64,000 bases of DNA from Rhodococcus sp. OK519 (GTDB lineage: Bacteria; Actinomycetota; Actinomycetes; Mycobacteriales; Mycobacteriaceae), in the NCBI RefSeq assembly GCF_003051005.1, contig NZ_QAOW01000010.1, forward strand, positions 124,001 through 188,000. Direction: 5' to 3'. Position 1 is the first letter of the stretch. Each line of letters starts with the position of its first letter. This document shows, piece after piece, positions 1-64,000 of this stretch. The position numbers and the translations under genes were made by a program. The notes beneath the pieces were generated by a model that did not search any database, was not told where the DNA came from, and worked only from the letters and a program-made list of their open reading frames with translations.

Positions 1-2
1 GT

Positions 3-95
3 CTCTGCTCAGAGCATCGAGAACGCCAGCCCCACCATCCGCTCCAACTCCGCACGTTGCTCGGCATGATCGACAAGGCTGCTGCAACCAAGTAA
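3..95 (+). pseudogene. C-terminal end of a gene cut by the window edge
   Basis: Frame 3 stays open from the window edge and ends LLGMIDKAAATK-stop at 93-95, which reads like a true protein C-terminus. The preceding residues look more protein-like in frame 1 (SIENASPTIRSN, stop at 67-69), so either the gene carries a frameshift near base 55 or one of the two frames is chance. No function can be assigned from 30 residues. Confidence 0.25.
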
Positions 96-134
96 GCAGT
101 CTGCAGAACGCGTTACCAATTCAACGACGGACCA

Positions 135-539
135 CTAGTGCTCCTCGGTACGTTTGAGAAGCGGAATTCGTTCGGCGCCCATTGCCACCGCGGCGCGCGC
201 GTACTTCGGGTGTGGGCTGTCGATGATCAGCCGGTTGCCGTCCTCACTGGTGGTCGCGCGGGCGAACTCGAGAAGCCATCGCGCGGAGGCTACGGTGACG
301 ACCAGCATGCCGAGCCCCGCGAGGAGCGAGAGCGCTACGAGGCCGTCTTGCGAGGATTCGGCCAGCACCCTCGGCACGGCGATGAGCAGGAGCAGCGCGA
401 CCACGAGCAGCGCCGCGGACCGGGCGCGCCGTCGGTGGAGCCAGCCGCGGCATGCGGCGCAGCCATATGTCGTGACGGTGGTCGAGTAGGCCGTCGCCAG
501 GCGATCTACCTGTCGGACGACCCGGTCCCAGCTGAACAT
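135..539 (-). CDS. small two-helix membrane protein, unknown function
   Basis: I do not recognise a family. The 134-residue product has a basic N-terminal part with two cysteines (GCAACRG) and an arginine-rich stretch, then two hydrophobic segments at about residues 61-78 and 87-107, and a soluble tail of about 27 residues. It is probably an inner-membrane protein with both helices near the middle. The frame is open upstream; an alternative ATG at 683 would add 48 residues without obvious coding character and neither start has a strong ribosome site. I chose the shorter form because it begins with a plausible cytosolic segment. It points away from the ESX-type cluster that follows. Confidence 0.5.
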   Translation of the reverse strand: MFSWDRVVRQVDRLATAYSTTVTTYGCAACRGWLHRRRARSAALLVVALLLLIAVPRVLAESSQDGLVALSLLAGLGMLVVTVASARWLLEFARATTSEDGNRLIIDSPHPKYARAAVAMGAERIPLLKRTEEH

Positions 540-899
540 GAAATCGCGCAGAAACTGCGATCGACGTGACTTGCGATCGAAGTCGCTCGTGGGCCGTGAA
601 TAGCACCGGAAACGTTTCGACCACGTACCCGGCTCACCATGTGCCACACAGAGTTCAGGCATCGGTACCGCGACGAAGCGCATCACCGTCCGCGCCTGAG
701 CATGATCCTTCCATCGGCCGAGTTCGTCCTCGGACCCCTCACACAGAGGGAAAGCGACCTGGTCCATCGTTGAGGGAGCCACGATCGGTATGCATAGCCG
801 CCGATCGTGGCCCAGTGCAAGTCTTCCCGGCCCCACTGGTACGTTGCCAATGGTGTCGGCGCCCGGGGAGGGGCTCCGGCCGGAGATTGGGGGGATGCA

Positions 900-1193
900 G
901 TGTTTGTCGATCCGAATGCGCTGGATACGTTCGCTGCCAAGTTGGGGGACCTCGCCGGGCAAGTATCGGAGGCCACGGCCTACCTCGAAGAGCACTTGTC
1001 GATCGGAATGGCCGACGGCCGCATCTTCCTGTCGGTTGCCCCCACGGTCTCCGCTGCCCGAACGCTCTTCGTGGACAACGCCGCCGCGATCGGGCGCCTG
1101 GTCGCAGCGTCAGGTGAGGAGATCACGCGTACCGCCGATCAATACCGGGCCACCGATTCGACGAACGCCACGGCATTGGACCGCGTGTACTGA
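900..1193 (+). CDS. EspC-like type VII secretion-associated protein
   Basis: A 97-residue, mostly alpha-helical protein. Its opening (VFVDPNALDTFAAKLGDLA), an asparagine/alanine-rich helical middle and a C-terminal TADQYR segment match the ESX-1 EspC / DUF2580 style of small secreted partner. The GTG start is preceded by a run of G at 889-894, a good ribosome site, whereas longer frames starting at 807 have none. It is the first gene of a three-gene cluster with the WXG-like protein at 1226 and the acidic protein at 1972. Family knowledge suggests export through an ESX apparatus, but no ESX ATPase or membrane component is in this window, so export is inferred. Confidence 0.65.
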   Translation: MFVDPNALDTFAAKLGDLAGQVSEATAYLEEHLSIGMADGRIFLSVAPTVSAARTLFVDNAAAIGRLVAASGEEITRTADQYRATDSTNATALDRVY

Positions 1194-1225
1194 CCGCCAC
1201 TGATCGACTTTCGGAAGGGGGCCCG

Positions 1226-1975
1226 ATGACTGATGATCCACGAAGCGCGCTACAGAACCCGGTTGCCGAAGATCCGGTGCCGGATCCGCTCGAGAATGCC
1301 CTCAGCGGCTCCTATCTGAGCCCGAGCTATTGGCTGACCGCGCCCGTCATGGGGGCACTCGGAATCATTGGGGTGGAGAAGAACCCGGTCGACACGATCG
1401 CGGATTGGGTGGCCGGCGACTGGGCGGCAGTGCAGGAGGCCGGTCGTGCGGTGAACTCCCTCGGTGACTTCAACGCGATGATGTGCGAGGCGCTGTTGTC
1501 GGCGACGAGCACCGCTGTGCAGTCATGGGAGGGTGACGCCGCAGATTCTGCGGCCGGCTACTTCGACGAGTTGGTTCGCGCCGTCGAGTCTCAGCAGTAC
1601 ACGATCAATTCGATGGGCGCGGAACTGGAGACTGTGGCACTCGGCATGTACGAGTTCTCGCAGTCCGTCAAGGGGCTGTTGGGGACCGCGACGGATCTGA
1701 TGATCCAGTTCCTGATCGAGTTGGCCGTGGCCGGTGCGTCGACCTTCGCCGCAGCGACCGGAGTCGGTGCGATCATCACCGCGAGCGCCTGGGCGGTCGC
1801 ACTCGCCACCGGCTGGAAGGTCTTCCAGACGATCCAGAAGATCGTCGACGTACTCAACAAGGCCTTCATGGGCGCGCAGGCCGCGACGGGCCTGGTCACC
1901 GGCTACATGGGCGCAGTCGGAGCAACCAAGCTCCCGGCCCTGCCTGGTGCCGCGTACGGTCAAGGTGGGGTGTGA
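1226..1975 (+). CDS. WXG100-like ESX-type protein with hydrophobic C-terminal half
   Basis: 249 residues. The middle carries a W-E-G turn (SWEGDAADSA, about residues 98-107) flanked by long amphipathic helices, the hallmark of WXG100/LXG helical hairpins in type VII substrates. The second half (about 145-240) is rich in Ala, Val and Gly and could insert in or associate with a membrane. A ribosome site (GAAGGGGG) lies just before ATG 1226. It follows the EspC-like gene by 32 bases and shares four bases (GTGA) with the next gene, so the three are probably translated together. Exact role unknown; secreted effector or pore-type protein are both possible. Confidence 0.6.
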   Translation: MTDDPRSALQNPVAEDPVPDPLENALSGSYLSPSYWLTAPVMGALGIIGVEKNPVDTIADWVAGDWAAVQEAGRAVNSLGDFNAMMCEALLSATSTAVQSWEGDAADSAAGYFDELVRAVESQQYTINSMGAELETVALGMYEFSQSVKGLLGTATDLMIQFLIELAVAGASTFAAATGVGAIITASAWAVALATGWKVFQTIQKIVDVLNKAFMGAQAATGLVTGYMGAVGATKLPALPGAAYGQGGV

Positions 1976-2355
1976 CAGTGGCCGAAGATCGTCCGTTGCT
2001 TCCCGCGCACGAGAATGATCCGGCGATGGCGCTGCAACTGAGAAAGTCGCTACAGACACTGGCGGACGCCGCACCCGACCCGTCCTTCAAAAAGATGGTG
2101 GCCGATGTCCTCTCCGGACGGACGAGCTTGCGCGACGTCGTCGATTCGGCCACCTTCTCGAGCGTCGTCAATCCTCTCGTCACAGGGGCTGTCACCGAGT
2201 TGTCACAGTTGAGTGCCAAGGAGAAGGAAGCGCTCGCGGCGCAGGGACAGCGGCGGATTGAAGACGAGTACGCAGCCTCGATCGCCGAAGCTCCTGCGGA
2301 CAGTGACGACGAGTACTTCGATGATCCGCCACCGATTTTGGGCACGGACTGGTAG
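1972..2355 (+). CDS. small acidic protein, third gene of the ESX-type cluster
   Basis: 127 residues with no recognised domain. The body is helical (residues 20-95) and the tail is strongly acidic, ending in DDPPPILGTDW. Such short acidic tails with a terminal tryptophan occur on cargo partners in ESX-type clusters, so a chaperone or co-secreted role is a fair guess. GTG 1972 overlaps the stop codon of the upstream gene by four bases; GTG 1978 is a second possible start. The context (EspC-like, WXG-like, this gene) is what supports the assignment, not the sequence alone. Confidence 0.55.
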   Translation: MTVAEDRPLLPAHENDPAMALQLRKSLQTLADAAPDPSFKKMVADVLSGRTSLRDVVDSATFSSVVNPLVTGAVTELSQLSAKEKEALAAQGQRRIEDEYAASIAEAPADSDDEYFDDPPPILGTDW

Positions 2356-2388
2356 CAGCCTCAGCGACGCTGGGGCGCCGGCGACTGC

Positions 2389-3072
2389 TCAAGGCGCCTC
2401 GAACCGCGCTTCGACGTGGGCGGTGATGCGGACCTTCTCGGGGTTGAGTTCGATCGCTGATCGTTCGGTGTCCTGGATAGGTGCCGACGCCGCCATCGCC
2501 CGCATGACCGGCGTACCGAAGTCCGGTCGCTGTCCCGCATTCAGCATGCCCGGGTCGGCCAGCGCCACGGCCTCGATCCGTTTGCAGCCCAGGCTCCGGG
2601 TGTAGCCCTTGGCCTTGGCGAGGGCGTCTCGGACGGCGAGATCCCGCACGCGCGACAGCGCTTTCGCGTGGGCCGTCCGGGTGAGCTTCCACTCCAGGTG
2701 GGCGACGTTGACTCCCTCGATCGCCGATGCCCGGTCGACGAACGAGGCGACGGCGTCGAGATCGCGGAACGTCACTGCTGCAGTGGCCGTCGAGCGGTAG
2801 TTCCACGGCAGCTTCTTGCCCTGCGGGTGGTACGGCCGGTAGCGCGAGTGCTGCACCTGGTCGAGCGACCACCGCCGCAGCGGCCGCGACGGGTCCTTGT
2901 CGAGCGAGCGGATCAGGTCGGTGAGTGCCGCGGCCGATGCGGTTGTGGCGTCTGCTGCCTCTGCCCGGGTGGCGGCGTCGAACTCGATGTTCATTTGCAC
3001 CACACAGCGATTGGGTGCGATGGAGCGTTCGGCGTGGCCGGTGACGGTGATCGTGACGGGATTGGTCGGCAT
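2389..3072 (-). CDS. SIMPL (DUF541) domain protein
   Basis: 227 residues. It opens directly with the SIMPL signature (ITVTGHAERSIAPNRCVV) and continues as one SIMPL/DUF541 domain ending EKVRITAHVEARFEA. Family members such as the oxidative-stress-linked YggE are usually exported, but no signal peptide is visible here, so this copy should be cytosolic. ATG 3072 is the natural start. It converges on the ESX-type cluster with 33 bases between stop codons and lies downstream of the unknown gene at 3107, with 34 bases between them. Biochemical role of the family is not settled. Confidence 0.8.
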   Translation of the reverse strand: MPTNPVTITVTGHAERSIAPNRCVVQMNIEFDAATRAEAADATTASAAALTDLIRSLDKDPSRPLRRWSLDQVQHSRYRPYHPQGKKLPWNYRSTATAAVTFRDLDAVASFVDRASAIEGVNVAHLEWKLTRTAHAKALSRVRDLAVRDALAKAKGYTRSLGCKRIEAVALADPGMLNAGQRPDFGTPVMRAMAASAPIQDTERSAIELNPEKVRITAHVEARFEAP

Positions 3073-3106
3073 GAGGCCAGTGTCCCCGAGAACGCCGGCG
3101 GGTGGT

Positions 3107-3871
3107 TCAGAACAGTGTCGGCTCGGAGCGGGCCCCGCTGCGGGCCTCTTGCACCCGGGCGTTCCAGCGCTGCACCAGCCACATCTCGATCAGTTCCGGG
3201 GTCGTGCCCACCTGCATGGCCCACGCGTTGAGCAACTGCAGGTAGCGGTCGTACCGGCGGAGGGTGAAGCCGCTGACCGACGGCTCCTCGAGCCAGCCCT
3301 CGTGGATCAGCGTCGAGACGCCGTGCTGGTCGATCAGCTGCGCCCGCGCACCCTCTCGGTGCACACCCACCGCCCACAGATACAGCGCCATGAGCGACAC
3401 TCCGATGCCTGGCATGTCGGGCCAGCCGGACCAGTTGTCGCCGCGAGGTTCGGGTAGCCGCTTCTCCTTCGCGCAGCGACCGAGAACGTGCTCGATCTTC
3501 GCCAGTGGCGTCTTCGGCGCGTACGGGTTGAATACGTCGGGCAGGCGTCGGGTCGCACGGCGGCTGGGGTGTGCGCTGCGCCAGGCCGCGCAGAGGAACA
3601 GCAGTCCGAGTGCGTCGTGCTCCGCTTCGACCAGGTCGCCGCCAAGTTGCAGGTCGTTGCGCTGCACCACGGCGGTGCCGCGCTCCACGACGCGGCCGTC
3701 GAGATCCCTTCCCCGAAGTCTGATCTCGTGCTTGCGCTCGCGGAGCTGGTGGTTCCACCAGTCGAGGTTCACGTGGGCGCTGTCGTCCAGCACGTGCAGG
3801 GGGTTGGCGCGTGCACGACACCACTGCACGCAGGCCTCCGGCGGCGCGAACCCCTCGTCGAGCAGATGCAT
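3107..3871 (-). CDS. conserved hypothetical protein, tryptophan-rich
   Basis: 254 residues starting MHLLDEGFAPPEACVQ. The frame is open a further 201 bases upstream but that stretch overlaps the promoter of the NfeD-like gene and looks non-coding. Notable parts are several tryptophans, a central NPYAPKTPLAK segment, a helical DMPGIGVSLMALYLWAVGVH stretch and a C-terminal WLVQRWN. The small HhH-type glycosylase fold called OGG-like in some actinobacterial annotations has a comparable layout, but I cannot see the catalytic Lys/Asp pair with certainty, so I give no function. It is divergent from nfeD and followed by the SIMPL gene. Confidence 0.55.
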   Translation of the reverse strand: MHLLDEGFAPPEACVQWCRARANPLHVLDDSAHVNLDWWNHQLRERKHEIRLRGRDLDGRVVERGTAVVQRNDLQLGGDLVEAEHDALGLLFLCAAWRSAHPSRRATRRLPDVFNPYAPKTPLAKIEHVLGRCAKEKRLPEPRGDNWSGWPDMPGIGVSLMALYLWAVGVHREGARAQLIDQHGVSTLIHEGWLEEPSVSGFTLRRYDRYLQLLNAWAMQVGTTPELIEMWLVQRWNARVQEARSGARSEPTLF

Positions 3872-4011
3872 GTGGCGATGATTGCACCAGGTACCGACAG
3901 CGGCGGGGCGCGACACGGTGGCAACCCGGCCAATGCGGGCATACCTTTGACGGTGAGGGCTCGATCGCGAGTGGCTACGCGAGGCGACCGGGCCCTCGCA
4001 GGTGAATGCTG

Positions 4012-4479
4012 ATGGCTGCATTGGGTGTGTTGGCGCTGGTAGTGGGCGTGCTGCTGATCGTGATCGAGGCACACGTCCCGACCTACGGTGCCCTCGGCGT
4101 CGCGGGCACCCTGCTCTCCGCGACCGGGGTGTGGTTGCTGTTCACGTCCGGTGGGCTCGGCATGGAGATCGCCGTCCCCGCGGCCGCGGGCGTCGCCGTC
4201 GTCGGAATCGGCGCAGCCGCGGTGACCGGTCGGAAAGTGCTCAGCGCCCGCCGCGCACCCGTGCGAGCCGGGGCGGAATCGATGATCGGATCCGAGGGCA
4301 CCGTCCGGAGCTGGGACGGCGACCACGGCCAGGTCGAGGCCGACGGCGGATTGTGGCGCGCCCGAATGGAGTTCGGCTACACCGAGGCCCCGCGAGCGGG
4401 GGAGCCTGTCGTCGTCGAGCACGTGCGTGGGCTCACGCTGAGCGTGCGTCGCCGTGAACCGTGGGAGTTGCCATGTTGA
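4012..4479 (+). CDS. NfeD-like membrane protein with OB-fold tail
   Basis: 155 residues. Two or three hydrophobic segments (about 2-20, 28-47, 52-72) are followed by a cytosolic beta-rich part from about residue 90 ([11 protein letters not shown] ... [19 protein letters not shown]) typical of the NfeD C-terminal OB-fold. NfeD proteins work with slipin/stomatin partners in membrane-microdomain organisation. ATG 4012 has AGGTGA about seven bases before it; an ATG at 4006 is too close to that site. Its end overlaps the slipin start by seven bases, the expected NfeD-slipin coupling. This is a short form lacking the protease domain of long NfeD proteins. Confidence 0.8.
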
Positions 4480-5336
4480 TCACCATTGCTCTTGTCGTCA
4501 TCGTCGTCGCGCTGCTCGCCGTGATTGTGGCGTCGGCCGCGGTTCGGGTGCTGCGCGAGTACGAACGCGGGGTGCTGTTCCGGCTCGGCCGGCTGGTCGA
4601 CCTGCGCGGGCCGGGCCTGGTGCTGCTGATCCCGGCCGTCGACCGGATGGTGCGGGTGAGCCTGCGGACGGTCACGCTGAACGTGCCGATGCAGGAGGTG
4701 ATCACCCGGGACAACGTGCCGGTGAAGGTCACCGCTGTCGCGTACTTCCGGGTCGTCGATGCGAATCGCGCGATCGTCGGCGTGGAGGACTACTTCGCCG
4801 CGACGTCGCAGATCGCGCAGACGACGCTGCGGTCGATCCTCGGCAAGGCCGAACTGGACTCGCTGCTGGCCGAGCGCGAGCGGCTCAACGAGGACCTGCA
4901 GAAGGTGATCGATCAGCAGACCGAGCCGTGGGGTGTGAAGGTCACCACCGTCGAGATCAAGGACGTCGAGATTCCGCGGGACATGCAGCGGGCCATCGCG
5001 CGGCAGGCGGAGGCCGAACGCGAGCGCCGCGCCAAGATCATCAATGCGGAGGCCGAGTACCAGGCGTCCACGAAGCTCGCCGCCGCCGCGGACGTCATCA
5101 GCCGCAACCCGACCACGCTGCAGCTGCGCTACCTGCAGACGCTGGGGGAGATGGGTGGGGAGAACAATTCGACCGTGGTCTTCCCGCTGCCGCTCGATCT
5201 GGTGCGGCCGTTCTTGAGGACGGGACCGGCGCCGGAGCCTGAGCACGCGGCGTTGCCCCCGGCGCGTACGGACATGGATGCGCTCATCTCGGCGTGGATG
5301 TCGCTGCAGCCCGACGCACAACGCGCGGGCAAGTAG
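4473..5336 (+). CDS. slipin / stomatin-like SPFH (band 7) protein
   Basis: 287 residues: one N-terminal transmembrane helix (about 3-25), then the SPFH domain with [11 protein letters not shown] and the conserved [11 protein letters not shown] strand, then a charged helical region ([19 protein letters not shown]) that drives oligomer formation, and a proline-rich tail. Slipins form membrane rings that organise microdomains and partner with NfeD proteins such as the one encoded immediately upstream. ATG 4473 overlaps the nfeD-like stop, indicating translational coupling; GTG 4461 is an alternative. The stop codon lies inside the left arm of a strong hairpin. Confidence 0.88.
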
Positions 5337-5359
5337 CCCGGAAGCTACTCGCCCGCGCG
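5322..5359. terminator. bidirectional hairpin between convergent genes
   Basis: Sixteen-base arms (5322-5337 and 5344-5359) pair with one mismatch around a six-base loop. The left arm contains the slipin stop codon. The hairpin sits between two convergent genes (ends at 5336 and 5371), so it can end transcripts from both sides; there is no strong T-run, usual in high-GC actinobacteria. Confidence 0.75.
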
Positions 5360-5370
5360 TCGGCGGTTGA

Positions 5371-5955
5371 TCAGTTGTTCGGCTGTCCGACCGGGATGGT
5401 TTCGCCCAGCTCGCCGGCGTCGTGGCCGTCGCCGCAGGCGCAGTCGTCACCGCAGCCGCCGCATCCGCCGGCGTAGGAGTCGTCGTCGGCGTCGCAGTCG
5501 AGGACGCCACCGAACTTGGCGGCAAAGTCGTCGTCGAGGTCGTGGGTGAGCTCGTGGATCTCGTCGACCAGGTTGATCAGGTGCTGCGGCGCGAACGGGT
5601 CGGCATCGACGATGGTCGAGACCAGCAGGTGCTCGTCCTCGAGGGTGAAGCGCATACGCGGCCACTCGGCGGACAGCTCGACGAGCTGCTCGACGGCCTT
5701 CGTGCGATCAGCGATGTCGGTGACGATCGAGGACCACACGTGCAGCTGCGGGCCGTCCTCCGCGACGGTGACGTAGACGCCGAAGCCGTGGACCGGGATC
5801 GCGATGTCGCCGTCCTCGTCGGTCTCCGGCGCGCTGCCGAGCAGCTCGGTGAGCGTCTGCACAGCCAGGGCCTGCAGCTGAGCGTGCTCCTCCGTGGCGA
5901 TCGCGAGGGCGCCGTCGATCTGGAGCGGCTGTTCGGTGGTGTCGTGCTCGGTCAT
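5371..5955 (-). CDS. YbjN-domain protein with cysteine-rich tail
   Basis: 194 residues. Residues about 20-140 form a YbjN / T3SS-chaperone-like alpha-beta domain (IPVHGFGVYVTV, PRMRFTLEDEHLLVS). After it comes an acidic linker and a Gly/Cys-rich tail with six cysteines (GGCGGCGDDCACGDGHD) that could bind a metal. YbjN domains are thought to be peptide-binding or stress-linked; the tail is an extra. ATG 5955 is the only sensible start. It converges on the slipin gene and is the last conserved gene before the accessory island. Confidence 0.75.
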   Translation of the reverse strand: MTEHDTTEQPLQIDGALAIATEEHAQLQALAVQTLTELLGSAPETDEDGDIAIPVHGFGVYVTVAEDGPQLHVWSSIVTDIADRTKAVEQLVELSAEWPRMRFTLEDEHLLVSTIVDADPFAPQHLINLVDEIHELTHDLDDDFAAKFGGVLDCDADDDSYAGGCGGCGDDCACGDGHDAGELGETIPVGQPNN

Positions 5956-6204
5956 GATTCCCCTGTCCGGCGCCGGCCGGATCTACGGTTCGGGCGCTGC
6001 AAAGTCGGTGTCTCGTGGGTCTCAACGGTAGCGTGGGCGGCGCCGGGGATACGCAGGAGGACCGCCGACCCAAAGATGTATCGACGTCCGCGAGAGAACC
6101 CTGACGGGGTGTGCCAGCTTAGCGCCCGTTTGCGCCAAACGATAGTTAGCTCTGGTCTGTGGCCTGCAAATCAACTGAACCATGCGTATTCCCAGGGGAT
6201 TTGG

Positions 6205-6491
6205 CATTCAATCCGTAGTGTAAGGGTGCGTACGACAACGCCTTGATGGAGACGGTCATGGCCTGTTCAGGACCATGATGCATCTGCACTCAGGTGTTCC
6301 ATCGGGCTCGTACAAGACGATCTCCGACGTCGAGTTGGCCACCACGGGATGGGCGGACTGGTCCAATGCCCGCCGGCTCCATCTGAGCCTCGGGATGGCC
6401 ACACGCAATCGGCCACGAGCACGCCTGCTACGTGGCTCTCACGACCGAGCCGAAGCCCGTATAAGAGGCATGCAGAACCTGGGGCGGTTCA
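6205..6491 (+). mobile_element. decayed 3' end of an IS3-family insertion sequence
   Basis: Across several frames this stretch encodes the C-terminal part of an IS3-type OrfB integrase: YDNALMETV at 6227-6253, then DVELATTGWADW and RRLHLSLGMAT near 6328-6400, then ALTTEPKPV-stop by 6463. The expected GLFKTE segment at 6253-6285 is broken by frameshifts and the WYNNRR motif reads WSNARR. It ends with CCTGGGGCGGTTCA (to 6491), which matches the TGAACCGCCCC terminal repeat I associate with actinobacterial IS3 elements. The left part of the element is missing, so it is inactive. Confidence 0.7.
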
Positions 6492-6687
6492 ACTTTCGAT
6501 GAGCGCAAGCGAGCACTTTTGCTGGGCGTCATCACAGCCTTGACCCTGTACTTGATGGTGACCGACCTACGGGTGCTGGACATGATGACACCGCTTCCAG
6601 CGGAATCGGTGATCCCGCTCTCTCTGTGTCCACTACCCCTATAGAGCTTCGCTTCAGCGAGGCAAAGCATTGGTTCAAGATGGGGGC
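6492..6687 (+). other. short leftover frame between IS remnant and vsr
   Basis: Directly after the IS end a frame is open from 6495 to a stop at 6642-6644 (FDERKRALLLGVITALTL ...) and reads as a short hydrophobic segment. It has no start of its own and could be the tail of a gene interrupted by the insertion. I see no recognised domain or promoter motif here. Confidence 0.25.
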
Positions 6688-7149
6688 ATGGCTGACCATC
6701 TTAGTAAGGCGGGTCGCTCGCGGAACATGGCCGCGATTAGATCGAAGGATACGAAACCGGAGCTGGAATTACGGTCGGGCCTGCAGCGCGCAGGAGCTAC
6801 CGGGTATCGCTTGCACCGAAAGGACGTACCTGGCCGACCTGATGTCGCCTTCATCCGGTGGAAGGTCGCAGTCTTCGTCGATGGCGTTTTCTGGCACGGC
6901 CACCCTGACCACTGGGATCCGGAGAAGGCAGCGTCGAACTACTGGCGGCTGAAGATCGCCCGCAACATTGAGCGCGACCGAGTCGCGGATGCAATACTCG
7001 CTGAACTCGGCTGGCGCACCGTTCGTATCTGGGATCTTGATGTCCGTGATCATTTGGATGAATCCGTCGAAAAGGTACTCAGCGCCCTGCGCGCCGCCGG
7101 CAGGCCAGGGCTCTCCCAAATTGACACAGGGCAAGACACTGAGGGCTGA
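6688..7149 (+). CDS. vsr: very short patch repair (Vsr) endonuclease
   Basis: 153 residues. Vsr nicks beside the T of T:G mismatches that arise when 5-methylcytosine deaminates, so it accompanies cytosine-5 methyltransferases like the one at 13769. Visible family residues are D52 (GRPDVAF), F68-W69-H70 (GVFWHGH), N93 and D97 (ARNIERD), positions that match the E. coli active-site numbering almost exactly, plus the MAAIRSKDTKPE opening helix. The cysteine of the E. coli CFWHRH zinc site is absent. ATG 6688 follows a G-run; an in-frame TTG at 6670 is possible. It converges on the DUF3883 gene with 30 bases between stops. Confidence 0.9.
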   Translation: MADHLSKAGRSRNMAAIRSKDTKPELELRSGLQRAGATGYRLHRKDVPGRPDVAFIRWKVAVFVDGVFWHGHPDHWDPEKAASNYWRLKIARNIERDRVADAILAELGWRTVRIWDLDVRDHLDESVEKVLSALRAAGRPGLSQIDTGQDTEG

Positions 7150-7179
7150 ATCGGTGGCTCAAGCAGCCGTCTACCTCCA

Positions 7180-8010
7180 TCAGGAGGGGAGCCGACCCGC
7201 GCCGTCCATTCCGAGCTGAGGTATCCCGTTGGCGATGACTTCGGCAGGGACTTCGAGCTTGCATGAGGCCCAGCTCCCATAGGGGCTGGTGTCGCGCGGC
7301 ACGTTTGCGGCGATCCACGCGTTCGGAACGGAGCCGATACCGGCGATCTCAAAATCAGCCGTCAGGCGCACGGTGACAAGCACCCAATGGTGATCGCGCA
7401 GCATCACTTGATACTCGTTCCGCGAGAGGTACGCGGTGAAGCGCCCGAGCCGGGTGGTGCTCTTCACCTCCAGATGTGCGGAGATCTCTCCCAGAGAAAC
7501 GTCGATGTCGTATCCAAATCCGTCGGACCGTGAGGAGACTTGATCGACACGGCCGTCCAATGTCTGACTAAGCAGAACGAGGAGAGCCGCCTCGCCTGCG
7601 GCGCCCACCCGCTCTCGAGCCGCGGTATCAACCTTGCCCCAGCTAGAGACAAGCTGCTCGTACACCGCGCTCGCGTCGAGGCCTAGTGCGGCTCCGGCCG
7701 AAATAATGTCCGTGGGCAGCTCGTCGGGCGACTGCACGAGTTCGTCGGCATCCTTTACCCAGGGCGGGGCGGCCTTTTCAAAGATCGCGCTCAGCACCTG
7801 GTTAGCCGCAGGGATCGGTGAACCCACGTTCACAAGTAGGTCGAGGTCGCGCACCCATGTGAGCGCGGTCGTGTACTGGGTGGGCGTCAAGTCGCTGTAG
7901 TGCGCGTGGGTCGTCAGCAGCGCATGGGCACGCGGAACTCCCCCGCTCGTGGGGAGAATCTCCAGCCAGCGTTTCGCAGCAAGCAGGACCGGATCAGGAG
8001 GAAGACGCAC
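7180..8010 (-). CDS. DUF3883 protein with PD-(D/E)xK-like nuclease motif
   Basis: 276 residues, third gene of the minus-strand trio. The N-terminal half is helical and unrecognised. From about residue 130 it matches DUF3883 (the C-terminal domain of NO VEIN proteins): GAAGE at 136-140, SDGFGYDIDV at 162-171, HLEVKSTT at 179-186 and a following SRNEYQVM / HHWVLVTV pair. D168 or D170 with E181 and K183 is the arrangement of a PD-(D/E)xK nuclease core, so DNA cleavage is a reasonable inference. GTG 8010 overlaps the end of the helicase gene by 17 bases, which implies coupled translation and a shared function. Confidence 0.8.
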   Translation of the reverse strand: MRLPPDPVLLAAKRWLEILPTSGGVPRAHALLTTHAHYSDLTPTQYTTALTWVRDLDLLVNVGSPIPAANQVLSAIFEKAAPPWVKDADELVQSPDELPTDIISAGAALGLDASAVYEQLVSSWGKVDTAARERVGAAGEAALLVLLSQTLDGRVDQVSSRSDGFGYDIDVSLGEISAHLEVKSTTRLGRFTAYLSRNEYQVMLRDHHWVLVTVRLTADFEIAGIGSVPNAWIAANVPRDTSPYGSWASCKLEVPAEVIANGIPQLGMDGAGRLPS

Positions 8011-9823
8011 GCAGGTGCCCCATCAGCGCCTGAAGGTCGCCGCGGTCCAGACCCCCGCCGATTGTCGGCTCCTCGTCCAAATCGGCTAGCTGCTTCACTG
8101 CCGGGTCATCGAGGATCCCGCCCATGAACGTCAGCTTGTCGGCAAGGCGCGCCGCAACTACCTCATCGATGGTTCCCTGCGAGGCCAGAACGGTGATACG
8201 GGTTCTGGTGTCTCGACTGAGGCCAAGGCGGTGAATACGGTCGAGACTCTGCAGGAAGCGGCCTGCGGCGAAGTCCCGATCCACGTACACGGCGTCATGG
8301 CACTCGTGGTGGAGGCTAATCCCTTCGCCAAGCGTGGCGGGGTTGGAAAGCAGAACCATGCAATTCGGGTCGGTCCTGAACCGCCGGATCTGCTCGTCGC
8401 GGTCCGGGGTGCCGCCGTGTACCACCGCGGGACCAAACTGGGAAAGCACCCGCTGCATGGTGCTGAGGCTGCGGATGAAGGTCGACCATACAAGCGTCTT
8501 ACGCCCCTGAGTAGCGTTCTCGGAGACCATGGCGAGAACCTCCTGGTACTTCGCGGACATCTCGTAGGCGGGAAGGTCCTGCATCAGCTGGTAGAGCGAC
8601 GAGCGCTCCGGCACAGGAAGCGGCGGGACCTGGTATGCGAGCGGCTCATAGCGGGTGGTCCCGACTGCGAGGAGCGCAGGGCTGGTTGCAGCCATCAGCA
8701 TATAGATCAGGATGCGGCCCAGCGCCTGGAAGTCCCCCTCGAATCCAGCTGCGCGGGCAGAGAACTGACCGACAAGCGCCTCGTAGATCTCGGCGTGAAG
8801 AGGTGGGAGTGGGATAGTTCGAAGTGTCGTCTCCACTGGCGGCAGGTCGAGCTCCCCCTTGGTTGTCCGGGTGAAGAGCGGCCGAAGCGCGCGGCTGGCA
8901 TCAGCGAGGTCACCGCCGTCAACCGCCCGGAGAACGCTTTGGCGACCAGTCCCCGGCCACACGAATCCGAAGAGGTTCTCCAGATCCCGGACGCCATTCG
9001 GGGCAGGCGTGCCTGTCAGGATGAGGCGCCGCCTACTGCGGGGCCCGAGAGCGAGACACGCAGCACCGTACGCCCCGTCTGCCCCGAGCTTCATCCGATG
9101 AGCCTCGTCGAGAATGATCATCGACGGCCGCTCCGCGAGCCAGCGCCCAAAGTAACTCACCATATTGGGCAGGCGTTCGTAGTTGACGATGATGGCATGT
9201 GTAGTACTCGCCGGGATTCCGTCAGCGATCTCCATTGACATCGGCGGGTTCAGGCATTGGACGTTCTCGTGTTGCCACGCATCGTAGCTCGACTTTGGCC
9301 CGACGATGAGCAGCCGCTCAATCCCTTCCTGGCGGCGCAGCGCCTGAAACACGGCCAGACCGACTCTCGTCTTGCCGGCGCCAGGTACGGAGAAATTCGC
9401 TCCGTGGCGCAGCGACAGTAGCTTGGCAACGTCCCTCCGCTGGAACCAGGTAAGGTCTCCTACCCATTCCGGGCCTAGAAGGGCGGGCACTGACTCGGGA
9501 CTGACCGCAGTCGGCACATCTGGGGTTCGCAGCTGGTCGGAAACTGTCTGGGCATCCTGGAGCGAGTCGACTACGAGCGCCTGTAGCTGCGCGTCCCAGG
9601 TAACCTCGCCATCCGCCTTGTGCGGCCAGCCATTGAGTATCTCGAGGTTGGTCAGGAGGTCGTCGAGCTCGACCTCGACACTGCCTGGCGACCGCTGGGT
9701 GCTCGTCTGGAAACTGACCGCGAGTCGGCGAAGATCGTCCTCCAGGCCCGGTCGCGCGATGAGACGCGCGCGCGTCACCTCGGCTGCGAGACCGATGGTG
9801 AGGCTGGGGCTGTCGGCTGCCAT
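7994..9823 (-). CDS. SNF2-family DEAD/DEAH helicase (defence-island type)
   Basis: About 609 residues. An N-terminal region of about 120 residues of unknown fold precedes the ATPase. Motifs seen in order: Q-like WFQRRDV, Walker A SVPGAGKT (about 145-152), DEAH (LDEAHRM), motif III LTGTPAPNG, then a C-terminal lobe with TLVWSTF, NPATLGEGISL and QSLDRIHRLG (arginine finger). This is a double-stranded-DNA translocase type rather than a strand separator. The ATG at 9823 overlaps the stop of the ParB-fold gene (TGATG); a GTG at 9826 is equally possible. Its end overlaps the DUF3883 gene, so it probably feeds or controls that nuclease-like partner. Confidence 0.88.
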   Translation of the reverse strand: MAADSPSLTIGLAAEVTRARLIARPGLEDDLRRLAVSFQTSTQRSPGSVEVELDDLLTNLEILNGWPHKADGEVTWDAQLQALVVDSLQDAQTVSDQLRTPDVPTAVSPESVPALLGPEWVGDLTWFQRRDVAKLLSLRHGANFSVPGAGKTRVGLAVFQALRRQEGIERLLIVGPKSSYDAWQHENVQCLNPPMSMEIADGIPASTTHAIIVNYERLPNMVSYFGRWLAERPSMIILDEAHRMKLGADGAYGAACLALGPRSRRRLILTGTPAPNGVRDLENLFGFVWPGTGRQSVLRAVDGGDLADASRALRPLFTRTTKGELDLPPVETTLRTIPLPPLHAEIYEALVGQFSARAAGFEGDFQALGRILIYMLMAATSPALLAVGTTRYEPLAYQVPPLPVPERSSLYQLMQDLPAYEMSAKYQEVLAMVSENATQGRKTLVWSTFIRSLSTMQRVLSQFGPAVVHGGTPDRDEQIRRFRTDPNCMVLLSNPATLGEGISLHHECHDAVYVDRDFAAGRFLQSLDRIHRLGLSRDTRTRITVLASQGTIDEVVAARLADKLTFMGGILDDPAVKQLADLDEEPTIGGGLDRGDLQALMGHLRASSS

Positions 9824-11229
9824 CACCTGGACCGGACGGCGTCGAGGAGCCAGGCGACACCTTCCCCCGGCGTCGGGTAGGTGCGTCCTGCCTGCCGTCC
9901 GAGTCTTTCGAGGCTTTCGCGGAGCACGATGAGAGCATCATCGAACGCCTCATCGTCGAGGGCACGTTTGGCCTTCGCCTCGGCGAACTCATTCGCACAC
10001 TGTGTGACGTAGTCCGCCGCGTCGGTCAGGCGCTCGGGTACGGCCGTCTGGCGCTTCACCAGCTCCGCGTTCTGTCCGGCAAGCTTGACCGCGATATCGA
10101 ACGTCTCGCGCGCCTGCTTCATCACCGACGACGCCTCTGCGACCTCTGCGGGGGACGCAATGCTGCCGTCGCGACACACGGCCTTTGCCCGCAACAGCTG
10201 GTTCGTCAAAGCCTCGGTGGCCGCGGAGTCGCTACTCGGACTCGGCAAGGTGGCCCCTGGAATGCCTGGCACCGAAATTGGCGCCAAAGCGGCCACCTTG
10301 GGCTTGAGGTCTTCAGGGAGGCGGCTCTCGATATACCGCGTGTGGAAGTCCGCCTCGGCGAGACGCAACGAGGTCTTCGGGTAGTCGAGAAGTACCATTG
10401 CCAGCCGCGACTGCATCAGGCGCTTCGCGGCGTCAGGGTCCGTTGTGGACAGCTTGGTGTAGTCGCGGTGGAGCTCACGCAACTTCTCCTGGTGCTGCTC
10501 GAAGTCGATCAGACGCAGGGACGCACCGTCGTCAGTTTTGCTGCGGTCGATGGAATCGAGGATCGCGTTGTAGACCCAACGGTCACGCTGCAGGGTCGCG
10601 GGCTTGATGTTGAAATCCTTGGCAACGTCGGCCTCGGAGCGTCCGCGGCCGAGTTCTTCGTCAATCGCAATCAGGCGGTTGATATACGAGTAGTCGCGCC
10701 GCCGGTCCTTGCGCAGCTGCAGCGAGAGCTCGACATTGTTAATGTCCTGACGCGACGTGTCGTCGGGGAGGACGCCGACCCGGATGTTTGGCTCGCCCAG
10801 ATCGATCAGCGCTGCCGCCCGGGTGTTGCCATCGACGAGGATCCCGTGCGGGCTCACGATCCCGGGCTCGCGCTGGCCGACGTCATCGAGCTCGTCCATC
10901 AGAGCGGTGTAATCGGGGTCGGTCTGGTCTGGGTTGGCAGGCCGCTGCCTGAGTAGGTCGTGGAGGTAGCTTTGGGCTGCCTGCCCCCAGGGTTCTTCAT
11001 CGATTGCCCTGTTTCGTACCGGGTCGAGAGCTCGTTGGGCGCGGATCCGGTGGGTGTCCGGATTGAAGTAGAGCATGTCGACCGGCATCGAGATCACATA
11101 GAGGTGGCGCGTCTCGCCCCGCCAGTCGATCGTGACCTTCGCGCCATCCTCGGTCATCGCCTGCTTAAGTCGCTGACTTATGACGGCCTTGATCTCCTCC
11201 CCCTTGGGAGGAATGCCGAAACCGGACAT
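9823..11229 (-). CDS. ParB/Srx-fold protein, first gene of the helicase trio
   Basis: 468 residues. A ParB-like domain lies at about 40-170 with the box GILVDGNTRAAAL (DGNTR at 133-137). Next comes a helix-turn-helix-like segment (SEADVAKDFNIKPATLQRDR) and a long helical C-terminal half, probably coiled coil. The GERR motif of CTP-binding chromosome ParB is not present, and there is no ParA nearby, so this is not a partition system; ParB-fold proteins in defence islands often act as DNA-binding or nucleotide-using partners. ATG 11229 has AAGGAG eight bases upstream and replaces a longer frame starting at 11301. It is transcribed away from the HNH-like gene. Confidence 0.75.
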   Translation of the reverse strand: MSGFGIPPKGEEIKAVISQRLKQAMTEDGAKVTIDWRGETRHLYVISMPVDMLYFNPDTHRIRAQRALDPVRNRAIDEEPWGQAAQSYLHDLLRQRPANPDQTDPDYTALMDELDDVGQREPGIVSPHGILVDGNTRAAALIDLGEPNIRVGVLPDDTSRQDINNVELSLQLRKDRRRDYSYINRLIAIDEELGRGRSEADVAKDFNIKPATLQRDRWVYNAILDSIDRSKTDDGASLRLIDFEQHQEKLRELHRDYTKLSTTDPDAAKRLMQSRLAMVLLDYPKTSLRLAEADFHTRYIESRLPEDLKPKVAALAPISVPGIPGATLPSPSSDSAATEALTNQLLRAKAVCRDGSIASPAEVAEASSVMKQARETFDIAVKLAGQNAELVKRQTAVPERLTDAADYVTQCANEFAEAKAKRALDDEAFDDALIVLRESLERLGRQAGRTYPTPGEGVAWLLDAVRSR

Positions 11230-11353
11230 AGACGTACTCCTTGGGCTGAATACATGACGCTGAAACCAGTACGGCAGCATCATTGCAAACGAGTCCGACA
11301 TTTCGTCGATATCGGTACGGTGAGCCTAGCGAAGAGAATTGGAGGATCCATCC
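11230..11353. promoter_or_regulatory. divergent control region of the island
   Basis: This 124-base gap separates the minus-strand trio from the plus-strand HNH-like gene and must hold at least the promoter of the trio. It is visibly less GC-rich than the flanking genes and has an eight-base palindrome CGATATCG at 11307-11314. No consensus -35/-10 pair is convincing. The arrangement allows both arms to be controlled together. Confidence 0.45.
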
Positions 11354-12070
11354 GTGGAACAGCCAGTGTGGGATGACCCAGCGTGCTCGGTGGGAACCAT
11401 GGTCCGCGGGGCACTGTGGCTCCTTCAGGTGGTCGGCGAAGGAAACACCTTCACCAAAAACCAGCTCCGAGACGCCTTCCCCGGCGTCTCCCAGATCGAC
11501 CGCCGCGTCCGCGACCTACGGGACTACGGATGGGTCGTCTACTCAAGTACCGAGGACGCGTCGCTGCTGACCGAGGACCAGCGGTTCGTCAAGGCGGGTG
11601 TCGCCGTCTGGGACCCGAAAGCGCGGCGAGCCGCCGCGCCGCAGAAGGCGATGTCAAGCAAAGATCGCCAGGTCGTTCTGGCGCGGGACGGCTACATGTG
11701 CACACTGTGTGGCATCGCCGGGGGCGAGCTGTATCCCGACGACGCAATCATGACAGCCGTACTCTCTGTCTCCCGGCGCACAGTGACCGGCACCGATGGG
11801 CACAAGACGGAAGCTCTCGTCACTGAGTGCAAGCGATGCCGGTCCGGTCGCGGCGGCGCAGCTATCGACGTGAACGCGGCGGTTGCCGCTGCCAGTGGGC
11901 TCGGGCCAGGCGAATTCCGTCGCCTACTTCGGTGGCTGGAACGGGGCCGCCGCGGTGCTACCGAGCTCGACCGCGCCTGGATTGCCTGCCTCAGTGTGCC
12001 GCCCGAACAACGAGAGGGAGTCGCTGACCGGCTTCGCGCGCTGCAGATTTCACGCGCGTCGGATCTGTAG
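11354..12070 (+). CDS. HNH-like zinc protein with winged N-terminal part
   Basis: 238 residues. Residues about 12-65 form a small helical domain that resembles a winged helix (KNQLRDAFPG ... RRVRDLRDYGW). From about 105 the pattern RQVVLARDGYMCTLCG is the usual entry of an HNH nuclease, and two CxxC pairs (C116/C119 and C149/C152) would hold zinc. The catalytic histidine normally found between them (in a V-D-H-I-like strand) is replaced by LSVSRR, so it may bind DNA without cutting. GTG 11354 follows GGAGG by eight bases; an upstream TTG at 11339 is less likely. It precedes the NaeI-family gene, with a 336-base gap and a hairpin between. Confidence 0.65.
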   Translation: MEQPVWDDPACSVGTMVRGALWLLQVVGEGNTFTKNQLRDAFPGVSQIDRRVRDLRDYGWVVYSSTEDASLLTEDQRFVKAGVAVWDPKARRAAAPQKAMSSKDRQVVLARDGYMCTLCGIAGGELYPDDAIMTAVLSVSRRTVTGTDGHKTEALVTECKRCRSGRGGAAIDVNAAVAAASGLGPGEFRRLLRWLERGRRGATELDRAWIACLSVPPEQREGVADRLRALQISRASDL

Positions 12071-12102
12071 CAACCGTCATCAGGCGGCGTCTTCCTTCCC
12101 GT

Positions 12103-12141
12103 CGCGGCTGTGCTCACCCACAACAGCCAGGCACAGCCGCG
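12103..12141 (+). terminator. hairpin after the HNH-like gene
   Basis: Perfect 11-base arms CGCGGCTGTGC (12103-12113) and its complement (12131-12141) around a 17-base loop, 33 bases past the HNH-like stop. The rest of the 336-base gap to 12406 shows no gene I can support; the promoter of the restriction gene presumably lies in it. Confidence 0.55.
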
Positions 12142-12406
12142 GCGCGGATGGCTACACCGATCGCGCACGCGTCGGTAATGGGAATGCGTTACCCGTCGTC
12201 TTGTGGGCGATGACCCTGCGTAGTAACTCGTCGATCATCCACGTTGGAGAGGCCGGAGATGGCCGTGCCATGTCCGGCGTTTCTCGTAGATAGACATACC
12301 GCCCACCATACGTCCCATGTCGGTCGCGAACGTTACTGTCTGCCTTCCCGCGGACGTCACCTAGGCGCGTACCAGTTCCTCGGGTTATGTGCGCTAGCTT
12401 CGGAGC

Positions 12407-13354
12407 GTGCCGCCAAGAACACCTGTAGTGCCCCCCGGGTCTTCGTGCCAGCCGGACGAGCGGAATGGATTCAAGTCGTCATCACACTCAGTTCTTCATC
12501 CCGATCACGATCCTGAGCTGCAAGCGGTGTTTGAGTGGCTGACGGCGTTGCCGTTAGCGGATCGGCTCCGGGCGGCAGCGGATGACGCTGTGAGGTACGT
12601 CCTCGATGGGGCGCGCACATGGCGGTTCGATCTGCTCGACCCAAAGGTGGACTCCGATGAACGCTCGTCTGTCGGCACCAAGCTCCAGTATCACCTCATT
12701 GAGCGTCTCGGCTTGAAAAAGGTGCCCCCACTCGACACCGAGATCGTCGGCGTAGCCGTCGAGATCAAGGGATCAGTCCGGAATTCGACGGCGCCATGGA
12801 TGATTCCGCGCGAAGGACAGTGTCAAGTCACGCTACTGATCCGCATCGACCCGAAGGCTAATCGGTTTGCAGCCTGGCTGATGCGGACTCATCGCGTGTG
12901 GTTGAGTGGCGGGAAAGGTAACCAGGACCTCAAACGGTCGCCTTTGGTCGACGCGTTTCGCGCATATGCGCTGCCACTTGTGGTGTGGAGCGACCTACCA
13001 CCCCAGCCGCTCAGGCTTCTTAGCTTTGAACAGATCGAGACCGTGTTCGGCAGCGACGGTCTCCGCAAGCGGGCGACGGCGCTCTTCATCTACCTGCCCG
13101 AGGTCGTCATCCCAAGGTCGTCTCTGGTGACTGTTGGCGCAGGGCTCCATGATCCGATGAAGCGTGTGCGAGAGGCTAAGGCAACCCTGCGACGTGACCA
13201 CGGCCTCATAGTGCTCGTCGGCAAGTGGGTTGATGAGCGCGAGGCCGCGCTCGCTTTCGGCCATGAGATTGGTCCAGAGGACTGGGTCGCCGTTCCGCGG
13301 GCGCGCTTTGCTGATTTGGGAGTCGAGATTCCGCCACTGCGGACATCGGGGTGA
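12407..13354 (+). CDS. NaeI-family type II restriction endonuclease
   Basis: 315 residues, close to the 317 of NaeI. The catalytic block reads GTKLQYHL (90-97), LDTEIVGVAVEIK (109-121), then WMIPREGQCQ and NQDLKRS, which line up with NaeI. The NaeI active site as I recall it is E70, D86, D95 and K97; with the same spacing (16, 9, 2) this protein has Q94, D110, E119 and K121. NaeI also has a C-terminal CAP-like topoisomerase/effector domain; residues about 165-315 here would be that part. NaeI cuts GCCGGC and needs two sites; site preference here is inferred. Start GTG 12407 has a close GGAG and is not certain. Confidence 0.85.
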   Translation: MPPRTPVVPPGSSCQPDERNGFKSSSHSVLHPDHDPELQAVFEWLTALPLADRLRAAADDAVRYVLDGARTWRFDLLDPKVDSDERSSVGTKLQYHLIERLGLKKVPPLDTEIVGVAVEIKGSVRNSTAPWMIPREGQCQVTLLIRIDPKANRFAAWLMRTHRVWLSGGKGNQDLKRSPLVDAFRAYALPLVVWSDLPPQPLRLLSFEQIETVFGSDGLRKRATALFIYLPEVVIPRSSLVTVGAGLHDPMKRVREAKATLRRDHGLIVLVGKWVDEREAALAFGHEIGPEDWVAVPRARFADLGVEIPPLRTSG

Positions 13355-13768
13355 CCAGGGCCAAGGGCGGCATCCTCGTGACCTGTGTTGCCTAGCCCGC
13401 AATGTGAGCGCGACCCTCGCCGCCAACTTGACGATCTGCGTACCCCCACGTCGGACTTGCTTGCGGGCACGCACTCCGCATACAGGTAGGATAGCGCGCC
13501 AGGCGCCGAGTAGTTGCCGTCGGGCGGCGATGCCTGGATCGTGCTCGTACCTGGCGTTTGATCTCAGAGGCAGGGCTTTGTCGGGGGCCGGCGGTACCGT
13601 GCACGCATGTTCGATACCCCTGAGTAGTTCGCCAACCACTTCGCTGCGCTACCCGGCGGTTGGTCTGGGGCGGGTGGGTCTACGGGAAGATGCTGATGCT
13701 GCTCGTCCGCATCGACAGGTTGCCAGACCTTCGAGGACTGTCTGCGTGATATTGGAAAGGAAGTAGCG
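13355..13768 (+). other. 414-base gap before the methyltransferase gene
   Basis: No gene I can support. A possible decayed short frame starts at ATG 13607 (MFDTPE, then an in-frame TAG) and continues one frame over as GWVYGKMLMLLVRIDRLPDL to a stop at 13747-13749. If real it would have sat where control proteins of restriction systems are often found. The methyltransferase ribosome site (GGAAAGGAAG) closes the gap. Confidence 0.3.
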
Positions 13769-15037
13769 GTGACTCTCGACCTCCGCGTCATCGAAATCTG
13801 TGCTGGTGCCGGTGGTCAGGCGCTCGGCCTTGAGCGTGCCGGATTCGAGCACGAACTCGCAGTCGAGCTAGACCACAACGCTGCTGCGACGCTCAGTCAC
13901 AACCGCCCCGAGTGGAAGGTGGCCATCGGCGACGTCGCGAACCCGGAAGTCTGGAATCCCGCAGATTACGCTCCAAGCCATGGGCGCCAATCGATCGATC
14001 TTCTTGCCGGCGGAGTCCCTTGTCCACCATTCAGCATCGCAGGCAAACAGCTGGGCGCAAATGACGAACGTGACCTATTCGCGTGGGCGGTCGAGCAGGT
14101 CAGTGTTCTCCAGCCACGTGCGCTACTGCTTGAGAATGTCCGCGGCCTCAGCATGCCCCGCTTTGCCGGATACCGGCAACATGTCCTCGACCGCCTCCGT
14201 GAGTTTGGGTACTCGGCAGAATGGCGACTCCTCCATGCCTCCGATTTTGGTGTCCCTCAACTTCGCCCACGATTCGTCCTTGTTGCACTGAAATCCGAGG
14301 ACTTTGCGTACTTCCACTGGCCTACTCCCCTCGGCAACGTCCCCACTGTCGGCGAAACACTGCTGCCGCTTATGTCTAGGAACAAGTGGCGGGGGGCAAA
14401 AGCCTGGGCGCGGCAGGCGAACTCCATCGCACCGACAATCGTCGGCGGATCAAAGAAGCATGGGGGCGCCGATCTAGGGCCAACCCGCGCCAAGCGTGCG
14501 TGGGCGGCACTGGGGGTGAATGGGCTCGGAATCGCAGACGCGCCTCCGGCTCGGGAGGATACGTTCGACGTTGGGCCAAAGCTGACGTGCGAAATGGTCG
14601 CGCGACTCCAGGGATGGGACGACGATGAATTTTGGTGGGAGTTCACGGGACGAAAGACGTCGGTTTATCGGCAGATCGGAAATGCGTTCCCGCCACCAGT
14701 TGCGCACGCAATCGGCAAGCAGATTGTCGATGCGCTCGCCCACCGCGGACATGTGCGTGCAGTAGACCCCGAACGCGATTCCGATCCGATTTACCGCGTA
14801 CTGCGCGATGCCACTGATTTTCTGACTGCTCGACAGATAGTGAACAGGTCGGCAGTCAAGTTGGACGACCCAGAAATCGATCGCCGAATCAGCATCCTTG
14901 GCAGTGACTTCGAGATCGTGAAGGAGCAACGCTCGACCGGACTCGCATACAGGCTCCTCGGATTTCGCGGATTCGTGGGGCAGGATGATCACATCCGTCA
15001 TGACTACCTTCGGACGAAGACATCGAAGGTTAGCTGA
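13769..15037 (+). CDS. DNA (cytosine-5) methyltransferase, NaeI-type partner
   Basis: 422 residues. Motif I EICAGAGGQALG (9-20), motif IV GGVPCPPFS with catalytic C85, motif VI LENVRG (about 121), motif VIII PQLRPRF and motif X GNAFPPPVA are all present, so it should be active. The target-recognition region spans about 190-300. An extra C-terminal domain (about 340-422: YRVLRDATDFLTARQIV ... LAYRLLGF) looks like a winged helix, an addition not found in minimal enzymes. It would protect the sites cut by the NaeI-family enzyme upstream. GTG 13769 has GGAAG upstream. Its presence explains why vsr is on the same island. Confidence 0.92.
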   Translation: MTLDLRVIEICAGAGGQALGLERAGFEHELAVELDHNAAATLSHNRPEWKVAIGDVANPEVWNPADYAPSHGRQSIDLLAGGVPCPPFSIAGKQLGANDERDLFAWAVEQVSVLQPRALLLENVRGLSMPRFAGYRQHVLDRLREFGYSAEWRLLHASDFGVPQLRPRFVLVALKSEDFAYFHWPTPLGNVPTVGETLLPLMSRNKWRGAKAWARQANSIAPTIVGGSKKHGGADLGPTRAKRAWAALGVNGLGIADAPPAREDTFDVGPKLTCEMVARLQGWDDDEFWWEFTGRKTSVYRQIGNAFPPPVAHAIGKQIVDALAHRGHVRAVDPERDSDPIYRVLRDATDFLTARQIVNRSAVKLDDPEIDRRISILGSDFEIVKEQRSTGLAYRLLGFRGFVGQDDHIRHDYLRTKTSKVS

Positions 15038-15705
15038 CTACTCCACCGTGAGGTCGGGGGAGCAGCACGCGTGCCGACGAAGAGCGCATAGCTCGGGCGA
15101 CGACCAAGGTTTGGGTCCGGCGGTGCGGTGCGCCGTATGCATGTCGAATCGGGCAGGGGGTAGGCTCAGAGACCCGGCAGTCCAGACGCCGTGGGCTGTG
15201 CTGGTGGCGATGGCGGTCTGCCGCACGGTTCTCACCGAAGGTCCGGCGCTCGAGATCTCTCTCAACTTCCCGGGCCACCGGGATCTTCGGTGGGCTGGGA
15301 GCCCTTTTCGCATCCTTCGGCGCCCTGGTGGTGTCGCGATTGATTCGACCGGGCGCCGTGCTGCCCGCGTCCGAGGGAATTCGGCACCCGGGCTGAAGCT
15401 TCGAGTCCTACCTGCCGTGGGAATCGGTGGCCAGGGTCAAGCGCTCGCCCATAATGGGCACCGGATGATCCTAGTGGTCGGATTCGCGAATGCACACTGG
15501 ACCAGCCGCTGCAATACGCCGAACTGGCGAATCGACAAACTGCCCCGTTCCGATGATCGAGTTCGACTGCCGCAGCTTCTCGATGGACGATGTGGTGTTG
15601 CTTCACTTCGTGAGTGTCTACGCGATCAATCCTGCGATGCGCGTTGAGCTCGGGATTGATACTGCGCGAGGCGTTTCGATGCTCGCGACTTTGCGTGACG
15701 TCCGA
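15038..15705. other. 668-base gap at the right edge of the island
   Basis: I find no frame with protein-like composition on either strand. A ten-base palindrome ATTCGCGAAT lies near 15482-15491. The stretch is probably leftover DNA from the island insertion, with the 3' untranslated end of the FAD oxidase gene at its right. No tRNA or attachment-site repeat is visible. Confidence 0.4.
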
Positions 15706-17082
15706 TCACGACAACACAGCACCCGGATTCAGGATCCCCAACGGATCGAGCGCGTTCTTGACCCGCCGATTCAACTCCATGACGTCCTCGCCCAGTTGAT
15801 TCGGCAGCCAATCCCGCTTGAGCCGCCCGACACCGTGTTCACCGGAGATCGTGCCGCCCAAAGCGATTGCGAGATCCATGACGCGGGCGAAGGCGGTGCG
15901 GGCGCGATCGGTCATGTCGGGATCGGTGGGGTCGAAGACGATCAGCGGGTGAGTGTTGCCGTCGCCGGCGTGGGCGACGGTGCAGATGAGGACGTCGCAG
16001 TCCTCGGCGATCGCCTCGACGCCGGTGATGAGTGCGGGCAGCTGCTGCATCGGCACGCCGACGTCCTCGAGGAGGAGGCTGCCCATTGCCTGCACGGCGG
16101 GGAAGACGGATCGCCTTGCGGCGGTGAAGGCGTCGCCTTCGGCGGGGTCGTCGGTCGCGAACACTTCGGTGGCGCCGTTCTTTTCGCACGCCGCGACGAT
16201 GGTCGCTACTTCCTGGGCGCCGGCGGCGCCGGGGGCGTCGGATTGGGCGAGTAGCAGCGCGCGGGCGTTGCGGTCCAGGCCCATGCGGACGGCGTCCTCG
16301 ACCGCGTTGATGGAGGCGTGGTCCATGAATTCGAGCATCGCCGGGCGCATGTCCCGGGTGATCGCAAGGACGGCGTCGGCGGCCGACTCGACGGACTCGA
16401 ACGACGCGACCACTGTCGACGCCGGCGGCTGCGCCGGGATCAGCCGCAGCGTCAGCTCGGTGATGATGCCGAGCGTGCCCTCGCTGCCGACGAACAGCTT
16501 GGTCAGCGACAGCCCGGCGACGTCCTTGAGTAGCGGGCCGCCGAGTCGGACGGCGGTGCCGTCGGCGAGGACCACCTGCATGCCGAGCACGTAGTCGGTG
16601 GTCACCCCGTACTTGACGCAGCACAACCCGCCGGCGTTGGTGGCGGCGTTGCCGCCGATCGAGCAGATCTCGTACGACGACGGGTCCGGCGGATACCAGA
16701 GCCCGTGCTCGGCGGCGGCGGTCTTCACCTCGGCGTTGAGCAGCCCGGGCTGGGTGACGGCGACCCTGGTGACGGGGTCGACGGTGATCTCCCGCATCCG
16801 CTCGGTGCTCAGCACGATCCCGCCGTCGACGGCGCTTGACCCGCCCGACAGTCCGGAGCCCGCGCCACGCGGCACCACCGCGATGCGTTGCTCCGACGCC
16901 CACCGCATCACCGCCTGCACGTCCTCGGTGCAGGTCGCGCGGACCACCGCGACCGGCGTGCCGGCGTTGGGGTCGGCGGCCCAGTCCTGGCGGTAGCCGG
17001 CGGTCATGTCCGGGTCGGTCAGCACGGCGCCGTCGGGCAGCGCGCCGATGAGTTGGGCGAGAACAGTCGGGTCCACCGTCAT
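15706..17082 (-). CDS. FAD-linked oxidase, GlcD / D-lactate dehydrogenase type
   Basis: 458 residues. The N-terminal FAD-binding PCMH domain has PRGAGSGLSGGSSA (about 71-84) and SIGGNAATNAGG (about 141-152). The C-terminal FAD-oxidase domain ends with the family signature GEHGVGRLKRDWLP and LDPLGILNPGAVL. Such enzymes oxidise D-2-hydroxy acids such as glycolate or D-lactate and pass electrons to a quinone or flavoprotein; the exact substrate cannot be read from sequence. ATG 17082 (MTVDPTVLAQL) is the natural start, although the frame stays open far upstream. It is the first conserved gene right of the accessory island. Confidence 0.88.
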   Translation of the reverse strand: MTVDPTVLAQLIGALPDGAVLTDPDMTAGYRQDWAADPNAGTPVAVVRATCTEDVQAVMRWASEQRIAVVPRGAGSGLSGGSSAVDGGIVLSTERMREITVDPVTRVAVTQPGLLNAEVKTAAAEHGLWYPPDPSSYEICSIGGNAATNAGGLCCVKYGVTTDYVLGMQVVLADGTAVRLGGPLLKDVAGLSLTKLFVGSEGTLGIITELTLRLIPAQPPASTVVASFESVESAADAVLAITRDMRPAMLEFMDHASINAVEDAVRMGLDRNARALLLAQSDAPGAAGAQEVATIVAACEKNGATEVFATDDPAEGDAFTAARRSVFPAVQAMGSLLLEDVGVPMQQLPALITGVEAIAEDCDVLICTVAHAGDGNTHPLIVFDPTDPDMTDRARTAFARVMDLAIALGGTISGEHGVGRLKRDWLPNQLGEDVMELNRRVKNALDPLGILNPGAVLS

Positions 17083-17175
17083 GTCTCCATCATGCCCGCG
17101 GGCGCCCGAAATGCGGCGGAAAGGAGCGACCGGGCGATAGCGTCGGAGGGACCGTACGTCGACGAGGGGGTTGTG

Positions 17176-17799
17176 GTGGCGGAGTTCGAGCAGGACCGGG
17201 ATCTGTTGATCCGACTGTGGCGGATGTGGGCGAAGCGGGCCGCGGAGTTGTCCGACGAGCAGTGGACGACCGAGACGCGGCTGCCGGGTTGGGCCGTCCG
17301 CGACGTCTACGTGCACGTGACCCCGGACGTCCTGATCGCGATGCTGGCCGCGCCCGCCGCAGACGGCGATGCGAAGGTCACCAGCGCTGCGGAGATGCTT
17401 CGCGTCTTCAACGCCGACCCCGCCGCGACCGCCCCGATGCACGCACAGCTCGCCGAGATGGTCCGGCAGATGGCCGCCGATGTCGAGCGCGAATCCATCG
17501 TCGCGCGCTTCGAGTCGGAGCTGCCCGACGCGTTCGAGCGCCTTGCCGGTCTGAGCCGCGACACCGTCATCGCGCACCCCATTCTGGAGTCGGTGTCGCT
17601 CGGCGCCTTCCTGGACATGGCGATCATGGAAGCGACGGTCCACTGGCTCGACGTGATCGACGCCGTCGGCGGTGACGAGCCGGAGTCGATGGCTCTCGAG
17701 CGTTCGCGGGACGTACTCGCTGCGGTGCCCGATCCGCTGGCGTTCGTCGAGGCGGCGTCGGGACGGTCGGGCGGCCCGGTGTTGCCGGTGATGCGCTGA
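17176..17799 (+). CDS. mycothiol-dependent maleylpyruvate isomerase-family protein
   Basis: 207 residues in the DinB-like four-helix fold of TIGR03083-type enzymes: LPGWAVRDVYVHV (about 36-48) carries the usual W-x-V-R-D-hydrophobic motif, and IMEATVHWLDV (about 149-159) supplies the conserved His. The family uses mycothiol in isomerisation or transfer reactions; the substrate here is unknown. GTG 17176 is preferred because AGGGGG lies five to nine bases upstream; GTG 17173 is adjacent. It is divergent from the FAD oxidase and followed 19 bases later by the DUF429 gene, probably as one transcript. Confidence 0.75.
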   Translation: MAEFEQDRDLLIRLWRMWAKRAAELSDEQWTTETRLPGWAVRDVYVHVTPDVLIAMLAAPAADGDAKVTSAAEMLRVFNADPAATAPMHAQLAEMVRQMAADVERESIVARFESELPDAFERLAGLSRDTVIAHPILESVSLGAFLDMAIMEATVHWLDVIDAVGGDEPESMALERSRDVLAAVPDPLAFVEAASGRSGGPVLPVMR

Positions 17800-17818
17800 G
17801 GGTCGATAGCCTCGCGGC

Positions 17819-18559
17819 ATGAGGACTGTCGGCATCGACCTTGCGGCCGAACCTGCGAAAACCGCTGTTGCGATGATCGATTGGGGTGAGGGATCGGCTC
17901 GGGTCGTCGGATTGCGGCTCGGGGCGGCGGACGACGACGTGGTGGAAGCGGTCCTGGGTGCCGACCGATCCGGGATCGACGCACCCTTCGGGTGGCCGGA
18001 TGCGTTCGTCGACTTCGTAGTCGCGCATCACAATCGGGAACCACGCCGCGAGCTCGAGCTGAGTAGTCGTGCCGGGCGGCTGCCGCTGGTCCGACGGCGG
18101 ACCGACCGGGTGGTGCACGAGGTGACGGGCATCGTCCCGCTCAGCGTGTCGGCTGATCTGATCGCGCACGTGGCGTTGCGGTGTGCCGGTCTGCTGGCGC
18201 GGCTCGCGGTCGAGGGCGTCGACACGGATCGCGTCGCGGGCACCGTTGCCGAGGTCTATCCGGCGGCCGCGCTGCAGCAATGGGGTCTGCCCTTCCGCGG
18301 ATACAAGGGAGCAACCAATCGCGAGAAGCTGATGCAGTTGGTGGCGAGTTTCGATGATGCGACGCCGTACCTGGATCTCGCCGACTTCCGTGGACAGTGT
18401 GAAGCGTCGGATGACGCCTTCGACGCGGTGGTGGCTGCGGTGATCGCGCGCGCAGTCGCGGAAGGACAGACGGGGTTGCCACACGGAGTCGACGCCGAAG
18501 TTGCTGGTCGCGAGGGGTGGATCCACCTGCCGGAGGGTCCGCTGTCGGCGCTCGTGTGA
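17819..18559 (+). CDS. DUF429 protein (RNase H-like fold)
   Basis: 246 residues. Opens MRTVGIDLAAEPAKTAVA, the DUF429 acidic strand, with IDAPFGWP at about 60-67 and an EASDDAFDAVVAA acidic motif near 198-210, all typical of the family. The fold resembles RNase H/Holliday-junction resolvases with D6 and D202-D203 as likely metal ligands, but no activity has been shown that I know of. It follows the mycothiol-type gene closely and no transcription stop is evident between them. Confidence 0.8.
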   Translation: MRTVGIDLAAEPAKTAVAMIDWGEGSARVVGLRLGAADDDVVEAVLGADRSGIDAPFGWPDAFVDFVVAHHNREPRRELELSSRAGRLPLVRRRTDRVVHEVTGIVPLSVSADLIAHVALRCAGLLARLAVEGVDTDRVAGTVAEVYPAAALQQWGLPFRGYKGATNREKLMQLVASFDDATPYLDLADFRGQCEASDDAFDAVVAAVIARAVAEGQTGLPHGVDAEVAGREGWIHLPEGPLSALV

Positions 18560-18665
18560 TCGAGAGCGTCGAGCCGGTGACGATTCTCGAGATCGAGGGA
18601 ACCGAAGAGACCGAACCTGCGTCTGTCTAATGTGAAGCGGTCTGGAACGAGGGGAGGAGGTCCGG

Positions 18666-19190
18666 ATGCGGGTAACTGCTGTGATCGGGCTGATCGGTGC
18701 TGGTCTGCTGCTGGCGGGGTGTGGGTCGGGCGCGGTCTCGGGGGACGCGGAAGCTGAGGGGACGGTAGCCGGGGAGCCGGTGTTCAGTCCGTGCGATGAC
18801 ATTCCAGATGACGAGATCGCGAAGCTTGGCTTTGATCCAATGACAGAAGATCGCGACATCATGGGAGTCAAGCAGCCTGGCTGGAACATCTGCGGGTGGA
18901 TGGGCGCTGGTCCGGCGTTGTCGGTGTTCGCAACCACTTACACCCTCGACGATGTCCGCAAGAATGAGAAGAATGCCGAGTTCATCCCGGTCGAGTTGAA
19001 TGGCCGGACTGCGTTTTCATACCGTGAGAAGAGCGACGAGCAGCGCCGCAGTTGCGATGTGGCGATCAGTACACGCGAGGGTGCGGCACTGATCTCCGTG
19101 TCCTATCTGGGAATCGATCCCGTGACCGAAGATCCGTGTTCGATTTCTGTGCGTGCTACCCGTGCTCTTGCCGCCTATTTGCCCGCCTGA
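18666..19190 (+). CDS. DUF3558 lipoprotein
   Basis: 174 residues. A lipoprotein signal peptide ends LLAGC with C19 as the lipidation site; the mature part holds a DUF3558 domain (VFSPCDDIPDDEIAKLGFDP ... WNICGWM ... RSCDVAIS) with conserved cysteines that likely form disulfides. DUF3558 lipoproteins are common in rhodococci and mycobacteria and often lie beside ESX-type genes, as here. GAGGAGG precedes ATG 18666. It starts a group with the genes at 19214 and 19694. Confidence 0.85.
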   Translation: MRVTAVIGLIGAGLLLAGCGSGAVSGDAEAEGTVAGEPVFSPCDDIPDDEIAKLGFDPMTEDRDIMGVKQPGWNICGWMGAGPALSVFATTYTLDDVRKNEKNAEFIPVELNGRTAFSYREKSDEQRRSCDVAISTREGAALISVSYLGIDPVTEDPCSISVRATRALAAYLPA

Positions 19191-19213
19191 CTCAGAGAGG
19201 GGACACGTTTTCA

Positions 19214-19600
19214 ATGCCGGATTTCGATGCGGATGCGGGTACGTGGAACCAACTCGCTGACGCTGCGGCGTCAGGGGATTTGATGCTCGAAGCCGGGGCC
19301 GCGGCCCGATGTGCCCAGCGGTGTTCGGATCTGATCGAGCAACTGGAGGCGCTGCAGGGAAAAGCACTGCGCCTTAACAAAGTTGAGGGTTTGGGGACCC
19401 TTCCATCTGGGATCGCACTTGCGGAGAAGTTTGGGCGCAAGGCCTCGGGCGGCGACTATCCGCTCGATCGGGCGCTCGTCGACCATATCGTGGTCATTGA
19501 CCGGATGCGAGACGTCTTCCTCGCCATTGAAAGCCGCTACGCCGCAGCGGAGGAGTCGAATACCTCCGCCGCGACCGCTGTCGAATCGCAGATCAACTAA
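19214..19600 (+). CDS. ESX-type small helical protein
   Basis: 128 residues, nearly all helical: W11 with AAASGDLMLEAGAAARCAQR and a second long helix ending AIESRYAAAEESNTSAA. Length, helix-turn-helix layout and acidic N-terminus suggest a type VII secretion partner, but the W-x-G turn is not present, so this is inference from shape and neighbours. It lies 23 bases after the DUF3558 lipoprotein gene and 93 bases before the PPE-like gene. GAGAGGGG precedes ATG 19214. Confidence 0.6.
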   Translation: MPDFDADAGTWNQLADAAASGDLMLEAGAAARCAQRCSDLIEQLEALQGKALRLNKVEGLGTLPSGIALAEKFGRKASGGDYPLDRALVDHIVVIDRMRDVFLAIESRYAAAEESNTSAATAVESQIN

Positions 19601-19693
19601 CACTTCCGGGGCCGCGCCACTGAGGGGATGGCGTGGCCCCGGATCCGCCCCGGGCGGCGTCACCGGCCGAGGCAAACGACGAGGGGGACGAGG

Positions 19694-21157
19694 ATGGGAC
19701 TGCCGGATTTCGGGGGCTGGGTCGAAGGCATCAGCAAGGACATTGTCGAGTTCGGCAAGCATCCGGCGAACAAGGTGCTGGACCTGGTCACAGGCTACGA
19801 CCTCAACGAACGCAGCCGCGTGCGCGACGAACAGGCCGCCGGCAATGCCGAGCGGGACGAGATCTACCTGCAGCAGGCCGGCCTCTACGGCCGGTTCAGC
19901 GGCCGATTCGACGACCCGGCGCTCGGCTCACCCGAAGCATTCGAAGCAATGTCCCACGAGGACATCAAAGCTGCCGTCGACGGAATGAACGGTGGATCCC
20001 TGCGCGCCAGCGCCGAAGGCTGGACCAAGATCGGCCAGTCACTCGAACAGGCCCTCAACGACTTCCGCGACTTCATCACCCGCGAAACCGACGGCAAATG
20101 GGAAGGCCTCGCGAAGGACTCCGCCGTCGCCGCAACCGGCAGATATGCCACCGAATCGGGGAAACTCGCCGAAGCCGGGAATCTCATCGGCACCAAGATC
20201 ACCGAAGCGGCAACCGGTGTCGACCAGGTGAAAGCCACGGTCCCGCCGGTGTCCAAACGTTCCCTCCTCGAGGTGGTGTTCGACACCGCGATGCCCACGT
20301 CGGGCGCGCTCAAGCGGCTGATCCACGGCCAGGACGAGTCCCATCAAGAAGCCATCCAGATCATGCGGACCGTCTATACGCCGGTCATGCAGCAGGCGGA
20401 CACAAGGGTGCCGAGGCTCCCCGAACCTCCCCGCGTCATCAACAGCGCCCCAGACGCAACACCGTCCAGCGGCGGCACACCCGGCACCGGCGCACCAGGC
20501 TTACCCATGCCGTACACCGGCGGTCCGAACTCGGGATCGCCGGCGATCCCGACGCCCAGTACCCCGCTCCCCGGCGGAACACCGGGCGCCAGCCCGGCTC
20601 CCGATACCTTCAACCCCATCACGCCGGGCAGTCAGCCCGCCACGGACAACCAGTTCGCTGCCCCCACCGACGCAACGACAACTCCCGCCTCCACCTGGAC
20701 CGCACCCGCAGCGGCCACGGGACTCGACGGCTCCGGACTGGGACAGTCCGGCTTCGGCCTGCCCGGCACTGGCGCCGGAAGCTACTCCAGCGGAATCGGA
20801 TCGAATGCCGGAAGCAGCTCAGGATCTGGAACGGGCGGTAGCGCAGGACTCGGCGGCTACGGCGCCGGCGGCATCTTCAGCGGCGGATATGGTTCCGGCG
20901 GAATGGGTTCCGGTGGTGGCGCAGGCTCCACACCTAGCGCGACCACAGGCGGAGCAACGCCGGGATCAACAGCCGCCGGCAGCACCGGCCGAGGAGGAGC
21001 AGCCACGGGCGGCATGATGCCAGGCGCCGGAGCGCGAGGGCGCGGGGGCGACGACGACAACGAGCACAAGACGCCCGGCTACCTCGTGAATGTCGACAAC
21101 GGTAGCGAACTCATCGGCAACCTTCCGCTGGCCGCGCCACCCGTGATCGGCACCTGA
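19694..21157 (+). CDS. PPE-like ESX-type protein with Gly/Ser/Pro-rich tail
   Basis: 487 residues. Residues 1-200 are a helical domain resembling PPE/ESX substrates (MSHEDIKAAVDGMNGGSLRA, then long amphipathic helices). From about 255 the chain turns low-complexity: a Pro/Gly/Thr-rich part, then Gly/Ser/Ala repeats (GGYGAGGIFSGGYGSGG), then an acidic GDDDNEHKTPGYLV block and a conserved-looking LVNVDNGSELIG end. The ordered ends with a flexible middle fit a secreted surface protein that keeps a C-terminal recognition segment. ATG 19694 follows GACGAGG. The gene ends the second ESX-type cluster. Confidence 0.65.
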   Translation: MGLPDFGGWVEGISKDIVEFGKHPANKVLDLVTGYDLNERSRVRDEQAAGNAERDEIYLQQAGLYGRFSGRFDDPALGSPEAFEAMSHEDIKAAVDGMNGGSLRASAEGWTKIGQSLEQALNDFRDFITRETDGKWEGLAKDSAVAATGRYATESGKLAEAGNLIGTKITEAATGVDQVKATVPPVSKRSLLEVVFDTAMPTSGALKRLIHGQDESHQEAIQIMRTVYTPVMQQADTRVPRLPEPPRVINSAPDATPSSGGTPGTGAPGLPMPYTGGPNSGSPAIPTPSTPLPGGTPGASPAPDTFNPITPGSQPATDNQFAAPTDATTTPASTWTAPAAATGLDGSGLGQSGFGLPGTGAGSYSSGIGSNAGSSSGSGTGGSAGLGGYGAGGIFSGGYGSGGMGSGGGAGSTPSATTGGATPGSTAAGSTGRGGAATGGMMPGAGARGRGGDDDNEHKTPGYLVNVDNGSELIGNLPLAAPPVIGT

Positions 21158-21170
21158 AAGCGGAAAGAAC

Positions 21171-22610
21171 TCACGCCTTCACCGGCCCCGCCCGGAGCAC
21201 GTCGTCGAACCGGTCCCGAACTTCGGCGACGTGCTTGTCGAGGTCCTCGACCTGCCACCCGTCGGTGCTGATCGGCTCCAACACATCGACGTAGACCACG
21301 CCGGGATGCGCGACAAAAGAATTGCGCCACATCAGATCCCCTGCATTGTGGATGACGATCGGCACGATCGGCACCCCCGCCTGCATCGCCAGATGGAAGC
21401 CGCCCTTCTTGAACCGGCCAAGCCGGGGCGTGGGGGAGCGGGTGCCCTCCGGGGCAATCGCGATCGACGTCCCACCGCGCAGCTTGTCGACCGCCGGCTT
21501 CAACGCCTCCCGCGCCTGCGCGCTGTCCGTCCGGTCCACATACGCGACATCCAGCAGCATCCCCACGGCCGCGAACCGCGGATCGTGCGACGCCTCCTTC
21601 TTCGCCACCCCCGTCGCATCGCGCTGAATCACCTTGCCGACCAACAGCATGTCCAGCGAACTCTGATGGTTGAACATGAACACCGCCGGCCGGGCACTCC
21701 ACGCGTTGTCCTCACCCGTGATGTGCACGTCGACGCCGCAGATCTTCAACGCCAGATCGGGCCCGTACGTCCCCACCAGATTGGCTGCCGTCCGCCGGTT
21801 CCCCGACAGCACTCCCGCCGTCGCGCCCAGCGCCGTCGTCGCCATCAGCGCGCTCAACGCCATCCCGGTCCGCGCCGTGGCGACGGGTGTCGCACCCCGC
21901 TCCGGCTTCGGCAACCGCACCGAGAGCCAACCCTCGGTCCGTGCGATGCCCGCCAACTTCCGATCCGGATTCAACGCCACCGAACGGCCCACCGAATCGA
22001 GCATCGGAACATCCTCGACGCCATTGGAATACGCGAATGCCTCCGACAGCGGGGTCCCGGCCTGTTCCGCGAACTCCCGCACCGCCTTCGCCTTCTCCGG
22101 GCCCCACAGTGCCGGGCCGGTGAGCTTGCCGGTGAGCATCCCGTCGACCACCTCGGGGCGGCTGCACAGGATCTCGTCGATCCCCAGGTCGTAGGCGACG
22201 TCCTGCGCCTGATACGTCGTGGCCGACGTCGCCATCACGATCCGGTGCCCGGCGCGGCGGTGGGCGTCGAGCAGTCGTCGGACATCGGGATAGATCATCG
22301 CGGCGATCTCCTGCCGGAACAGCCGCTGACTCCACTCGCGCAGCTCGTCCTCGCGCCGCCCGGCGAGCCCGGTTACGGCGATCTCCATGAGCCGCCCGAC
22401 GTCGGCGCCCCGGAACTGGGTGTCGATCGCGGCGCCAGTGGTGCGGAGCAGCTCGGCGACATTGATGTCGAAGCGGCGCAGCCGGTCCCGGTAGACGGCG
22501 CTGGCGGTGTAGCCGGTGATGAGAGTGCCGTCGAGGTCGAACGCGGCCAGCGTCGTCGGGCCCTGCGGGGCCGCGGCGATCGCGGAGTAGAGGTCCTCGA
22601 GCCGGTTCAC
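21171..22610 (-). CDS. HAD-phosphatase / 1-acylglycerol-3-phosphate acyltransferase fusion
   Basis: 479 residues, two enzymes in one. Residues about 1-240 are a HAD-IB phosphatase (AAFDLDGTLITGYT with nucleophile D24; SNGVEDVPML near the end). Residues about 265-479 are a PlsC-type acyltransferase with NHQSSLD (the H-x4-D motif), and PEGTRSPT for phosphate binding. It matches the mycobacterial Rv2483c layout. It would acylate lysophosphatidate to phosphatidate and may also dephosphorylate a related substrate. GTG 22610 overlaps the plsB stop by four bases, so it is the third gene of the lipid operon. Confidence 0.87.
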   Translation of the reverse strand: MNRLEDLYSAIAAAPQGPTTLAAFDLDGTLITGYTASAVYRDRLRRFDINVAELLRTTGAAIDTQFRGADVGRLMEIAVTGLAGRREDELREWSQRLFRQEIAAMIYPDVRRLLDAHRRAGHRIVMATSATTYQAQDVAYDLGIDEILCSRPEVVDGMLTGKLTGPALWGPEKAKAVREFAEQAGTPLSEAFAYSNGVEDVPMLDSVGRSVALNPDRKLAGIARTEGWLSVRLPKPERGATPVATARTGMALSALMATTALGATAGVLSGNRRTAANLVGTYGPDLALKICGVDVHITGEDNAWSARPAVFMFNHQSSLDMLLVGKVIQRDATGVAKKEASHDPRFAAVGMLLDVAYVDRTDSAQAREALKPAVDKLRGGTSIAIAPEGTRSPTPRLGRFKKGGFHLAMQAGVPIVPIVIHNAGDLMWRNSFVAHPGVVYVDVLEPISTDGWQVEDLDKHVAEVRDRFDDVLRAGPVKA

Positions 22611-24916
22611 GATTCCGACCCCGTTCCGGCAGTTCCGTCGGCGACCTCCGCCACCGCATCGGTGCCCTTCACCTGATCGAGCTTGGCGTGGGCGCGCGCC
22701 CGGATCTCCCGCACCCGCCGCACGAGCGTGCGGATCTCCTCGGCGAAATCGCGGCGCCCCTCCAGCACGGACGGGTCGTCATTCTCGATCAGCCTGCGGT
22801 TGCGGGCCAGCTGCAGCGCGGTCGCGAACAGCTCCGACGAGATCGACTCGCTGCTCGCGATCTGCTGGCGGAGCCGACGCTGCTGGGCCAGCGCGAGGCA
22901 CTCCGAAACAAACGCCTTCTCGTCGAAGTCCTTCGCGATGGGCGCGTCCAGCAGGTGATCGGCCACCACCTCGTACGCCTCGAGGAACGGCTGTAGCACC
23001 CGGTGCGCCAGGTAGGGGCGGACCTCGTCGAGGATGCACTGGACGTCCTCGGGGCTGGTGAGATCCTTCTGCCAGGCCGGATCGATGAGGCTCAGCTCCG
23101 ACCGCAGCTCCTCGCGGAAGGTGTCCTTGTCGCTGAAGAAGAACTCGAATTTGAGCAGGTCCCGGATCCGCAGTGCTTCCGCCCAGCCGTCGGCCAGTGG
23201 GTCGGCGAAGCGTTCATCGACCGCGGCCTCGAGCACCATCTCCGCGATGGCCCGCACCAGCAGGAAGTGAATGGTGTTGTTGCGGTAGAACGCCGCGACC
23301 AGCCCCTGGTCCTTGCCGAGGTAGTACACGCGTTCGTCGCCCTCGTCGTACCGCTTGAGCACCCCCGAATCCAGGTGGGTGAACAGCGCCCGGCGGATCA
23401 CCTGCGGGTTGGTGAGGTCGACGTCGCCGGCCGTCGGCAGCTTGCGGGCGACGATGTAGTCGACGAGCGGCCCGAGGATGAAGCCCAGCTCGGGGACGGT
23501 GAGCGCGCGGTCCTCGATCCCGAGGAACGCCAGCATCACCAGTGACGACGCGGTGATCGGGGTGACCTCGTTGATCCGGTGGCTCACCTCGATGCCGGTC
23601 TTCTGGATCGCCAACCGGAAGTCGTCCTCCTGCGCCAGCGAATCGCGCAGCGACAGTGGACGTCCCACGGTGACGTGCGCGACGCCGCGGCGCTGCCCCT
23701 GCGCGCGCACGTAGCCGACCATCCAGCGGAAGCTCTCCTTCCGCTTCTCCGCGCCGTGCGCCTCCGCGGCCATCGCGTTCACCTCGTACAACTGGTCGTA
23801 GACCAGCGAGACGGGCACGAGGTAGACGTCCGACGCCTCGGACGACTGGAACGCCTTCGCGAGGTACGTCAGCAGGCCGTACCGGGGCGGACGCAGCTTG
23901 CCGGTCCGGGAGCGCCCGCCCTCGATGTACCACTCGAGGTTGAACCGCTTGTTCATCAGGAACCGCATGTACTCGCGCAGCGTCCACTTGTAGATCTCGT
24001 CGCCGTCGAACTTACGGCGGATGAACACGGTGCCGCTGCGCTTGCTGATGGGGCCGATGGGCCAGAAGCTGACGTTGAGCCCGCCCATCACGTGGTTGAG
24101 CGGCAGATCGTTGGCGAGCAGCGCAGGCCGCAGCACCAGCGGATCCAGGTACGAGCGGTGACTCGGCAGGAACACCAGCGAATGCTCGCGGTTGAGTTCG
24201 CGCAGTTCCTCGAACCGGGTGGTGTCGACGTCGAGGCGGTAGGCGCGGGAGAAGTAGCGGCCCAGTTGATCCCACAGCGCGATGGCGCGTCGGCTCTGGG
24301 CGGCCACCATCTCATCGAGGTCGCCGCGGGCCCGCCGTTCGACGTCGACGACGGTGAGATTCAGTTGCGCCGCAAGCTTCTTCACGCCCGCGGTGAAGCG
24401 GCTGGTGTCGGTGATCTCCTCGACGACGAACCGCGACACCTTGTACTGCGTGCCCAGCAGGTGCCGTTCGGCGCGCTCGAGGGTGAGGGCGGCCTGCCGC
24501 CGGATGAAGTCGGGCAGCGAGCCCCCGCCTCGCTCGGCCAGACGGTCGCGCATCTCGCTGAGCTCTGCCGGATCACCCTCGATGACGCGGCAGCGCGTGG
24601 GGTCGGTGCGCAGCACCCGACGTTGCGCATTGGCTGCCAGGTGCAACGGGTCCCGCGTCGACAGCACCTCACGAAGCCGCTGCCCGCGATGGCCGTTGGT
24701 GGTGTCGGGCAGCCACACCACGCGCAGTGGCGTCAGCACCGGGTCGTCGTCGCGTCGAACCAGCGCCGACAACGCCTGCTCGGTGATGGCGACCGTGAAT
24801 GTCCGATCTCCGGTCTCCGCCTCACGTCGCGCGAGCCACGTCCGCAGCACGCGGTCCTCGGTGTCGGTCATCTCCTCGGTGAGGTAGATCCGTGGATGCA
24901 GGTCCGGTTCGGTCAT
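22607..24916 (-). CDS. plsB: glycerol-3-phosphate 1-O-acyltransferase
   Basis: 769 residues, the long bacterial PlsB form at the membrane. The acyltransferase block has LPSHRSYLDPL (catalytic His-x4-Asp) at about 261-271, GPISKRSGTVFIRR and YIEGGRSRTGK, the four PlsB blocks in order. It acylates position 1 of glycerol-3-phosphate, the first step in phospholipid and triacylglycerol synthesis; the mycobacterial counterpart is Rv2482c. ATG 24916 overlaps the WS/DGAT stop (ATGA) and its own end overlaps the next gene (GTGA). A 629-codon frame on the opposite strand is a GC-driven shadow. Confidence 0.92.
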   Translation of the reverse strand: MTEPDLHPRIYLTEEMTDTEDRVLRTWLARREAETGDRTFTVAITEQALSALVRRDDDPVLTPLRVVWLPDTTNGHRGQRLREVLSTRDPLHLAANAQRRVLRTDPTRCRVIEGDPAELSEMRDRLAERGGGSLPDFIRRQAALTLERAERHLLGTQYKVSRFVVEEITDTSRFTAGVKKLAAQLNLTVVDVERRARGDLDEMVAAQSRRAIALWDQLGRYFSRAYRLDVDTTRFEELRELNREHSLVFLPSHRSYLDPLVLRPALLANDLPLNHVMGGLNVSFWPIGPISKRSGTVFIRRKFDGDEIYKWTLREYMRFLMNKRFNLEWYIEGGRSRTGKLRPPRYGLLTYLAKAFQSSEASDVYLVPVSLVYDQLYEVNAMAAEAHGAEKRKESFRWMVGYVRAQGQRRGVAHVTVGRPLSLRDSLAQEDDFRLAIQKTGIEVSHRINEVTPITASSLVMLAFLGIEDRALTVPELGFILGPLVDYIVARKLPTAGDVDLTNPQVIRRALFTHLDSGVLKRYDEGDERVYYLGKDQGLVAAFYRNNTIHFLLVRAIAEMVLEAAVDERFADPLADGWAEALRIRDLLKFEFFFSDKDTFREELRSELSLIDPAWQKDLTSPEDVQCILDEVRPYLAHRVLQPFLEAYEVVADHLLDAPIAKDFDEKAFVSECLALAQQRRLRQQIASSESISSELFATALQLARNRRLIENDDPSVLEGRRDFAEEIRTLVRRVREIRARAHAKLDQVKGTDAVAEVADGTAGTGSES

Positions 24917-26400
24917 CGCGTCGCTCCCTCCGCGGCGTCCTCGGGTTCGCGACCCAGCGCCACCACCTCGTCGAGCCCCTCCTGCAGGCACCGCATGAAC
25001 AGGGCGGGTTCGGTGACCGCCGCGGTGTCGATATTGACGCCGATGCAGCACGTGCCCACGTGCGAGACCATCGTCGCCATCACCGCGCACCCCGGTGCCG
25101 GCCCGAACGGGAACATCCGCTCGATCCGCGCACCCGCCAGATACACCGGGACCGGCACGCCCGCGACGTTGGACGCCTGCAGATCCAGCCCCGACGACTG
25201 CGACAGGTACCACTCGGCCAGCAGTCGTGTCGGCAGTCGCACCAGCAGCGGCGACGCGGCCTCGACGATGTCGAGGGCCGGTTCCTCGCGCAGCGCCAGC
25301 ACGATCGCGCGCACCTTCCGGATCCGCTTCGCCGGGTCGGCCTCGGTGGCCGGACCGGCGAACCGCACCGCCGCGATCCGGTTCCCGCCCGACGGATCCG
25401 CCGCCGCCCGCATGCTGATCGGCATGCCCATCGGGACCTTGCCGACCTCCGCGCCCATCGCCTCGTGATAGCGGCGGAAGCCGCCGAGCAGCGCCGCAAT
25501 GTACGCGTCGTTGACCGACCCGCCGGCCGCGTGCCCCGCGATCCGCAGTTCGTGCAGCCCCACCTCGAGCACCCCGAACCACCGTCCGAGCCCGCGCTCG
25601 CGTAACAGCGGCGAGCCTGTCACGGGAGGTGGCTGGATCACCCGGCGCAGCGAGCCGGCGTAGTCGAGCACCTCGCCGGCCGCGTCGAACGGGCGGGTCA
25701 CGGCCGTGACCGCGGCACGCACCGACCCGGCCACCAGGTCCGAGAGCCGCCGCGGAGTGTTCCGGATACCGCCGATGACCTCACGGCGCAGCGCACTGAT
25801 GTCGGACAGGTGCTCCGGCGGCGCGGGCTCCCGGTCCGGCTTGTCGGGTGTCGGTTCGGCGCGGCGACTGTGCAGCAGCGCCATCATCTGGATGCCGCCC
25901 ATGCCGTCGGTGATGCTGTGGTGCGTCTTGACGACGTACACCGCCCGGCCGTCGTCGAGGCCCTCGATGAGCATCGCGACCCACGGCGGGCGGGCCTTGT
26001 CGAACGGCTCGGTCGCGAGATGTCGGCAGACCCGGAGCGCGTGATCGAGATCCGCCTTCTTCCCCGGCAGGCGCATCCGTCGTAGGTGGTAGTCGAGGTC
26101 GAACTCCGGATCGACCGACCACACCGGATTGCCCAGGCCGAAAGCGGGTTCCACCGCGCGCATCCGGATCCGGGGCACGATGTGCGACGCCCATTCGTGC
26201 GCGCGGACCAACCGGTCCCAGTCCGGGGCCTTGTCGAGGATGTCGACCGCGACGATGGGGGTCCGCAGTTCCGGGCGCACCTCCTCCATGCGCCACATGC
26301 CGGTCTCGAAATCCGACATGGTGCGGCTCTGGCCCCAGGCGACCGCGGACAGATCCACATCCACCGCGCTCGGTGGGACGAACGGTTGCCCATCGGCCAT
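24913..26400 (-). CDS. wax ester synthase / diacylglycerol acyltransferase (WS/DGAT)
   Basis: 495 residues. The active-site motif HHSITDG (HHxxxDG) lies at about 146-152 and the N-terminal part has the usual SAVAWGQ and MWRMEE segments; the C-terminal SNVAGVPVPVYLAG block is also diagnostic. These enzymes make triacylglycerol or wax esters from acyl-CoA, and rhodococci store much triacylglycerol. GAGGAG precedes ATG 26400. The gene leads an overlapping three-gene unit with plsB and the HAD-PlsC fusion, an order known from Mycobacterium (Rv2484c-Rv2482c region), so the unit covers the first and last steps of glycerolipid assembly. Confidence 0.9.
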   Translation of the reverse strand: MADGQPFVPPSAVDVDLSAVAWGQSRTMSDFETGMWRMEEVRPELRTPIVAVDILDKAPDWDRLVRAHEWASHIVPRIRMRAVEPAFGLGNPVWSVDPEFDLDYHLRRMRLPGKKADLDHALRVCRHLATEPFDKARPPWVAMLIEGLDDGRAVYVVKTHHSITDGMGGIQMMALLHSRRAEPTPDKPDREPAPPEHLSDISALRREVIGGIRNTPRRLSDLVAGSVRAAVTAVTRPFDAAGEVLDYAGSLRRVIQPPPVTGSPLLRERGLGRWFGVLEVGLHELRIAGHAAGGSVNDAYIAALLGGFRRYHEAMGAEVGKVPMGMPISMRAAADPSGGNRIAAVRFAGPATEADPAKRIRKVRAIVLALREEPALDIVEAASPLLVRLPTRLLAEWYLSQSSGLDLQASNVAGVPVPVYLAGARIERMFPFGPAPGCAVMATMVSHVGTCCIGVNIDTAAVTEPALFMRCLQEGLDEVVALGREPEDAAEGATR

Positions 26401-26596
26401 ACGCGCTCCTCGGCAGGTGCGTGCTCGATTCGATTTCGACGTCGCTTCAAGTGTGGACCCGTTCGCGAGGCAGCGTCCCCGAATTCGGCGCTTCCGGGTT
26501 CGGACACCGTGGACAAGTCGGATCCCGCGCGCATGTGCCGGGTGTCCGTTAACGTTCGGGGCACTTCGATCCTTGCCCCGGCGAAAGGACGCAGTC

Positions 26597-26884
26597 ATTC
26601 CTCTCTATCAGTTCCGATGTGCCGAGTGCGGTCCGTTCGACCGACACTTCCCGATGGCGGACGTCCCCGACACCTCCGGCTGTCCGCAGTGCGAGTGCGA
26701 CGGGCGTCGGCAGATCACCGCGACCCGACTCGGCAGCGGCCGTTCGACGGCGATGCGACTGCTCGACGCGACCACCCGGTCCGCGAGCGAGCCCGCCGTC
26801 GTGTCCGGTCCCGCCCCCGGCGGACGGCGTACACCCCAGAAGGTCACCACCAACCCGCTCCACCGAAAGTTGCCCCGCCCCTGA
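26597..26884 (+). CDS. fmdB: FmdB-family zinc-ribbon regulatory protein, probable ATT start
   Basis: 95 residues. Starts IPLYQFRCAECG, the FmdB zinc-ribbon signature, with CxxC pairs at C8/C11 and in SGCPQCECDG; family members begin MPLYEYRC. The codon in the M position is ATT, with AAAGGA seven bases upstream, which is ideal spacing. No ATG or GTG lies in frame nearby; the only other choice is TTG 26573, adding eight residues. FmdB was described beside formamidase as its regulator, and fmdA follows 30 bases later, so this pair is a formamide-use unit. The tail after residue 45 is basic and unstructured. Confidence 0.8.
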   Translation: MPLYQFRCAECGPFDRHFPMADVPDTSGCPQCECDGRRQITATRLGSGRSTAMRLLDATTRSASEPAVVSGPAPGGRRTPQKVTTNPLHRKLPRP

Positions 26885-26914
26885 GTAAACCGTCCGCCCG
26901 CGTTAGGAGGCTCG

Positions 26915-28168
26915 ATGCCCGAGTTGCTGTTTCCGCTGGATTCGAACAAGAAGTTCACCGACCAGGAGAAGATCGGCCACAATCGGTGGCACCCCGACAT
27001 CCCGGCGGCAGTCACCGTCAAACCGGGTGACTCGTTCCGGGTGCACTGCCGCGAATGGTTCGACGGCGCAATCCACAACGACGACTCGGCCGACGACATT
27101 CTGAATGCGCCGCTGACCACCGTGCACACGCTCTCCGGCCCGTTCGCGATCGAGGGTGCCAAGCCCGGTGACCTGCTGATCGTCGACATCCTCGACATCG
27201 GTGCGATCCCGCAGGAGGACTCGGGCCCGCTCGCCGGCCAAGGCTGGGGCTACACCGGCATCTTCCCGACCGACAACGGCGGCGGCTTCCTCACCGAGCA
27301 GTTCCCCGACGCCTACAAGGCGGTGTGGGACTTCGCCGGCCAGACCGCGACGTCGCGGCACGTGCCGCACGTGAAGTTCACCGGCATCGTGCACCCGGGC
27401 CTGATGGGCACCGCACCGTCGCACGCGCTACTCGGTAAGTGGAACACCCGTGAGGCCGCGTTGATCGCGACGGATCCCGACCGCGTGCCACCGCTGGCGC
27501 TACCGCCGGAACCGCGGGACGCGATCCTCGGCACCCTGTCCGGCACCGACTTCGACCGCGTGGCCGCCGAGGCCGCCCGCACCGCCCCGCCCCGCGAGAA
27601 CGGCGGCAACCAGGACATCAAGAACCTCACCAAGGGCAGTCGGATCTTCTACCCGGTGTTCGTCGACGGCGCGAACCTGTCGGTGGGCGACCTGCACTTC
27701 TCGCAGGGCGACGGCGAGATCACCTTCTGCGGCGCGATCGAGATGGGCGGCTTCATCGATCTGCGCGTCGACCTCATCAAGGGCGGCATGGAGACGTACG
27801 GGGTGTCCGAGAACGCGATCTTCATGCCGGGCAACACCGACCCGCAGTACTCCGAGTGGCTCGCGTTCTCCGGAACATCGGTGACCCTCGACGGCGAGCA
27901 GCGGTACCTGGACTCGCAGCTGGCGTATCAGCGGGCGTGCCTGCACGCGATCGACTACCTCACCAAGTTCGGCTACAGCCCGGAGCAGGCGTACCTGCTG
28001 CTGGGCGCCGCGCCGATCGAGGGTCGGTTCTCGGGCGTCGTGGACATTCCGAACTCGTGCGCCACGGTGTACCTGCCGACCGCGATCTTCGATTTCCCCA
28101 TCGAGCCGACCGCCAGCGGTCCCGTCAAGATCGATCCGGGGATCGGGGCGCCGCACTCGGCGCGTTAG
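26915..28168 (+). CDS. fmdA: formamidase
   Basis: 417 residues, full length for the acetamidase/formamidase family. Typical segments are DSFRVHCREWFDGAIHN, GPFAIEGAKPGDLLIVDIL, FTGIVHPGLMGTAPS and FCGAIEMGG, ending with SAR. It hydrolyses formamide to formate and ammonia in the cytosol, supplying nitrogen. A ribosome site (AGGAGG) is placed eight bases before ATG 26915. It is co-directional with fmdB just upstream, and a strong hairpin follows its stop. Confidence 0.93.
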   Translation: MPELLFPLDSNKKFTDQEKIGHNRWHPDIPAAVTVKPGDSFRVHCREWFDGAIHNDDSADDILNAPLTTVHTLSGPFAIEGAKPGDLLIVDILDIGAIPQEDSGPLAGQGWGYTGIFPTDNGGGFLTEQFPDAYKAVWDFAGQTATSRHVPHVKFTGIVHPGLMGTAPSHALLGKWNTREAALIATDPDRVPPLALPPEPRDAILGTLSGTDFDRVAAEAARTAPPRENGGNQDIKNLTKGSRIFYPVFVDGANLSVGDLHFSQGDGEITFCGAIEMGGFIDLRVDLIKGGMETYGVSENAIFMPGNTDPQYSEWLAFSGTSVTLDGEQRYLDSQLAYQRACLHAIDYLTKFGYSPEQAYLLLGAAPIEGRFSGVVDIPNSCATVYLPTAIFDFPIEPTASGPVKIDPGIGAPHSAR

Positions 28169-28183
28169 CGGACACATTTTTAC

Positions 28184-28220
28184 CGCACCGTCGACGACCA
28201 CTCCGGTCGCCGGCGGTGCG
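28184..28220 (+). terminator. hairpin after fmdA
   Basis: Sixteen-base arms (28184-28199 and 28205-28220) pair with two mismatches around a five-base loop, then TTTCT follows. It lies 16 bases past the fmdA stop. The rest of the gap to 28521 is relatively AT-rich (for example 28335-28375) and probably holds the promoter for the next gene, with no gene of its own. Confidence 0.75.
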
Positions 28221-28521
28221 TTTCTGCGTGCGCGGAGAGTACCAGGGCAAAGCGCCTTTTCGGGGTCCTACGGACACGCTGCATCCGAATTCTCTGTCCC
28301 AAGTTTCGTACGAATGAACCGGCAGGTGAACAGCAGGTTTCGTTATCCAATCGTGATGATCAAACAGTAACGCCCCAGTCATTCGTCACGTTAGCGTCGA
28401 TCGCAATCGCGGAGTGCAATCGAAGCGTTACGCGACGACAAACCATCAACATTCTCGTCGCCCGGATCGTGATGTCCGACCGAGCGAGATCGGGCCGTCG
28501 GGGAGAAAGGGGCGCAGCATC

Positions 28522-28893
28522 GTGAGCGCTTCGTCGAACTGCATTCAGGACTACATCGCGGCCATGTTCGCGTACGAATTCATGGACGGTGGTGTCGACC
28601 TCGATTCGTTGGAACGCATCCACCGTGGCGATGTGCGCGACTGGGTCGGTGCCGTCGCCGGGTCCGGGCTGTTCACCAACGCTCAGGTCGCGCGGGTCGA
28701 TGCCGGATGGCGTCACGATCCCAAGTCGCTCCTCGACACCCTGCTCTCCGAGGCGGACGAGATGACCGTCAAGCGCTGCGAGACGACATGGAGCGCGCTC
28801 GATCGCGTCCAGACGCCCGCTGAGCGTCGGGAGCTGGTCGCCGTGGGCGGCTACAGCACCGCCGTCGCATCGGCGTCCACCACGATCGCCTGA
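28522..28893 (+). CDS. small hypothetical protein
   Basis: 123 residues beginning VSASSNCIQDYIAAMF. No known domain. It is predicted to be helical and mildly acidic, with an HRGDVRDWVGAVAGSGLF segment and no signal peptide or membrane helix. GTG 28522 has GAAAGGGG nine bases upstream. The last 43 bases overlap the 3' end of the convergent peptidase gene, so the two messages can pair antisense. Coding status is supported by codon pattern and the ribosome site only. Confidence 0.5.
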   Translation: MSASSNCIQDYIAAMFAYEFMDGGVDLDSLERIHRGDVRDWVGAVAGSGLFTNAQVARVDAGWRHDPKSLLDTLLSEADEMTVKRCETTWSALDRVQTPAERRELVAVGGYSTAVASASTTIA

Positions 28894-29495
28894 TCGTCCG
28901 TCAACGTCCGATACGGAACCCCGGCCACCCGGCACGTCTCGATCATCCGAGACGCCTCGTCGCCGGGGTTTTGTGCATCCGGCGGCGGGTAGTGCGGCAC
29001 GATCGCGAAGTCGACCAGGCCTAGACCGTCCCACCGGGCCGGTTCGCCGCACGTGGCCACGACCTCCGCGGGGTCGTCGGCGCTCTCGATCCCGGTCAGT
29101 GACGCGGCCATGACACACGCGCCCGCGCTGTAGCCGGCGTAGGCGAGCGCCCCGCCCCGCAACAGATCTGTGAGGATCCGGTCGCCCCCGCTGCGTGCCA
29201 ACTGCGTTCGCAGCACGAACGTGTTGCCGCCGCGGACCCACACCGACCGGAACCGGGACAGTTCGACGGCGAGTGCGTCCGCCCGTCCGACGAAGTCGCG
29301 TAGATCGATCTCCTCCGCCGCGAACCCGAGCCTGCGGAGCGGTGCGACATCGCTCACGACAGCAGATTCACGTGCCCGCGGTGGCCACGCGTCGGCGGCA
29401 TTGGCGATGACCGCGACGGGCCCCGGACCCCCGACGAGATCGACGTAGCGTTCGACGTGCGCGCCGAACCGGTACGACGCCAAGAACAGTCGCAC
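28851..29495 (-). CDS. peptidase S51-like (type 1 glutamine amidotransferase fold)
   Basis: 214 residues. The nucleophile elbow is AGYSAGACVM with serine at about 122, as in peptidase E-type (S51) enzymes; WVRGGNTFVLRTQL (about 86-99) gives the oxyanion GGN motif, and the C-terminal half has IVPHYPPPD with a likely catalytic His. Dipeptidase E cleaves Asp-X dipeptides; other family members hydrolyse cyanophycin, so substrate is open. GTG 29495 starts it, six bases after the next gene's stop. It ends a three-gene minus-strand run from 31045. Confidence 0.75.
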   Translation of the reverse strand: MRLFLASYRFGAHVERYVDLVGGPGPVAVIANAADAWPPRARESAVVSDVAPLRRLGFAAEEIDLRDFVGRADALAVELSRFRSVWVRGGNTFVLRTQLARSGGDRILTDLLRGGALAYAGYSAGACVMAASLTGIESADDPAEVVATCGEPARWDGLGLVDFAIVPHYPPPDAQNPGDEASRMIETCRVAGVPYRTLTDDQAIVVDADATAVL

Positions 29496-29501
29496 CAGAC
29501 G

Positions 29502-30323
29502 TCAGATCGTGAACGCGAGATTGTCGACGATCCGTTTGCCCACGTCGCCGTCTCCGCCGAGATCGATCTCCGACGCGTGGTCGGCCGCCTTGGTCCGTCC
29601 GGTGGCGAGCCTGGTGAACAGTCGCGAATCCATCGCGATGGTCGACGTCGCCGGACCGGACAGCGCCGACACCACGGCGGCCCGTCCGTCGACCTCGACG
29701 TGAATCGTGCGGGCCAGCGGGCCGGACAGCTCGAACGTCACCCGGGCCCCCTCCGGCGCCCGGCCGAGCTTCCCGACGATGAAGGCGATCGCTCCCGAGA
29801 TCTCGGCGAACGCGAGTTCGCCACGGGCTCCGCCCTCGTCGCCGGCGGGAACGTCGAGCGCGTCGCGGATGTCGTGTTCGTGTATCCAGCAGTCGAACAG
29901 CCGGATGCGCATGAACCGGCCGTAGGTGGCCGGGCCGGCCGGCGTGAGTGCGGTGGCATCGAAGTCGGCCTGCGTCATGTCGCCGAGCACCTCGAGGCGG
30001 CTGGAGGTGACCTCGCGGAACATCGCCAGTATCTGTGCCCCGGTGTGCGCCCGCAGACCCTCGACCCAGCGCTCGTTGAGGGCGCCGATCTCGTTGCGCA
30101 CGTGCGGGAACCCGTGAACGTCGATCGCGGTCGGCGGCGGCTCGAGTCCCGACAGCATCGACTCGGTCCCGATGATGTGCGAGACGATGTCGCGAACGGT
30201 CCAGCCCGGCAGCGCGGTGGGCGTGATCCAGGCATCGCCGTCGACGGTGGACAGCACGTCGTCGACCACGGCCCACTGCTCGGACAGTGCGTCGACCAGA
30301 ATGCCCTGCGGAAACTCGCTCAT
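29502..30323 (-). CDS. mycothiol-dependent maleylpyruvate isomerase-family enzyme
   Basis: 273 residues. The DinB-like fold shows [13 protein letters not shown] (about 39-51), [14 protein letters not shown] (about 142-155) with the metal-site histidines, and a C-terminal MDMPI/SCP-2-like part. A second copy of this enzyme class lies at 17176. Substrate unknown; the neighbouring DsbA-fold oxidoreductase may act on the same thiol compounds. ATG 30323 overlaps the upstream stop (ATGA). Confidence 0.8.
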
Positions 30324-31045
30324 GTGTCAGACTCCGATTTCAGTGACGAGAGGTCGACGACCTCGCCGCGATCGATGCTCTGCCAATCCCGCCCGCGCAC
30401 ATACGGTTCGAGCGCGCGTCCGATGTCGGCGACCTCGGACGGTCCCTTGATGCGCTGGATCTCGTAGACGCGCGGGAACTCGAGCAGTTCGGTCAGGGTA
30501 TTCCACAGGCGGACGGCCGCCTCGCCCTCGGGCGCGTCGACCAGGACGGGTCCGAAGAACGCCGTGCCCTGGACGAACAGGGTCGGCACCCCGAAGCCGC
30601 CCGCTGCGATCACCCGGTCATGATCGGCGCGGACGTCGGCGTGCGTCGTGGGGTCGGCCAGCGCGGCCTCGAGCAGCCCCGGATCGAGCCCGAGTCGCTC
30701 GAGCAGCGCGCGGGCCACCGCGGGGTCGTGCGGTTTGCCGCCGTCGACGTGCAACAGGTGTCCGGTCGCGAAGTACCAGCGGTCCAGCAGATCCATGCTC
30801 TCGCGGCGCAACAGTGCGCCGATCCGCATGAGCGACCACCCGTACGACCACTCGCGCTCCCACGGGTGCTTCTGGTCGTCGCGGCGGTTGATCTCCTCGA
30901 GGCTGAAGAAGCGCCACGCGATGTCGATCGACGTCTCGGCACGCACGTGCCGGATCCACCGCGACGCGTGGAACGCGAACGGGCACATCGGGTCGAAGTG
31001 GAAGTCGACCGACGTGATCGGTGCGGCGCTCGCGTCCGTGGTCAC
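30320..31045 (-). CDS. DsbA-family oxidoreductase, mycothiol nitroreductase-like
   Basis: 241 residues. [17 protein letters not shown] near the N-terminus is the DsbA/2-hydroxychromene-isomerase active-site region, and [12 protein letters not shown] (about 149-160) is the cis-proline loop. The Rv2466c group uses mycothiol as reductant and carries a CPWC motif; here the second cysteine is missing (CPFA), so only one thiol can act. GTG 31045 is weakly supported but no better start exists. It leads the three-gene run with the isomerase-family and peptidase genes. Confidence 0.78.
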
Positions 31046-31191
31046 CCTGTCACTCTATTGCCGATCGCCGCGACTTTCAGCGATAAACCGGTGTTCGCGC
31101 GATTCGGTCGAAACGGCCCCGCGGAGAGTGCGAAAGGTGGACCATCGACGCAAATCGATCGTGCGAATCTGCGTTCACATGAGGAGCCGCC

Positions 31192-32729
31192 GTGTTTCCG
31201 GGAAACTTCGTCGCATCCACGCCCGACAAGCCTGCGGTCATCAGGCCGGCGACCGGTGAACAGCTCACGTATCGCCAGCTCGACGAGCGTTCGCTGCGCC
31301 TGCCCGGTATCTGCAGTCGGCGGGCCTGCGGCCCGGGGATCACGTGGCCGTCGTCGCCGGGAACGATCTGCGGGTTCTCGAGGTGTACTGGGCGGCGCTG
31401 CGATCGGGCCTTTACATCACGGCCGTGAACTGGCATCTCACGCCGGCCGAGGCCGCGTATGTGGTCGACGACTGCGAGGCGTCGGTGCTCGTGGTGTCGG
31501 CCGATGCGGCGCAGACGATGCCGACCGCTCGGGACGAACTGCCCAAGGTTCGCCACCGACTCGTGTTCGGCGGACGCCTCGACGGCTACGACGACTACGA
31601 GACGGTGCTGGCGCAGCAGTCGGCCGAACCGCTCGAGTCCCAGCCGCGCGGGCAGGACATGCTGTACTCGTCGGGCACCACGGGCCGGCCCAAGGGGATC
31701 AAGCCGAAGCTGCCGGACGGGCAGGTGCACGAAACGGTGGACCCGTACACGGCGGTGTTCGCCCCGATGTACGGATTCGACGCCGACACCGTCTACCTGT
31801 GCCCGGCGCCGCTGTATCACGCTGCGCCGCTGCGATTCTGCGGCACGATCAACTCGGTCGGCGGGACGGTCATCGTGATGGACCGGTTCGATGCGCAAGA
31901 GGCACTCGAGCTGATCCAGCGATACGGAGTCACCCACAGTCAATGGGTGCCCACCATGTTCGTGCGAATGCTCAAGCTGCCCAGAGACGTTCGTGATCGC
32001 TACGACGTGTCGAGCATGCGCGTCGCGATCCACGCCGCGGCGCCGTGCCCCGTCGAGGTCAAGCGCGGGATGATCGACTGGTGGGGGCCGGTGATCCGCG
32101 AGTACTACGCGTCCACCGAGGGTTCCGGCGCGACGTTCATCGACAGCGCGCAGGCGCTCGCGCATCCGGGGTCCGTCGGCAGGGACGGGGTGCTCGGGAT
32201 CGTCCACATCTGCGACGACGCGGGCCGTGAACTGCCGGTGGGGGAGATCGGCACCGTTTTCTGGGAGCGCGACGAACTGCCGTTCCAGTACCACAACGAC
32301 CCGGCCAAGACCGCGGCCGCGCAGCACCCCGACCATCCGACGTGGACGACGAGCGGCGACATCGGATACATCGACGATGAGCGCTTCCTCTATCTCACCG
32401 ATCGGGCTGCATTCACGATCATCTCCGGCGGCGTCAACATCTATCCGCAGGAATCCGAGAACGTCCTGACGCTGCATCCGAAGGTGTACGACGTCGCGGT
32501 CATCGGGGTGCCCGACGACGAGATGGGGGAGCAGGTCAAGGCCGTCGTCCAACTGGCGGACGGTGTGACGGGAAACGCCGACGTGGAACGCGAACTACTC
32601 GATTATCTCCGGGAACGGGTGGCGCACTACAAGGCGCCGCGGTCGATCGACTTCGTGGACGAGCTACCGCGCACGCCGACGGGCAAGCTGATCAAGCACT
32701 CCCTGCGTGCTCGCTACCTGCCGGTGTGA
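31192..32729 (+). pseudogene. acyl-CoA synthetase (AMP-binding) with a frameshift near 31300
   Basis: Two frames together give one FadD-like enzyme of about 512 residues. The first (from GTG 31192 with GAGGAG upstream) reads MFPGNFVASTPDKPAVIRPA to DERSLRL; the second continues ARYLQSAGLRPGDHVAVVAG, ATP-loop YSSGTTGRPKG, YYASTEGSG, TSGDIGYID and PRTPTGKLIKHSL. One base seems to be missing within CGCCTGCCCGG (about 31295-31305). All catalytic motifs past the break are intact. It is either a recent pseudogene or a sequencing error; the family activates fatty or aryl acids to CoA esters. Confidence 0.75.
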
Positions 32730-32732
32730 CCG

Positions 32733-33098
32733 TCACGCGGTCTCCTCGAGGAACTGTCGGAGCACCGCCGCGTGACTGTGTTCGACGTCCTTGGTGGCGG
32801 TGAGCAGGACCAGTGGACGGTCCCCGGCGAGGTCCAGGACGCGCTCGACCGCGCTGCGTCCGTCAGTGGATTCCAGCTCTGCGAGATAGCGGGAGCGAAA
32901 CTCGCCGAACTCTGCTACGTCGTGGCTGTACCAGTGCCGCAGGTCCGATGACGGCGCGAGGTCTTTCGCCCAGTCGTCGTAATGGAACGAATCCTTGCGC
33001 AATCCGCGCGGCCACAGTTTGTCCACGAAGACCCGAAAGCCCGCTTCCGCACCCGGGTGGTCGTACACACGTTCGATATCGACAGCTCTCGAGGGCAT
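32733..33098 (-). CDS. DUF488 family protein
   Basis: 121 residues, a short single-domain DUF488 protein: VFVDKLWPRGLRKDSFHYDDW (about 23-43) and a C-terminal LVLLTATKDVEHSHAAVL. The fold contains conserved cysteine or lysine-arginine pockets in relatives; function unknown though often annotated as stress-linked. ATG 33098 starts it, upstream of a CRP-like site 56 bases away. It converges with the acyl-CoA synthetase with three bases between stops. Confidence 0.82.
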   Translation of the reverse strand: MPSRAVDIERVYDHPGAEAGFRVFVDKLWPRGLRKDSFHYDDWAKDLAPSSDLRHWYSHDVAEFGEFRSRYLAELESTDGRSAVERVLDLAGDRPLVLLTATKDVEHSHAAVLRQFLEETA

Positions 33099-33153
33099 CT
33101 GAATCCTCCGTTTCTTGGGCTGATCCGAACCAAAAGTTACATCGATGTGAATT

Positions 33154-33169
33154 GGTGAGCTATATCACA
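33154..33169. promoter_or_regulatory. CRP/FNR-type operator between DUF488 and pntAa
   Basis: GGTGA-GCTATA-TCACA fits the CRP consensus TGTGA-N6-TCACA in nine of ten positions with the core GTGA-N6-TCAC intact. A further TGTGA half-site lies at 33146-33150. It is 56 bases before the DUF488 start and about 200 bases before pntAa, so it could serve either. Confidence 0.5.
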
Positions 33170-33367
33170 AAAAGCGGCTCTTGCAGTGGTATACCTCTGT
33201 TCGGACTCGATTCAGACAAGTTCGGCGACTTGCGCGTGTTCCCTTGCTCACGGTAGTTCTGCTTACCATCGTGGACCACTTGCATCGTTCGGGTCATCGT
33301 CCGTCGATCGCTCGATAGTTGCCGCCCGTCGCGGCCGGCACACCATCTACCGCAGGAAGTCGAAACA

Positions 33368-34483
33368 TTGGATACATCGAAGAGCGCGGCACAGGTGCGC
33401 CCATCGGTCGGCGTCGTTCGGGAGACGAGCGACGGCGAACGACGGGTCGCACTGGTGCCCAAGGTTGTGGCGTCACTGGCCGCCAAGGGAGTCGACGTCG
33501 TCGTCGAACCCGGGGCAGGTTTGGGCGCGCTGATTCCGGACGAGCTGTACAAGGAGGCGGGCGCCACCATCGGTGACGCGTGGGCTTGCGACGTCGTCGT
33601 CAAGGTCGCGCCGCCGTCCGACGGCGAGATCGGCAAGCTCCGTACGGGGCAGACGCTGATCGGCTTCCTGGCACCTCGCAACGCCGACAACCAGATCGGT
33701 GCGCTGACCGCGGCCGGTGTGAGCGCGTTCGCCGTGGAGGCGATCCCGCGTATCTCGCGTGCCCAGGTGATGGATGCGCTGTCGTCGCAGGCGAACGTGG
33801 CCGGCTACAAGGCCGTGCTGGTCGCCGCGTCGGAGTCCACCCGCTTCTTCCCGATGCTGACCACCGCGGCCGGCACCGTGAAGCCGGCGACGGTCCTCGT
33901 CCTCGGCGTGGGTGTCGCGGGTCTGCAGGCGCTGGCCACGGCGAAGCGTCTCGGTGGCCGCACCACGGGCTACGACGTGCGCCCCGAGGTGGCCGATCAG
34001 GTCCGCTCGGTGGGTGCGCAGTGGCTCGACCTCGGCATCGACGCCGCCGGTGAGGGTGGCTACGCCCGCGAGCTGACCGACGCCGAGCGTGCGCAGCAGC
34101 AGCAGGCGCTCGAGAACGCCATCAAGGGCTTCGACGTCGTCATCACCACCGCGCTGGTGCCGGGTCGTCCGGCGCCGCGTCTGGTGACCGCCGCGGCCGT
34201 CGAGGGCATGAAGCCCGGCAGCGTGATCATCGACCTGGCCGGCGAGACCGGCGGCAACTGCGAGCTCACCGAGCCAGGCCAGACGGCCGTCAAGCACGGT
34301 GTGACGATCTGCAGCCCGCTGAACCTCCCGGCGACGATGCCCGAGCACGCCTCGGAGCTGTACTCGAAGAACGTTGCGGCCCTGATCGAGCTGATGCTCG
34401 ACGAGAGCGGCGCGCTGGCGCCCGACTTCTCGGACGAGATCCTCGCCGGTGCGTGCGTGACCGGATCGAAGGAGAACTCCTGA
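33368..34483 (+). CDS. pntAa: NAD(P) transhydrogenase subunit alpha part 1
   Basis: 371 residues. N-terminal alanine-dehydrogenase-like domain I: VGVVRETSDGERRVAL, QANVAGYKAVL, then the NAD-binding Rossmann motif VLVLGVGVAGLQALATA (about 175-191) and GYDVRP. This soluble domain binds NAD(H). Proton-translocating transhydrogenase reduces NADP+ with NADH using the proton gradient, supplying NADPH for lipid synthesis. TTG 33368 is chosen because AGGAAG lies eight bases upstream. Its stop overlaps the pntAb start (TGATG), the three-subunit arrangement found in mycobacteria. Confidence 0.94.
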   Translation: MDTSKSAAQVRPSVGVVRETSDGERRVALVPKVVASLAAKGVDVVVEPGAGLGALIPDELYKEAGATIGDAWACDVVVKVAPPSDGEIGKLRTGQTLIGFLAPRNADNQIGALTAAGVSAFAVEAIPRISRAQVMDALSSQANVAGYKAVLVAASESTRFFPMLTTAAGTVKPATVLVLGVGVAGLQALATAKRLGGRTTGYDVRPEVADQVRSVGAQWLDLGIDAAGEGGYARELTDAERAQQQQALENAIKGFDVVITTALVPGRPAPRLVTAAAVEGMKPGSVIIDLAGETGGNCELTEPGQTAVKHGVTICSPLNLPATMPEHASELYSKNVAALIELMLDESGALAPDFSDEILAGACVTGSKENS

Positions 34484-34815
34484 TGTACACCGAACTGTTG
34501 GCGAACATCGCGATCCTGGTCCTGGCCGGGTTCGTGGGCTTCGCGGTCATCTCGAAGGTGCCGAACACGCTGCACACGCCGCTGATGTCGGGCACCAACG
34601 CCATCCACGGCATCGTGGTGCTCGGCGCGCTGGTCGTCCTCGGCCACCTGCCGTCGGACGCCCCGTGGTCGATCAAGATCATCTTGTTCGTCGCGCTCGT
34701 GTTCGGCACGCTGAACGTCGTCGGCGGCTTCGTCGTCACCGACCGCATGCTCGCGATGTTCAAGCCGAAGAAGGACGCTCCCAAGGCGGCCGAGAAGAAC
34801 GGGGCTGACGTCTGA
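34483..34815 (+). CDS. pntAb: NAD(P) transhydrogenase subunit alpha part 2
   Basis: 110 residues with three transmembrane helices (about 4-22, 43-58, 63-82) and a lysine-rich tail. It is the membrane part of the alpha chain (domain IIa) that forms the proton path with PntB. ATG 34483 shares a base with the pntAa stop, and its own stop overlaps pntB in the same way, so subunit amounts are coupled by translation. The split of alpha into two peptides is normal for actinobacteria. Confidence 0.93.
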   Translation: MYTELLANIAILVLAGFVGFAVISKVPNTLHTPLMSGTNAIHGIVVLGALVVLGHLPSDAPWSIKIILFVALVFGTLNVVGGFVVTDRMLAMFKPKKDAPKAAEKNGADV

Positions 34816-36245
34816 TGAGCTACCTCGTCACGATCCTCTACATCGTCGCGTTCGCGATGTTCATCTACGGTCTCTCGGGCCTGACCGGCCCGAAGACCGC
34901 GGTGCGCGGCAACTACATCGCCGCAGTCGGCATGCTCGTCGCGGTCGTCGCGGTTCTGATCGACATCCGCGACACCGACAACTGGCTCCTCATCATCGGC
35001 GGTCTGCTCGTCGGTATCGTGCTCGGCGTTCCGCCGGCACTGCGCACCAAGATGACGGCGATGCCGCAGCTGGTCGCGCTGTTCAACGGTGTCGGTGGCG
35101 GCACGGTCGCGCTCATCGCGTGGGCCGAGTTCCTCAACTCCGACGGCTTCACCACCGTCGAGACGGTGCCTTCGGTGCCGTTCATCGTCGGCTCGCTGTT
35201 CGCCGCGATCATCGGCTCGGTCTCGTTCTGGGGCTCGCTGGTGGCGTTCGCGAAGCTGCAGGAACTGTTCAACAAGAACTTCGAGAAGAAGGTCGTCGCC
35301 TCGGCGAAGGCCTTCCAGCTGGCGAACATGATCCTCGCGGTCGTCTCGATCGGCATCGCGATCTACATCGGCATCCAGGCCGACCCGGCCAACGATCCGA
35401 CGTCGGCGCTCTGGATCGTCGGCCTGCTGGTCGCCGCCGGTGTCATGGGTCTGTTCGTGGTGCTGCCGATCGGCGGCGCCGACATGCCCGTCGTCATCTC
35501 GCTGCTCAACGCGCTCACCGGTCTGTCGGCCGCGGCCGCGGGTCTCGCGCTCAACAACCAGGCGATGATCGTCGCCGGCATGATCGTCGGTGCGTCGGGC
35601 TCCATCCTGACCAACCTCATGGCCAAGGCCATGAACCGGTCGATCCCCGCGATCATCTTCGGTTCCTTCGGCGGCGGTGAGGCCGGCGGCGCCGGCATGA
35701 CCGCAGCGGGCGGCACCGTCAAGGCGACGTCCGCGTCGGATGCGGCGATCCAGATGGCGTACGCCAACCAGGTCATCGTCGTCCCCGGCTACGGTCTCGC
35801 CGTTGCGCAGGCCCAGCACGCGGTCAAGGAGATGGCGGCCCTGCTCGAGGAGCGTGGCGTCGAGGTCAAGTACGCGATCCATCCGGTCGCCGGCCGCATG
35901 CCCGGTCACATGAACGTCCTGCTCGCCGAGGCCGACGTCGCGTACGACGCGATGAAGGAGATGGACGACATCAACGGTGAGTTCTCGCGCACCGATGTCA
36001 CCGTCGTCATCGGCGCCAACGACGTCACCAACCCGGCCGCGCGCAACGATTCGAGTTCGCCGATCTACGGCATGCCGATCCTCAACGTCGACCAGTCCAA
36101 GTCGGTCATCGTGCTCAAGCGCTCGATGTCGTCGGGCTACGCCGGCATCGACAACCCGCTCTTCACCGCGGACGGCACGTCCATGCTGTTCGGCGATGCC
36201 AAGAAGATGGTCTCCGAGGTCACCGAGGAGCTCAAGGCCCTGTAG
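34815..36245 (+). CDS. pntB: NAD(P) transhydrogenase subunit beta
   Basis: 476 residues. About nine transmembrane helices in residues 1-265 (domain IIb) are followed by the NADP-binding domain III from about 295: VIVVPGYGLAVAQAQHAVKE, then HPVAGRMPGHMNVLLAEA and VIGANDVTNPAA, all conserved. It completes the pump with PntAa and PntAb. ATG 34815 overlaps the previous stop. A strong hairpin follows within 20 bases of the stop, so the operon ends here. Confidence 0.95.
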   Translation: MSYLVTILYIVAFAMFIYGLSGLTGPKTAVRGNYIAAVGMLVAVVAVLIDIRDTDNWLLIIGGLLVGIVLGVPPALRTKMTAMPQLVALFNGVGGGTVALIAWAEFLNSDGFTTVETVPSVPFIVGSLFAAIIGSVSFWGSLVAFAKLQELFNKNFEKKVVASAKAFQLANMILAVVSIGIAIYIGIQADPANDPTSALWIVGLLVAAGVMGLFVVLPIGGADMPVVISLLNALTGLSAAAAGLALNNQAMIVAGMIVGASGSILTNLMAKAMNRSIPAIIFGSFGGGEAGGAGMTAAGGTVKATSASDAAIQMAYANQVIVVPGYGLAVAQAQHAVKEMAALLEERGVEVKYAIHPVAGRMPGHMNVLLAEADVAYDAMKEMDDINGEFSRTDVTVVIGANDVTNPAARNDSSSPIYGMPILNVDQSKSVIVLKRSMSSGYAGIDNPLFTADGTSMLFGDAKKMVSEVTEELKAL

Positions 36246-36264
36246 GCCTGCAGTCAGTCAGCTG

Positions 36265-36306
36265 AAGGGTCCCTTCACGCGCACACAGCGTGTGGAGGGA
36301 CCCTTT
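36265..36306 (+). terminator. hairpin after pntB
   Basis: Arms of about 18 bases (36265-36282 and 36289-36306) pair with two mismatches. It lies 20 bases after the pntB stop and ahead of the convergent MFS gene end at 36314, so it can serve both. Confidence 0.75.
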
Positions 36307-36313
36307 CGCCGTC

Positions 36314-37501
36314 TCAGCCGACGGTCACCGGGTGCGTCGACGGACGTCCGACGATGCCGGCGAAGCGGGACGCGACCAGGACGCACGCGAGCGGCACCAC
36401 CATCGCGACCGTCAGCGGCACCAGGTGCGTGAGCCAGCCGATGGTCGCGGGTCCCGCGAGGAACCCGATGTAGCCCATTCCCACCACCCGGGACATGTTG
36501 GCGCCGGCCGATCCGGAGTCGAGGTTGCCCGCGGAGGTGAAGATCTGCGGGACACACCCCGACAGCCCGAGCCCGAACAGTGCCCAGCCGAGCAGCGTCG
36601 TCGCCAGCCACGGCGACACGACGACCAGCGTCATCCCGGCCGCCGCGATCAGCGTCCCGTAGCGGACCACCGCGACCGGGCCCAGTGCCGAGCTGACCCT
36701 GTCCGCGGTGAACCGGCCCACGGTCATCGTCAGCGAGAACGCCCCGAACGCGAGTGCGGCGACGGACTCCGAGACGTCCAGGTGTTCCTTGACCTGCAGC
36801 GTGGTCCAGTCGTTGGCGACGCCCTCGGCGAGCATGAGCGCAAAGGCCACCGCGCCCAGCGCGAGCACCCGCGGTGAGTACCGTCCCCGCGGCCGTCGCG
36901 CACGGTGTTCCGGACGGGGATGCGCCGAGGGCGGCAGCAATCGGGGCGTGCACACTGCGATGACCACGACGCCCAGCACAGACGCCGCAGCCAGCGTGGT
37001 GGCCGGCGACCAGCCCGCCTTGATCGTCACCGCGCCCACGAGTGACCCGGCGACACCGCCGATCGAGAACATGCCGTGGAACGCCGACATGATCGGGCGG
37101 TGGTACTGCCGCTCGACGAGGACCGCCTGGGAGTTCATCGCCACGTCGAGCGCGCCGTTGCCGAACCCGAAGATCATCAGGGCCAGGCCCAGTTGCCACG
37201 CGGTCGATGCCAGACCCGGGCCGATCGCCGCGACGGACAGGAGCGTGCCACTGAGCGCGACCATGACTCGGCTGCCGAACCGGTCGGACAGCGGCCCCGA
37301 CAGTTGCATGCCCGCGATCGCCCCGACCGCCAACAGCAGGAGCAACGAACCGAGTGTCGAATGCGCGATGTCGGTCCGAGTCTTGATGGCCGGGATCTGG
37401 ACCACCCACATCGCGAGCAGGAACCCGTTGATCCCGAAGACACCGAAGATCGCGGCGCGGGAGGCCTGCAGGTTCGACGGCCGCTCGGTTGGAGTACGCA
37501 C
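36314..37501 (-). CDS. MFS transporter
   Basis: 395 residues, about 12 transmembrane helices, opening GVFGINGFLLAMWVVQIPAIK. The loop between helices 2 and 3 has DRFGSRVMV, the MFS signature, and the middle has a short basic loop (PRPEHRARRPRGRYSP). It resembles YbjJ-type exporters, for which substrates are unknown. GTG 37501 is the likely start; the frame stays open upstream into the bkd E2 gene. It converges on pntB and lies downstream of the bkd genes with 32 bases between, so it may be on the same transcript. Confidence 0.82.
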   Translation of the reverse strand: MRTPTERPSNLQASRAAIFGVFGINGFLLAMWVVQIPAIKTRTDIAHSTLGSLLLLLAVGAIAGMQLSGPLSDRFGSRVMVALSGTLLSVAAIGPGLASTAWQLGLALMIFGFGNGALDVAMNSQAVLVERQYHRPIMSAFHGMFSIGGVAGSLVGAVTIKAGWSPATTLAAASVLGVVVIAVCTPRLLPPSAHPRPEHRARRPRGRYSPRVLALGAVAFALMLAEGVANDWTTLQVKEHLDVSESVAALAFGAFSLTMTVGRFTADRVSSALGPVAVVRYGTLIAAAGMTLVVVSPWLATTLLGWALFGLGLSGCVPQIFTSAGNLDSGSAGANMSRVVGMGYIGFLAGPATIGWLTHLVPLTVAMVVPLACVLVASRFAGIVGRPSTHPVTVG

Positions 37502-37533
37502 GTACCCCTTTGTACCGAACCCTGCCGGTCCGG

Positions 37534-38631
37534 TCAGATCAGCGCGAGCAGAGCCGGGACGGGGTCGGTGAGCATCGCACCGAGGTCCGCGAGGAACTTC
37601 GATGCCTGCTCGCCGTCGACGAGGCGGTGGTCGACGGTGACGCTCAGCGTCGTCACGTCCCGCGCCACGATCTCGTCGCCGTCCACCCACGGCCGCCGGG
37701 CGATCGCACCGAGCGCGAGGATCGCGGCCTCGCCCGGGTTCAGGATCGGCGTGCCGGTGTCGATCCCGTACACCCCGACATTGGTGATGGTGATCGTCCC
37801 GCCGGTGAGGTCCTCGGGCGTCGCGCGGCCGGCCCGGGCGGTGTCGCCGAGCGCGCCGATCGCGCGGCACAGGTCCGGCATCGGCAACCGGTCGGCGTCC
37901 TTGACGTTGGGGACCAGCAGTCCGCGCTCGGTGGCGGTCGCGATCCCGAGGTTCACATAGTGCTTGGTGACGATCTGCTGCGCGTCCTCGTCCCACGACG
38001 AGTTGAGCGTCGGGTGCGCGCGCAACGACGAGAGAAGAGTCTTCGCAACCAGCGTGAGCGGCGTCAGGTGCAGGCCGTCGAACGCGGCGGACGTGCGCAG
38101 GCGCCGCAGCAACTCCATCGACTCGGTGACGTCGACGGTGAGGAACTCGGTGACGTGCGGCGCGGTGGTGGCGCTCGCGACCATGGCCGCCGCCGTCTGT
38201 CGGCGCACCCCGCGGATCGGGGTGCGGGTCTCGCGGGCGTCGTCCGCGCCGCGGCGAGCGTGGACGGCGCCCGGACGAACGCGCGGCGCACGTGATCCGT
38301 TCGACGGCGGCCGTCGGCGCCTGCTGGCCGCGGGCGCGGCGGGGCCGTAGCCGACCAGAACGGGGTCGCGAGCGGGGGCATCGTCACCGGCGGTCTCGAC
38401 GCGGATGATCGGCGTGCCGACCGGAACCGTCTCCCCGGGTTGCACCAGCACCTCGCGCACCACCCCGGCGAACGGGGACGGCAGCTCGACGAGGGCCTTG
38501 GCGGTCTCGACCTCGGCGATGACCGCGTTGAGTTCGACGGTGTCCCCGACGGCGACCGCCCACGACACCAGTTCCGCCTCGGTGAGCCCCTCGCCGAGGT
38601 CGGGCAGGCGGAACTCGTCGAGGCGGCTCAT
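37534..38631 (-). CDS. bkdC: branched-chain keto-acid dehydrogenase E2, lacking the E3-binding domain
   Basis: 365 residues. An N-terminal lipoyl domain has the lipoyl lysine in EVETAKALVELPS (about K45). The catalytic acyltransferase domain fills about 140-365 and ends with the active-site motif VDHRLVDGEQ. Between them, where homologues carry a peripheral-subunit-binding domain (VRKLA ... GAGGVITRADV), there is only a basic Arg/Pro/Ala linker (SRRRRPPSNGSRAPRVRPG). It transfers acyl groups from valine, leucine and isoleucine keto acids to CoA. ATG 38631 overlaps the E1 beta stop (ATGA). Confidence 0.87.
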   Translation of the reverse strand: MSRLDEFRLPDLGEGLTEAELVSWAVAVGDTVELNAVIAEVETAKALVELPSPFAGVVREVLVQPGETVPVGTPIIRVETAGDDAPARDPVLVGYGPAAPAASRRRRPPSNGSRAPRVRPGAVHARRGADDARETRTPIRGVRRQTAAAMVASATTAPHVTEFLTVDVTESMELLRRLRTSAAFDGLHLTPLTLVAKTLLSSLRAHPTLNSSWDEDAQQIVTKHYVNLGIATATERGLLVPNVKDADRLPMPDLCRAIGALGDTARAGRATPEDLTGGTITITNVGVYGIDTGTPILNPGEAAILALGAIARRPWVDGDEIVARDVTTLSVTVDHRLVDGEQASKFLADLGAMLTDPVPALLALI

Positions 38632-39620
38632 GCGAGCACCTCGTCGACGGCGCCGAGCAGACGGTCGGCGTCGGGCACGTGATGCCTCTCGAGCTTCGCC
38701 GGAGGATAGGGAATGTCGAAACCGCCGACCCGGCGGACCGGTGCCTCGAGTTGGTAGAAGCACCGCTCGGAGACGCGCGCCGCGATCTCCGCGCCGAGGC
38801 CTGCGAACACGGGCGCCTCGTGCGCGACGACGAGGCGTCCCGTCCGCCGCACCGAGTCCTCAACGGTGTCGAAGTCGATGGGGGAGAGCGAGCGCAGGTC
38901 GATCACCTCGAGCGACATGCCCTCGCCGTCGGCGATCTCCGCGGCCTGCAGCGCGGTGGGGACCATCGACCCGTACACGACGACGGTGACATCGGTGCCC
39001 GGCCTGGCGATCCGGGCTCGGTGCAGCGGCAGATCCGGCGGGGCATCGAGGTCGACGGGGCCGCGATCCCAGTACCGCCGCTTGGGCTCGAGGAACACGA
39101 CGGGGTCGTCGAGCGCGATCGCCTGCCGGATCATCGTGAACGCGTCCGCCGGGGTGCTCGGGCTGACCACCCGCAGGCCCGCGGTGTGCGCGAAGTACGC
39201 CTCCGGGGACTCCGAGTGATGCTCGACCGCGCCGATCCCGCCGCCGTACGGGAGACGAATCGTCAACGGTGCCTTCACATGTCCGCGCGTTCGAAAGTGG
39301 ATCTTCGCGACCTGCGAGACGATCTGGTCGAACGCGGGATAGACGAAGCCGTCGAACTGGATCTCGCACACCGGCCGGTACCCGCGCAGTGCGAGCCCGA
39401 AAGCCGTTCCCACGATCCCGGATTCGGCGAGCGGGGTGTCCATGACGCGGGCCGGCCCGAAGTCCTTCTGCAGCGTGTCGGTGATCCGGAAGACGCCGCC
39501 GAGCTTGCCGATGTCCTCGCCCATCAGGATCACCTTGGGGTCGTCCTCGAGGGCGCGGCGCAGGCCGGCGTTGAGGGCGGCACCGAGCGACAGGGTGGTC
39601 GGGGCGTTCACGGTGGTCAT
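38628..39620 (-). CDS. bkdB: branched-chain keto-acid dehydrogenase E1 beta
   Basis: 330 residues, transketolase-like pyrimidine-binding domain first (MGEDIGKLGGVFRITDTL, LAESGIVGTAFGLAL) and C-terminal domain last (VVYGSMVPTALQAA, RRVGGFDIPYPPAKLE). It pairs with E1 alpha to bind thiamine diphosphate at their interface and decarboxylate branched 2-keto acids. HHSESPEAYF near 136 is the conserved branched-chain signature. ATG 39620 overlaps the E1 alpha stop. Confidence 0.93.
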   Translation of the reverse strand: MTTVNAPTTLSLGAALNAGLRRALEDDPKVILMGEDIGKLGGVFRITDTLQKDFGPARVMDTPLAESGIVGTAFGLALRGYRPVCEIQFDGFVYPAFDQIVSQVAKIHFRTRGHVKAPLTIRLPYGGGIGAVEHHSESPEAYFAHTAGLRVVSPSTPADAFTMIRQAIALDDPVVFLEPKRRYWDRGPVDLDAPPDLPLHRARIARPGTDVTVVVYGSMVPTALQAAEIADGEGMSLEVIDLRSLSPIDFDTVEDSVRRTGRLVVAHEAPVFAGLGAEIAARVSERCFYQLEAPVRRVGGFDIPYPPAKLERHHVPDADRLLGAVDEVLA

Positions 39621-40714
39621 GACACTGCCTCCTCGCCGGCGGTCAGGGCGTCGAGGTAGGCCCGGTACTCGGCGCGCTCCTCGTCGATCAGCGGATGGTC
39701 GGTGGCGTACACGTGGTCGAACAACTCGTCCGGCCCCGGATCGGGCGCCTCCAGCGCTCCTGCCCGGAGCTCGGCCGCGACGTCGTCGGCCCGGGCCTGC
39801 ACTCGAGCGTCGAAAGCGTCGTCGAACAGGCCCTCGCGTTCGAGGAGCCGCCGCATTCGGTCGATCGGGTCGCGGGCCCGCCACACCTCCGACTCGGCGG
39901 CCGTCCGGTACCGGGTCGGATCGTCGGACGTGGTGTGCGGACCCATCCGGTACGTGATGGCCTCGACGAACGAGGGCCCGCCGCCGTCGCGGGCACGACG
40001 GGCGGCCTCGCGCGTGACCGCCAGCACGGCGAGCACGTCGTTGCCGTCGACCTGGACCGCCGGCATGCCGTATCCCGCGGCCCGCGCCGCGATCGGGGTG
40101 GGACTCTGCAGGCGGACGGGCTCGCTGATGGCCCACTGGTTGTTCTGGCAGAAGAACACGACCGGCGCGGTGAGGCTGGTGGCGAAGCCCAGCGCCTCCG
40201 CGAGATCGCCCTGGCTGGTGGCGCCGTCGCCGAAGTACACGACGGTCGCGATCTCCGCGCCCTCCAGATGTGCCCCCAGCGCGTACCCCGTGGCGTGCAG
40301 TCCCTGCGAGCCGACCACGATCGCCGGATTGGTCATGTTGACCGTTGACGGATCCCAGCCCGAGAAGGCGCATCCGCGCCACATCCGGGTCATCACCGCC
40401 GGCTCGACGCCGCGGCAGTACGCGACCGCGTGCTCGCGGTAGCTGGTGAAGATGTAGTCGTCGGGGTTCAGCGCGTGGACGGAGCCCACCTGCGCGGCCT
40501 CCTGGCCCAGTAGCGGGGCCCAGATCCCGAGCTGGCCCTGGCGTTGCAGGGCCGTGGCCTCGGTGTCGATCCGGCGCGCGACCACCATGTCCTCGTACAG
40601 CGCGCGCAGTCGTGCGGGGTCCACGTCGGACACGAGCGCGGCATAGTCGGGACGGTGCACGCGCCGGCCGTCGGGTTGGACCAGCTGCACCGGGAGGGCG
40701 ATCTTGTCGGCCAT
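39617..40714 (-). CDS. bkdA: branched-chain keto-acid dehydrogenase E1 alpha
   Basis: 365 residues. The thiamine-diphosphate motif GDGATSQGDLAEALGFATSL with a downstream QNNQWAIS (about 165-200) is diagnostic, and YRMGPHTTSDDPTRYR is the phosphorylation-loop-like region. It starts the bkd unit (alpha, beta, E2), each gene overlapping the next by four bases. The dihydrolipoamide dehydrogenase E3 is not in this window. It lies opposite an Lrp-type regulator gene with 167 bases between, and a palindrome at 40769 is a candidate operator. Confidence 0.93.
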   Translation of the reverse strand: MADKIALPVQLVQPDGRRVHRPDYAALVSDVDPARLRALYEDMVVARRIDTEATALQRQGQLGIWAPLLGQEAAQVGSVHALNPDDYIFTSYREHAVAYCRGVEPAVMTRMWRGCAFSGWDPSTVNMTNPAIVVGSQGLHATGYALGAHLEGAEIATVVYFGDGATSQGDLAEALGFATSLTAPVVFFCQNNQWAISEPVRLQSPTPIAARAAGYGMPAVQVDGNDVLAVLAVTREAARRARDGGGPSFVEAITYRMGPHTTSDDPTRYRTAAESEVWRARDPIDRMRRLLEREGLFDDAFDARVQARADDVAAELRAGALEAPDPGPDELFDHVYATDHPLIDEERAEYRAYLDALTAGEEAVS

Positions 40715-40768
40715 CGTCGGTCACCTCGTCGCATCGATCCGGGTCCGCCTCGTGAGCGAATGCCCGGA

Positions 40769-40788
40769 TGTGAGTGCTCTACCTCACA
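40769..40788. promoter_or_regulatory. palindrome in the bkdA-lrp divergent region
   Basis: TGTGAG and CTCACA face each other across eight bases (40769-40774 and 40783-40788), 55 bases before bkdA and 94 before the Lrp-type gene. A second feature, GCAA-N6-TTGC, lies near 40821-40835. Either could be bound by the Lrp-type regulator encoded next door; this is inference from position and symmetry. Confidence 0.4.
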
Positions 40789-40881
40789 GCATCCACCGTC
40801 TCGCGTTCTGCGCAAGCGCGGTTGCAACGATTCAGCACAATGCACACCCGCGGGGGCCGGCGGGCGGGCACACTGCGAAAT

Positions 40882-41352
40882 ATGAGCACTCTGGACGCCA
40901 CCGATGCCCGCCTGCTGCTCGAACTGGCACGCAATCTGCGGGCGACCGGTGTGGAACTCGCGCAGCGCCTCGGACTGTCGCGGAACACCGTGCAGGCGAG
41001 GCTGTCCCGATGGGAGGGGTCCGGTGCCCTCGGCGGCTTCGACCGGCTCGTGGACCCGCGGGCGCTGGGCTATCCGCTCGCAGCGTTCGTGTCCACCAGG
41101 GTGGATCAGCATCAGCTCGACGCGGTGGTGGATGCGCTCGCCGACATCCCCGAGGTGGTCGAGGTGTACGGCATGACGGGGGTGACCGACCTGTCGGTCA
41201 AGGTCGTCGCGACCGACGCCGACGACCTGTATCGACTTGCCGGACAGATCCTCAAGATTCCGGGCGTCGAACGCACCAACATGGCGCTCGTCATGCGCGA
41301 GTTGGTGGGGCCACGCACCGCGCCGTTGCTCGCGCGTGCGGCGCACCAGTGA
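40882..41352 (+). CDS. Lrp/AsnC-family regulator
   Basis: 156 residues. An AsnC-type helix-turn-helix lies at about 8-55 (ATGVELAQRLGLSRNTVQARLSRWE) and a RAM ligand-binding domain at about 65-140 (EVYGMTGVTDLSVKVVATD). Lrp-type proteins often bind branched-chain amino acids and activate the divergent bkd genes, as BkdR does in Pseudomonas; the placement opposite bkdA supports that. ATG 40882 is the natural start though its ribosome site (GCGAAAT) is weak. Confidence 0.87.
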   Translation: MSTLDATDARLLLELARNLRATGVELAQRLGLSRNTVQARLSRWEGSGALGGFDRLVDPRALGYPLAAFVSTRVDQHQLDAVVDALADIPEVVEVYGMTGVTDLSVKVVATDADDLYRLAGQILKIPGVERTNMALVMRELVGPRTAPLLARAAHQ

Positions 41353-41494
41353 GCACTCCGTAATACCCGCGTAGTGCCGCCAGGGCGGCTAGCATCGGCG
41401 GACGGGCGCCGGGGGGCGCCGGGTGCGAAGTTGCGTATTGGTCGTTTTCAACCGTCCGAACGAAACGCACGAGACGGCAGGGGAGTGATGCGAA

Positions 41495-42523
41495 ATGGGT
41501 GTTGTCGGCCTGAATGAGGACGCCGTTGCGACCTGGATCGCGGGACTCGGCGTCGGTGCGCTCGCGCCGCTGTCGTTCGAGAGAATCGGCGGCGGTCAAT
41601 CGAATCTCACCTTCGCAGTGCGTGATTCGGGCGGTGGGCGTTGGGTGCTCCGGCGGCCCCCGCTCGGCCGGTTGCTCGCGTCCGCGCACGACGTGGAGCG
41701 TGAGTACCGGGTCCTGGCGGCCCTACAGGGGACCGGGGTGCCCGTTCCGAAAATGATCGCTCTGACAACGGATCCGGCGATCACGGATGCGCCGTTGGTC
41801 CTGATGAGTTTCGTGGACGGCATCGTGATCGACGACGAGGCGGTCGCCGAACAGCTTTCTCCGGAGCGCCGCCGCGCGATCGGACTGTCGCTGCCGAAGG
41901 CGCTGGCGAGTATCCATCGCGTCGACCTCGAACTGGCGGGTCTTTTGGATCTCGCCAGCCGTTCGTCGTACGCGGAACGTCAGCTCAAGCGCTGGTCGGC
42001 GCAGTGGGAGCAGTCCAAGACCCACGACCTGCCCGACATCGAGGACCTCGCGGCACGCCTTGCCCGCAACATTCCCGCGCAGACCGAGACGACGCTGGTG
42101 CACGGCGACTTCCATCTCAGCAACGTCATCACCTCACCCGACGACGGTCGGGTGGTCGCGGTGCTCGACTGGGAGTTGTGCACACTCGGCGACCCCCTCG
42201 CCGATCTCGGCGGTCTGCTCGCATACTGGCCGCAGCGCAGCGACGGCGTCCCGGGGCCGTTCATGGCATCGACCCTCGACGGTTTCCCGACGCGCGACGA
42301 ACTGGTAGACGCCTACGTGCGCGAGACCAAGCGGGACACTTCGGCGCTCGGCTTCTGGCACGTACTCGCGCTGTGGAAACTCGCGATCATCGCCGAGGGA
42401 GTGCTGCGGCGCACCCTCGACGATCCGCGCAACAGGGCCGAACGAGGCGGCCCGACAGCAGAACTCATCGACGCCGTGGTGCGGCGAGCGGTAGCGACCG
42501 CGGACGAGGTCGGGTTGACCTGA
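41495..42523 (+). CDS. phosphotransferase family protein (ACAD10/APH-like)
   Basis: 342 residues. Kinase-like fold: GGGQSNLTFAV glycine loop (about 31-41), VLRRPP strand with Lys replaced by Arg, catalytic LVHGDFHLSNVI (Brenner H-x-D, about 198-209) and metal DWELCTLGDPLADLG. Members of this set occur near acyl-CoA dehydrogenases and act on CoA-linked or hydroxyacyl substrates; no neighbour fixes it here. ATG 41495 with GGGGAGTG upstream; an overlapping ATG at 41488 is in another frame. It converges with the thioesterase. Confidence 0.8.
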   Translation: MGVVGLNEDAVATWIAGLGVGALAPLSFERIGGGQSNLTFAVRDSGGGRWVLRRPPLGRLLASAHDVEREYRVLAALQGTGVPVPKMIALTTDPAITDAPLVLMSFVDGIVIDDEAVAEQLSPERRRAIGLSLPKALASIHRVDLELAGLLDLASRSSYAERQLKRWSAQWEQSKTHDLPDIEDLAARLARNIPAQTETTLVHGDFHLSNVITSPDDGRVVAVLDWELCTLGDPLADLGGLLAYWPQRSDGVPGPFMASTLDGFPTRDELVDAYVRETKRDTSALGFWHVLALWKLAIIAEGVLRRTLDDPRNRAERGGPTAELIDAVVRRAVATADEVGLT

Positions 42524-42529
42524 CACGCC

Positions 42530-42988
42530 CTAGTCATCCGAGACGGCGAGTAGTCTTGCAGCGCTGCGTATCTCGGGGGGAATCGGGACGGGGCTGCGGC
42601 TGTCGGGCTCGATGTACACGTGGACGAACCGGCCGGTGGCGGCCAGTTCCAGGAATCCGTCGGGGTCCTCCCGGAAGATCGCCAATGCGTACACGATGCT
42701 GGTGAGGTCGAGGCTTTCGACGGACAGGCCCACGTGCAGCTGGTCGGGAAACGACAGTTCGCGCACGAACCGGCACGACGTCTCCGCGACGATCCCGATC
42801 GCGGGCAGTTCGCGAATGTCGAGTCCGGTGCTGGCCATGAGCCATCCGTTGACCGCGGTGTCGAAGTACGAGTAGTAGGCGGCATGATCGACGTGCCCGT
42901 AGTGGTCGTTGTCCGCCCACCGTGTCGGCACCGGCCACAGCGCGGGGTAGGCCTCGGCGCGGGGTTCGGGCTCGTCTGGAGCTGCCAT
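42530..42988 (-). CDS. acyl-CoA thioesterase (4-hydroxybenzoyl-CoA type)
   Basis: 152 residues, single hotdog domain. TRWADNDHYGHVDHAAYYSYF (about 22-42) is the usual active-site segment with Asp26 as the likely nucleophile. It hydrolyses acyl-CoA thioesters; chain preference is not readable. ATG 42988 starts it, and it ends seven bases from the convergent phosphotransferase gene. Confidence 0.85.
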   Translation of the reverse strand: MAAPDEPEPRAEAYPALWPVPTRWADNDHYGHVDHAAYYSYFDTAVNGWLMASTGLDIRELPAIGIVAETSCRFVRELSFPDQLHVGLSVESLDLTSIVYALAIFREDPDGFLELAATGRFVHVYIEPDSRSPVPIPPEIRSAARLLAVSDD

Positions 42989-43016
42989 GAAACCGACGAT
43001 AGTGCCTGGGAATCGG

Positions 43017-43499
43017 TCAGCGCAGCTGGTCGTCGCGACGCAGCAGCGCCGGCACGACGAACCACAGAGTTCCGAAGATCAGGGCCGTACAGGCGCCGAT
43101 GAGCTTGGCGACCCAGCCGCCGACAGCGACCTCCGCGACGATCAGGACGGTGCCGACCATCGTCGCAGCGAGGAAGACCGAGCCCCCGAGCGCACAGCGG
43201 TTGGCCTGCCGCAGGATGTCCTCGCGTCGGCGATGCCGGAACAGGATGCGGTGCCAGACGGCCGGGGCGATGAGCAGTGCCGACGACACCGCCGCGCACA
43301 GCACCGTCACCAGGTGAAGCGTGCGCACGTAGGTGGACTGCTCCTCGTATGCCTCGGTGAACACGATCGCCAGGAGGAACGCGAAGAGGATCTGCACGCC
43401 CGCCTGCTGCACGCGAAGTTCCTGCAGCAACTCGCTGAAGTTCCTGGCGAGGCGCGTGCTCTGCGACTCGTCCGGATCGTGCGGCGGGAGGTCGGCCAT
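43017..43499 (-). CDS. DUF6328 membrane protein
   Basis: 160 residues with four hydrophobic segments (about 37-50, 65-83, 103-122, 130-150) after a charged N-terminus RNFSELLQELRVQQAGVQ that matches the DUF6328 family. No function known. ATG 43499 is nine bases downstream of the AroE-like gene's stop, so the two are co-transcribed. Confidence 0.8.
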   Translation of the reverse strand: MADLPPHDPDESQSTRLARNFSELLQELRVQQAGVQILFAFLLAIVFTEAYEEQSTYVRTLHLVTVLCAAVSSALLIAPAVWHRILFRHRRREDILRQANRCALGGSVFLAATMVGTVLIVAEVAVGGWVAKLIGACTALIFGTLWFVVPALLRRDDQLR

Positions 43500-43508
43500 C
43501 GGCGGTTC

Positions 43509-44351
43509 CTAGGCTTTCGAGGGAGCCCTCGAGAACTCCGACGCCCGCCGGATCTGCTCGTCCGTGGGGCGGACTCCGGTGTAGAGCGTGAACTGCTCGG
43601 CGGCCTGCAGCGCGATCACCTCGGCGCCGGTGACGACCGTCTTGCCGTGCTCGGTGGCGAGGCGGATCAGCGGGGTGTCGGGGGGCATCGCGACCACGTC
43701 GAAGACGGCCTCGGCGGCACGAACCGCAGCCTCGGGGAACGGCAAGGCGTTCGATTCGGGGGCGCCGGCCATCCCGATCGGGGTGGCGTTGACGAGCAAC
43801 TGCGGGTGCGCCGCGCCGAGATCGGGCTGCCACTCGAAACCGTAGGTCTGGGCCAGGGCACGGCCGGATTCGTCGTTGCGGGCGATGACCGTGACGGTAC
43901 GGAACCCGCTGTCGCGCAGCGCCGCCACGACCGCCTTGGCCATGCCGCCGCTGCCGGCGACCGCCACCGTCATCTCCGGGTTGAGGGCAGCGCGGTGCAG
44001 CAGATCCGCGACCGCCTGGTAGTCGGTGTTGTAGGCGTGGAGTTCGCCGTCCTCGTTGACGATCGTGTTCACCGAGTCGATGGCCGACGCCGACGGGTGC
44101 ACCACGTCGACGTGCTCGATGCACGCCTCCTTGAATGGCATCGACACCCCGCACCCGCGGATGCCGAGCGCGCGGATCCCAGCGATCGCGGCGGGCAAGT
44201 CGGTGGTGGTGAACGCCTTGTAGACGAAGTCGAGGCCGAGTTCGTCGTACAGGTAGTTGTGGAAGCGGGTGCCGATGTTGCTGGGTCGGCCCGAGAGCGA
44301 CATGCACAGTCGGGTGTCCTTGCTGACGGCGTCGGTGATCTCGCGGCTCAC
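43509..44351 (-). CDS. shikimate 5-dehydrogenase-like protein
   Basis: 280 residues. SLSGRPSNIGTRFHNYLYDEL replaces the strict shikimate-binding SPSLHNA pattern, and the catalytic lysine sits in VSMPFKEA; the NADP-binding loop is VAGSGGMAKAVVAALRDSG, with VNATPIGM later. It may be a paralogue rather than the chorismate-pathway AroE, because no other aro gene is near and the substrate segment is divergent. GTG 44351 is the likely start. Next gene downstream is the DUF6328 protein. Confidence 0.78.
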   Translation of the reverse strand: MSREITDAVSKDTRLCMSLSGRPSNIGTRFHNYLYDELGLDFVYKAFTTTDLPAAIAGIRALGIRGCGVSMPFKEACIEHVDVVHPSASAIDSVNTIVNEDGELHAYNTDYQAVADLLHRAALNPEMTVAVAGSGGMAKAVVAALRDSGFRTVTVIARNDESGRALAQTYGFEWQPDLGAAHPQLLVNATPIGMAGAPESNALPFPEAAVRAAEAVFDVVAMPPDTPLIRLATEHGKTVVTGAEVIALQAAEQFTLYTGVRPTDEQIRRASEFSRAPSKA

Positions 44352-44394
44352 CCGTCCACGCTAACCGCCTTCTCGGCCGCGCGTCGGCGACTCG

Positions 44395-45099
44395 TCATCG
44401 GCATGTCTGCGCGACACCGGCGATCGCGTCCCGGTCGGCCGTGGTGATCGGCAGCCCGTAGCGGACCGCGACGCCGAGGTATTTGCCGACGTAGAAGCAG
44501 CGGAACGCTGGGTCCGACGGCAGCCAGCCCGACGGTGTGCTGTCCCGTTTCGCCTGGTTTTCCGGACCGCTGACAGCAAGCAGGTTGTATGTCGTGTCGT
44601 TCGCGAAGTCTCGGCGCCGCTCGATCGGCCATGCGGAAGCACCCATGTCCCACGCCGCGGCAAGCGGATAGACGTGGTCGATCTGCACCGCGTTCGCATT
44701 CTGCTTGCTGAACTCGACTGGGCGGCCCGAGTAGGGATCGGCCAGCGTGCCCGACACCACCACACAGTCGCGGGTGCCGTCGCGGAACGCGACGCGGGTG
44801 AGGTCCGTGGCCAGCACGTTGTTGCGGGTGTCGCAGCCGTCGTGGCCGCCCGGGCCCGAATGGTCGTCGGACCACGACGGACCGAACACGCACGCCTGCC
44901 CACCCCTGCAGCCGCGCTCGTAGCCGGGGACGTCGGCGCGGGTCGGCACCACCTGCGCGCGGGCGAGCAGGTTTTCGACGGCCGCGCGGGGCGGGCTGCC
45001 CGGAGCGGGCTCGTGGACGCCGGGCGCGGTGCCGCACCCGGCCGAAAGCCAGACCAGAGCGATGGTGGCGGTGCCCACCCGAACCCGACCACAAATCAC
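44395..45099 (-). CDS. secreted lipoprotein with DUF1524-type HNH nuclease domain
   Basis: 234 residues. The signal peptide ends LSAGC with C22 as the lipidation site, so the protein is anchored outside. The mature part has DHVYPLAAAWDMG (about 141-153) and NDTTYNLLAVSGPENQAK, the DUF1524 His-N-H-like metal site, giving a nuclease that acts on outside DNA or RNA. Cysteines (CRGGQAC, GCDTRN, FRCFYVG) may form disulfides. GTG 45099 is preferred. It could help feed on nucleic acids or protect against incoming DNA. Confidence 0.8.
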   Translation of the reverse strand: MICGRVRVGTATIALVWLSAGCGTAPGVHEPAPGSPPRAAVENLLARAQVVPTRADVPGYERGCRGGQACVFGPSWSDDHSGPGGHDGCDTRNNVLATDLTRVAFRDGTRDCVVVSGTLADPYSGRPVEFSKQNANAVQIDHVYPLAAAWDMGASAWPIERRRDFANDTTYNLLAVSGPENQAKRDSTPSGWLPSDPAFRCFYVGKYLGVAVRYGLPITTADRDAIAGVAQTCR

Positions 45100-45164
45100 C
45101 GCTGCCCCTCCCCGGACGGCTGCCTGTGCCGGTCAGTGTGCCGGACGGCACCGACAGGGGGCGG

Positions 45165-45482
45165 TCACGAATGTGGGAACTTCGCAGCGTGGATGGATCC
45201 GGCGTCGACGCCGTCGTGCCCGATGAGCCACGACCCACCGTTCTGGCGGCACTCGGCGATGGTGCCGAACACGCTCAGCAGGAAACCGATCGCCAGTTCC
45301 GGGGAGCGGGTGGTCGCCAGTCGGTGCGATTCGCCCTGTTTCGTGACATCGAGCCAGACGCCGGACTGGCCGTCGAGCCGCATGGCGACGATGTGATCGG
45401 CGTCGACGAACGCGACCTTGCGCTGCTGCCAGGGCGTCGAGGGCGAGTACACCTGTTCGAAGACTTGCAGCATGATCGTCAT
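45165..45482 (-). CDS. small conserved hypothetical protein
   Basis: 105 residues of alpha-beta character, no known motif. Opens MTIMLQVFEQVYSPSTPWQQR and includes VAFVDADHIVAMRLDG and LAIGFLLSVFGTIAEC. No signal peptide. It is divergent from the helicase gene with 56 bases between the two starts. Codon pattern and a clear ATG support it, but function is unknown. Confidence 0.5.
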   Translation of the reverse strand: MTIMLQVFEQVYSPSTPWQQRKVAFVDADHIVAMRLDGQSGVWLDVTKQGESHRLATTRSPELAIGFLLSVFGTIAECRQNGGSWLIGHDGVDAGSIHAAKFPHS

Positions 45483-45538
45483 GGACGGAGGCCTCCCTCT
45501 GCGCCCAGTATGGGCGCGGTTGTGGGCGGAATCCAGGG

Positions 45539-48403
45539 ATGTCGGTGCGGGCTGGTTGGATGGATCGCATGCTGCACGGGCTCTGGTCGCCGGGGGCGGG
45601 CCTCATGCTGTGGCGGGGCCCGGAGTCAGAGCTGCTCGATCTCCCCGAGCCGCTGGCCCGCGTCCTGCGCCGACGTTTCCGACGGCATCACACCGTGCAC
45701 TTGCCGGCTGCGGTCGGTGTTCGCACCGAGCGGGTCCCGGTTCTCGCGCTCGCGCCGGCCGAGGCGGCCGACGTGCTGCTCGCCGTCCCCGACGAGGCGG
45801 CCGACATCTCCGGCGATCTGCGTTACCTCGCGCACGTGGCCCGTGGCGTCGAACAGTGGGCCCGCGCGGGGCGCGTCGTGCCCGAGCTGTATCGGACCGA
45901 GGGCCACTGGTGGCCGCGCTGGCGACTGCTCGGTGGCGAGCGTCAGCGCGCGTGGCTGGCAGAGCTGGCGTCCGCGATGCCGCCGGTGCAGCGGTACGAG
46001 GGCACGCCCCGCGAGATCCTCGACGACTTCGTCGGCGAGCTGACCGATGCCGTGGTGCGCGACCTGCTCGGCGATCGGGACGCGGAGCACCCGTTGCTGC
46101 GGGCACTGCTGCGCGGCGAACCGTTCGGCGACGGCAACCACAAGATGGCCACCGCGCTCGACACGTGGCGTGAGAGCCTCACCGCCGACGAGCCCGAACT
46201 GGTGTTGCGCCTACTCGAACCCGAACCCGAACCCGAACCCGAACCCGAGGCCGACGCCGAGGGTGAGGAACCCGAACTGGGTGCCGACGCCCTGTGGCGC
46301 CTGCAGGTGTGCCTGCGGGCCGAGGGGGAGGCGCCGTCGCCGATCCGACTGCACCGCACCGAGTCTCGCCTCGTCGAGATCGCTGTCCGCAGGCTGGCCC
46401 TCGCGGTCGGCGCCTATCCACGCCTGCGTGACCTGCCCGCGGACCCGGACAGCCTCGATCTGCTGCTGCCGACCGCCGTCGTGACCGACCTGGTGCTGCA
46501 CGGGGCGCGGGCGTTGGAGCATGCGGGCATTCCGCTGCTGCTGCCGAGGGCGTGGGCTGCGGCATCGCCGTCGCTGCGGGTGCGGGTGTCGTCGCCCCCG
46601 GTGCCCGCCGCGGCCGAGGACCGCGCCGTCGGCATGAACGAGATCGTGGGATACGACTGGGAACTCGCGCTCGGCGACATCGTCCTCACCCCTGACGAGC
46701 TGATGCGACTCGCGGACACCCAGAGCGATCTGGTCCGGCTGCGCGGGCAGTGGGTGCAGGCGGACGCCACCGTCCTGGCGCAGGCCGCCCGCTATGTGAC
46801 ACAACGAAATTCCGGAGACGACGGGACGCTCGGCGGCCTGCTCGGACAGCTGGCCGAGGCGGAGCGCCCACCCGTTCCGGTCGACGAGGTGTACGCCACC
46901 GGTTGGGTCGGCACGCTCCTCGACGGCACCCTCGAGCCCGCCGCGGTGCCGAAACCGCCCGGGCTGCACGCGGACCTGCGGCACTACCAGCAGCGGGGAC
47001 TGGACTGGCTGGCGTTCATGAGCGAGACCGGGCTGGGCGCCGTGCTGGCCGACGACATGGGCCTGGGCAAGACGGTGCAGCTACTGGCGTTGCTCGCGCA
47101 CGAGCGCTCCGAGAAGCCGACGCTCCTGGTGTGCCCGATGTCGGTGGTCGGCAACTGGCAGCGCGAGGCCGCCCGGTTCGTGCCCGATCTGCGCGTGCAC
47201 GTCCACCACGGCGCCGACCGAAGCCGCGGCGAGGACCTGGCCGCTGCGGTCCGCTCGTGCGACCTGTTCATCACCACCTATTCGCTGCTCGCCCGGGACG
47301 CCCCGGCGCTGGGTGAGCAGTCGTGGCGGCGGGTGGTGCTCGACGAGGCGCAGCACATCAAGAACTCCGCGACCGCGCAGGCGCGCGCCGCCCGGGCGAT
47401 CCCGGCGGACCACCGCATCGCCCTCACCGGCACCCCGGTCGAGAACCGGCTCGACGAGCTGCGATCGATCCTGGACTTCGTCAACCGCGGAATGCTGGGC
47501 AGCCCACAGGCTTTCCGCGCCCGGTTCGCGGTACCGATCGAGCGGGAGCAGGACGAGGCCGCCGTCACCCGCCTGCGGGCGGTGACGTCGCCGTTCATCC
47601 TGCGTCGCGTCAAGACCGATCCCGTCGTGATCTCCGATCTGCCGGAGAAGCAGGAGATGACGGTGCGGGCGAACCTGACCGTCGAGCAGGCGTCGTTGTA
47701 CCGGGCTGTCGTGGACGACATGCTGAAGAAGATCAAGGACACCGAGGGCATGCAGCGCAAGGGTGCGGTGCTCTCGGCGCTCACCCGGCTCAAGCAGGTG
47801 TGCAACCATCCCGCGCATTTCCTCGGCGACGGATCCGGGGTGCTGCGCCGCGGTCGGCACCGGTCCGGCAAGCTCGGCCTGGTCGAGGACATCCTCGACT
47901 CGGTGACGGCCGACGGCGAACGGGCGCTGCTGTTCACACAGTTCCGGGAGTTCGGCGACCTCGTGGTGCCCTACCTCGAGGAGCGGTTCGGCACCGACGT
48001 ACCGTTCCTGCACGGCGGCGTTCCCAAGGCGCGCCGCGACCGGATGGTGGAGCGCTTCCAGAGTGTCGAGGGGCCACCGATCATGCTGCTCTCCCTCAAG
48101 GCCGGCGGTACCGGCCTGAACCTGACCGCCGCCAATCATGTGGTGCATCTGGATCGGTGGTGGAACCCGGCGGTCGAGAACCAGGCCACCGATCGCGCCT
48201 TCCGAATCGGCCAACGCCGCGACGTCCAGGTCCGCAAACTGGTGTGCGTCGGCACGCTCGAGGAGCGCATCGACGCGATGATCTCGAACAAGCAGGAACT
48301 GGCGGATCTCGCGATCGGGACCGGCGAGAAGTGGATCACCGAGATGAGTGCCGACCAACTGCACGAGCTGTTGATCCTCGGCGACGAGGCGGTGGGCGAA
48401 TGA
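45539..48403 (+). CDS. helZ: SNF2-family helicase, HelZ-like
   Basis: 954 residues. The N-terminal 460 residues form the SNF2-assoc region, with an acidic proline-glutamate repeat near 227-237. The ATPase follows: LRHYQQRGLDWL, Walker A ADDMGLGKT (about 504-512), DEAQH (LDEAQHIKN), TGTPVENRL, and a C-terminal lobe with LLSLKAGGTGLNLT and DRAFRIGQRR. It resembles M. tuberculosis HelZ (Rv2101). The true start may be the later ATG at 45560 or 45569 because homologues open with MLHG-like sequence. It overlaps the SWIM gene by four bases. Confidence 0.9.
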   Translation: MSVRAGWMDRMLHGLWSPGAGLMLWRGPESELLDLPEPLARVLRRRFRRHHTVHLPAAVGVRTERVPVLALAPAEAADVLLAVPDEAADISGDLRYLAHVARGVEQWARAGRVVPELYRTEGHWWPRWRLLGGERQRAWLAELASAMPPVQRYEGTPREILDDFVGELTDAVVRDLLGDRDAEHPLLRALLRGEPFGDGNHKMATALDTWRESLTADEPELVLRLLEPEPEPEPEPEADAEGEEPELGADALWRLQVCLRAEGEAPSPIRLHRTESRLVEIAVRRLALAVGAYPRLRDLPADPDSLDLLLPTAVVTDLVLHGARALEHAGIPLLLPRAWAAASPSLRVRVSSPPVPAAAEDRAVGMNEIVGYDWELALGDIVLTPDELMRLADTQSDLVRLRGQWVQADATVLAQAARYVTQRNSGDDGTLGGLLGQLAEAERPPVPVDEVYATGWVGTLLDGTLEPAAVPKPPGLHADLRHYQQRGLDWLAFMSETGLGAVLADDMGLGKTVQLLALLAHERSEKPTLLVCPMSVVGNWQREAARFVPDLRVHVHHGADRSRGEDLAAAVRSCDLFITTYSLLARDAPALGEQSWRRVVLDEAQHIKNSATAQARAARAIPADHRIALTGTPVENRLDELRSILDFVNRGMLGSPQAFRARFAVPIEREQDEAAVTRLRAVTSPFILRRVKTDPVVISDLPEKQEMTVRANLTVEQASLYRAVVDDMLKKIKDTEGMQRKGAVLSALTRLKQVCNHPAHFLGDGSGVLRRGRHRSGKLGLVEDILDSVTADGERALLFTQFREFGDLVVPYLEERFGTDVPFLHGGVPKARRDRMVERFQSVEGPPIMLLSLKAGGTGLNLTAANHVVHLDRWWNPAVENQATDRAFRIGQRRDVQVRKLVCVGTLEERIDAMISNKQELADLAIGTGEKWITEMSADQLHELLILGDEAVGE
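46217..46246 (+). repeat. hexanucleotide tandem repeat in the helicase gene
   Basis: Five exact GAACCC units encode Glu-Pro repeats (EPEPEPEPEP) in the N-terminal region of the helicase. Perfect repeats of this kind can change copy number by slippage without a frameshift, because the unit is six bases. Confidence 0.85.
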
Positions 48404-49206
48404 GCCCGCAGCGCGGTCGCCCGGACTTCAGTAGTTTCGGCAAGCGCCGACCTGTGGTTGGCGGGGTCGAATCAGCTTCCAAGCGTGGCGCGTTCGCGCG
48501 CGGCTGGTGGGGGAGGGCGCTGATCGAGGCGCTCGAAAAGGTCGGTGACACCGGCCGTCTCAGCCGCGGCCGCACCTACGCCCGCGGCGGTCAGGTCGTC
48601 GCCCTCGACATCGCGGCCGGGCGGGTCACCGGAGAGGTGCAGGGCAGCCAGCTCTCGCCGTTCACCGCCGTGCTCACGTTGCGCACACTCGACGAGGAGC
48701 ACACCGCCGAACTGGTCGAGACGATCCGCGCGACACCGGGCACCCTCGCCGCCCTCGCCTCCGGCGCGGTGCCGCAGGAACTGGCGCCGATGCTGCTGCC
48801 CGACGGGGGACGCGAACTCGACTTCGACTGCACGTGTCCCGATCCCGGGTGGCCGTGTAAGCATGTCGCCGCGGTCGCGTACCTGCTCGCGGAGAAGGTG
48901 GACCGCGAACCGCTGACGATGCTGACCGTACGTGGACTCGAACTCGATCGGCTGATGCGGGCCGTCGGCGGCGAGAACGAGGAGGAGTCCGGCCGCGCGG
49001 CGGGCGACGACCACTTCGGCGACGATGTGCGGTACGCGCACCTGCCGGAGATCGAGTTCTGCGCGGCCCCGGAGGATCTGGACGCGGCTCTGCTGCGCAA
49101 GGTGCTGCGGGCCGGCGTCGACGACGAGTCGGAGGTCGCCGCGGCCCTGCGCGATCTCGACGAGTGCTATCGAGCCCTCGGGAGCGGGTTCCGGCGGAGG
49201 AGTTGA
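48400..49206 (+). CDS. SWIM zinc-finger protein
   Basis: 268 residues. The SWIM motif CTCPDPGWPCKHVAAV (about 146-161, C-x-C-xn-C-x-H) binds zinc and nucleic acid or protein. Before it comes a beta-rich domain (YARGGQVVALDIAAGRVTG) and after it a helical tail rich in acidic residues. It is the standard partner gene of this helicase family and overlaps helZ by four bases (ATGA), so the pair is coupled and probably works as a complex. Confidence 0.88.
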   Translation: MSPQRGRPDFSSFGKRRPVVGGVESASKRGAFARGWWGRALIEALEKVGDTGRLSRGRTYARGGQVVALDIAAGRVTGEVQGSQLSPFTAVLTLRTLDEEHTAELVETIRATPGTLAALASGAVPQELAPMLLPDGGRELDFDCTCPDPGWPCKHVAAVAYLLAEKVDREPLTMLTVRGLELDRLMRAVGGENEEESGRAAGDDHFGDDVRYAHLPEIEFCAAPEDLDAALLRKVLRAGVDDESEVAAALRDLDECYRALGSGFRRRS

Positions 49207-49264
49207 CGGGATGGCGGCCAACCTGGCGATGCTCGCGCAGTCGGCCGCCGCCCGCGTCTGACGG

Positions 49265-49594
49265 CTACGACGCCGACGCGATCACCTCCGTGGCGCCGTG
49301 CGGGTGCACGACCTCGTCGACGACGATCACGGTGCTGTCCGAGTTCTCGGTTCGAAGCCCCACGATCTGCTGGTAGGCGTCCGATCGGTACCACTCCAGC
49401 GCTCGTTCCCGGTCCGGGAACTCGATGACGACGACGTCGCCGACCCAGTCGCCCTCGAGAACGGTCTTCTCCGATCCGTGGACGACGAAGCGGCCGGCGA
49501 ACGGCGCGAGGGTGGCATCGATCCGTTCGAGATACTCGACGATGTCGGGACCGAAGTCGACGGAGCGTAGGTGGCCGATTGCGAAGGCGGACAT
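49265..49594 (-). CDS. DUF1330 protein
   Basis: 109 residues, alpha-beta barrel-like ferredoxin fold of the DUF1330 family: IVEYLERIDATLAPFAGRFVVHG and VVVIEFPDRERALEWYRSDAY. Function unknown; small family often near SnoaL-like genes, as here. It follows the SnoaL-like gene by 26 bases on the same strand. Confidence 0.82.
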   Translation of the reverse strand: MSAFAIGHLRSVDFGPDIVEYLERIDATLAPFAGRFVVHGSEKTVLEGDWVGDVVVIEFPDRERALEWYRSDAYQQIVGLRTENSDSTVIVVDEVVHPHGATEVIASAS

Positions 49595-49620
49595 GATCTC
49601 TCCTTGAGGGGTAGTCGTGG

Positions 49621-49986
49621 TCAGGCGGTGGGGACCTTGTCGAGGAACCCCAGGACCGTGCGCACCTTGCCGTCGGGATCACGCTCGAGGACGTCGAATC
49701 CGATGACGAGGGGGTCGTCGCCGGCGGGGCCGAGCGCCCACGTGAAGCGAGCCTGGTCGTGGTGGGCGTCGATGTCGCCGGCCAGCTCGAATCGCATGCC
49801 GTCGAACTGCTGTTGGACCGCCCCGATGAGTGCGGTGAGAGCGGCGTGGCCCTCGGCGCTGCCGATCGGGTCGACGTAACGGCCGTCCGCGGCCCACAGC
49901 TCCTCGACGAGGGCGGCGCGCTTGTCGGTGTCGGTCTCGTTCCAGGTGTCGAGGTAGCGCTGGATGACCGCGTCGAAGTCGTTCAT
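49621..49986 (-). CDS. SnoaL/NTF2-like protein
   Basis: 121 residues of the NTF2-like cone fold: FDAVIQRYLDTWNETDTDKR at the start, then DGRYVDPIG and a C-terminal VRTVLGFLDKVP. Such proteins bind or isomerise small molecules; none is indicated. ATG 49986 is divergent from the XRE gene, and a palindrome lies between them. Confidence 0.78.
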   Translation of the reverse strand: MNDFDAVIQRYLDTWNETDTDKRAALVEELWAADGRYVDPIGSAEGHAALTALIGAVQQQFDGMRFELAGDIDAHHDQARFTWALGPAGDDPLVIGFDVLERDPDGKVRTVLGFLDKVPTA

Positions 49987-50061
49987 GGTGAACCCCTTTG
50001 GTGGCCGGCCGCCGGGTGCGGCCTCTGCGAAGAATCCTGCGCCGGGGACCGCCGTCGGTCG

Positions 50062-50078
50062 ATTACCTCAGAGGTAAT
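50062..50078. promoter_or_regulatory. 17-base palindromic operator between snoaL-like and XRE genes
   Basis: ATTACCTC-A-GAGGTAAT is a perfect inverted repeat of eight-base arms with one central base. It lies 35 bases before the XRE start and 75 bases before the SnoaL-like start, which suits autoregulation by the XRE protein and control of the divergent pair. Confidence 0.6.
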
Positions 50079-50113
50079 GGGAGGCGTTCCCCGAACCGCC
50101 TAGGGTCGACGAC

Positions 50114-50890
50114 ATGACGCGAGCACAGCAACCGGTAGGGGACCAGATCCGGTGGTGGCGCGGGCATCGCCGGATGACACAACTCGACCTGGCCAATCGG
50201 GCCGAGGTCTCGACCCGACACGTGAGCTTTCTCGAGACGGGCCGGGCGAAGCCGACCCGGGCGATGCTGCTGCGACTCGGAGAGCACCTCGACATACCGC
50301 TTCGTGATCGGAACACGCTGTTGCACGCGGGCGGTTTCGCCCCGGCATTCCCGGAACACACTCTCGGCGACGTGCCGATGGCCGTCGTCTCCGACGCGAT
50401 CCGGGCGATCCTCGCCGCGCATGCGCCGATGCCGGCGCTGGTCGTCGATCGGCACTGGAACCTCGTGGACGCCAACGACACCGTGGCGCTCCTGACGGCG
50501 GGCGCCGCCGATCGACTACTCGAACCGCCCGTCAACGTGCTGCGGCTGAGCCTGCACCCTGACGGCATGGCCCCGCGAATCGCCAACCTCGCCCAGTGGC
50601 GGGCACACGTGCTCCATCGACTCGACCGGCAGATCGACGCGACCGGCGACGACGTGCTCCGACTCCTCCGCGCCGAGCTCACCGAGTATCCGGGCGGTGT
50701 CGACCCGTCGGACCCGGGTCCGTCGCTCGTCGTGCCGCTTCGGGTACGTGTCGGAGATCGTGAACTGGCATTCCTCAGCACCACGACGGTGTTCGGCACC
50801 CCGCTCGACGTTGCGGTGTCCGAACTTGCCATCGAGACGTTCTTCCCCGCGGACGCCGAGACGGCCGAGTTCCTGCCTGTGCGCCGCTGA
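50114..50890 (+). CDS. XRE regulator with MmyB-like ligand-binding domain
   Basis: 258 residues. An XRE helix-turn-helix occupies about 8-62 (WWRGHRRMTQLDLANRAEVS ... FLETGRAKPT). The C-terminal domain (about 100-250) starts PALVVDRHWNLVDAND, the MmyB-like PAS-type ligand-binding domain typical of actinobacterial regulators. ATG 50114 is clear. It is divergent from the SnoaL-like and DUF1330 genes, which are its probable targets through the palindrome at 50062. Confidence 0.88.
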   Translation: MTRAQQPVGDQIRWWRGHRRMTQLDLANRAEVSTRHVSFLETGRAKPTRAMLLRLGEHLDIPLRDRNTLLHAGGFAPAFPEHTLGDVPMAVVSDAIRAILAAHAPMPALVVDRHWNLVDANDTVALLTAGAADRLLEPPVNVLRLSLHPDGMAPRIANLAQWRAHVLHRLDRQIDATGDDVLRLLRAELTEYPGGVDPSDPGPSLVVPLRVRVGDRELAFLSTTTVFGTPLDVAVSELAIETFFPADAETAEFLPVRR

Positions 50891-50960
50891 GGCAGCGACC
50901 AGCACCGTTCCGGAGTGCACCTACCCTGGGAACCTGCGATGTCGGGACGAGAGGGATCGC

Positions 50961-52292
50961 GTGACGGTTCGACGGGCGATGGGGCTGCTCGGCGCTGCGG
51001 CGCTGGGTGTCGCCGCGTTGTCCGCGTGCCACGGCTCGGTCGACCGCGACGCCCGCGCCGTCGTGTGGGAGCCGTGCACGGACCTGGCGGCGTACGTCGC
51101 CGATCTCGGCGTCGACGAGAGCACGATCGGCCGCCTGCAGTGCGCGTCGCTGGACGTTCCGCTGGACTACGACGATCCCGACGGCGAGACCGTCGAACTC
51201 GCACTGAGCCGCGTCGTGGGGACGGACCCGGCGGTGCCGACACTGTTCGTCAACCCGGGCGGGCCGGGGGTCGAGGGGCGCAGCATGGCCGCAAGCGTGG
51301 CAGCGGAACTCGGTCTCGGCGGCACCGTCGTCGGGATCGACCTGCGCGGGACGGGCTACTCGACGAGCATGGACTGCGCCGAACCCACAGAGCCGGACGT
51401 CCGCGACGACGGCACCCTCACCGAGTACGCCGACGACATCGCCGCAGCGAACCGCGACTGTGTCGACGCCGATCCGTCCTTCGTCGGGAGCCTGACGACG
51501 GCGACCGCGGCCCGCGACCTCGACACGGTCCGCCAGGCCCTCGGACTCGACACCATCGACTACCTCGGCGTCTCGTGGGGCACGGTCCTCGGCGCCGAAC
51601 TGCAGTCCCGGTTCCCGGAGCATCTGCACCGCGTCGTCCTCGACAGCATGGACTACACCGGGACCTCTGCGGTCGACGCGCTGCGGGCGCTCGCGACGGC
51701 CGACCCGGACGTCCTGCCGGAGCTGGTGCCCGAACCTCTCGACGTCGGCGGTACCGAGGGTGACGACGGAATCACCCCCGACCAGCCCGACGTGCCGCCC
51801 GGCGACGTCCCGGCGCCCGACGACAACGACGCCCCGCTCGACCCCGACACCGTCAACTTCCTGGATCGCTCGTTCGACGCGACGGGCGGCACCGGATACA
51901 TCTGCAACAGTCTCGAGCCAGTCGGGGACAGCGCTGTCCAGCTCGCGGAGCATCGCGACCTCAACGCCGAAGTGGGGCGGAACCCGCAGCGGCGCATCGA
52001 GTTCCCGGCCAGCTCCGACGTTCCTGGCGTCAGTCTGTGCAGCGGATGGTCGCTGCCCGCCGAGCCGACGGCGGTAGCGGACACCGGCACCGAGCTGTTG
52101 ATCGTCGGTCACCGCGACGAGAACGTCACCCCGTACGTGTGGGCGCTCGACGCCCACGCCGCGATGGGCGGTCGACTCCTCACCATCGAGGACGGAGTCC
52201 ACGGGTCGACCATTGCGTCGAGTTGCGGCGGGCTCGTAAAGGAGTTTCTCGCCTCCGGCAGGCTCGGGCAGGATACGTGCGATCCGCACTGA
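50961..52292 (+). CDS. TAP-like alpha/beta-hydrolase lipoprotein
   Basis: 443 residues. A lipoprotein signal ends LSAC at C23. The alpha/beta-hydrolase fold has NPGGPGVEGRS (oxyanion), GVSWGTVLG (nucleophile Ser), VGHRDENVTP (acid) and DGVHGS (His), the pattern of secreted tripeptidyl aminopeptidase-like enzymes. The linker near 265-300 is unusually acidic (Asp/Pro-rich). Related proteins run to about 500 residues, so the lid region is reduced here. GTG 50961 with GAGAGGG upstream replaces a longer frame from 50697 that runs inside the XRE gene. Confidence 0.82.
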   Translation: MTVRRAMGLLGAAALGVAALSACHGSVDRDARAVVWEPCTDLAAYVADLGVDESTIGRLQCASLDVPLDYDDPDGETVELALSRVVGTDPAVPTLFVNPGGPGVEGRSMAASVAAELGLGGTVVGIDLRGTGYSTSMDCAEPTEPDVRDDGTLTEYADDIAAANRDCVDADPSFVGSLTTATAARDLDTVRQALGLDTIDYLGVSWGTVLGAELQSRFPEHLHRVVLDSMDYTGTSAVDALRALATADPDVLPELVPEPLDVGGTEGDDGITPDQPDVPPGDVPAPDDNDAPLDPDTVNFLDRSFDATGGTGYICNSLEPVGDSAVQLAEHRDLNAEVGRNPQRRIEFPASSDVPGVSLCSGWSLPAEPTAVADTGTELLIVGHRDENVTPYVWALDAHAAMGGRLLTIEDGVHGSTIASSCGGLVKEFLASGRLGQDTCDPH

Positions 52293-52305
52293 CCCAGGAG
52301 CTGCC

Positions 52306-52437
52306 ATGTCGCGCACGGAAGCCGACGATCTGACGTCCACGATCCTGGACTGTGCGGCCGGCGCGTCGTCGTTCACCGCGACCGCACGCTCCCGCGGCAC
52401 CGCAGCCACCGCCGCGATGTCGCGCACCCTCGGCGCG
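52306..52437 (+). pseudogene. truncated SAM-dependent methyltransferase, N-terminal stub
   Basis: From ATG 52306 (GGAG upstream) the product reads MSRTEADDLTSTILDCAAGASSF and then ARSRG-AATAA, the motif-I region of a class I SAM methyltransferase. The rest of the enzyme is missing: past about 52425 the frame enters sequence that is antisense to the sulfatase end. About 38 residues remain of an expected 200 or more. Confidence 0.5.
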
Positions 52438-54114
52438 CTACGAACTCCCCACCGGAATCGGAGTCAGCCCGCGAGCCGGCGTCGTCCCACACCGCTCCAT
52501 CACGTCGAACAGCTTGGCGTGCATCCGCACGGCCTGGGCCGGGTCGAACTGGCTGAGGTTCAACGGGTTTGCGCGGTTGTGCATTTCGAGCGGATCGGCC
52601 TGTAGGTCGTACATCTCGAACTGCGGTGGAGTGACACCGGCCGGATCGAAGTAGGCCGAGTATTTCCACCGCTGTTCGCGGATGGTGCGCATGTGGTTGG
52701 GCTGGGTGACGATGCTCTGCCCGTCGGGGGTGGCGCAGTTCTGGTCGTCGTACGTGAAGTGGACGACGTCCTGCACGGCGGCCGTGGGCGCGGACGGGTT
52801 GGCGGACGCGTCGTTGACGACCGGCATCAGGTCGACGCCCTTGAAGTCCCACGCGGCCCGGTCGGGGACGTCGGCGAGAGACGCGAGCGTCGGCATCACA
52901 TCGATCAGCGTGGCGAGGGCGCCGGTACGAACCGGGCCGGGGAAGAGCACGGGGTTGCTGATCACCATCGGCACCCGCAGGGTCTCCTCGTACGCGTTGA
53001 ACACCTTCTGGCGCAGGCCACCGTGCGACATGCCCATCTCGCCGTGGTCGGACATCCGGATCACGACCGTCGAATCCCGCATTCCCGGACGGGATTCGAG
53101 AGCGTCGAGGACCGCGCCGATGTGCTCGTCGACCACCTTGTGCATGTACGCGTAGAAGTTCACGTAGTTGCGCGCCGCCTCCTGCCCGGGCAGCGGCCCG
53201 AGTCCGGCGGCGAGCAGCACCTGCGACTGCACCTGCGCCGTGGGCTTGAAGTTCAGGGCAAGGGACTCGTCGTATGTCGGCGGCAGCTCGATGCCCTGCT
53301 CGAAGATGCCGGGCGCATCGGATCCGTAGTTGTCGCAGGTTCCGTTGATCGCGTCCCACGTCTGCGGGTACGCGAGCACGTCGTGCGGGTTGACGAACGA
53401 GACGACCAGTGCGAACGGACGGTCGTCGGCGGGATCGAGACCGCGCAGGAAGTCGACGGCCTCGCCCGCGTACCGGCTGTCGAGATCGGCGCAGCCGCCG
53501 CCGAAGTGGTCGGGGTTGGTGTCTTGGCCGCCCTCGGGAGGAATCCAGCCCTGGAATCCGTACGCCGCCACATCGGCGCTGGACGGGTCACCGCCGGCGG
53601 CGCCTTTGCTCATGTGCCACTTACCGCGGTAGTGGACGTTGTAGCCGGCGGAGTCGAGCAGCTTGGCCATGTTCTGGAGGTCCAGCGGCAGCGTCGGTTC
53701 CGTGGGGGAGACCGTCCCGCCCTCGGTCAAGGTTGCGGTGACCCCGTGCTGGGCGGGATAGACACCGGTGAAGAACGTGCTGCGACTGGGGGAGCACATG
53801 GCTGCGTTGCAGAATGCGTTGTCGAACGACACTCCGGTGTCGGCCAATCGTTTCCGATTCGGCAGGTTCGCCTCGGCCCAGCCCGCGGGCCAGAACATCG
53901 GGGGGCGTTCCTGATCGGTGATCACGACGACGATGTTGGGCCGGTGCGGGAGACTGCCGGGTTCGGCGGCCGGCGCAGACTGCGCCGACGCCGTCGTGTG
54001 GGTAGTTGCCCCGGCCATGCCCGCGACGAGCAGGGCGCCGGCGCCACCGAGGAAGCTCCGTCGCGAGAACGGATGGTCGAGGCTGTCGAGAATCGGTTCG
54101 CTCAGGGAGTCCAT
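52438..54114 (-). CDS. Tat-exported sulfatase
   Basis: 558 residues. A twin-arginine signal (SRRSFLGGAGALLVAGMAG at about 18-36) marks export. The active-site cysteine lies in CSPSR (107-111), the C-x-P-x-R pattern converted to formylglycine, and metal residues are in IVVVITDQE (D67) and RMSDHGEMG. It hydrolyses a sulfate ester outside the cell; substrate not readable. ATG 54114 is preferred over the ATG at 54168 because GGAGAT lies nine bases upstream. No formylglycine-generating enzyme is in this window. Confidence 0.88.
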   Translation of the reverse strand: MDSLSEPILDSLDHPFSRRSFLGGAGALLVAGMAGATTHTTASAQSAPAAEPGSLPHRPNIVVVITDQERPPMFWPAGWAEANLPNRKRLADTGVSFDNAFCNAAMCSPSRSTFFTGVYPAQHGVTATLTEGGTVSPTEPTLPLDLQNMAKLLDSAGYNVHYRGKWHMSKGAAGGDPSSADVAAYGFQGWIPPEGGQDTNPDHFGGGCADLDSRYAGEAVDFLRGLDPADDRPFALVVSFVNPHDVLAYPQTWDAINGTCDNYGSDAPGIFEQGIELPPTYDESLALNFKPTAQVQSQVLLAAGLGPLPGQEAARNYVNFYAYMHKVVDEHIGAVLDALESRPGMRDSTVVIRMSDHGEMGMSHGGLRQKVFNAYEETLRVPMVISNPVLFPGPVRTGALATLIDVMPTLASLADVPDRAAWDFKGVDLMPVVNDASANPSAPTAAVQDVVHFTYDDQNCATPDGQSIVTQPNHMRTIREQRWKYSAYFDPAGVTPPQFEMYDLQADPLEMHNRANPLNLSQFDPAQAVRMHAKLFDVMERCGTTPARGLTPIPVGSS

Positions 54115-54225
54115 CTGCCGATCTCCGTCCGGGAAGCGATCGCTGAAACCAGGCGTACGGATCGTCATTCTGTCCGATGATTCCGGCCTCTACCTGCGCT
54201 TCGGGTAAATGTCGGGATCAAACCC

Positions 54226-54253
54226 TGGACTTGCGTGGACTTCCAACTATAGG
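54226..54253 (+). promoter_or_regulatory. candidate promoter of the valine operon
   Basis: TGGACT (54226-54231) and TATAGG (54248-54253) are 16 bases apart and 76 bases before the mmsA start, in the gap between the divergent sulfatase and the operon. The match to a vegetative promoter is partial. Confidence 0.35.
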
Positions 54254-54328
54254 ATGAGCGAGAAATAACGGAGTGACGTGCGTCTCCTTCGTGGCTCCGC
54301 GGCGACCAGCAAAGGACGGGTTCGGGCA

Positions 54329-55834
54329 ATGAGCGTTCGAGAGCTCTCTCACTTCATCGGAGGCAAGCGAATCCCCGGAGGGTCCGGCAGATTCGCCGAC
54401 GTCTTCGACCCCAACACCGGGCAGGTGCAGGCCCGTGTTCCGCTCGCCGACCAGGCCGAGACCGAGGCTGTCATCGCGAATGCGGTGGACGCGCAACGTG
54501 AGTGGGCGTCGTGGAATCCGCAGCGTCGGGCGCGGGTGCTGATGCGCTTCCTGCAACTGATCCAGGACGAGATGGATCCGCTTGCCCGACTGCTGTCGTC
54601 CGAGCACGGCAAGACGATCGCCGACGCGAAGGGTGACATCCAGCGCGGCCTCGAGGTCGTCGAGTTCGCGACCGGCATCCCGCACCTGCTCAAGGGCGAG
54701 TACACGGAGTCGGCGGGCAGTGGTATCGACGTCTACTCGATGCGTCAGCCGCTCGGCGTCGTCGCCGGCATCACCCCGTTCAATTTCCCGGCGATGATCC
54801 CGCTGTGGAAGGCCGCGCCCGCCCTGGCGTGCGGCAACGCCTTCATCCTCAAGCCGTCCGAGCGGGACCCGTCGGTGCCGTTGCGTCTCGCCGAACTGTT
54901 CCTCGAAGCGGGTCTGCCACCGGGAGTGTTCAACGTCGTCAACGGCGACAAGGGTGCCGTCGACGTACTGCTCACCGATCCGCGGGTCAAGGCCGTCGGG
55001 TTCGTCGGCTCCACCCCGATCGCGCAGTACATCTACGAGACCGCGGCTGCGCACGGAAAGCGTGCGCAGTGCTTCGGCGGCGCCAAGAATCACGCCATCG
55101 TCATGCCCGACGCCGATCTCGACCAGGTCGCCGACGCGCTCGTCGGCGCCGGCTACGGCTCCGCGGGTGAGCGGTGCATGGCCATCTCGGTCGCGGTGCC
55201 CGTCGGCGAGGAGACCGCCGACGCGCTCGTCGCGAAGCTCACCGAACGGGTCGAGAAGCTGAAGATCGGTCGCTCGGACGACGAGACCGCCGACTTCGGT
55301 CCGCTCGTCGGCGCCGACGCTCTCGCGCGGGTGAACGACTACGTCCGGATCGGTGTCGACGAGGGCGCCGAACTGATCGTCGACGGCCGGGGTTTCACGC
55401 TCGAGGGGTACGAGGACGGATTCTTCGCCGGCGCAACGCTGTTCGATCGCGTCACCCCGGACATGCGGATCTACAAGGAGGAGATCTTCGGTCCCGTCCT
55501 GCAGGTGGTCCGCGCGCACGACTACGAGGACGCGCTGCGCCTGCCGTCGGAGCACGAGTACGGCAACGGCGTCGCGATCTTCACCAGGGACGGCGACACC
55601 GCGCGCGACTTCTGCTCTCGCGTCGAGGTGGGCATGGTCGGCGTCAACGTCCCGATCCCGGTGCCGATCGCGTACCACACGTTCGGCGGCTGGAAGCATT
55701 CCGGATTCGGCGACCTCAACCAGCACGGGCCGGACTCGATCCGCTTCTACACCAAGACCAAGACGGTGACGCAGCGCTGGCCGTCGGGCTTCAAGGAGCA
55801 CGCCGACCACTTCGTCATCCCGACGATGGACTGA
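54329..55834 (+). CDS. mmsA: methylmalonate-semialdehyde dehydrogenase (CoA-acylating)
   Basis: 501 residues, aldehyde-dehydrogenase fold. GITPFNFPAMIPLW, then GFVGSTPIAQYIYE, and the catalytic cysteine in GSAGERCMAIS (about 285) are the MmsA pattern, different from ordinary aldehyde dehydrogenases by lacking the usual catalytic Glu. It converts methylmalonate semialdehyde to propionyl-CoA, the last step of valine breakdown. AAAGGACGG precedes ATG 54329. First gene of a six-gene unit. Confidence 0.94.
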   Translation: MSVRELSHFIGGKRIPGGSGRFADVFDPNTGQVQARVPLADQAETEAVIANAVDAQREWASWNPQRRARVLMRFLQLIQDEMDPLARLLSSEHGKTIADAKGDIQRGLEVVEFATGIPHLLKGEYTESAGSGIDVYSMRQPLGVVAGITPFNFPAMIPLWKAAPALACGNAFILKPSERDPSVPLRLAELFLEAGLPPGVFNVVNGDKGAVDVLLTDPRVKAVGFVGSTPIAQYIYETAAAHGKRAQCFGGAKNHAIVMPDADLDQVADALVGAGYGSAGERCMAISVAVPVGEETADALVAKLTERVEKLKIGRSDDETADFGPLVGADALARVNDYVRIGVDEGAELIVDGRGFTLEGYEDGFFAGATLFDRVTPDMRIYKEEIFGPVLQVVRAHDYEDALRLPSEHEYGNGVAIFTRDGDTARDFCSRVEVGMVGVNVPIPVPIAYHTFGGWKHSGFGDLNQHGPDSIRFYTKTKTVTQRWPSGFKEHADHFVIPTMD

Positions 55835-55838
55835 CGCG

Positions 55839-56984
55839 GTGAAGAAGTACGTGCCGGGCTGGCACGACTCCGAGGTCCGGGCGCTCTCCGAACTCGCGGC
55901 CGGGTTCTTCGAACGCGAGGTCGTCGCCCACAACGACAAGTGGGAGGCGCAGCGCCGCATCGATCGCGACGTGTGGCACACGGCGGGCAAGCTCGGACTG
56001 CTCTGCTGCTCGATTCCCGAGGAGTACGGCGGCGGCGGAGGCACGTTCGCACACGATCTCGCGGTGTTCGAGGCACAGGGGTATGCGGGCGACCTCGCGT
56101 TCGGGATCTCCGTGCACAGCGGAATCGTCGCGCACTACGTCAACGAGTACGGCACCGAGGAACAGAAGCGGACCTGGCTGCCCGGCATGGCGTCCGGGGA
56201 GATCCTCGGCGCCATCGGGATGACCGAGCCGGGCGCAGGTTCCGACCTCAAGGCCATCCGGACGTCCGCCGTCCGGGACGGCGACCACTACGTCGTCAAC
56301 GGTGCCAAGACGTTCATCACCAACGGCTCCTCCGCCGACATGATCGTCCTCGCGGTCAAGACCGATCCCAAGGCCGGCGCCAGGGGAATCTCGTTGTTGA
56401 TCGTCGACCTGCGGGATTGCCCCGGATTCACGGTGGGACGGGTGCTCGACAAGGTGGGGCAGCATGCCGCGGACACCTCCGAGTTGTCGTTCGTCGATGT
56501 GCGGGTTCCCGTGTCGAACGTGTTGGGGGCGGAGGGGCAGGGATTCGGTCAGCTCATCGCCCAACTCGTCCAGGAGCGGCTGATCATCGCCGCCCAGGCG
56601 TCGGGTGCGATGAATCGGGCCGTCGAGGAGACCGTCGCCTACGTCAAGTCTCGGCAGGCGTTCGGCCACAGCCTGTTCGAGTTCCAGAACACGGCTTTCG
56701 AACTCGCCGAGTGCCAGACCATCGCGCGCACGTGCGAGGTGTTCCTCGACCACTGCATCCAGGAGCACCTGCGCGGCGACCTCGACGCGGCCGAGGCGGC
56801 CATGGCGAAGTACTGGCTCACCGACAAACAGTGCGAGGTCGTCGACCGCTGTGTGCAGCTCTACGGCGGCTACGGGTACATGCGTGAGTACCTCGTTGCC
56901 CGCATGTACGAGGACGCGCGGGTGCAGGAGATCTACGCGGGTGCCAACGAGGTCCTGAAGGGGATCATCGCGAAATCTCTTTGA
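55839..56984 (+). CDS. acyl-CoA dehydrogenase (valine operon, first copy)
   Basis: 381 residues. FAD-binding GAIGMTEPGAGSDLKAI and the C-terminal ARVQEIYAGANEVLKGIIAKSL are typical. The catalytic base is expected near YGGYGYMREY / IYAGANEV (Glu in the last motif). It starts GTG 55839, four bases after mmsA. With the second copy at 57036 the operon has two flavin dehydrogenases; one should act on isobutyryl-CoA and the other on a related short or branched acyl-CoA. Confidence 0.9.
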   Translation: MKKYVPGWHDSEVRALSELAAGFFEREVVAHNDKWEAQRRIDRDVWHTAGKLGLLCCSIPEEYGGGGGTFAHDLAVFEAQGYAGDLAFGISVHSGIVAHYVNEYGTEEQKRTWLPGMASGEILGAIGMTEPGAGSDLKAIRTSAVRDGDHYVVNGAKTFITNGSSADMIVLAVKTDPKAGARGISLLIVDLRDCPGFTVGRVLDKVGQHAADTSELSFVDVRVPVSNVLGAEGQGFGQLIAQLVQERLIIAAQASGAMNRAVEETVAYVKSRQAFGHSLFEFQNTAFELAECQTIARTCEVFLDHCIQEHLRGDLDAAEAAMAKYWLTDKQCEVVDRCVQLYGGYGYMREYLVARMYEDARVQEIYAGANEVLKGIIAKSL

Positions 56985-57035
56985 CGACGGCAGCGACAGC
57001 GTCATACCGACGACGAACTAGAAACGAAGGCAACA

Positions 57036-58184
57036 ATGTTCAGACTTTCCGACGACGAGCGAGCGATCAGCGAGACCGCGCGCGACTTCGCCGCGGAATA
57101 CCTGGCACCCGACGCGATCGAGTGGGACCAGACCAAGCATTTCCCGGTGGACGTGCTCCGCAAGGCCGGGGCGCTCGGCATGGGCGGCATCTACATCCGC
57201 GAGGACGTGGGCGGATCGGGTCTCACCCGGCTCGACGGCGTCCGCATCTTCGAGCAACTCGCGACGGGCTGCCCGTCGATCGCCGCGTACATCTCGATCC
57301 ACAACATGGTCACGTGGATGATCGACGAGTTCGGCGACGACGAGCAGCGTCGGCGCTGGGTGCCCGGCCTCGCGTCGATGGAGCAGCTCGGTAGCTACTG
57401 CCTCACCGAGCCCGGAGCCGGCTCCGATGCGGCGGCTCTGTCCACCAAGGCTGTTCGCGACGGCGACGACTACCTGCTCACCGGCGTCAAGCAGTTCATC
57501 TCCGGTGCCGGAACGTCCGACATCTACGTCGTGATGGCCCGCACCGGCGATAACGGGGCCCGGGGTATCTCGGCGTTCATTGTGCCGAAGGATTCGCCAG
57601 GGCTGTCGTTCGGCGCCAACGAGAAGAAGATGGGCTGGAACGCCCAGCCCACGCGGCAGGTGATCCTCGACGAGGTGCGGGTGCCGGCTGCGAACCTGCT
57701 CGGCGGCGAAGGCGAGGGCTTCCGCATCGCGATGAAGGGACTCAACGGTGGACGGCTCAACATCGCCGCGTGTTCGGTGGGTGGAGCGCAGGCCGCGCTC
57801 GCCAAGGCCGTCGGGTACCTGACGGAACGGAAGGCGTTCGGTGCGGCGCTCGTCGAATCGCAGGCGCTGCAGTTCCGATTGGCGGACATGAGGATCGAAC
57901 TCGAGGCGGCGCGCACCCTGCTGTGGCGGGCCGCAGATGCGCTCGATGCGGACGCCGCGGACAAGGTGGAACTGTGCGCGATGGCCAAGCGCTTCGCGAC
58001 CGATACCGGGTTCACGGTCGCGAACGAGGCACTGCAGATGCACGGCGGGTACGGCTACCTGGCGGAATACGGATTGGAGAAGATCGTGCGAGACCTGCGG
58101 GTGCACCAGATCCTGGAGGGGACCAACGAGATCATGCGGGTCGTCGTGGCCCGGTCGGTCGTGGGATCGGCGGGTGCGGCGTGA
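57036..58184 (+). CDS. acyl-CoA dehydrogenase (probable isobutyryl-CoA dehydrogenase)
   Basis: 382 residues, best guess for the isobutyryl-CoA enzyme that makes methacrylyl-CoA, because in related operons the gene directly before the 3-hydroxyisobutyryl-CoA hydrolase has this role. FAD motifs YCLTEPGAGSDAAAL and MHGGYGYLAEYG, and the catalytic Glu in QILEGTNEIMR. ATG 57036 lies 51 bases after the first copy. The stop overlaps the next start by four bases (GTGA). Confidence 0.9.
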   Translation: MFRLSDDERAISETARDFAAEYLAPDAIEWDQTKHFPVDVLRKAGALGMGGIYIREDVGGSGLTRLDGVRIFEQLATGCPSIAAYISIHNMVTWMIDEFGDDEQRRRWVPGLASMEQLGSYCLTEPGAGSDAAALSTKAVRDGDDYLLTGVKQFISGAGTSDIYVVMARTGDNGARGISAFIVPKDSPGLSFGANEKKMGWNAQPTRQVILDEVRVPAANLLGGEGEGFRIAMKGLNGGRLNIAACSVGGAQAALAKAVGYLTERKAFGAALVESQALQFRLADMRIELEAARTLLWRAADALDADAADKVELCAMAKRFATDTGFTVANEALQMHGGYGYLAEYGLEKIVRDLRVHQILEGTNEIMRVVVARSVVGSAGAA

Positions 58185-59248
58185 GCGAAGCAGAAGTTCT
58201 CGTCGAACGTGTCGGTGGCGTCGGCCGCCTCACCCTCAACCGGCCGAGGGCGATCAATGCGCTGAACCACTCGATGGTGCGGGCGATGGCGTCGGCGCTG
58301 CTGGAGTGGGCCGACGACGCGTCCGTCAAGGCCGTGCTTCTCACCGGCGCCGGTGAGCGCGGGCTGTGCGCGGGCGGCGACATCGTGTCGATCTACCACG
58401 ACGCCCGTGAGGGCGGCAGCGGATCGAAAGATTTCTGGCGAGACGAGTACGTCCTCAACGCCGCGATTGCGCGTTACCCGAAGCCGTACGTCGCGATCAT
58501 GGACGGCATCGTCATGGGCGGCGGTGTCGGTGTCTCGGCGCACGGCAACGTCCGGGTCGTCACCGAACGCTCGATGATCGGAATGCCCGAGGTGGGAATC
58601 GGATTCGTCCCGGATGTCGGCGGCACCCATCTGCTGTCGCGGGCACCCGGCGAACTGGGTACCCACATCGCGCTGACGACCGCTCGACTGTCGGCGGGCG
58701 ACGCCGTCCACTGCGGCTTCGCCGACCACTTCGTGCCGTCGGACCGGCTCCGCGAGTTCGAGCAGGCACTCGCCGACGGTTCGGTGGACGACGCGGCCGC
58801 TCGCTTCGCGCAGCCGGCTCCGGAATCGGAACTGGCGGCGCAGCAGAGTTGGATCGACACCGCCTACGCGGCCGACACGGTCGAGGAGATCGTCGAAAAC
58901 CTGCGATCGAGCGGCGTCCCTGAGGCCGCCGCAGCCGCTGAACAGATCCTCGCGAAGTCCCCGACCGCCGCGAAGGTGACGTTGCGGGCGCTGCGGCAGG
59001 CACGCGACCTCGACAGCCTCGAAGCGGTGCTCGACCAGGAGTACCGGGTGTCGTTGGCCTGCCTGCAATCCCACGATCTCGTGGAGGGCATCCGCGCGCA
59101 GGTGGTAGAGAAGGACCGTAACCCCGCATGGTCACCGTCGGCACTCGAGGCGGTCACCGACGAACACGTGGATCGATTCTTCGAGCCGCTGGGGGAGACC
59201 GAACTCGGTCTGGCCGCAGCGCTCGTGAGTGGGGAGGAACTGCGATGA
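58181..59248 (+). CDS. 3-hydroxyisobutyryl-CoA hydrolase / enoyl-CoA hydratase family
   Basis: 355 residues, longer than a plain hydratase, as for HIBCH. Crotonase-fold motifs GAGERGLCAGGDIVSIYHD and IMDGIVMGGGVGVS (oxyanion hole) and EVGIGFVPDVGGTH are present; the C-terminal extension (from about 250) is typical of the hydrolase. It frees 3-hydroxyisobutyrate from CoA in valine breakdown. GTG 58181 overlaps the upstream stop; mmsB follows with a four-base overlap. Confidence 0.9.
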   Translation: MSEAEVLVERVGGVGRLTLNRPRAINALNHSMVRAMASALLEWADDASVKAVLLTGAGERGLCAGGDIVSIYHDAREGGSGSKDFWRDEYVLNAAIARYPKPYVAIMDGIVMGGGVGVSAHGNVRVVTERSMIGMPEVGIGFVPDVGGTHLLSRAPGELGTHIALTTARLSAGDAVHCGFADHFVPSDRLREFEQALADGSVDDAAARFAQPAPESELAAQQSWIDTAYAADTVEEIVENLRSSGVPEAAAAAEQILAKSPTAAKVTLRALRQARDLDSLEAVLDQEYRVSLACLQSHDLVEGIRAQVVEKDRNPAWSPSALEAVTDEHVDRFFEPLGETELGLAAALVSGEELR

Positions 59249-60156
59249 GCAAGAGTGACATCACCGTCGGCTTCGTCGGCCTGGGTCACATGGGTGGGCC
59301 GATGGCGGCGAACCTCGTGAAGGCCGGATATCCGGTGCGTGGATTCGATCTCGCGCCCGCCGCACTCGAACAGGCCGGCCGGGACGGTGTCACCGTCGTG
59401 GGATCCGCGACGGAGGCGGCCACCGAGGCCGACGTCGTGATCACGATGCTGCCCAGTGGCAAGCACGTGCACGACCTCTACGAGGGTGGGCTGCTGGGGG
59501 CGGCGCGTCACGGCACGCTGTTCGTCGACTGCTCGACCATCGACGTCGCCGACGCGCGCACCGCCCACGAACTGGCCGAGCAGGCCGGACATCGCGGCAT
59601 CGACGCGCCGGTGTCCGGGGGCGTGATGGGCGCGGCCGCCGGCACTCTCGCGTTCATGGTGGGCGGCGCCGACGAGGACTTCGAGGCGGTGCGCCCGCTG
59701 CTCGAGGTGATGGGGCGCAAGGTCGTCCACTGCGGTGGCCCGGGCGTCGGACAGGCCGCGAAGATCTGCAACAACATGATCCTCGGTGTCTCGATGATCG
59801 CGGTCGGCGAGGCGTTCGTGCTGGGGGAGAAGCTGGGGCTGAGCAACCAGGCGCTGTTCGACGTCGCCTCCAACGCGTCGGGCCAGTGCTGGGCGCTCAC
59901 CACCAACTGCCCGGTGCCGGGTCCGGTGCCGACCAGTCCGGCGAACAACGACTACGAGCCGGGGTTCGCCGCCGCGCTCATGGACAAGGACCTCGGCCTC
60001 GCAGCGAGTGCGTTGCGTGCCAACGGCGTCGACGCCGAACTCGGCATGCGCGCCGCCGAACTGTACCGGCGCTTCCACGAGACCGGGCACGGCGGCGAGG
60101 ACTTCTCGGCGATCATCAGGGACATCAGGGACAGATCGAACGGAGAGACTCGATGA
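59245..60156 (+). CDS. mmsB: 3-hydroxyisobutyrate dehydrogenase
   Basis: 303 residues. NAD-binding [16 protein letters not shown] at the start, the [16 protein letters not shown] substrate loop, and the catalytic lysine in [11 protein letters not shown] (about K173). It oxidises 3-hydroxyisobutyrate to methylmalonate semialdehyde, which MmsA then uses. The start overlaps the hydrolase end and its own end overlaps the next gene, both by four bases, so the proteins are made together. Confidence 0.94.
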
Positions 60157-60929
60157 CGGACTACCAGACGATTCAGGTCGGACGCACCGGACGCGTGGGC
60201 ATGATCACGCTGAACCGGCCGGAGGCGCTCAACGCCCTCAATGCGCAGTTGATGTCGGAGATGGTCGCCGCCGTCGACGACTTCGAGAAGGACCGGGGCA
60301 TCGGCTCGATCCTCATCACCGGTTCGGAGCGGGCGTTCGCCGCCGGAGCCGACATCAAGGAGATGCAGAGCAAATCCTTCATCGACATGTACATCGACGA
60401 CTGGTTCTCGGCTTGGGACCGGATCGCGGCAGCGCGCAAGCCGATCGTCGCGGCGGTCGCCGGATACGCGCTCGGCGGCGGTTGCGAACTCGCGATGATG
60501 TGCGACGTCCTGATCGCCGCCGACTCCGCCAAGTTCGGTCAGCCCGAGATCAAGCTCGGTGTGCTGCCCGGCATCGGCGGCTCGCAGCGTCTCACCCGCG
60601 CGATCGGGAAGGCCAAGGCGATGGACCTGTGCCTCACCGGCCGCACGATGGACGCCGAGGAAGCCGAGCGGGCGGGTCTGGTCGCGCGCGTCGTCCCCGC
60701 CATCGACCTGCTCGACGAGGCGATCGCGACGGCGTCGAAGATCGCCGACATGTCGCTGCCCATCGCGATGATGGTCAAGGAGTCCGTCAACCGCGCGTTC
60801 GAGTCGACGCTGTCCGAGGGCGTCCGCTTCGAGCGGCGCGTGTTCCACTCGGCCTTCGCGACGCAGGACCAGAAGGAAGGCATGGCCGCGTTCACCGAGA
60901 AGCGTGACCCGAGCTTCGGTCATCACTAG
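60153..60929 (+). CDS. enoyl-CoA hydratase
   Basis: 258 residues, standard crotonase. Motifs: [27 protein letters not shown] (oxyanion hole and first catalytic Glu region) and [19 protein letters not shown] (second Glu). It hydrates methacrylyl-CoA to 3-hydroxyisobutyryl-CoA, the step between the dehydrogenase and the hydrolase. Last gene of the operon; it ends seven bases before a convergent hydrolase gene. Confidence 0.92.
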
Positions 60930-60936
60930 GAGCACT

Positions 60937-61818
60937 TCAGCGGAGCAGGAATTCGAGGGTGACGCGCTCGAACGCTTCCTTGGCCTCCACCATGACCCAG
61001 TGTCCGCAGTTGGGGAAGATGTGAAGCTCGGCATGCGGGACCAGCCGTAGCGGGACGAGTGGCATGTCCGGCGGGCACTGCCGGTCGTCGAGCCCCCACG
61101 TGAACAGGGTCGGGCACTGAATCTTGTGCATCATCGACCAGTACGGCGGGCGCGACGAGTCGGTCAGCATCAGTTGTCGTGCAGCGAGTGCTGCCGATCC
61201 GTGCACCGCGGCGAGGGTCCGATGTGATTGCGGGGCATTCGCAATTGCCCAACTTTCGTCGATCCTCTCCTCGGTGACGACTGCGGGGTCGTACACCATG
61301 CACTCGAGCCATCGAATCAGCTTTTCCCGGCTGGGATCGTCGGCGAAGTCGCGGAGCAGCCGTGAGCCTTCACTCGGACTCTGGCTGAAGATGTTCGGAC
61401 CGACGCCACCGATCGTGACGAGCTTTCCGACGCGTTCCGGATGCTCCATCGCGACGTTCGCGCCGACGACGCCGCCCATCGAATTACCGATGATCGCAGC
61501 GGATTCGATGTCGAGTGCGTCCATGAATCTCGTCACCGAGGAGGCGGCGGTGATCACCGGATTGCCGTCGACCGGATCGCTGATGCCGAAGCCGGGGAAC
61601 TCCAGCACGTAGCAATGGAAGTGCCGGGCGAAGGTATCGAGGTTGTCGCGGTAGTTGCGCCACCCGCTCACGCCGATTCCGGAGCCGTGCAGCAGGAGCA
61701 ACGGCGGTCCGTCGCCGGCTTCGTGATAGCGCAGTATCCCTGTGTCGGTGGCGATCTCTCGCCGGCTCCCTTCGTAGGTGACGTCCACGTCCGTAGGGTC
61801 GGCCGTCTGTCCGCGCAT
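60937..61818 (-). CDS. alpha/beta-hydrolase, meta-cleavage-product hydrolase type
   Basis: 293 residues. LLLLHGSGIGVSGWRNY (oxyanion), IGNSMGGVVGANVA (nucleophile Ser about 113), TWGLDDRQCP (acid) and FPNCGHWVMVE (His) match the BphD/HsaD group of C-C bond hydrolases. Substrate is open; no ring-cleavage gene is near. ATG 61818 starts it. A MarR gene is divergent with 215 bases between, and so may regulate it. Confidence 0.85.
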   Translation of the reverse strand: MRGQTADPTDVDVTYEGSRREIATDTGILRYHEAGDGPPLLLLHGSGIGVSGWRNYRDNLDTFARHFHCYVLEFPGFGISDPVDGNPVITAASSVTRFMDALDIESAAIIGNSMGGVVGANVAMEHPERVGKLVTIGGVGPNIFSQSPSEGSRLLRDFADDPSREKLIRWLECMVYDPAVVTEERIDESWAIANAPQSHRTLAAVHGSAALAARQLMLTDSSRPPYWSMMHKIQCPTLFTWGLDDRQCPPDMPLVPLRLVPHAELHIFPNCGHWVMVEAKEAFERVTLEFLLR

Positions 61819-62033
61819 GTGGATGCTCCTCTCGTGACAGTCCGGTGCGGTACCGGCTCTCGGGAAGGTAGCAACATTCTGTTATGTGTATGAGTGCTTT
61901 CATGTGAATGCATGCGGGTAGACGGCAACTGGCAAGAGCGCGGCCTGTCAGGTCTCGGAACACTTGGTCCGCCGGGTGAGGGTTCGCAATACTCTGACAA
62001 CCCAGAGGATGCGTAGACGGAGGAGTTGAGTCG

Positions 62034-62486
62034 TTGACGGAGGATGCAGACATCGATCGCCTGTCCCAGGTGCTCGACGATCGGATCGGCACGCGCATTC
62101 GGCGAATTTCACAGCTGATCATCGAAGCCAAGGCGACTGCGCTGCGCCCGCTCGACATCACGGTCCCGCAGTATTCGACACTGCTGGCCGTCAAGCACCT
62201 CGAGCCCAGCTCCGCGGCGCAGCTCGCGCGAACCGGGTTGGGGACGCCGCAGTCGATCGCCACCATGTTGTCGACGCTCGAGAGCAAGGGTCTCGTCAGC
62301 CGCCGGGCGTCACCCTTGCATCAGAAGCTTGTCGAGGTCCGGCTGACCGCGCTCGGCGCGAAGACGATCGACGAGGCGGACGAACTCGCCGCCGACATCG
62401 AGGACAGGCTACGAGAAGGCATCGGCGAGGACCAGTTCGACAGTGTCGTCAGGATCGAGAAGGTCGCACGAGATCTCCTGCGATAG
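62034..62486 (+). CDS. MarR-family regulator
   Basis: 150 residues. Winged helix-turn-helix spans about 52-105 (SSAAQLARTGLGTPQSIATMLSTLESKGLVSR). TTG 62034 is supported by GGAGGAG nine bases upstream. It is divergent from the alpha/beta-hydrolase at 60937, its most likely target; the region between has an AT-richer part at about 61870-61915 that could hold the operator. Confidence 0.85.
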   Translation: MTEDADIDRLSQVLDDRIGTRIRRISQLIIEAKATALRPLDITVPQYSTLLAVKHLEPSSAAQLARTGLGTPQSIATMLSTLESKGLVSRRASPLHQKLVEVRLTALGAKTIDEADELAADIEDRLREGIGEDQFDSVVRIEKVARDLLR

Positions 62487-62515
62487 TGCGGCGGCCGGCT
62501 ATTCGACGATCTGCG

Positions 62516-63052
62516 TCAGTGCCACTTGCCCGGCTGGTCGCCGGTGTCGAAATCGCCTGACTGATGGCGCAGTTCGGTGAGGATGCGGATGAGCGAGTCG
62601 AGCTTGTCCGGTGCCAATCCGGGCTCGGCGAACACCTTCTCGTTCAGGGACTCCGTCGCGCGACGCGAGATGTCCCGTCCCGCGTCGGTGATCTCGACGA
62701 GCGTCGCGCGACGGTCGGTGGGGTGCGGCACGCGTCTTACCAAGCCTGCGGCCTCGAGACGGTCGACGGCGTTGGTCACACTGGTCGGGTGAACCTGGAG
62801 GCGCGCACTGGCCTTCGCCATCGGCAGTGCACCACTGCGGGTGAAGGTCAGTAGCGTCAACAATTCGTAGCGCGAGAACGTGAGCCCGAAAGGCTTGAGG
62901 GCCTCGTCGACCCGCGCCATCATGATCTGCTGCGCCCGCACCACCGACGTCACGGCCGCCATCCCGTCGGCCACTGCGCCCCAACCGTGCTCGGTCCACT
63001 GGCGGTGCGCTTCCTCGATCGGATCCAAGGGCAGCGGTGACGATGACGGCAT
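62516..63052 (-). CDS. MarR-family regulator
   Basis: 178 residues. Winged helix at about 60-120 (ALPMAKASARLQVHPTSVTNAVDRLE ... RRATLVEITDAGRDI), with the usual DRR wing. It converges on the other MarR gene, ending 30 bases from it, and is divergent from the TerB-like gene at 63220. Target unknown. Confidence 0.86.
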   Translation of the reverse strand: MPSSSPLPLDPIEEAHRQWTEHGWGAVADGMAAVTSVVRAQQIMMARVDEALKPFGLTFSRYELLTLLTFTRSGALPMAKASARLQVHPTSVTNAVDRLEAAGLVRRVPHPTDRRATLVEITDAGRDISRRATESLNEKVFAEPGLAPDKLDSLIRILTELRHQSGDFDTGDQPGKWH

Positions 63053-63219
63053 GCCCCGATCATCCCATGCGGGGCCTACGAATCGATCGTGGTCCCCTCC
63101 CCGAAATACGCCCGGACGTGCCCCGCGGGGAGATGGCGGCGGTATCCGGTCTGTCCGATTCCGCTAGGCTGGCACGGACCGTGTCCTGCGGATACAGAGC
63201 GTGAACGAGGAGGAATCTC

Positions 63220-63675
63220 ATGGGATTTTGGGATCAGCTCAAGGCCAAGACTCAGGAAATGAGCGGACAGCTCCAGACGAAGACCGCACAGTTCAAGAAC
63301 AAGGAATTCGCGAACGGTTCCATGGCGATGTGCGCGCTGATCGCGGCCGCCGACGGCAGCATCGATCCGGCCGAGCGTCAGAAGACGGCAGCCCTCATCA
63401 TGAACAACCAGTCGCTCCAGGTGTTCGACTCGTCCGAACTGCGCGAGAAGTTCGACTGGTACTGCGACAAGTTGGCCGGCGACTTCGACTTCGGCAAGGT
63501 CGAGGCCACCGCCACCATCGGCAAGCTGAAGTCCAAGCCGGAGCAGGCCCGCGCGGTCATCCAGATCGGCATCATCATCGGTGGCGCCGACGGCAACTTC
63601 GACCAGCACGAGAAGGCTGCCGTCAAGGAAGCTTGCTTCGCGGTCGGCATCGACCCGTCCGAGTTCGACCTCTGA
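63220..63675 (+). CDS. TerB-like (tellurite resistance) protein
   Basis: 151 residues of TerB/DjlA-N-like helical fold. Two acidic repeats with metal-ligand pattern: AAADGSIDPAERQK (about 45-58) and GGADGNFDQHEKAAV (about 125-139), each D-G-x-(I/F)-D. It probably binds a metal ion and acts in stress response. ATG 63220 follows GAGGAG. A hairpin lies 20 bases after the stop. Confidence 0.88.
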   Translation: MGFWDQLKAKTQEMSGQLQTKTAQFKNKEFANGSMAMCALIAAADGSIDPAERQKTAALIMNNQSLQVFDSSELREKFDWYCDKLAGDFDFGKVEATATIGKLKSKPEQARAVIQIGIIIGGADGNFDQHEKAAVKEACFAVGIDPSEFDL

Positions 63676-63694
63676 TCTTCTGATCTCGTGCCCT

Positions 63695-63721
63695 CGGCGT
63701 TCGGTTGACTCACGAACGCCG
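63695..63721 (+). terminator. hairpin after the TerB-like gene
   Basis: Nine-base arms CGGCGTTCG (63695-63703) and its complement (63713-63721), extendable by G-C pairs, with a nine-base loop, 20 bases past the TerB stop. Confidence 0.7.
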
Positions 63722-63798
63722 GGGGCGTTGTTGTGTGCGGGGGTCGCCGTCAGCAGTGCCCGAGTTGGGCGCGGTAAGGAAGACGTTAGGGGACGGAC

Positions 63799-63843
63799 AG
63801 AAGCGGCAGCGCACGTGACGTGCTCACGTGCGCTGCCGCTTCT
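63799..63843. terminator. 20-base perfect hairpin before the right-edge gene
   Basis: Perfect 20-base arms (63799-63818 and 63824-63843) around a five-base loop. It ends 18 bases before the stop codon of the convergent right-edge gene, so it most likely ends that transcript; a TTCTGCG tail follows in the other direction. Confidence 0.75.
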
Positions 63844-63860
63844 GCGTTGTCGGAGCGAAC

Positions 63861-64000
63861 CTACTTACGGCCGGCCTGCCACTGCATGCCCCATCCGTAG
63901 GCGGCGTCCAGGTCGGACTGGCTGCCGTTGATGTAGTTGACCAGACGGTTCACGGTGATGCCGCTGCCGTTGTTCTCGAGCATCGCGATCGCGCAGATGC
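63861..64000 (-). CDS. partial gene at the right edge, C-terminal end
   Basis: The last 45 residues of a minus-strand gene end AAYGWGMQWQAGRK before TAG at 63861-63863. The visible part has an acidic/asparagine-rich segment (AMLENNGSGITVNRLVNYI) and no identifiable motif. The gene continues past the window, so length and function are unknown. Confidence 0.6.
   Translation of the reverse strand, partial: ICAIAMLENNGSGITVNRLVNYINGSQSDLDAAYGWGMQWQAGRK

Follow-up and report, generated by a model that had tools for sequence, protein, structure and literature searches.

A seven-gene Rhodococcus island that looks like an undescribed defence machine with a non-cutting restriction enzyme as its reader

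The island at positions 6688..15037 of the analyzed stretch of Rhodococcus sp. OK519 DNA (64,000 nt; the window) looks like an undescribed defence machine built around a restriction enzyme without its cutting centre, kept probably as a reader. Its heritable unit is a block encoding an HNH-like protein, a ParB-type protein, an SNF2-family motor and a DUF3883 protein (the quartet), with a C5 methylase nearly always nearby, and NaeI is optional to this module. We think it somewhat probable that the unit is a restriction-modification (R-M) machine, by an inferred mechanism in which the disarmed restriction enzyme would read unmethylated sites and pass the DNA to a clamp, a motor and a nuclease. 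All seven defence-type genes, which an earlier note on this DNA had grouped into one island, were confirmed as real and are listed here with the flanking genes.

5371..5955, minus strand: TY-Chap1 (YbjN-like) chaperone gene, left hotspot flank, common to relatives (Pfam 8.3e-39)
6688..7149, plus strand: Vsr mismatch endonuclease (Pfam Vsr 2.4e-24; NCBIfam vsr 126 bits over cut-off)
7180..8010, minus strand: DUF3883/NOV_C protein, probable PD-(D/E)XK nuclease effector (Pfam NOV_C 1.5e-6)
7994..9826, minus strand: SNF2-family motor (Pfam SNF2 2.2e-13)
9823..11229, minus strand: ParB-type clamp protein (ORF from 11301, start set at ATG 11229)
11278..11300, minus strand: 23-bp conserved element of the promoter region of the divergent ParB and HNH genes (alignment-derived pattern)
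11354..12070, plus strand: HNH-like zinc protein, predicted site reader (ORF from 11339, start set at GTG 11354)
12407..13354, plus strand: NaeI-family restriction endonuclease, an R gene that is live but optional and uses the common methylase (Pfam NaeI 2.2e-26)
13769..15037, plus strand: C5-cytosine methyltransferase (Pfam 3.6e-61)
15706..17835, minus strand: FAD-linked oxidase gene, right hotspot flank, common to relatives (Pfam 5.7e-68)

The DUF3883 and SNF2 genes overlap by 17 bp and the SNF2 and ParB genes by 4 bp. The site of the island is a defence hotspot, four other occupants of which match the models for Mza, PDC-S37/Hhe, type IIG and DISARM. The pattern of the 23-bp element was taken from an alignment of the divergent ParB/HNH regions; of 42 divergent loci, 18 have it directly upstream of ParB, none of 38 co-directional ones does, and it was not found elsewhere in these 80 loci. 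A further match in the window, at 3899, is probably due to chance.

To follow the island in other genomes, 209 relatives of the ParB protein were found and the best 80 were read as loci. HNH-like and SNF2 genes lie near ParB in all 80 of these loci; the corresponding numbers are 79 for a C5 methylase, 70 for Vsr, 51 for DUF3883 and 22 for NaeI. These counts are not fully independent, as some of the loci come from the same genomes as members of the genome set (for example, L022/G092, L034/G394, L045/G340, L053/G073 and L078/G016) and contigs L066 and L089 belong to one MAG. Of 394 genomes, 9 have the ParB gene, and it is these 9 that also have SNF2. Pairwise distances correlate strongly among HNH, ParB, SNF2 and DUF3883 (r 0.87-0.92), moderately between the methylase and the quartet (r 0.59-0.65) and weakly between NaeI and the quartet (r 0.27-0.51), while r is 0.18-0.36 for Vsr; the distance table is without L066 and L089 and, for SNF2, also without the split L032. 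On the shared genomes and the distance correlations we rejected the view that the ParB, SNF2 and DUF3883 genes are chance neighbours, and on the 22/80 presence of NaeI with its weak correlation that it is the centre of the island.

The earlier note had thus been right that the extra genes need an account of their own, since they form one conserved unit travelling with the methylase. The unit is, however, the quartet including the HNH protein and not the trio of SNF2, DUF3883 and ParB proteins that the note had singled out, nor is the island built on NaeI as it had proposed. The set is not confined to one strain, as relatives occur in other genomes, and among the relatives read the homologues do not lie mostly away from R-M genes; either outcome would have counted against the note.

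Neither NaeI nor a second HNH gene is present in 52 of the 80 loci, and the methylase is kept in 51 of those 52. DUF3883 is absent from 29 loci, some of them cut by contig ends; 18 of the 29 are also without NaeI and a second HNH, so that no cutter is assigned there. A plasmid of S. albidoflavus carries ParB, SNF2 and DUF3883, with no HNH-family, Vsr or methylase match within the 25 kb searched and no methylase match anywhere on the plasmid.

The HNH-like protein consists of a winged helix and an HNH-like part with four Cys residues, and its predicted structure models well; Foldseek returned no significant match with this model. It can be aligned with live relatives, and two of these exceed the PF01844 cut-off; it is kin to restriction enzymes that elsewhere, in plain R-M systems, accompany the methylase family of the island. 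The four Cys are retained, in keeping with the HNH fold and its zinc site. In the alignment column of the catalytic His, however, this residue is missing from 79/79 readable module copies, with R in 72 of them and H in none, whereas it is retained in 5/5 complete copies from plain R-M systems. Nearly all module copies have likewise lost the two Asn that the live form carries. The His count omits the over-long ORF of L053 because of a length limit (L053 was without His in an earlier alignment), and at this column the truncated L066 shows a gap. The HNH tree comprises 79 module rows and 14 others, 93 in all, and long branches meet among the 14. With the catalytic His lost, it is improbable that the HNH-like protein works as a live nuclease.

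The other components retain the residues expected of working proteins, as scored by alignment column counts. The catalytic Cys and ENV of the methylase are intact in 79/79 readable copies, D168, E181 and K183 of DUF3883 in 52/52, and E25, D52 and H70 of Vsr, which repairs G:T mismatches at 5mC sites, in 71/71. The Walker A, DEAH, TGTP and Arg-finger residues of SNF2 are intact in all alignable of 81 copies. The ParB-type protein has an NTP-binding N-domain, an HTH domain and a long helical C-part. The predicted structure shows the N-domain and HTH fold of the ParB/Noc/KorB family, and the protein models as a CTP-binding ParB, for which CTP binding and DNA clamping are predicted; its GNTR sits where the usual GERR box of ParB lies. 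Unlike the ParB, Noc and KorB clamps, it has the long C-part and adjoins a motor and a restriction-type reader rather than segregation genes.

NaeI itself appears to be a regular type II enzyme, with D110 and K121 intact in 23/23 copies and a cognate C5 methylase whose family also stands beside NaeI in plain systems. The pair does not explain the whole island, because the quartet is co-inherited without NaeI. We read 20 methylase loci outside the module, the best-scoring first of 41 genomes with a match after exclusion of module genomes (one, L150, lies near a contig start), and 12 of them contain NaeI and the methylase without the quartet. On the methylase tree, 9 changes between module and plain contexts are required. 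NaeI recognizes GCCGGC, and relatives of the methylase are paired with NaeI and NgoMIV endonucleases; the specificity of the island methylase is probably GCCGGC. An excerpt of PMC4081073 gives NgoMIV as G|CCGGC and prints NaeI differently.

PADLOC and NCBIfam gave no name for the unit when the seven proteins were scanned, in line with the earlier view that this is not a named defence system. We found no account of the gene set in the open-access PMC literature; preprints and most subscription journals lie outside this scope, and an earlier description is possible. The island shares with NaeI/NgoMIV type II R-M systems a methylase family accompanied by a type II endonuclease, often Vsr, and probably the GCCGGC site. 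Those systems, however, comprise two or three genes with a live endonuclease and are without ParB, motor and DUF3883, while the endonuclease is optional in the island. DISARM is defined by DrmA, DrmB and DrmC, BREX by PglZ and BrxX/PglX, and Druantia type II by DruE, DruF and DruG with DruM. DISARM, BREX and BREX-related systems likewise combine a methylase with a translocase or SNF2 helicase and use methylation as the self mark. Among the PADLOC matches listed for the seven proteins, there was no DrmA, DrmB or DrmC, only similarity to DrmD and DrmMII; no PglZ or BrxX/PglX, the motor having only weak DrmD and BrxH matches; and no DruE, DruF or DruG, although the island methylase falls in the DruM2 model family (4e-197).

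The MORC/paraMORC R-M operons bring together an SWI2/SNF2 helicase, an HNH or EcoRII-like nuclease, a cytosine methylase and Vsr (Iyer 2008, PMC2292703, in part). In contrast to the island, they have a GHKL ATPase at their centre, and the sections of that article consulted do not mention ParB. No GHKL/HATPase match was obtained by Pfam in the seven island proteins. A GHKL ATPase lies beside the Nocardioides relative L022 (Pfam; same contig as L011) and probably beside a second relative, L023, judged from length and position. The island could have a ParB clamp in the place of GHKL, with the HNH enzyme dead. SNF2 fused to DUF3883, called a novel restriction-endonuclease domain, also occurs in R-M operons with a HEPN/AAA+ protein (Ava_2192), and the available portion of that source (PMC3710099) does not describe ParB together with a dead restriction enzyme.

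More distant ParB-SNF2 pairs show a similar arrangement, beside other methylases, in two further phyla. In 4/4 alphaproteobacterial plasmids of one type, the pair adjoins an apparently dead PD-(D/E)XK enzyme, X, whose motif D and E are lost in the modules and kept in 8/8 plain copies read, out of 14 places where X relatives lie outside the four modules. X has no Pfam match, and its PD-(D/E)XK assignment thus comes from the motif. Sau3AI recognizes GATC and reads DNA with its C-terminal domain, which is non-catalytic. Three Bacillota plasmids (two nearly alike) encode this domain alone near ParB-SNF2, with the catalytic half absent; the alignment of the L. plantarum partner, located after ParB-SNF2, with the Sau3AI C-terminal domain (2reu, 3.6e-42) spans residues 12-247 of 247, and this partner differs from Sau3AI in being without the N-terminal catalytic half. 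No dead restriction-enzyme partner was found in 7/10 Bacillota loci examined, and three of the loci examined have no methylase in the annotated flank. A BglII-like case in Paracoccus (L177), read alongside the known catalytic-residue positions of BamHI and BglII, is only a hint, since it is a single sequence whose matches are weak (Pfam 1.6e-5, slightly below the family cut-off; E about 0.5 against BamHI and BstYI).

In the mechanism we favour, the methylase would mark host DNA, probably at GCCGGC, and the dead HNH protein would bind unmethylated sites of invading DNA without cutting. It would then load or license the ParB-type NTP clamp; the SNF2 motor, which is translationally coupled, would move along that DNA, and DUF3883, where present, would cut it. 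Vsr would repair deaminated 5mC, and NaeI, when present, would act as a second, direct cutter on the common methylase. The methylation-aware layer suggested in the earlier note is still the best reading.

We also considered that the island holds two unrelated systems, a plain NaeI-methylase-Vsr R-M system and a mark-independent HNH-ParB-SNF2-DUF3883 system. The NaeI-methylase pairs lacking the quartet, the moderate methylase-quartet correlation, the switches in the methylase tree and the plasmid without a methylase match are consistent with this. We nevertheless regard it as unlikely, because the methylase persists in 51 of the 52 loci devoid of NaeI and a second HNH, endonucleases adjoining the same methylase family are homologues of the HNH protein, and similar pairing occurs with other methylases in two other phyla. 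Alternatively, the quartet may be a guard, in which the dead enzyme competes for unmethylated host sites and the motor assists in clearing or repairing the breaks that a live partner endonuclease introduces, limiting self-damage. Points in its favour are that a dead enzyme could occupy the same sites, that the window contains NaeI, and that the module of Priestia plasmid L193 adjoins a live Sau3AI-type system. However, 52 of 80 loci are without NaeI and a second HNH (the only two endonuclease types scored per locus), DUF3883 keeps its D, E and K in every copy, and in Kozakia the live-enzyme gene is in two pieces while the methylase, Vsr and the module are present, which makes a guard improbable.

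That the HNH-like protein still cuts via a shifted or non-canonical active site, the quartet being a motor-assisted type II-like enzyme, would account for the 18 loci with no cutter assigned, and the retained Cys and the good model agree with it. We find this very doubtful given the complete loss of His, the near-complete loss of both Asn, and the partners in two other lineages that are also without catalytic residues or the catalytic half. A modification-dependent (type IV-like) attack on 5mC DNA is scarcely credible and was rejected: SNF2-DUF3883 fusions in other R-M-type operons (PMC3710099, as far as the consulted part goes) indicate that these parts are untied to one kind of target, but with its own C5 methylase nearly always and Vsr mostly nearby, such a system would attack itself.

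Returning to the disarmed reader, the chances seem to us evenly balanced that it represents a general class found in three phyla or more, where an SNF2 motor together with a ParB-type CTP clamp has repeatedly adopted a disarmed type II enzyme matching the methylase, with the unmethylated site as the clamp-loading signal. The partner would be HNH in Actinomycetota, PD-(D/E)XK in Alphaproteobacteria and, in Bacillota, the DNA-binding half of Sau3AI, with perhaps a BglII-like enzyme in Paracoccus. If an unmethylated site is the ParB loading signal on foreign DNA, a single unmarked site would condemn the whole molecule. The predicted target sites, GCCGGC for the island family and GATC for the Sau3AI form, make the idea directly testable. 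If true, recognition would be separated from cutting in a new way, with a type II enzyme repeatedly disarmed and kept as the reader of a motor; immunity would gain a ParB-type CTP clamp, a device familiar from the segregation of chromosomes and plasmids; and genes annotated as restriction endonucleases could be non-cutting sensors.

The island consists of seven intact ORFs (window 6688-15037), five of which received Pfam names (Vsr, NOV_C/DUF3883, SNF2, NaeI and C5 methylase). Two overlaps join neighboring genes:

SNF2 gene/ParB gene, overlap of 4 bp
DUF3883 gene/SNF2 gene, overlap of 17 bp

These overlaps are as would be expected if ParB, SNF2 and DUF3883 form one operon. With a Shine-Dalgarno sequence ahead of each, the most likely starts are ATG 11229 for ParB and GTG 11354 for the HNH gene. 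In the window Vsr (6688-7149), a His stands two residues past the conserved His, a position occupied by Cys in 70 of 71 aligned copies. Neither PADLOC nor NCBIfam gave a system name for the island; PADLOC placed the methylase within the DruM2 model family and, among the matches listed, matched the motor only weakly to ZorD, DpdE and DrmD.

Nine of the 394 genomes searched in the class contain ParB relatives, and a search for SNF2 relatives (E<=1e-20) singles out these nine and no others. Methylase relatives (E<=1e-60) are present in 41 of the 394 genomes overall and in eight of the nine ParB genomes, and in the ninth, G317, a more distant methylase adjoins ParB; the pairing of ParB with a methylase is thus far above background. 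Scanning the genomes of 84,980 named species yielded 209 ParB relatives. The best 80 were retained, each with at most 10 kb of flanking sequence per side, and searched for neighbors using HMMs made from the first relatives. Among these best 80 of 209 loci, SNF2 directly adjoins ParB in all 80, HNH lies within 2.8 kb of ParB in all 80 (median gap 29 bp), and the C5 methylase lies within 7.5 kb in 79, the sole miss being the truncated locus L027, one side of which ends at the contig end. Vsr is found in 70, DUF3883 in 51 and NaeI in 22 of the 80. Just 5′ of ParB lies a 23-bp element (window 11278-11300) that runs from TGTC[AG].. to a TGnCATnATG-like end and is probably a promoter or operator. 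Within the best 80 it is restricted to this position in 18 of the 42 divergent loci (L023, L025-L029, L031-L033, L036-L038, L044-L046, L053, L057 and L059).

Pairwise distances within HNH, ParB, SNF2 and DUF3883 correlate with one another (r 0.87-0.92). The correlation with this quartet is weaker for the methylase (r 0.59-0.65) and little for NaeI (r 0.27-0.51) and Vsr (r 0.18-0.36), which indicates block inheritance of the four genes, with the methylase as a near-obligate but exchangeable partner and NaeI and Vsr as exchangeable ones. The earlier note regarded the island as a NaeI restriction-modification pair with extra genes. As the quartet is the block and the methylase is present in all loci but L027 while 52 of 80 contain neither NaeI nor a second HNH gene, this picture must be reversed.

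The island is flanked by a TY-Chap1 gene and an FAD-oxidase gene (window 5371-17835). We compared six genomes of the same genus, four with both flanks in the stretch (L162-L165) and two with the TY-Chap1 flank only (L166 and L167). L165 carries the same module without NaeI, its SNF2, ParB, HNH and methylase being 57-69% identical, and among 21 relatives searched ParB occurs only in this genome and the window's own. PADLOC was run on four of the other five and matched them strongly to Mza (L162), PDC-S37/Hhe (L163), type IIG (L164) and DISARM DrmA (L167). GC content is about 0.69-0.72 in the neighboring kilobases and drops to 0.60-0.64 within the island, although values of 0.63-0.65 also occur elsewhere in the window. 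The island thus occupies a variable defence hotspot of this genus, whose cargo may be Mza, an Hhe-like system, type IIG, DISARM or this module.

At 20 loci with methylase relatives outside the module, the methylase is accompanied by a NaeI-like gene (12 loci), an HNH gene from the family of the window's HNH-like protein (six, one of them a fragment) or neither (three), with both in one locus; ParB was found at 0 of the 20. The live HNH relatives show the HNH signature in the alignment, and of four scanned with Pfam, two were above the HNH cut-off and two matched below it. In the module copies, the catalytic position is Arg in 72 of 79 and His in none, and the Asn positions are lost in nearly all, while the four zinc Cys are kept. 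A Foldseek search with the model of the HNH protein gave no significant match. Second HNH copies within module loci have His at the catalytic or an adjacent position in 8 of 9. Four module loci (L070:13945-17310, L072, L076 and L092) carry a second methylase with a second same-family HNH gene, and three of these four HNH genes keep the catalytic His. The residues of the other enzymes are retained: nuclease residues in 52/52 DUF3883 copies, ATPase motifs in all alignable copies of 81 SNF2 proteins, methylase motifs in 79/79 readable copies and Vsr residues in 71/71. The module HNH copies form one clade against 14 others (SH-aLRT 99, with a long-branch warning among the others). Loss of catalysis is thus specific to the HNH protein and, judging from the tree, old.

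NaeI recognizes the same site as NgoMIV. On one plasmid from E. coli and one from Paracoccus, an NgoMIV-family endonuclease follows a methylase relative (57-58% identity), and a relative with 61% identity is found with NaeI, a live HNH protein and Vsr in Rhodococcus opacus pROB02. Because of these pairings, the methylase site is likely GCCGGC, the NgoMIV cut site being given as G|CCGGC in PMC4081073; by inference, the HNH reader would recognize the same sequence.

ParB relatives were also found on ten plasmids, nine of which provided gene contexts. Kozakia, Rhizobium, Azospirillum and Mesorhizobium share the gene order X-ParB-helicase-DUF3883, where X is a putative restriction-enzyme-type partner gene; a transposase precedes DUF3883 in Mesorhizobium. 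All four have a C5 methylase, and Kozakia, Rhizobium and Mesorhizobium also have Vsr. X had no Pfam match in the three copies scanned, but is homologous to the gene directly 3′ of the C5 methylase in eight loci examined that lack the module. All eight of these copies retain an Asp together with an (E/D)LK motif, resembling a PD-(D/E)XK site; in all four module copies the Asp is replaced by Ile or Val and the acidic motif residue is lost. The Kozakia plasmid, with methylase, Vsr and module, also has a live X-type enzyme gene beside the methylase in two pieces (L194:6676-7534), a split that might be a sequencing error.

In three modules, one from L. plantarum and two from Priestia that are almost the same, the partner near ParB-SNF2 is a Sau3AI C-terminal domain without the catalytic half. 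The best matches, at 38-42%, fall in the C-terminal halves of two enzymes of the Sau3AI type, whose N-terminal halves are not convincingly matched. Over almost its full length, the L. plantarum partner aligns with the Sau3AI C-terminal domain of known structure (3.6e-42). The L. plantarum SNF2 protein (L174:5512-8100) has an N-terminal PLD-like domain, which may be a nuclease swap for DUF3883. In Paracoccus denitrificans (L177:4254-10070), an N4/N6 methylase is followed by a small BglII-like protein, ParB, SNF2 and NOV_C; the BglII-like protein has Gln at the position of BamHI's Glu pair, a single weak case from a weak alignment. In Nocardioides, DUF3883 is directly followed by a GHKL ATPase and a protein of 381 aa in L022:14220-17347 and, from length and position only, in L023:14233-17378, resembling MORC-type restriction-modification operons.

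Other loci fit this plan poorly. Among ten Bacillota loci (L173, L174, L179, L180, L181, L182, L190, L191, L192 and L193), three have the Sau3AI-type partner and no disarmed restriction-enzyme partner was seen in the remaining seven; no methylase was found in the annotated flanks of L173, L181 and L190. On the enterococcal plasmids L173:3395-9090 and L190:5384-11059, a large HTH protein resembling a sigma factor (869 aa in L173) precedes ParB and the helicase; of 71 plasmid records from one search, 52 belong to Enterococcus. The ParB-helicase pair adjoins a site-specific DNA methyltransferase on Lactococcus and L. plantarum plasmids (L182:3011-11717 and L192:1010-10130), with a type III Res gene in L182. 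On an S. albidoflavus plasmid, ParB, SNF2 and DUF3883 adjoin a transposase, with no HNH-family, Vsr or methylase matches nearby. DUF3883 is absent from 29 of the 80 loci, 18 of which also lack NaeI and a second HNH gene and thus have no clear cutter.

The gene inventory, the loss or retention of each active site and the inheritance in a block are read from sequence; the most likely mode of action is as follows. The C5 enzyme would methylate host DNA, and the disarmed restriction enzyme would find an unmethylated site on entering DNA and, instead of cutting, recruit the ParB-type clamp. The SNF2 motor would act on the clamp-marked DNA, which DUF3883 or another nuclease would cut. The components have known folds, and the scheme follows restriction-modification logic. 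Searches of an open-access library turned up neither the gene combination nor the recurrent disarming of unrelated restriction enzymes next to one ParB-SNF2 pair, both of which would surprise a specialist. By separating reader from cutter, one unmarked site would condemn the whole molecule, and the reader would stay harmless on briefly unmethylated host sites.
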